16,760 bases of DNA from an uncultured Lachnospiraceae bacterium (GTDB taxonomy: Bacteria > Bacillota > Clostridia > Lachnospirales > Lachnospiraceae): the NCBI GenBank assembly GCA_934351765.1, contig CAKRJM010000025.1, positions 1-16,760 on the forward strand. Reading direction: 5' to 3'. The position numbers were made by a program, and so were the translations under genes. This document shows, piece after piece, positions 1 to 16,760 of this stretch (position 1 is its first letter; every line of letters starts with the position of its first letter). The notes beneath the pieces were generated by a model that saw only the letters and a program-made list of their open reading frames with translations, was not told the DNA's origin and searched no databases.

Positions 1-85
1 CTGCCTCTTTTGCTGGTATTGTATCTTCTTTTTAAACAATCCGCACAATTAAATTATTATTTTTATAGTATTTTTATGGATAAAT

Positions 86-115
86 AAATCCTGTCGTGTT
101 TCTCCGGCAGGATTT
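86..115 (-). terminator. Hairpin with T-rich tail in leader of unseen leftward gene
   Basis: Arms 86-96 and 105-115 pair over 11 bp (one G-T wobble) around an 8-nt loop. On the minus strand the hairpin is followed by a T-rich stretch. It lies about 30-60 nt downstream of the promoter at 150-178, so it could end a short transcript, act as an attenuator for a gene left of the window, or terminate the six-gene operon that reads through from the right. The sequence does not decide between these. Confidence 0.45.
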
Positions 116-149
116 TGTAATCCTTTTATTTTGTCTTTCTTATATATCA

Positions 150-178
150 ACACTACCAAAGTATTCATACTTTGTCAA
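150..178 (-). promoter_or_regulatory. Strong leftward promoter with perfect palindrome in its spacer
   Basis: On the minus strand TTGACA (173-178) is separated by 17 bp from TAGTGT (150-155), a good vegetative sigma promoter. The spacer and the end of the -35 box contain a perfect inverted repeat, CAAAGTAT-TC-ATACTTTG, at 157-174. A dimeric repressor bound there would block RNA polymerase. The promoter faces out of the window to the left, so its target gene is not visible. No regulator family could be assigned. Confidence 0.6.
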
Positions 179-234
179 CCAGTATTTGTGCAACTTTTTC
201 ATCATTACCAAATCAAACAACTGTCATCCAAACC

Positions 235-723
235 TCACAGCTTCGGCAGCCGTTTTACCGCCTCTGCCCCGGCGGCTCCCACGGCCAGTCCGGCGGCGCA
301 GCCGGAAACCAGCAGAACGGGAAGATAGGAAAAGACCGCAGTGTTTCCCAGGGCAAAGGCCGCCGCCGCGATCTGCCCGAGGTTGTGCATGACGCCTCCG
401 GCGAGGCTGACTCCCAAAATTCCGATCTTTCCGGTTTTTTTTAATAGAATCATAACCAGAAGGCTTAAGCTGCATCCGGCGAGGCTGTAAAGCATCATAT
501 TGGGATTTCCGAAGGTCAGCCCCGTGAGGAGCACGCGGATCACTGATACAAAAACAGCGCTCAGATTTCCCATCTGGTACAGGGCGACCACCACCACCAC
601 GTTCGCCAGCCCCAGCTTGATTCCGGGGACGGGAACGGGAATCACAAGAACGCTTTCTATGTAGCTGAAGATAAACGCCAGGGCGATCAAAAGCCCGTAA
701 CGCGCGATCTTTGAGGTTCTCAT
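235..723 (-). CDS. Gx transporter family / EetB-like small membrane protein
   Basis: This 162-residue protein is almost entirely hydrophobic, with about five or six membrane segments. It carries the PGIKLGLAN motif (residues 33-41) and a SLAGG...HNLGQ stretch (107-117) typical of the family often labelled 'heptaprenyl diphosphate synthase component I' or Gx transporter, whose fold resembles ECF S-components. No prenyl synthase catalytic motif is present, so the enzyme name is misleading. Homologues sit in Gram-positive flavin-based extracellular electron transfer loci as EetB, next to a NusG-II protein, as here. The start is supported by AAAGGAG about 5 nt upstream, 29 nt after the preceding gene. 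It is the last gene of the rnfC-led operon. A role in passing electrons to extracytosolic flavins or quinones is inferred. Confidence 0.8.
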   Translation of the reverse strand: MRTSKIARYGLLIALAFIFSYIESVLVIPVPVPGIKLGLANVVVVVALYQMGNLSAVFVSVIRVLLTGLTFGNPNMMLYSLAGCSLSLLVMILLKKTGKIGILGVSLAGGVMHNLGQIAAAAFALGNTAVFSYLPVLLVSGCAAGLAVGAAGAEAVKRLPKL

Positions 724-752
724 GGTGTCTCCTTTCCCGGCAGATCCGACGG

Positions 753-1118
753 TTACTGTGCAACCGCATCCACACTGCCGTGCTCGCCGCCCTCGATGGT
801 GACGGTTAATTTGTGGGGCAGGCAGATGATACTTTCTCCCTGACAGGAAATGGCTTTCTGGTTGACGCAGAGCCTGTCGGGGCAGTCTGCCTCTGTGACC
901 TTTGCTTTTCCGTCCTGAATTACCAGGAGATTTGTTCCGCGTCCCGTGTCGATCAGCTCCGATCGGGGTTCGGAAAGGGCGTAGCGTGCCGTTTCGGTTC
1001 CGTCCACCGTCACCACCACCTCTGCCCCGGGCTTTCTGGTAAGCCTCATAAACAGCCAGAGGCCGGCAGCCAGGACAAGGATCCCGGCGGCCAGCCAGAG
1101 TGTATATCGTTTCTTCAT
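753..1118 (-). CDS. NusG domain II-containing exported protein (EetA-like)
   Basis: A 121-residue protein with an N-terminal signal-anchor (about residues 6-25) and a single extracytoplasmic NusG-II domain. The diagnostic signature is visible: GTNLLVIQDGKAKVTEADCPDRLC followed by CLP; it is split here as GTNLLVIQDG (61-70) and EADCPDRLC (76-84), with cysteines 79, 84, 92 and 99. This domain is unrelated in function to the transcription factor NusG when it stands alone behind a membrane anchor. Proteins of this kind pair with Gx-type membrane proteins as EetA/EetB. Four cysteines outside the membrane are unusual and suggest a redox or metal role, which is inference. It lies 34 nt after the RnfA/E-like gene and 29 nt before the Gx gene; its ribosome site is weak. 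Confidence 0.82.
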   Translation of the reverse strand: MKKRYTLWLAAGILVLAAGLWLFMRLTRKPGAEVVVTVDGTETARYALSEPRSELIDTGRGTNLLVIQDGKAKVTEADCPDRLCVNQKAISCQGESIICLPHKLTVTIEGGEHGSVDAVAQ

Positions 1119-1152
1119 CTCATTCTCTCGATTCCAGTATGACAGTCCCGTA

Positions 1153-1902
1153 TTACAATACGGTCATTACCATGTAGATGATGCCCATGGTCAAGAAGTG
1201 GACCGGAAGCCTCTTCATATACGGCAGCGGAGATGAATACAGAAGCCTCTGACGCACTGCCATAAAGGCCACCAGCGCCAGAACTGTTCCAGCCAGTCCG
1301 CCGATGATCTCCGGAACTCCGCCCAGAACAAACGGCGAATAAAGCACCGTCATGGGAACCAGGGTCCAGAGGCTTTCATCAGAATCGCTGCACTTTAAGA
1401 TCCGGTTTGTGAGGCCAAGGCCAAGACCAGCCAGAATAAAACCAAATGCCGGTTTTAAATAAGCACCGGACACAGCCGCACCGTCTGTGATCAGGGAACC
1501 GAACAGGGTTCCGCTTCCGAGAAGCTCCCGGAAATACGCTGCCAGCATGAGCATTCCATATGCAACAGCCCCCTGAAGCACCAGATTATTGACCGATTCA
1601 TTTCCTCCCATGAGGAATACATAACGAACCACAAAAAGGGCAAGAAACGCAATGCCGATAATGGTCATGGTGTCCAGCTGTACACCTACATACAGAAAGG
1701 AACCGACAATCGCTGCTGCGGTAAGAAAGCCACTGAGGATTGAATTCGTCCACTGGCCGCCGCTGACGGGAACGCTTCGCAGGACACAGCCCACACAGGA
1801 TGCTGCCAGAAGCATGATCCCGACGATAACCGCCTGCTGCATGGAGGCGGTAAACATGATGAATGCCACCGCAAAAGGTTCCACAGGATATTTTGCTTTC
1901 AT
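1153..1902 (-). CDS. Divergent RnfA/RnfE-type membrane subunit without Fe-S cysteines
   Basis: This 249-residue polytopic protein keeps the RnfE landmark RELLGSGTLFG (residues 125-135) and the following segment that aligns with the PGAF..A..N region of RnfE. It therefore belongs to the RnfA/RnfE/NqrD/NqrE family. In classical subunits one Cys in each half binds a [2Fe-2S] cluster in the membrane (C31 and C114 in the RnfE of this window). At the matching places this protein has Phe/Thr at about 17-18 and Tyr/Val at 94-95. It also has about 80 extra C-terminal residues (from 170) with two further hydrophobic stretches; the usual length is 190-235. It is the only such subunit in its operon, instead of an A plus E pair. 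The start has GGGAGG 7 nt upstream, 15 nt after the FMN-binding gene. Confidence 0.75.
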   Translation of the reverse strand: MKAKYPVEPFAVAFIMFTASMQQAVIVGIMLLAASCVGCVLRSVPVSGGQWTNSILSGFLTAAAIVGSFLYVGVQLDTMTIIGIAFLALFVVRYVFLMGGNESVNNLVLQGAVAYGMLMLAAYFRELLGSGTLFGSLITDGAAVSGAYLKPAFGFILAGLGLGLTNRILKCSDSDESLWTLVPMTVLYSPFVLGGVPEIIGGLAGTVLALVAFMAVRQRLLYSSPLPYMKRLPVHFLTMGIIYMVMTVL

Positions 1903-1917
1903 TCTGATCCCTCCCGT

Positions 1918-2316
1918 CTATTTCGAAGCCTGTTCCATGGCGTCTTTCACCGCCGCCATGATACCCTTGGAGGACATGGTCGCGCCGCTGACTGCGTCCA
2001 CATTATAGGTCTGTGCGTCAACGATCTCCTGGGGGATCTGTTCCATGGCCGGTTCACAGATTCCGGCACTCTCGCTGTGTTCTACGACTTCCACCGATTC
2101 GATGGCCGTATCGGAAAAGGTTACTTTCACTTTGATTTCACCGTTGTTGCCCTGTCCGGTTCCGGTGTACTCACCGGCATTGTAGCCATTGGCTCCGGGT
2201 ACGGTCTGAGAGGAACCGCCTCCAGCCAGAAGCTTCGTCTCCAGAACAACAAAAAATGCAATGAACAGCACGACAACCAGTGTCGCCACACCACGGTATT
2301 TATTTTCTGTTTCCAT
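1918..2316 (-). CDS. rnfG: Minimal RnfG-type covalent FMN-binding protein
   Basis: A 132-residue protein with an N-terminal membrane anchor (about 10-30), a Gly/Ser-rich linker, and one FMN-bind domain. The flavinylation motif DAVSGATMSS (107-116) marks Thr113 as the residue that ApbE would link to FMN through a phosphoester. It is clearly shorter than the classical RnfG of the neighbouring operon (196 residues) and lacks most of its extracytoplasmic region. In Rnf, RnfG accepts electrons on the outer face of the membrane. The gene lies 2 nt after the rnfD paralogue, with GGAGG upstream of the ATG, and ends with TAG. It may be an RnfG substitute or a small electron-carrier domain of an EET-like chain. 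Confidence 0.82.
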   Translation of the reverse strand: METENKYRGVATLVVVLFIAFFVVLETKLLAGGGSSQTVPGANGYNAGEYTGTGQGNNGEIKVKVTFSDTAIESVEVVEHSESAGICEPAMEQIPQEIVDAQTYNVDAVSGATMSSKGIMAAVKDAMEQASK

Positions 2317-2318
2317 AA

Positions 2319-3245
2319 TTATTCCTCCGTTTTCTTCTTAGGCGCCACACCGTAGATATGGGGCTTGATGAACAGCTCAATGAAGTACGACAGGATATTC
2401 ACTGTCAGGATCGCAAAGCATACACCCTCAGGATAGGTCGGGCTGAAGATCCGGATCAGCGCCGTCAGAAGTCCGGCGATGATTCCAAACAGGACCTTTG
2501 CACGGGAAGAGCTCAGGGTATAGTCGGTCAGCATATAGCAGCCGCCCAGGATCAGTCCGCCTCCGAAGAGAGACACCAGAGGATTCATACCGGCGATAGA
2601 TGTAACCGCCACGGTCACTGCCAGGTAAACCACGGTGATGATCCAGTCCAGATCCTTTCGGACTGCCAGGAAGACAAAGCCCAGTAACAGAAGCAGGGCA
2701 CTCGTCTCACCTAACGCACCGGGAATCCGTCCCAGGAACATATCAAAAACAGAATAAGTAACCGCCTCTCCGTGTTTGGCCATGGTAAGCACCGTTGCCG
2801 AGGAAACCGCATCCGGGCCGGGAGCCACATAGCTCATGAGCTTGGAGGGATACACCACCATGACAAACAGACGGCCCATCAGAGCCGGATTGGCAAAATT
2901 GCTTCCGATCCCGCCGAAGCACTGCTTTACAACGATGATCGCAAAGGCAGAGGCCAGGATCGCCACCCATACCGGAGTATTGGATGATAAATTGAATGCC
3001 AGGAGCATACCGGTGACTACCGCACTGTAATCCATACGGACCGGCAGATGGTTAAGCTTCTCCCAGAGTGCTTCGCATGCCACACAGGTTGCCACACAGG
3101 CGAGTGTCAGGAAAAAGGCTCCGACACCGAAGAAGTATACGGCTCCGATGAATGCCGGAACCAGCGCCAGGCAGACATCTTTCATGATCCGTTCCGTGGT
3201 TTTCGGGGTCCGGATATGCGGATTCAGATATGTTTTTTCCATCAT
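2319..3245 (-). CDS. rnfD: RnfD paralogue, FMN-carrying membrane subunit
   Basis: A 308-residue NqrB/RnfD-family protein with about eight to ten membrane helices. Family landmarks are the early NPHIRTP segment (8-14), KQCFGGIGSNFANPAL (107-122) and the motif DAVSSATVL (145-153), in which Thr151 is the expected covalent FMN site. The C-terminal part has the usual NILSYFIELFI pattern. RnfD moves electrons through the membrane and is part of the ion-transport core. The gene overlaps the rnfC stop by 4 nt (ATGATG gives two possible starts 3 nt apart), with a purine-rich GGGGGAAG upstream. It is a paralogue of the rnfD at 8376-9314, not a recent copy: the two share motifs but much of the sequence differs. 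Confidence 0.88.
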   Translation of the reverse strand: MMEKTYLNPHIRTPKTTERIMKDVCLALVPAFIGAVYFFGVGAFFLTLACVATCVACEALWEKLNHLPVRMDYSAVVTGMLLAFNLSSNTPVWVAILASAFAIIVVKQCFGGIGSNFANPALMGRLFVMVVYPSKLMSYVAPGPDAVSSATVLTMAKHGEAVTYSVFDMFLGRIPGALGETSALLLLLGFVFLAVRKDLDWIITVVYLAVTVAVTSIAGMNPLVSLFGGGLILGGCYMLTDYTLSSSRAKVLFGIIAGLLTALIRIFSPTYPEGVCFAILTVNILSYFIELFIKPHIYGVAPKKKTEE

Positions 3246-4591
3246 TTCTTCCCCCTTTCCCGAATCATGGCACGCACATCATTTCGCGCTTTTACGGTAT
3301 TCTGGCAGAGATTGCGCTTTGCCGGACATACATAGGAGCAGCAGCCACAGCCGATGCATTCCGTTGCATACAGCTTTTCGCACCGTTCTGTATCTCCGTT
3401 CCGGACTGCGAAATCGATCTTCCAGGGTGTCAGTCCTGCCGGGCAGGCCTTAATACAGGAACCGCAGCGGATACAGGGCGTTTCCTCCACTCCGTCATTT
3501 TTCAGAAGTAAAAGACCGCCGCTCACCTTGGTCACAGACTGGGGCAGCTCCTTGCATTTGATCTGATGGCCGATACAGCCGCCGGTCATGGGGCCGCCCA
3601 GGATCACCTTATTGTCAAGCTCCGACGGGCCGCCGCATTTCTGAAGCAGCTCTCTGAGCGGTGTTCCAAGCGGAACCAGGAAGTTTCCGGGTTTTTTCAC
3701 CAGGCCGGTCACGGTGATGCAGCGGGTAATACTGGGTTCTTTTCCGAACACGGCATCCCCCATGGCCTTTGCCGTCTGAACATTGGAAACGATCACGCCT
3801 GCGTCCGCCGGAAGCCCTCCGGCAACCAGTTCTTTTCCTGTGGCTGCCTCAATGAGCTGGCGCTCGCCGCCCTGCGGATATTTTGTCGGAAATACCAGAA
3901 CCTCGATGGGAACCTGTTTGTCACCGATCAGCTTCTTTAAATGCTCCGCACAGTCTTTCTTATTATCCTCCGTACAGATCAGCGCTTTCTTCGCGCCGCC
4001 CGCCTTTACCAGTGCATGGACACCGTTTAAGATCTCCATGCCATGCTCCAGCATCATGCGGTAATCGCATGTTAAATAGCTTTCGCACTCGCAGGCATTT
4101 ACCAGGATATATTCAATGGGCTTATCAGTCTTATACTTCACATGAGCGGGAAAGCCGGCTCCGCCCATGCCGGTGATCCCGGCGTCTTCCATGATCCCGA
4201 TGAGATCCTCTTTGGAATACGCATCCAGAGACATCCATTCCTTTTTATAAGGAAGCTCCGGAACAGCCGGCTGCTTTTCGTCCGGCTTGATGATCAGGAC
4301 CGGTACCTCCATGGGACCCTTCTGCTCTGTGCGGATCCCGGTTACAGTACCGCTTACACTGGCATGAAGCTTCACTGCTGTGAAATTCTTCGGCTGCCCC
4401 ACAAGCTGGCCCCGCTCCACATGATCTCCCACCGCCACAAGCGGCTCACAGAGACTGGCACCGGACTGGGACATCGAAAGCTCGATGACCTCCGGAATAA
4501 AGGAAACAATCGGCTTACTCTTACTGAGTGCCTTATCTGAGCCGTCCGTGGGATGGACGCCGCCCGGAAACTTTTGTTCCTTGCTTCTCAT
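3242..4591 (-). CDS. rnfC: RnfC, NADH-facing cytoplasmic subunit
   Basis: A 449-residue protein with the standard RnfC layout: an N-terminal barrel-like domain (about 30-100, including LHASVSG at 75-81), a NuoF-like nucleotide/FMN domain with GMGGAGFP (141-148) and NACECESYLT (165-174), and two C-terminal [4Fe-4S] motifs (C373, C376, C379, C383 and C412, C415, C418, C422). In Rnf it exchanges electrons with NADH. The ATG at 4591 was chosen over one 24 codons upstream because AAGGAGG lies about 6 nt before it and homology begins there. It heads the six-gene operon. It is the only rnfC in the window, although the classical rnfDGEAB operon next door needs one, so it may serve both complexes. Confidence 0.93.
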   Translation of the reverse strand: MRSKEQKFPGGVHPTDGSDKALSKSKPIVSFIPEVIELSMSQSGASLCEPLVAVGDHVERGQLVGQPKNFTAVKLHASVSGTVTGIRTEQKGPMEVPVLIIKPDEKQPAVPELPYKKEWMSLDAYSKEDLIGIMEDAGITGMGGAGFPAHVKYKTDKPIEYILVNACECESYLTCDYRMMLEHGMEILNGVHALVKAGGAKKALICTEDNKKDCAEHLKKLIGDKQVPIEVLVFPTKYPQGGERQLIEAATGKELVAGGLPADAGVIVSNVQTAKAMGDAVFGKEPSITRCITVTGLVKKPGNFLVPLGTPLRELLQKCGGPSELDNKVILGGPMTGGCIGHQIKCKELPQSVTKVSGGLLLLKNDGVEETPCIRCGSCIKACPAGLTPWKIDFAVRNGDTERCEKLYATECIGCGCCSYVCPAKRNLCQNTVKARNDVRAMIRERGKK

Positions 4592-4619
4592 TCTTTCCTC
4601 CTTGCCTATAAACTCTCCG

Positions 4620-4636
4620 TTTTCCTGTCCGGAAAA
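4620..4636. promoter_or_regulatory. Inverted repeat in the apbE/rnfC divergent intergenic region
   Basis: TTTTCC (4620-4625) and GGAAAA (4631-4636) form an inverted repeat with a 5-bp centre. It covers the place where the -35 of the apbE promoter would be and lies about 30-45 bp upstream of the rnfC start. It could be an operator that co-regulates both directions, or a small hairpin in the rnfC leader. No clear promoter for rnfC itself was seen in this 85-bp interval. Confidence 0.3.
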
Positions 4637-4637
4637 A

Positions 4638-4671
4638 TATGCTATACTGATCTCAGACTGCATATAGGAGG
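4638..4671 (+). promoter_or_regulatory. apbE promoter (extended -10) and ribosome binding site
   Basis: An extended -10 element, TG-C-TATACT (4640-4648), lies about 30 bp upstream of the apbE ATG. The -35 is poor (TTTTCC at the right distance), which fits an extended -10 promoter or dependence on an activator. AGGAGG at 4666-4671 with a 5-nt spacer fixes the apbE start. Confidence 0.5.
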
Positions 4672-4676
4672 TTTAT

Positions 4677-5702
4677 ATGATAAATAATCGGATTACCCTT
4701 CGCCGGCTGATCCTGCTTTCTGCACTGATGCTGGTCTGCACCTGCATTTTCAGTGCCTGCGGCCGGAACCGGCAAAGCTCTGTATCAAAAACGACATTTT
4801 TATTAAATACTCAGGTCACCGTCACCCTTTACGGGACCGATGACGAGTCCATCATCGAGGACTGTTTTTCATTATGTAAATCTTATGAGGATCTGTTCAG
4901 CCGTACCGAGGAAGGCAGCGAGCTGTATCGGATCAATCACAGGGAAACGGACGAACTGTCGGACGACACGTTATCGCTGATCCGTACCGGTCTTTCCTAC
5001 AGTGAACGCTCCGGCGGTGCCTTTGACTTAACCATCGGCTCCTGCTCCTCCCTCTGGGATTTTACCTCGGAAACGCCTGTGGTCCCCGATCCGTCCGCTC
5101 TTGCGGAAGCCTTGACCCATGTGGGATTTCAGAAGGTTTCCCTTGACGGAAACCGAATCTCCTTTTCCGATAACGGAACGATCCTGGATCTCGGTGCCAT
5201 TGCCAAGGGCTATATTGCCGACCGCCTGAAGGACTTTTTGCTGGAACAGGGCGTTACAAGCGCCACCATCAGTCTCGGCGGAAATATCCTCTGTGTCGGT
5301 GCAAAGCCGGACGGCTCTGCCTTTAAGATCGGGATCCAGAAGCCCTTTGATGAACAGGGGCAGCCGCTCCTGATCGCAGAAGTAAACGACTGGTCCGTCG
5401 TCACCTCCGGTGTCTATGAGCGGTGCTTTGAACAGGACGGCGTGTTTTATCACCATATCCTGGATCCGTCCACCGGCTATCCCTGCGATAACGGGCTTCT
5501 CTCTGTGACGATCCTGAGTCCGGCCTCCGTGGACGGAGATGCCTTAAGCACCACCTGCTTTTCGCTGGGTCTCGACCGGGGCATGGCGCTGATCGACAGT
5601 CTGGAAAACACCTATGCCGTGTTCATCACCGACGATTATGAAATTCATTATTCTGCCGGTCTTACTGATGCCATTTCCATCACAGAAGCAGCTGCCCAAT
5701 GA
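4677..5702 (+). CDS. apbE: FAD:protein FMN transferase lipoprotein (ApbE)
   Basis: A 341-residue enzyme that transfers FMN from FAD to a Thr in target motifs, here the S(G/S/M)AT sites of the RnfG and RnfD subunits on both sides. Residues 8-28 form a lipoprotein signal with Cys28 as the likely lipidated residue. Family motifs are all present: GGAFDLTIG (113-121), DLGAIAKGY (171-179), SLGGN (199-203), HHILDPSTGYP (259-269) and the Mg-binding region DGDALSTT (286-293). It is the only gene on the plus strand, divergent from rnfC and convergent with rnfB, so it sits exactly between the two Rnf-type modules. It acts on the outer side of the cytoplasmic membrane. Catalytic residues look intact. Confidence 0.95.
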   Translation: MINNRITLRRLILLSALMLVCTCIFSACGRNRQSSVSKTTFLLNTQVTVTLYGTDDESIIEDCFSLCKSYEDLFSRTEEGSELYRINHRETDELSDDTLSLIRTGLSYSERSGGAFDLTIGSCSSLWDFTSETPVVPDPSALAEALTHVGFQKVSLDGNRISFSDNGTILDLGAIAKGYIADRLKDFLLEQGVTSATISLGGNILCVGAKPDGSAFKIGIQKPFDEQGQPLLIAEVNDWSVVTSGVYERCFEQDGVFYHHILDPSTGYPCDNGLLSVTILSPASVDGDALSTTCFSLGLDRGMALIDSLENTYAVFITDDYEIHYSAGLTDAISITEAAAQ

Positions 5703-5712
5703 CCTTATCCTC

Positions 5713-5733
5713 AAAAATCCCTTTTCAGGATTT
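5713..5733 (-). terminator. Weak terminator after rnfB
   Basis: On the minus strand, AAATCC (5728-5733) and GGATTT (5715-5720) form a 6-bp stem with a 7-nt loop, directly followed by a run of five T (5713-5717, partly in the stem), about 12 nt past the rnfB stop. The stem is short and AT-rich, so the call is tentative. It lies in the 42-bp gap between the convergent apbE and rnfB genes. Confidence 0.35.
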
Positions 5734-5744
5734 CCCTGCGCTTC

Positions 5745-6488
5745 TTACACGATTGCCTTCATCGGGCACTTCTCCGCACAGGTTCCGCAGCCCGTACACT
5801 TCGTTTCGTCGATCCGTGCTACGCCGCTCTCCAGAGAGATGGCTCCTGCCAGACAGTTCTTCGCACAGACACCGCAGCCGATACATGCATAACGGCAGAC
5901 CTCTTTTGCTGCCTTTCCTTTATCCAGGTTTGAGCAGGCCACCATATGACCTGCCAGCTTGGGAACCATGGCAATGACATGGCGGGGACACTTCTCGGCA
6001 CACTGTCCGCAGCCCACACACTTCTCATCATCCACAGTCGCCAGACTGTCTTCCACATGGATCGCACCAAACTTACATGCCTTCTCGCAGAGACCGCAGC
6101 CGATGCAGCCGTACTTACAGATCTTCCGCCCCTTTTCATTCAGGGTCGCATGGACCAGATCGCCCTTGCACTGTACAAAGGCCTTCCGCTGTTCTGCTGC
6201 TTTGACCTCGACACCAAGCACTTTTCCGATGGCTTCTGCCGCTGCAGCACCGCCTACGGGACAGGCATTGGGCTTCGCCTCACCGGTGAAGATCGCATGC
6301 GCCAGTGCATCGCACCCGGCATATCCGCAGCCGCCGCAGTTATTTCCAGGCAGGCACTTTCGGATATTCTGTTCTTTTTCATCTACCGTGACGGCGAAGA
6401 ATTTTCCGGCAATGCCAAGAAGAACGCCGATCACCAGTCCTGTGATCCCGACCACCAGAGTGGCCGCTATGATTCCACTCATATCCAT
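5745..6488 (-). CDS. rnfB: RnfB, polyferredoxin subunit
   Basis: A 247-residue protein with an N-terminal membrane helix (about 5-28), an Fe-S domain with C45, C51, C54, C59 and C76 (the NCGGCGYAGC region), and four [4Fe-4S] ferredoxin motifs beginning at C128, C157, C202 and C231. RnfB is the entry point for electrons from reduced ferredoxin in the ferredoxin:NAD+ oxidoreductase. GGAGGAAAG upstream supports the ATG at 6488, 15 nt after rnfA. It is the last gene of the classical rnfDGEAB operon. The rnfC-led operon has no RnfB counterpart, so only this one could supply ferredoxin electrons to either module. Confidence 0.95.
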   Translation of the reverse strand: MDMSGIIAATLVVGITGLVIGVLLGIAGKFFAVTVDEKEQNIRKCLPGNNCGGCGYAGCDALAHAIFTGEAKPNACPVGGAAAAEAIGKVLGVEVKAAEQRKAFVQCKGDLVHATLNEKGRKICKYGCIGCGLCEKACKFGAIHVEDSLATVDDEKCVGCGQCAEKCPRHVIAMVPKLAGHMVACSNLDKGKAAKEVCRYACIGCGVCAKNCLAGAISLESGVARIDETKCTGCGTCAEKCPMKAIV

Positions 6489-6503
6489 ATCTTCTTTCCT
6501 CCT

Positions 6504-7085
6504 TTAGAATTTCAGATCGCTGAAGCCCATAAAGGCGATGGACATGAGCGCTGCCGTGATCAGAACAATGGGTGCACCCTGCAGGTTCTCCGGAATATCA
6601 TTGTCGGCAATTCTTTCACGGATTCCGGCAAGAATGATAATGGAGATGGTATAGCCGAGAGCTGTACCAAAGCCGCATACGACGCTCTGTGCCATGTTGT
6701 ACTTGTTCAGTACGTTTTTCAGTGCCACACCAAGTACCGCACAGTTGGTTGTGATCAGCGGAAGATAAACGCCCAGCGCCCGGTAAAGGGCCGGGATAAA
6801 TTTTTTCAGGAACATTTCCACTACCTGAACCAGCGCTGCGATTACCAGGATAAAGACAATGGTCTGAAGATATTCCAGATGGAACCGCACCAGGATCTGA
6901 TAGTATAACAGGTTTGCCACCGCCGAGGCAATGGTGATAACAAAGCATACGGCGCTTCCCATTCCGGCTGCCGTTCTTGTATTGGTAGATACACCAAGGA
7001 ACGAACATAAGCCCAGGAACTGGCTCAGCACCACGTTATTGAGGAGCGCAGCCGAGATCGCAATAAAAATCAGTTCTTTGATCAT
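6504..7085 (-). CDS. rnfA: RnfA, integral membrane subunit
   Basis: A 193-residue protein with six membrane helices in two inverted halves, the usual length for RnfA. The membrane [2Fe-2S] ligands are present: C27 in GLCSFLG and C115 in TTNCAVLG. The C-terminal signature IRERIADNDIPENLQG (155-170) followed by the SIAFMGF segment is classical. With RnfE it carries electrons across the membrane during ferredoxin-driven Na+ or H+ pumping. It overlaps the rnfE stop by 4 nt, indicating translational coupling. Confidence 0.95.
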   Translation of the reverse strand: MIKELIFIAISAALLNNVVLSQFLGLCSFLGVSTNTRTAAGMGSAVCFVITIASAVANLLYYQILVRFHLEYLQTIVFILVIAALVQVVEMFLKKFIPALYRALGVYLPLITTNCAVLGVALKNVLNKYNMAQSVVCGFGTALGYTISIIILAGIRERIADNDIPENLQGAPIVLITAALMSIAFMGFSDLKF

Positions 7086-7792
7086 GCCTTCTCCTCCTTT
7101 CCGTTTTCAGAGATACAGCCGTGGCATGCCATGCAGTTTCCGTTGCAGCCGGCCTTGGGCTTTCCTCGTTTATTAGTTGCCGATTTCAGTCCCAGCTTAT
7201 TCTGGATGGCCGCCAGAGCCGCCACGACCAGGAATGCTCCGGGAGACTGTACCAGGATCCCGATGGGAGCAAACGTTGCGTTCGGACGGAGAATATTCAC
7301 ACCGAACATGGTTCCTGCACCGATCAGCTCTCTGCAAATACCGATCATTCCGAGTGCCACAGTAAAGCCGAGCCCCATACCGATGCCGTCACACATGGAC
7401 AGGAAAATCCCGTTCTTGGACGCAAAGGATTCCGCCCGTCCTAAAATGATACAGTTTACAACGATCAGAGGTATGTAAACACCGAGGGAATCATACAAGG
7501 TAGGCACATAGGCCTCCAGTAAGAATTCCACTACGGTTACAAACGTCGCAACCACTACGATATAGGCCGGCATACGTACACCGTCCGGAATGATTTTCCG
7601 AAGCGCCGAGATCATCATATTGGAAAGGATCAGAACCGCTGCGGTGGAAAGTCCCATGCCGATACCGTCAATGGCGGTCTTCGTAACTGCCAGGGTCGGA
7701 CACATGCCAAGCGCCAGCACAAAGATGGGATTCTCTGTCACAATTCCCTTAAAAATCTGTTTTGAACCATCTTTCATTTTCATGTTTCTCAC
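7082..7792 (-). CDS. rnfE: RnfE, integral membrane subunit with Cys-rich tail
   Basis: A 236-residue RnfE with six helices. Landmarks are GMCPTLAVTK with C31, VVNCIILGRAESFA with C114 (the two membrane [2Fe-2S] ligands), and CRELIGAGTMFG (153-164). After the last helix a cytoplasmic-type tail contains C216, C220, C223, C226 in a CNGNCMACHGC pattern that could bind metal or an extra Fe-S cluster; this is inference. It overlaps both the rnfG stop and the rnfA start by 4 nt. It partners RnfA in the ion-pumping core. Confidence 0.95.
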   Translation of the reverse strand: MRNMKMKDGSKQIFKGIVTENPIFVLALGMCPTLAVTKTAIDGIGMGLSTAAVLILSNMMISALRKIIPDGVRMPAYIVVVATFVTVVEFLLEAYVPTLYDSLGVYIPLIVVNCIILGRAESFASKNGIFLSMCDGIGMGLGFTVALGMIGICRELIGAGTMFGVNILRPNATFAPIGILVQSPGAFLVVAALAAIQNKLGLKSATNKRGKPKAGCNGNCMACHGCISENGKEEKA

Positions 7793-8379
7793 TCTCCTTT
7801 CGCACAGTATGCCGCGAATGCCATACCGCCGTTGGCCGCATTGACCACTGCGTTGGAAGTGATCGTTGCACCGGAGATCTGGTCAATATTATCATTTAAT
7901 ACAAATTCATCCGTTTTTGTCTGAAACTGATCCTTGAACTCCGGCTCATCTGCCAGGGCTCCCAGCTTTGCGGTCTCACTGCTGGTAAGGATATCAATTC
8001 CCATGGTCGTACCGTCTACAGCTTCGCCATATGCCATCGTGATCTCCCCCTGGGAGCCTGCGAAGTCGAGGGTCATTACATAACCTAAAAGTGTTCCGGA
8101 ACCATCCACAGCCTTTAAGCACTCCGTCACAGTTACACCGGAGATCCCTGCCGCCTCCAGAATAGACTCGGAATCCTCCACATAGCCGTTGATGGCATCA
8201 TCCTCCTCAAAGGACTGTGCCTCTGAAAACACACTCTGATAGGCTTCTTTCTTTTCCCGCGCCTGACGTTCCGCGATGGGGCCCTTCGTGATCTGGTAAG
8301 CCACACCGAGAAGCAGACCGGAGATCAGCGTGATCACAAAAAGGATCAGCGCATTTTTCACGATTGTTTTTACACTCAT
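7789..8379 (-). CDS. rnfG: RnfG, covalent FMN subunit of the classical Rnf
   Basis: A 196-residue protein with an N-terminal membrane anchor (about 8-28), an extracytoplasmic region and a C-terminal FMN-bind domain. The flavinylation motif DQISGATITS (166-175) identifies Thr172 as the FMN attachment site for ApbE. TAKLGALADEPEFKDQF (about 137-153) is the typical preceding RnfG stretch. It overlaps rnfD and rnfE by 4 nt at each end. It is 64 residues longer than the paralogue at 1918-2316, mainly in the region between the anchor and the FMN site. Confidence 0.95.
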   Translation of the reverse strand: MSVKTIVKNALILFVITLISGLLLGVAYQITKGPIAERQAREKKEAYQSVFSEAQSFEEDDAINGYVEDSESILEAAGISGVTVTECLKAVDGSGTLLGYVMTLDFAGSQGEITMAYGEAVDGTTMGIDILTSSETAKLGALADEPEFKDQFQTKTDEFVLNDNIDQISGATITSNAVVNAANGGMAFAAYCAKGE

Positions 8380-9314
8380 CTCTGCGCCTCCTTTTCTTCT
8401 ACCGGCTGCACTTTCGGTGCAAAGAACTTATCGATCAGAGGTACCAGAAGATTACAGAAGATCACCGCATAGGAAACGCCCTCGGTGTTGGTCCCGAGAA
8501 GCCGGTAAATACCGGTCACAGCGCCCAGCAGCACGCCGTAGATCACCTTTCCGACAATTCCAACCGGACTTGTTACACGGTCTGTTGCAAAGAAGAACGC
8601 GGCAAACAGAAGTCCGCCGCCCAGGAGCTGGCTGAGCAGATAATGAGGAGAGGTATTCCCCCCGAACAGACAGACAACTGCCGTGAACACAGCCAGATAA
8701 ACCACAGGCGTGATCACCGAAATCTTTCTGGCCACAATAAGGAACAGTGCGCCGATCAGCAGCGCCAGAACAGACGCCTCACCGATACAGCCTGCCTTTG
8801 GATTATAAAGAAACATCTGCCACAGATCGGTAGTACCGCCACTTCTCATGACGGACAGCGGCGTAGCCATGGACATTCCATCCACCACATATGTCGTCAT
8901 CACATCTTTGAAACTGATCAGCAGGAAACAGCGTGAAACCAGAACCGGGTTGATAATGTGAGCGCCATAGCCGCCGAAGCAGTGCACCACAATCACCGTG
9001 GCGAAAATCCCGCCAAGGATCGGAACATACAAAGGAACCTCTGCCGGCAGACAAAGACCCAGCAGAAGTCCGGTCAGCAGTGCCGTTCCGTCCATGGTCG
9101 TAATTGAACGCTTCATGAGCCGTTCAAAAAAATATTCCGAAGCCACGGAAGCAATAATGGACGCCAGCAGTACACGGATCGCGCGGAAGCCGAACGCATA
9201 ACACCCGACGATCACAACAGGCAGCAGCGCAACACAGTAGTTTGCTGTAATAGCCCGCAGGCTTTCGGGGGTTCTGTAACGGGATTCCACAGCCGGTTTA
9301 AAAAAAGCCTTCAC
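8376..9314 (-). CDS. rnfD: RnfD, FMN-carrying membrane subunit of the classical Rnf
   Basis: A 312-residue NqrB/RnfD-family protein with about eight to ten helices. HCFGGYGAHIINPVL (111-125) and GMSMATPL (146-153) are the landmarks, with Thr151 as the expected covalent FMN site. The start codon is GTG at 9314; AGAGGTG about 7 nt upstream and homology from the first residues (PAVESRYRTPES) support it. It is the first gene of the rnfDGEAB operon, about 58 nt after the likely transcription start. Clostridial rnf operons normally begin with rnfC, which is absent here. Confidence 0.94.
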   Translation of the reverse strand: MKAFFKPAVESRYRTPESLRAITANYCVALLPVVIVGCYAFGFRAIRVLLASIIASVASEYFFERLMKRSITTMDGTALLTGLLLGLCLPAEVPLYVPILGGIFATVIVVHCFGGYGAHIINPVLVSRCFLLISFKDVMTTYVVDGMSMATPLSVMRSGGTTDLWQMFLYNPKAGCIGEASVLALLIGALFLIVARKISVITPVVYLAVFTAVVCLFGGNTSPHYLLSQLLGGGLLFAAFFFATDRVTSPVGIVGKVIYGVLLGAVTGIYRLLGTNTEGVSYAVIFCNLLVPLIDKFFAPKVQPVEEKEAQR

Positions 9315-9373
9315 CGTTTAACACCTCTTTCTTTTGAATTTTCTGCATACGAATTGCTGTATACATTATACTT

Positions 9374-9397
9374 ATCCCCATTATAGCATCGGGGGAT
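9374..9397. promoter_or_regulatory. Inverted repeat flanking the rnfD -10 box
   Basis: ATCCCC (9374-9379) and GGGGAT (9392-9397) form perfect 6-bp arms 12 bp apart, enclosing the -10 hexamer of the rnfD promoter. A dimeric regulator contacting both arms would block the promoter. No regulator is recognised from the arm sequence, and chance occurrence is possible. Confidence 0.3.
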
Positions 9398-9407
9398 TTT
9401 TTTTCAA
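9380..9407 (-). promoter_or_regulatory. rnfDGEAB promoter
   Basis: On the minus strand TTGAAA (9402-9407), a 16-bp spacer and a perfect TATAAT (9380-9385) preceded by TG-C (extended -10) form a strong vegetative promoter. The predicted start near 9373 gives a leader of about 58 nt before the rnfD GTG. This shows that the rnfDGEAB operon has its own promoter, independent of any upstream rnfC. Confidence 0.72.
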
Positions 9408-9410
9408 TAA

Positions 9411-9428
9411 TTGTTACTAAATGAACAA
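9411..9428. promoter_or_regulatory. Rex-like operator upstream of the rnfD promoter
   Basis: TTGTTACTAAATGAACAA matches the clostridial Rex consensus TTGTTAA-N4-TTAACAA at 12 of its 14 defined positions, with arms ATTGTT/AACAAT symmetric about the centre. It ends only 3 bp from the -35 box. Rex is the NADH/NAD+-sensing repressor, and an Rnf complex that makes NADH is a logical target. A single extra half-site TTAACAA lies at 9442-9448. The rex gene is not in the window. Confidence 0.5.
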
Positions 9429-9500
9429 TATAAGTTTTTTTTTAACAATATCTAAAATTTTTATGAATTGGGTAGCTTTTTCGTTAAAATATAAACACAA

Positions 9501-9562
9501 GGACTGTCCCTGCTCATTCCACAGACGGAATGTTTCCGCGCCAAAATAAAAGAAACTGTCCC
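9501..9562. repeat. Possible small repeat element with GGGACAG termini
   Basis: Read on the minus strand, two direct copies of GGGACAGT (one in CAGGGACAGTCC, one in GGGGACAGTTTC) flank a hairpin with CATTCC/GGAATG arms (9515-9532). Elements with GGGACAG-type ends are recalled as scattered repeats in Clostridia and other bacteria. Only one copy is in the window, so its repetitive nature could not be tested. Confidence 0.3.
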
Positions 9563-9612
9563 CGCCTCCCCACCCATACCGAAATATGTAATATTTTTGA
9601 TGATCGCAACAC

Positions 9613-9679
9613 AAAAGCCAGGAACTGCTTTCCATCATGTGTTATCCCCGCCACATGACAGAAGCTGTTCCTGGCTTTT
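9613..9679 (-). terminator. Terminator hairpin after the surface protein gene
   Basis: A 13-bp perfect outer stem (9613-9625 with 9667-9679), one T-T mismatch, a further short stem and an inner CATGTG/CACATG hairpin (9635-9641 with 9652-9658) fold into one long structure. On the minus strand it ends in TTTTGTGTT, about 40 nt past the surface-protein stop; on the plus strand it also ends in five T. It separates that gene from rnfDGEAB and may work in both directions. Confidence 0.7.
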
Positions 9680-9719
9680 TATTTCGACTTATCTTTTCTT
9701 GATATTGTTACTGCTTCTC

Positions 9720-11813
9720 TTATGCCCGTTTCTTCTTTATTACAACAAAGGCTGCTGCCCCGGCACTTACCAGCAGTAAAAACAGCCACAGAGCCGGTAC
9801 TGCATGATCGCTGGTATCCGGCGTTTTTCCGCCTGTCGCGGGCTGTGCCGCTGCCGGCTTTGTTCCTGTTCCGGGTTTTTCAGGATTGGTTCCACCGCCG
9901 GGAAGCTTTGCGATCAGAGTAGCTTCTTTCTTGATTTCCTTGACTGCCTGCGCATCTGCAAAATACTTTCCGCACTCACCGCAGTACCAGTATTCAATGT
10001 TGCCTTCCGTATCCTTGGTGGCTGCATTGGCATTGACATGCTTCAGCATACCGTGATTTGCGCTGTTCAGTTCTCCGTACTCTGCGCCGCAGATCTCGCA
10101 CACAGCTTTCTTTGTGCAGGTCGCCGTTCCACCCTTATGGATGCACTTATAACCACACTCGCTGCATACACCGTCTTGCCACTCATGATCTTCTTCTGCG
10201 ACTGCAGCCGCACCACAACAATTATATTTCTTCTCATGCTTGGTCTCGGTCGTTGTCCACACAGCTTCACCGGTATGGTTTGCTGCATCCAAATCTCCAT
10301 AGGCAGTTCCGCATACACCACATTCTGCCTGCTTCGTGCAGGTTGCCGTTCCGCCGGAGTGGCTGTCACATTCTACGGTTCCGCCATCCGCTGCAAAAGT
10401 GCCTGCAACGGTGACCGTTCCATGGTTTACAAAGGTAGTTCCGCTTCCCACCTTTAAGGAAGTTCCCTCCGGGATCAGAAGCTCCATATCAGAAGCTACC
10501 TCTGCATCACCCGGAAGCAGGGCATCTCCGATCACCTTACCGGATTTTCCGTTGAACAGCACGCTGTTCGCAATGCTGTCAGAGCCTTCGGTAAATGCTT
10601 CCGTTCCGGAAGTCTCGATCCAGGAACCGGTAACGGTCGCTGTATCGTTTGCCCGGATACCGTCATAGTCCTCGCCGGCTTCTGCCTTAACGATACTGTT
10701 CTCGATCTCCACATTACCACGCGAGAAGATTCCGACATCATCTGTCGCTTTCGCTTCCACATAACTATCTGCAATAGAAACTGCATCGTTTCCGAATAAT
10801 GCCGGATAATAACCACTTGCCTTTACCACTGCGCCATCCGAAATTTTGATCGACTTATCCGCATAAATCCCATTGGAGTAAACACTGTCCGCGATAACAG
10901 TTCCTCCGGAGACCGCAAGGCTTCCGCTTATCGACATAGCCACGTCATAGCCGCTTGCTTTGATCTGTGCCTGATCATTTACCGTAACATTTCCATAAGA
11001 TGCGATGCCAAATCCACAATACTTACCGGTAGAATCTTTTCCCTCTGCTTCCAGATAGCTGTTTCCTTCCATCAGAAGATCAGCGGCTCCAAATATTTCC
11101 AGGCCGCTTACCGAAGCACTTGCCGGTGTGGACATATCATCCTGTAAACAATACAGCTTTGCGCTATCCTTTAACGTCACAGAATGAGTTTTATCACCGT
11201 TCTTTACGCCGACTTTCAGCGCCGGATACTTTCCTCCGCCGATATAGGTTACAGATGCTGCTCCGTCCAACACACAGGGACCGTTCCACTCACTGGAATC
11301 TCCCGCAGTGGCAGGCGTTGTTACCACGATCTTTGTGTCCGTAATATGCAGTGCACTGGGCATATAGGATGTTTTCTGCGTCACCCTCAGGGAAGATGCC
11401 CGAAGTGTTCCTGTACCCTTGATGGTCAGATCGTTGGCAGATACCCTGCTGATGGTATTATCTGTTCCAGCCGGAATATCCAGTACCATTTTTACCGGAC
11501 TGTTCTCGACAATGATTCCTCCGCCAATCTCAACATTATTGGTACGGATATAAAATGCCTGATCGATGTCCGAAGCATTATTGCTTCCCCAGATACTGAT
11601 CTTCTTATCCGTTGTCCCGGTAAGCTCATACATGACATCTCTCTTCCGGAGAATGATCCTGCTGTCATCGATCTTATAATCTTCATTATCCACATTCTCT
11701 CCACTGACATCCAGTTTGACCACCGTATCCTCCGGTGCGGCCATTGATGACAGCGGTATGATACATAGTACCAGACAGATGGCCATCAACATGCTCAATA
11801 TTCGCTTCTTCAT
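9720..11813 (-). CDS. Secreted beta-helix surface protein with variant wall-sorting signal
   Basis: A 697-residue protein with a signal peptide (about 1-25). Residues about 60-480 hold many short Gly/Asn/Ser-rich repeats of the parallel beta-helix or DUF4353-like carbohydrate-binding-domain type (for example SYGNVTVNDQAQIKASGYDV then YADKSIKISDGAVVKASGYY). A Cys-rich module follows, with two copies of GGTATCTK.A.C..CG..YG.L..ANH (487-513 and 561-587) and further CxxC pairs. The C-terminus has a Pro/Gly/Thr linker, TPDTS (664-668), a hydrophobic segment and a KKKRA tail, which is a sortase-type signal with T and S in place of L and G of LPXTG. The ATG has AGGAGG about 6 nt upstream. The gene stands alone with its own promoter and terminator. 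Its ligand is unknown; adhesion or glycan binding is inferred. Confidence 0.8.
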   Translation of the reverse strand: MKKRILSMLMAICLVLCIIPLSSMAAPEDTVVKLDVSGENVDNEDYKIDDSRIILRKRDVMYELTGTTDKKISIWGSNNASDIDQAFYIRTNNVEIGGGIIVENSPVKMVLDIPAGTDNTISRVSANDLTIKGTGTLRASSLRVTQKTSYMPSALHITDTKIVVTTPATAGDSSEWNGPCVLDGAASVTYIGGGKYPALKVGVKNGDKTHSVTLKDSAKLYCLQDDMSTPASASVSGLEIFGAADLLMEGNSYLEAEGKDSTGKYCGFGIASYGNVTVNDQAQIKASGYDVAMSISGSLAVSGGTVIADSVYSNGIYADKSIKISDGAVVKASGYYPALFGNDAVSIADSYVEAKATDDVGIFSRGNVEIENSIVKAEAGEDYDGIRANDTATVTGSWIETSGTEAFTEGSDSIANSVLFNGKSGKVIGDALLPGDAEVASDMELLIPEGTSLKVGSGTTFVNHGTVTVAGTFAADGGTVECDSHSGGTATCTKQAECGVCGTAYGDLDAANHTGEAVWTTTETKHEKKYNCCGAAAVAEEDHEWQDGVCSECGYKCIHKGGTATCTKKAVCEICGAEYGELNSANHGMLKHVNANAATKDTEGNIEYWYCGECGKYFADAQAVKEIKKEATLIAKLPGGGTNPEKPGTGTKPAAAQPATGGKTPDTSDHAVPALWLFLLLVSAGAAAFVVIKKKRA
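10053..10133 (-). repeat. Cys-rich repeat, copy 2, in surface protein
   Basis: Codes for residues 561-587, GGTATCTKKAVCEICGAEYG followed by ELNSANH. It shares most residues with copy 1, including all three cysteines (C..C in CEIC and the earlier TCT) and the closing ANH. The CxxC pairs suggest a small metal-binding or disulfide unit. Confidence 0.65.
10275..10355 (-). repeat. Cys-rich repeat, copy 1, in surface protein
   Basis: Codes for residues 487-513, GGTATCTKQAECGVCGTAYG followed by DLDAANH. It starts 74 residues before copy 2. Between the copies lie further Cys pairs (CC at about 532-533 and CSEC at about 550-553). Confidence 0.65.
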
Positions 11814-11897
11814 AAAATTCCTCCTGTTCTTTACTCCCGCTCATGCCCTATTGCCATTGGCCCGATCCAGCCGCTGACAATACCTCATATGCTTTTA

Positions 11898-11926
11898 ACT
11901 ATACTTATTTTTTCTCATTCTGTCAA
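11898..11926 (-). promoter_or_regulatory. Surface protein promoter
   Basis: On the minus strand a perfect TTGACA (11921-11926), a 17-bp A-rich spacer and TATAGT (11898-11903) form a strong vegetative promoter, giving a leader of about 78 nt to the ATG at 11813. No clear operator or riboswitch was seen in the leader. Confidence 0.72.
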
Positions 11927-11974
11927 TAACCTCACGTAAAACGTACAAAAATCTGCGCAGACTGCACAAAAATA

Positions 11975-12051
11975 CTCCCACGGCTCCACCCATGTCCGGC
12001 ACAGGCAACTTTGATATGTGCCAGTGACGGATATGGGTGGAGCCGCGGGAG
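11975..12051 (-). terminator. Very long terminator hairpin after ctpA
   Basis: Arms 11975-12009 and 12018-12051 are near-perfect inverted repeats of about 34 bp (four non-Watson-Crick positions, one of them a G-U in RNA). On the minus strand the hairpin is followed by TATTTTTG and starts about 13 nt past the ctpA stop. It ends the ftsE-ftsX-hydrolase-ctpA operon and insulates the surface-protein promoter. The arms are about three times longer than a normal intrinsic terminator. Confidence 0.75.
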
Positions 12052-12064
12052 CTTTTATTTGAAT

Positions 12065-13267
12065 TTACTGCTGTCCGAGCACCTCCAGTGCTTTCTCCAG
12101 CTGACTGTCGGTCTCGCCGCTTTCGGCCTCTACCTCCACATCAGGCGTGATGCCGATGCCATGGATGCAGGTTCCGTTGGGTGTGTAGTAATTGGCGGAG
12201 GTGATCTTCATGGCAGTGCCATCCGTAAACGGAATTATGTTCTGGACGATTCCCTTTCCGAAGGTTGTGGTGCCGATGATGGTCGCCAGCCCGTCATCCT
12301 TCAGTGCGCCGGTAACGACCTCGGAGGCACTGGCGGAATTGCCGTTTACCAGGACTGCCATAGGGCCTTCGTACGCCACATCGGAATTGGCGCTGCTGAC
12401 TACTTCTCTGTCATTTTTATCTCTGGTGGAAACGATGGTTCCCCCGGAGATAAAGTCATCGGCAATCTTCACTGCCTGATCCAATAATCCTCCGGGATTG
12501 TTCCTAAGATCCAGGATCAGGGACGTCATGCCCTGGCTCTTGAGGTCGGCAAGGGCTTCTGAAAACTGATCATAGGTCACGCTGTCAAACTCGGTGATCT
12601 GGATATAGCCGGTCTGGTTTTCCAGCAGCTTCCATTCCACCGTATCCATTTGAACAGAACGGCGCTCCACCTCCATGGTGATATAATCCTTAATAGAGGG
12701 ACGGTATACCTCGATCTCCACCGTAGTTCCTTCTTTGCCGCGGATCTTGGAAACGATATTGTCGGAGTTCGTTTCTCCGGTAATATCGGTGCCGTCCACC
12801 TTGGAAAGCACATCATCTGCTGCCATGCCGGCTTCTTCTGCGCCTGAGCCCCGGAACACCCGGAGTACCGTACAAAGTCCGGTCGCAGGATCCTGGCTGA
12901 ACTGGATTCCGATTCCCACATAGGCACCGCTGGTGGATTCCATCAGCTTCTTGTATTCCTCTGCCGTATAATAGACCGTATAGGGATCTCCCAGACTGGA
13001 AACATACCCCTTATAAATCCCGTCCTTCATGGCTTCTTCATCCATGTCATATAAAAACGTCTGGTTGAGCTGTCCCTGTAAAATATTCAGCTTGCTTTCG
13101 ATTTCCTGATAGTCAAGCCCGGCATTTTCTTCCGTCTGGCCGTTGGACCCTGTCCTTGATGCCGACAGAAATGTCGTGATTCCCCAGATGGAAACGGCGG
13201 CAATCACAAGACTCACAACAACGCCTGCCAGCACGCCTTTCCAGAAATGATTCCCCTGCTGTTCCAT
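12065..13267 (-). CDS. ctpA: C-terminal processing peptidase, S41 family (CtpA)
   Basis: A 400-residue serine protease with an N-terminal membrane anchor (about 11-33), a PDZ domain (about 113-185, beginning AYVGIGIQF) and an S41 protease domain. The catalytic Ser is S313 in NSASASE (310-316) and the Lys is K338 in TFGKGIVQ (335-342), 25 residues apart as in E. coli Prc and B. subtilis CtpB, with the usual Gln at 342. It acts outside the membrane and trims or degrades envelope proteins, often peptidoglycan hydrolases or their regulators. AAGGAGG 5 nt upstream supports the start. It lies 68 nt after the M23 hydrolase in the FtsEX operon, so that hydrolase is a plausible substrate (inference). 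Confidence 0.94.
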   Translation of the reverse strand: MEQQGNHFWKGVLAGVVVSLVIAAVSIWGITTFLSASRTGSNGQTEENAGLDYQEIESKLNILQGQLNQTFLYDMDEEAMKDGIYKGYVSSLGDPYTVYYTAEEYKKLMESTSGAYVGIGIQFSQDPATGLCTVLRVFRGSGAEEAGMAADDVLSKVDGTDITGETNSDNIVSKIRGKEGTTVEIEVYRPSIKDYITMEVERRSVQMDTVEWKLLENQTGYIQITEFDSVTYDQFSEALADLKSQGMTSLILDLRNNPGGLLDQAVKIADDFISGGTIVSTRDKNDREVVSSANSDVAYEGPMAVLVNGNSASASEVVTGALKDDGLATIIGTTTFGKGIVQNIIPFTDGTAMKITSANYYTPNGTCIHGIGITPDVEVEAESGETDSQLEKALEVLGQQ

Positions 13268-13335
13268 GAATCCTCCTTTTCATGGTCTCCTGTGATCCAG
13301 GAGGCCCGGTTCTTTTTCTCTTCTGTCCCGGCCTT

Positions 13336-14379
13336 TTATGGCGGTGATACATAATTCAACGGGTTCTGTGAATATTTGGAGCTGCTGAATCCGCCGACCC
13401 GCACTTCGAAATGAAGATGTGCTCCGGTGGACCATCCCGTACTTCCCACAAGACCGATAGTCTGTCCGCGGCTCACGCTCTGTCCTTCCGAAACAAGCAG
13501 CTTCTTACAGTGCATGTATACTGTATAAGTACTGTTTCCATGATAAAGAATTATCCAGTTGCCTGCCGAAGTACTGGTTCTGGCAATGACAACCGTTCCC
13601 GATTCCGCTGCCACAATATCTGCTCCCGCCAGCGCACCGGACGGTTTTGCAATGTCAATTCCGTGATGATTGCTGAGTGTCCCGTTTGCTTCTCCGGTCA
13701 GCGGATCATCCCGGCCGCCGTAACCGGATGAAATCCGGGAGCAAGACGGAACCGGCCATAAAAAGCTTCCCGATGTGGCTGCCTGGGTGGGCTTCACAGT
13801 CGGTGCGGCAGTTGTCGCCTTTGCTGTGGTGGCTGCCGCCGTTTCCTTTGTTGGCGCTCCGGTGGCTTTTTCCGTGACCTTTTCCGTCGGTCCTGCCGTC
13901 TCAGACGTTGTCTCCGCAGAAGCCGCTGTCATGGCTTCCCCGGAGCTTTCTGCTGCCCGTCTGGCTTCCTCGGCCTCCTTCTTTCGAATGGCCTCCTCCA
14001 TATTCTGGAACTCTTCCAGCTCCTCTTTTAATGCCTCATCGTAATCCGCAATCAGATCCGAATGATCGGCAATCTGGAGATTCAACGATGAAAGCTCCTC
14101 ATTTTTGGCTTCCTGAAGGCTCGCCAGCGACTCCCGCTTGGCCTCTGCCCGGGCACTCATGGTTTCCAGATCGGCCTGTGCGGTCTGAAGCTGCTCCGAC
14201 TTTTCGGCGATCAGGTCCTTTGTCTCCTGATACGCAGTCAGCATAGTTCTATCATATTCGGATATTTTGGAAATATACTCTGCCTGAGAAAGAAACTCGC
14301 TGAGGGAAGCGGAATCAAACATCATTTCCAGAAAATAGGTATCACCTTTTTCGTACATATACTTGATCCGCAGCTTCAT
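13336..14379 (-). CDS. C-terminal part of CwlO/PcsB-like M23 hydrolase (split gene)
   Basis: This 347-residue reading frame continues a coiled-coil region (about 1-145), followed by a Thr/Ala-rich linker (150-203) and an M23 (LytM/DD-endopeptidase) domain. Zinc and catalytic residues are intact: H238-x3-D242, H290 and H321-L-H323. It has no signal peptide. It is in the same frame as the 138-residue part upstream, separated only by a TAG codon and two sense codons (Glu-Asp). Together they would form one protein of about 488 residues, the usual layout of hydrolases activated by FtsEX. If translated alone from the ATG at 14379, it would stay in the cytoplasm; the AGGAGG that overlaps the TAG is only 2 nt from that ATG, a poor spacing. 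Confidence 0.85.
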   Translation of the reverse strand: MKLRIKYMYEKGDTYFLEMMFDSASLSEFLSQAEYISKISEYDRTMLTAYQETKDLIAEKSEQLQTAQADLETMSARAEAKRESLASLQEAKNEELSSLNLQIADHSDLIADYDEALKEELEEFQNMEEAIRKKEAEEARRAAESSGEAMTAASAETTSETAGPTEKVTEKATGAPTKETAAATTAKATTAAPTVKPTQAATSGSFLWPVPSCSRISSGYGGRDDPLTGEANGTLSNHHGIDIAKPSGALAGADIVAAESGTVVIARTSTSAGNWIILYHGNSTYTVYMHCKKLLVSEGQSVSRGQTIGLVGSTGWSTGAHLHFEVRVGGFSSSKYSQNPLNYVSPP

Positions 14380-14385
14380 ATCCTC

Positions 14386-14388
14386 CTA
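14386..14388 (-). other. In-frame amber (TAG) codon inside the hydrolase gene
   Basis: The minus-strand codons read CAG-TAG-GAG-GAT-ATG-AAG, with the coiled coil continuing in the same frame on both sides. Related proteins commonly have a Q-Y-E-[D/E]-M type sequence here, so TAG probably replaced a Tyr codon (TAT or TAC) by one base change. TAG also ends ftsE, ftsX and the short rnfG in this window, so it is a normal stop in this genome. Confidence 0.85.
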
Positions 14389-14802
14389 CTGGCCTGCTTC
14401 CGTTTCCCTGGCTGCCTTCAGCTCCGTTTCAGTCCGGGCGATGGCTTCTTCGGTATCTGCCATCTGTGCTTCCAGGCTGCTGATACTGTCCTCCACCGAG
14501 GATAATTCTTCATTTAATGCCGTCAGATATTCTGCCGCATCGTTTTTTTTCTGTTCCAGCTCCGACAGCTTATCTGCCACCCGGTCCTTTTCCTCCTGGA
14601 TGGCATCGATCTTATCCTGCTGATCCGCAAGCTCACCTGATGCCCGCACCGTCGGCACCATGCCAAACACCAGTGCCGCGATCAGTCCCGCAGAGATCAC
14701 CCGGCTGCGAAAGCTCCGGGACTTCCATCTGCAGGAATGCTTCGGTTCTGAGTTCTGTGGCTTCCGGCTGTTTTTTATTCTGACTTTCCGTTCTTCTGTC
14801 AT
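14386..14802 (-). CDS. N-terminal part of CwlO/PcsB-like hydrolase (signal peptide and coiled coil)
   Basis: A 138-residue fragment from the ATG at 14802, chosen over one 30 codons upstream that overlaps ftsX; AAGGA lies upstream and the gap to the ftsX stop is 16 nt. It has a long basic N-region (1-38), a hydrophobic signal segment (about 40-53) with a likely cleavage after a V-R-A-S-G stretch, then a heptad-rich coiled coil (ELADQQDKIDAIQEEKDRVA and onward) to the amber codon. In CwlO and PcsB the coiled coil binds FtsX and restrains the hydrolase. Alone, this fragment would be exported without catalytic domain. The gene directly follows ftsX, its expected partner. Confidence 0.8.
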   Translation of the reverse strand: MTEERKVRIKNSRKPQNSEPKHSCRWKSRSFRSRVISAGLIAALVFGMVPTVRASGELADQQDKIDAIQEEKDRVADKLSELEQKKNDAAEYLTALNEELSSVEDSISSLEAQMADTEEAIARTETELKAARETEAGQ

Positions 14803-14818
14803 GCTCCGGCCGTCCTTC

Positions 14819-15727
14819 CTATGCCCGCAGATGCTTCCTGATGGAAAATGCACTGCCGAACAGCCCGATTCCAAGCCCCAGTCCCAGAGCAACCGGAATC
14901 AGAACCTGGAAAACCGTTCCCACCGGAAGAAGGGTTAAAAGTCTGGACAGGATACTGAGCCTGCTTATGCAGAACCGCACGGCATAGCCGTAAGCATAAT
15001 ACACGATCAGCAGGGGAATTCCGGCTCCGATAAGACCGATGATGATACCCTCTACCACAAACGGTGCACGGATCAGAAAGTTGGTGGCGCCGATCATTCG
15101 CATGATCTTGATCTCATCCTTTCTTGCATTGATGGTGATGGCGATGGTATTGCTGATCAGGAATACCGCCACACCAAGAAGGATCAGAATAATGCCCATG
15201 GACACATAGCCCACCACATTGTTGATGCTGGCAAGGCCTGTAGCCGCCATCTCGGAATAATTCACCTTTCTGACACCGGTAATGGATTTCAGATAATCCA
15301 CAAACTCCTGCTGGTTTCCGATATCTTTTAAATAAATCTCATAGGATGCGGAATTGGCCAGCGGATTGTCCTGGGCAAAGCCCTCTGCCAGCTCCGGCAT
15401 ATCTGCAAAATACTCCTGCTTATAGTTTTCCCATGCCTCCTCGGCCGAGATGTAATTCATACCGGCCACTTCCTGTCTGGCAGCGATCACATCTCCGATG
15501 GATTTAATTTCCTCTTCTGACAGTCCTTCATCAAAAAACACCGTAACGCCGACTGTATTCTCCATGGATTTTACCATATACTGAACGTTTACCACGATGG
15601 AATAAAACACGCAGAACAGGAAGATACAGGCTGCCATGGTGCCGATCGAGGCCAGGGTAAACAGCTTGTGCTTCCGGATACTGCCGAACCCCTGTCTGAT
15701 GCAATACCAAAGTGTGCTAATCCTCAT
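14819..15727 (-). CDS. ftsX: FtsX, membrane subunit of the FtsEX division complex
   Basis: A 302-residue protein with the FtsX layout: cytoplasmic N-terminus, first helix (about 22-48), a large extracytoplasmic domain (about 50-170) and three more helices (about 175-198, 223-246, 268-292). RKDEIKIMRMIGATNFLIRAPF (split here as RKDEIKIMRMIGA and TNFLIRAPF, about 202-223) is the conserved MacB/FtsX cytoplasmic loop that contacts the ATPase. In Gram-positives FtsX activates a coiled-coil peptidoglycan hydrolase outside the cell; the gene for such a protein follows immediately. It overlaps ftsE by 11 nt and ends with TAG. Confidence 0.95.
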   Translation of the reverse strand: MRISTLWYCIRQGFGSIRKHKLFTLASIGTMAACIFLFCVFYSIVVNVQYMVKSMENTVGVTVFFDEGLSEEEIKSIGDVIAARQEVAGMNYISAEEAWENYKQEYFADMPELAEGFAQDNPLANSASYEIYLKDIGNQQEFVDYLKSITGVRKVNYSEMAATGLASINNVVGYVSMGIILILLGVAVFLISNTIAITINARKDEIKIMRMIGATNFLIRAPFVVEGIIIGLIGAGIPLLIVYYAYGYAVRFCISRLSILSRLLTLLPVGTVFQVLIPVALGLGLGIGLFGSAFSIRKHLRA

Positions 15728-16415
15728 TGCCGTACCCGCTTTCCTTTCTGTCTGTCACGATCACCCCATGCTTCATGGTGATGACCCGCTTCTTCATCTT
15801 GTCCACGATCTCCTTACTGTGGGTCACAACGACTACGGTGGTTCCCATCTCATTGATCTCTTCTAAGAGCTTCATGATCTGCCAGGCGTTCCCCGGATCC
15901 ATATTTCCGGTTGGTTCGTCTGCCAGAAGGATCTCCGGCCGGTTCACCAGGGCACGGGCAATCGCCACCCGCTGCTGTTCTCCGCCGGAAAGCTGGCTGG
16001 GCAGCGACTTATACTTAGAGGACAGTCCCACCATGGACAATACCTCCGGCACCCGCTTCTTGATCTCTCTTGTGGGAGTCACGACCACCCGCTGGGCAAA
16101 TGCCACGTTTTCATAAACATTGCGGTCCTTTAAGAGGCGGAAATCCTGAAAAACAACGCCCAGGCGCCGTCTGTACCTGGGTATCATCTTCCGCTTCATC
16201 GATGTCAGTTCCGTGTCTCCGACGCGGATCGAGCCGGAGCTGGCCTCAATTTCTTTCAAAAGAAGGCGGATCAGTGTCGTTTTCCCTGATCCGCTGTTTC
16301 CGACGATAAAAACGAACTCACCCCGGTCAATCTTCAGGCTGATATCGCGGACCGCCTTTGTTTCGCGGTCCGTCGCTTTATCGTATGTCTTGTTCACATG
16401 TTCAAATTCAATCAT
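15717..16415 (-). CDS. ftsE: FtsE, ATPase of the FtsEX division complex
   Basis: A 232-residue ABC ATPase. Walker A is GNSGSGKT (39-46), the Q-loop is in VFQDFRLL, the signature is LSGGEQQRVAIARAL, Walker B is ILLADEPTGNMD and the switch His is in VTHS. The ATG at 16415 was preferred over a TTG four codons upstream because family homology starts at MIEFEHVNKTY and GAGG lies about 6 nt before it. ATP hydrolysis by FtsE drives FtsX, which controls the hydrolase outside. It is the first gene of the ftsE-ftsX-hydrolase-ctpA operon; the 97-bp gap to the upstream regulator has no clear promoter, so readthrough from that gene is possible. Confidence 0.95.
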   Translation of the reverse strand: MIEFEHVNKTYDKATDRETKAVRDISLKIDRGEFVFIVGNSGSGKTTLIRLLLKEIEASSGSIRVGDTELTSMKRKMIPRYRRRLGVVFQDFRLLKDRNVYENVAFAQRVVVTPTREIKKRVPEVLSMVGLSSKYKSLPSQLSGGEQQRVAIARALVNRPEILLADEPTGNMDPGNAWQIMKLLEEINEMGTTVVVVTHSKEIVDKMKKRVITMKHGVIVTDRKESGYGNED

Positions 16416-16512
16416 AAAAAGCCTCAATTCCAGTAAACCTTTTGTGAACAGAAATTTCCTGTTCCACAGGGAAACACTCCGATGCAGCCTTCCGGCCGGT
16501 CAGAAGTTTTCC

Positions 16513-16760
16513 TTAATTATCCAGTGTCTCGATATAGTTCATGTACTTGACAACCATCAGGGCGATCTTGAAGGTGATCGCATCCTCAAATACACGAAGA
16601 TCCAGTCCTGTGCTCTTCTGCAGCTTATCCAGACGATACACCAGCGTATTCCGGTGGATATAAAGCTGTCTGGATGTCTCCGATACATTCAGGTTATTCT
16701 CAAAAAACTTATTGATGGTAACAAGCGTCTCCTCGTCCAGATCATCCGGCGATTTTCCGT
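16513..16760 (-). CDS. PucR/CdaR-type regulator, C-terminal end (partial)
   Basis: The last 81 residues of a protein that continues past the right edge; the stop is TAA at 16513-16515. It contains the C-terminal helix-turn-helix of the PucR/CdaR family: a DEETLVTINKFFENNLNVSE stretch, then TSRQLYIHRNTLVYRLDKL and TGLDLRVFEDA. This HTH_30-type domain usually closes transcription factors that sense purine, sugar-acid or other metabolite signals through an N-terminal domain, which lies outside the window. The ligand is therefore unknown. Transcribed in the same direction as ftsE, 97 nt upstream of it. Confidence 0.85.
   Translation of the reverse strand, partial: GKSPDDLDEETLVTINKFFENNLNVSETSRQLYIHRNTLVYRLDKLQKSTGLDLRVFEDAITFKIALMVVKYMNYIETLDN

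What the first reader, a model, noticed from the sequence alone, without database searches (positions are those of the whole stretch)
1153..1902. RnfA/E-like subunit that lost both membrane Fe-S cysteines and gained a C-terminal extension
The classical RnfE and RnfA here have C31/C114 and C27/C115. The left-module subunit keeps RELLGSGTLFG but has no Cys at either matching position, has about 80 extra C-terminal residues, and stands alone rather than as an A/E pair. Electron passage through the membrane by the usual [2Fe-2S] cluster would be impossible, so the module must work differently, perhaps as a non-pumping or purely structural unit.
Basis: partly seen in the sequence, partly recalled or inferred. 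Interest (0 to 1): 0.72.

Follow-up and report, generated by a model that had tools for sequence, protein, structure and literature searches.

The report
Rnf membrane subunit without its cluster
A gut bacterium carries, beside its normal Rnf respiratory complex, a second half-complex whose membrane subunit looks like one Rnf protein joined to half of its partner and lacks the cysteines that normally hold the electron-carrying iron-sulfur cluster, so it probably helps move electrons out of the cell without that cluster.

Summary
In detail: the 249-residue protein at 1153-1902 (-), here called X, has no cysteine at the [2Fe-2S] ligand positions of RnfA/RnfE. C36/C39 lie elsewhere and are not conserved. 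The reading changes in one respect. The "C-terminal extension" is not new sequence: residues ~1-170 are a diverged RnfE, ~175-249 a diverged second half of RnfA (helices 4-6). An X profile matches 38 of 39 RnfE in its first two thirds and 30 of 39 RnfA in its last third, and 0 of 156 reversed or shuffled controls. X is thus about three quarters of an A/E pair on one chain. Of 51 aligned X rows, 36 lack ligand-like cysteines; a side-clade of 12 has two. X marks a module, RnfC-RnfD-FMN_bind-X, found strongly in 25 of 397 genomes of one family (titled Lachnospiraceae), with its own RnfD clade (100/100) and kept cofactor motifs. In 2 of 17 scanned FMN_bind partners a fumarate/urocanate-type reductase is fused on. 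Best reading: a one-way NADH-to-outside path through the flavins of RnfD, with X as a cluster-free scaffold. Route and lack of pumping are inferred.

The parts
1393..1902 (-). X, residues 1-170: RnfE/NqrD-like six-helix part, no ligand cysteines
1153..1392 (-). X, residues 171-249 and stop: like RnfA helices 4-6 (the 'extension'); Ser189 where RnfA has its second ligand Cys
   Evidence: hhalign vs 39 RnfA prob 95.5, vs RnfE 0.8; 30 of 39 RnfA match, 29 of them within profile 186-255 and one from 154; column shuffles reach at most 18.2 in 60; alignment
1918..2316 (-). short FMN_bind protein with an N-terminal hydrophobic helix and SGAT flavinylation motif (RnfG-like partner)
   Evidence: PF04205 5.1e-19; motif VDAVSGATMSS in the translation
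2319..3245 (-). second RnfD (D2), of the X-linked clade, covalent-FMN Thr kept (SSATVL)
   Evidence: TIGR01946 242.2 bits over cut-off 207.05; tree 100/100; motif
3242..4663 (-). RnfC with GMGGAGFP and two [4Fe-4S] motifs; only RnfC seen in the window
   Evidence: TIGR01945 381.6 bits over cut-off 245.95; motifs
753..1118 (-). NusG_II protein, downstream neighbour
   Evidence: PF07009 7.9e-30
235..723 (-). PF07456 protein (family of EetB, the FAD-exporter S component in Listeria), downstream neighbour
   Evidence: PF07456 3.3e-38; PMC9973259 passages
4677..5702 (+). ApbE flavin transferase, divergent
   Evidence: PF02424 6.2e-84
5745..6488 (-). classical RnfB (ferredoxin-type)
   Evidence: FeS PF04060 and several 4Fe-4S domains; same order in L001 and L002; the name RnfB from place and domains
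6504..7085 (-). classical RnfA with C27/C115
   Evidence: TIGR01943 255.5 bits, cut-off 229.3
7082..7792 (-). classical RnfE with C31/C114
   Evidence: TIGR01948 243.4 bits, cut-off 213.4
7789..8379 (-). classical RnfG
   Evidence: PF04205 2.7e-13; TIGR01947 85.6 bits, under its cut-off 102
8376..9314 (-). classical RnfD (SMATPL)
   Evidence: TIGR01946 218.1 bits, cut-off 207.05

Best explanation
X is a single-chain remnant of the RnfE/RnfA pair, without cluster cysteines in the window: a six-helix RnfE-like part followed by RnfA-like helices 4-6. It belongs to a separate half-Rnf module (RnfC-RnfD-FMN_bind-X). Proposed route: NADH gives electrons to RnfC (FMN, two [4Fe-4S]); they pass to the riboflavin and the covalent FMN of RnfD and so cross the membrane; the FMN_bind protein takes them outside to an acceptor, in two genomes probably by a fused fumarate/urocanate-type reductase. 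This is the return leg of the classical Rnf half-circle run backwards, so no [2Fe-2S] cluster and no RnfB are needed. X keeps the place of the A/E dimer: it docks the membrane helix of the FMN_bind protein and fills the pore. Shown: two-part homology, missing ligands, gene set, kept cofactor motifs. Inferred: direction of electrons, docking role, absence of pumping.
Confidence: 0.6

Rival explanations
1. X is a plain diverged RnfE whose tail is an unrelated hydrophobic extension; the RnfA similarity is chance among membrane helices.
For: Low identities; tail model less certain; the VIA list shows only NqrD/RnfE chains of the Rnf/Nqr complexes, but gives one chain per entry.
Against: Tail matches RnfA and not RnfE (95.5 vs 0.8); shuffles reach 18.2 at most in 60 and the reversed tail 0.2; 30 of 39 RnfA match with that part, 0 of 156 reversed or shuffled and 0 of 36 RnfD; an independent PDB search brings RnfA of A. 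woodii, weakly.
Confidence: 0.1
2. X works with the classical RnfA/RnfE or as an alternative partner in the classical complex, for example as a regulator or a switch between pumping and non-pumping states.
For: 23 of 25 X genomes hold an RnfE/RnfA pair; in the window, L001, L002, L004, L052, L055 and L060 classical genes and X are neighbours; only one RnfC was seen in the window.
Against: G317 has no PF02508 hit and G224 only a 24.9-bit fragment (drafts of unknown completeness); in 20 of 26 related loci no RnfA or RnfB was found near X (loci of limited length); X-linked RnfD is a clade of its own.
Confidence: 0.15
3. X still carries a metal site or pumps ions by another gate, for instance as a homodimer with two cysteines per chain in the side-clade of L059.
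For: 12 of 51 rows have Cys at residues 17 and 189, the latter facing the second RnfA ligand; R125-E126 invariant.
Against: The window and 35 other rows have neither cysteine; the 12 are close relatives; no row has Cys at residue 89, which faces the second RnfE ligand.
Confidence: 0.12
4. X is a decaying product of an old A/E fusion without function.
For: Loss of half a subunit and of the ligands.
Against: Open frame of 245 or more residues in all 25 genomes (for G282 the search noted one stop in the matched stretch), purifying selection, conserved motifs and operon place.
Confidence: 0.03

Closest known systems
RnfE/NqrD and RnfA/NqrE (PF02508)
   Same: Fold of the first part, RE(L/F) motif, RnfA-like tail, place in an operon with RnfC/D and an FMN_bind gene
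   Different: No cysteine ligand in the window, one chain with about three quarters of the pair, below all curated cut-offs, continuous model helix 78-97 where RnfE helix 4 is broken
Nqr/Rnf-like systems (PMC8238504, PMC10979944; passages read)
   Same: Partial Rnf with RnfD-type and FMN_bind subunits, proposed one-way export of electrons
   Different: There RnfD is fused to an NqrF-type NAD domain and its FMN site is not conserved; here RnfC is separate, the FMN Thr is kept, and X is present
Classical Rnf complex (7zc6, 9eri, 8ahx)
   Same: RnfC, RnfD and a flavinylated G-type subunit
   Different: The C-D-FMN_bind-X gene run has no RnfA, RnfB or RnfE
Listeria-type EET locus (PMC9973259, passages read)
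   Same: PF07456 (EetB family) and ApbE neighbours, flavinylated outside carrier
   Different: Electron entry by RnfC/RnfD here; Ndh2 and quinone genes were not searched for

Membership tests
PF02508 Rnf-Nqr (RnfA/RnfE) | score over the curated cut-off | tested here: not met
   no hit at E 0.1 for the window; 2 of 29 members match at all, best 0.0046
PF02508 Rnf-Nqr (RnfA/RnfE) | common descent by profile comparison | tested here: met
PF02508 Rnf-Nqr (RnfA/RnfE) | six-helix Rnf/Nqr fold | tested here: met
   NqrD/RnfE chains stand above all others, over model residues 1-170 to 1-231
PF02508 Rnf-Nqr (RnfA/RnfE) | two cluster cysteines per subunit at the broken helices 1 and 4 | tested here: not met
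   window: none; of 51 rows, 36 have no Cys at 17 or 189, 3 one, 12 both; none has Cys at 89
PF02508 Rnf-Nqr (RnfA/RnfE) | inverted A/E pair binding [2Fe-2S] | tested here: not met
   gene level only: X is a single gene, with no rnfA/rnfE directly before or after it in the window and the 26 related loci; binding itself not testable here
Rnf complex | six subunits A B C D E G in one module | tested here: not met
   RnfE near X in 5, RnfA and RnfB in 6 of 26 related loci, there upstream of rnfC in a separate run
Nqr/Rnf-like system | RnfD domain fused to PF00175 | tested here: not met
   D2 has PF03116 only
Nqr/Rnf-like system | unidirectional electron flow to the outside | not testable with these tools
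   inferred from gene content
ApbE-flavinylated extracytosolic system | ApbE and an FMN_bind protein with [ST]GA[TS] motif | tested here: met
   window; relatives

The most novel reading that the evidence does not exclude
A natural half-Rnf that has discarded the pump: X is a plugged, ligand-free three-quarter A/E subunit that lets RnfC-RnfD run backwards as a one-way NADH-to-outside wire, feeding flavin carriers or a fused respiratory reductase; the loss of an odd number of RnfA helices is what made an E-A' fusion topologically possible.
Probability: 0.5. Interest if true: 0.75.

Novelty: new variant of a known kind. Interest (0 to 1): 0.6.

Why it matters
Where Rnf pumps ions (at the A/E cluster or in RnfD) is still argued. 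A natural module with RnfC, RnfD and the FMN protein apparently intact but with a cluster-free A/E remnant is a ready experiment: it tells what RnfD can do alone. It would also add an NADH-linked export route for electrons in gut Lachnospiraceae, with a fused fumarate/urocanate-type reductase in some.

Tried and rejected
C36/C39 as cluster ligands: they sit in model helix 21-43 and occur in 8 and 11 of 33 sequences. A natural full RnfE-RnfA fusion as ancestor: open frames near 400 aa suggested it, but none of the 39 RnfE frames also holds an RnfA, so dropped. X as marker of NusG_II genes: 7 of 26. Wider spread: even samples of 398 genomes of the phylum and 391 of the class gave no true X beyond the centre genome G001; of the 95 phylum genomes with a hit at 1e-6, the 94 others are weak, with ranges that fit RnfE or, in four (G541, G403, G726, G563), the end of RnfA. 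I checked gene identity only for five weak hits of the family sample (L061-L065) and for G403 by coordinates. Of the 12 weak genomes, I fetched 6; the sixth (G301, L066) held no Rnf gene and is taken as chance. Published description: library searches listed no paper whose title or abstract start names a cysteine-free RnfE/RnfA or an RnfC-RnfD-FMN_bind module with such a subunit; I read passages of six papers, no whole text and no supplements. Foldseek was not available, so there are no TM-scores. Left out of alignments: P0013 (looks frame-shifted), P0001 (identical to the window), P0027 (an ordinary PF02508 protein). L004 is cut at its contig end and was left out where the tail was counted. 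The 51 rows hold 49 distinct sequences. The residue numbers that the second half prints for the ligand columns are wrong (my column index differs from hhalign's); I use the printed alignments. Odds: only the rival with a metal site was raised, from 0.10 to 0.12, after I saw that residue 189 faces an RnfA ligand.

Full report
What is there. On the minus strand the window reads rnfD-G-E-A-B (9314-5745), then, past a divergent apbE, rnfC-D2-FMN_bind-X-NusG_II-PF07456 (4663-235). X is the protein of the finding. The same order, with both modules side by side, is found in L001.

The cysteines. X has C36, C39 and C171 only; the window's RnfE and RnfA have C31/C114 and C27/C115. The printed alignments put X L89 opposite the second RnfE cysteine and X S189 opposite the second RnfA cysteine; the first RnfE cysteine falls at about residues 12-15, outside the aligned stretch, and the first half of RnfA has no counterpart. 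Column confidence there is modest (0.28-0.45). In 51 rows (49 distinct) Cys stands in 0 at residues 10-16 and at 86-90, in 15 at residue 17, in 12 at residue 189; the 12 have both, 36 rows, the window among them, have neither. So a side-clade around L059, where RnfC and RnfD are fused in an 886-residue protein, may keep or have regained two ligand-like cysteines. C36 and C39 lie in helix 21-43 of the model and occur in 8 and 11 of 33 sequences. Published structures place the four ligands at the breaks of helices 1 and 4 of each subunit (PMC9588780 and PMC11889175, passages), and mutation of the cluster cysteines in A. woodii abolished activity and autotrophic growth.

A point of topology (inference). 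RnfE and RnfA are inverted to each other; that RnfE ends in the cytoplasm and RnfA begins outside is recalled. A whole RnfA then cannot follow RnfE directly; an RnfA without helices 1-3 can. Charge counts mostly agree: K+R 3.32 on average in 216-233 (called inside), 0.26 in 188-197 and 0.24 in 73-77 (called outside), but 1.30 in 131-150 (called outside).

The module. The family of G001 (L001 is titled Lachnospiraceae) was sampled: 37 of 397 genomes match at E <= 0.001, 25 strongly (1.5e-21 or better), 12 weakly. Of the 12 I fetched 6 loci; five are ordinary rnfCDGEAB clusters hit in RnfE, one held no Rnf gene. Phylum and class samples (398 and 391 genomes) gave no true X beyond G001. The 26 related loci are those of the 25 strong genomes and L004. 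RnfC is near X in 23 of 26 (L003 and L048 are cut by contig ends; L040 lacks it), a separate RnfD2 in 24 (L059 has the fusion, L040 lacks it), RnfE in 5, RnfA and RnfB in 6, an ApbE-like gene in 15, NusG_II in 7, PF07456-like in 7 (by phmmer with the window's proteins). An FMN_bind-type gene lies directly upstream of X in 25 of 26 by match or motif; L060 is the exception; Pfam confirms FMN_bind in all 17 of these that I scanned. L055 has no [ST]GA[TS] motif. The 25 X-linked RnfD rows lie on one side of a branch with 100/100 support against 11 classical ones. All 36 rows keep the threonine of the covalent FMN; the X-linked ones read TVL, the classical ones TPL. RnfC keeps GMGGAGF and both [4Fe-4S] motifs in the X-linked rows shown. 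Of 25 X genomes, 23 hold an RnfE/RnfA pair, G224 a 24.9-bit piece, G317 nothing.

A functional hint. In 2 of the 17 scanned partners (L039, L040) FMN_bind is fused to a FAD_binding_2 domain of the flavocytochrome c fumarate reductase type (TIGR01813 528.9 and 458.9 bits, cut-off 285.45; for L040 the best PDB relatives are fumarate reductases, then urocanate reductase). So the partner of X can be a terminal reductase, which argues for electrons going outwards. In L040 this pair stands without RnfC and RnfD, which suggests that X belongs first of all to the FMN_bind protein, and is also a case that the full route does not explain.

How it may work. In Rnf electrons go from RnfB to the cluster of A/E, to the FMN of RnfG, to RnfD, RnfC and NAD+ (PMC12174285, passages). 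The X module has only the second leg. Run backwards it is an NADH-driven export path, as was proposed for the fused Nqr/Rnf-like systems (PMC8238504, PMC10979944, passages). A cluster-free X suffices as a scaffold: in the C. tetanomorphum structure the RnfG and RnfB helices bundle with one helix each of RnfA and RnfE. I hold the two-part descent at about 0.9, the one-way route at 0.6 and the lack of pumping lower, since RnfD has itself been called the Na+-translocating subunit.

Neighbours. PF07456 is the family of EetB, the FAD-exporting S component in Listeria, found next to Rnf genes in 572 Clostridia genomes (PMC9973259, passages). That NusG_II is EetA is recalled, not tested.

Noticed in passing
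window 7082-7792 (-), RnfE residues 216-226: The classical RnfE ends in a cysteine-rich tail (CNGNCMACHGC); of 10 RnfE in related loci, L001 and L002 have the same spacing and most others end in differently spaced cysteines. Could be an extra metal site.
   Followed up: partly
G001:C39:20214-21488 and similar places in G002, G349, G397, G321, G091, G389, G224, G030, G348, G369: A second, long RnfC (open frames 656-692 aa); in G001 both RnfD hits lie on another contig. Its role and neighbours were not looked at.
   Followed up: no
G002:C5:48925-51173, G349:C222:4995-7243: A further RnfC-RnfD pair in two of the X genomes.
   Followed up: no
L059:10180-12837 (-): RnfC and RnfD fused in one 886-residue protein, near an X that has cysteines at the positions of residues 17 and 189.
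   Followed up: partly
window 3242-9314: Only one RnfC was seen in the window for two RnfD-type modules; whether it serves both is open.
   Followed up: no
window 9720-11813 (-): Large secreted-looking protein with repeated Cys-rich segments and a C-terminal hydrophobic stretch with a positive tail; not searched.
   Followed up: no
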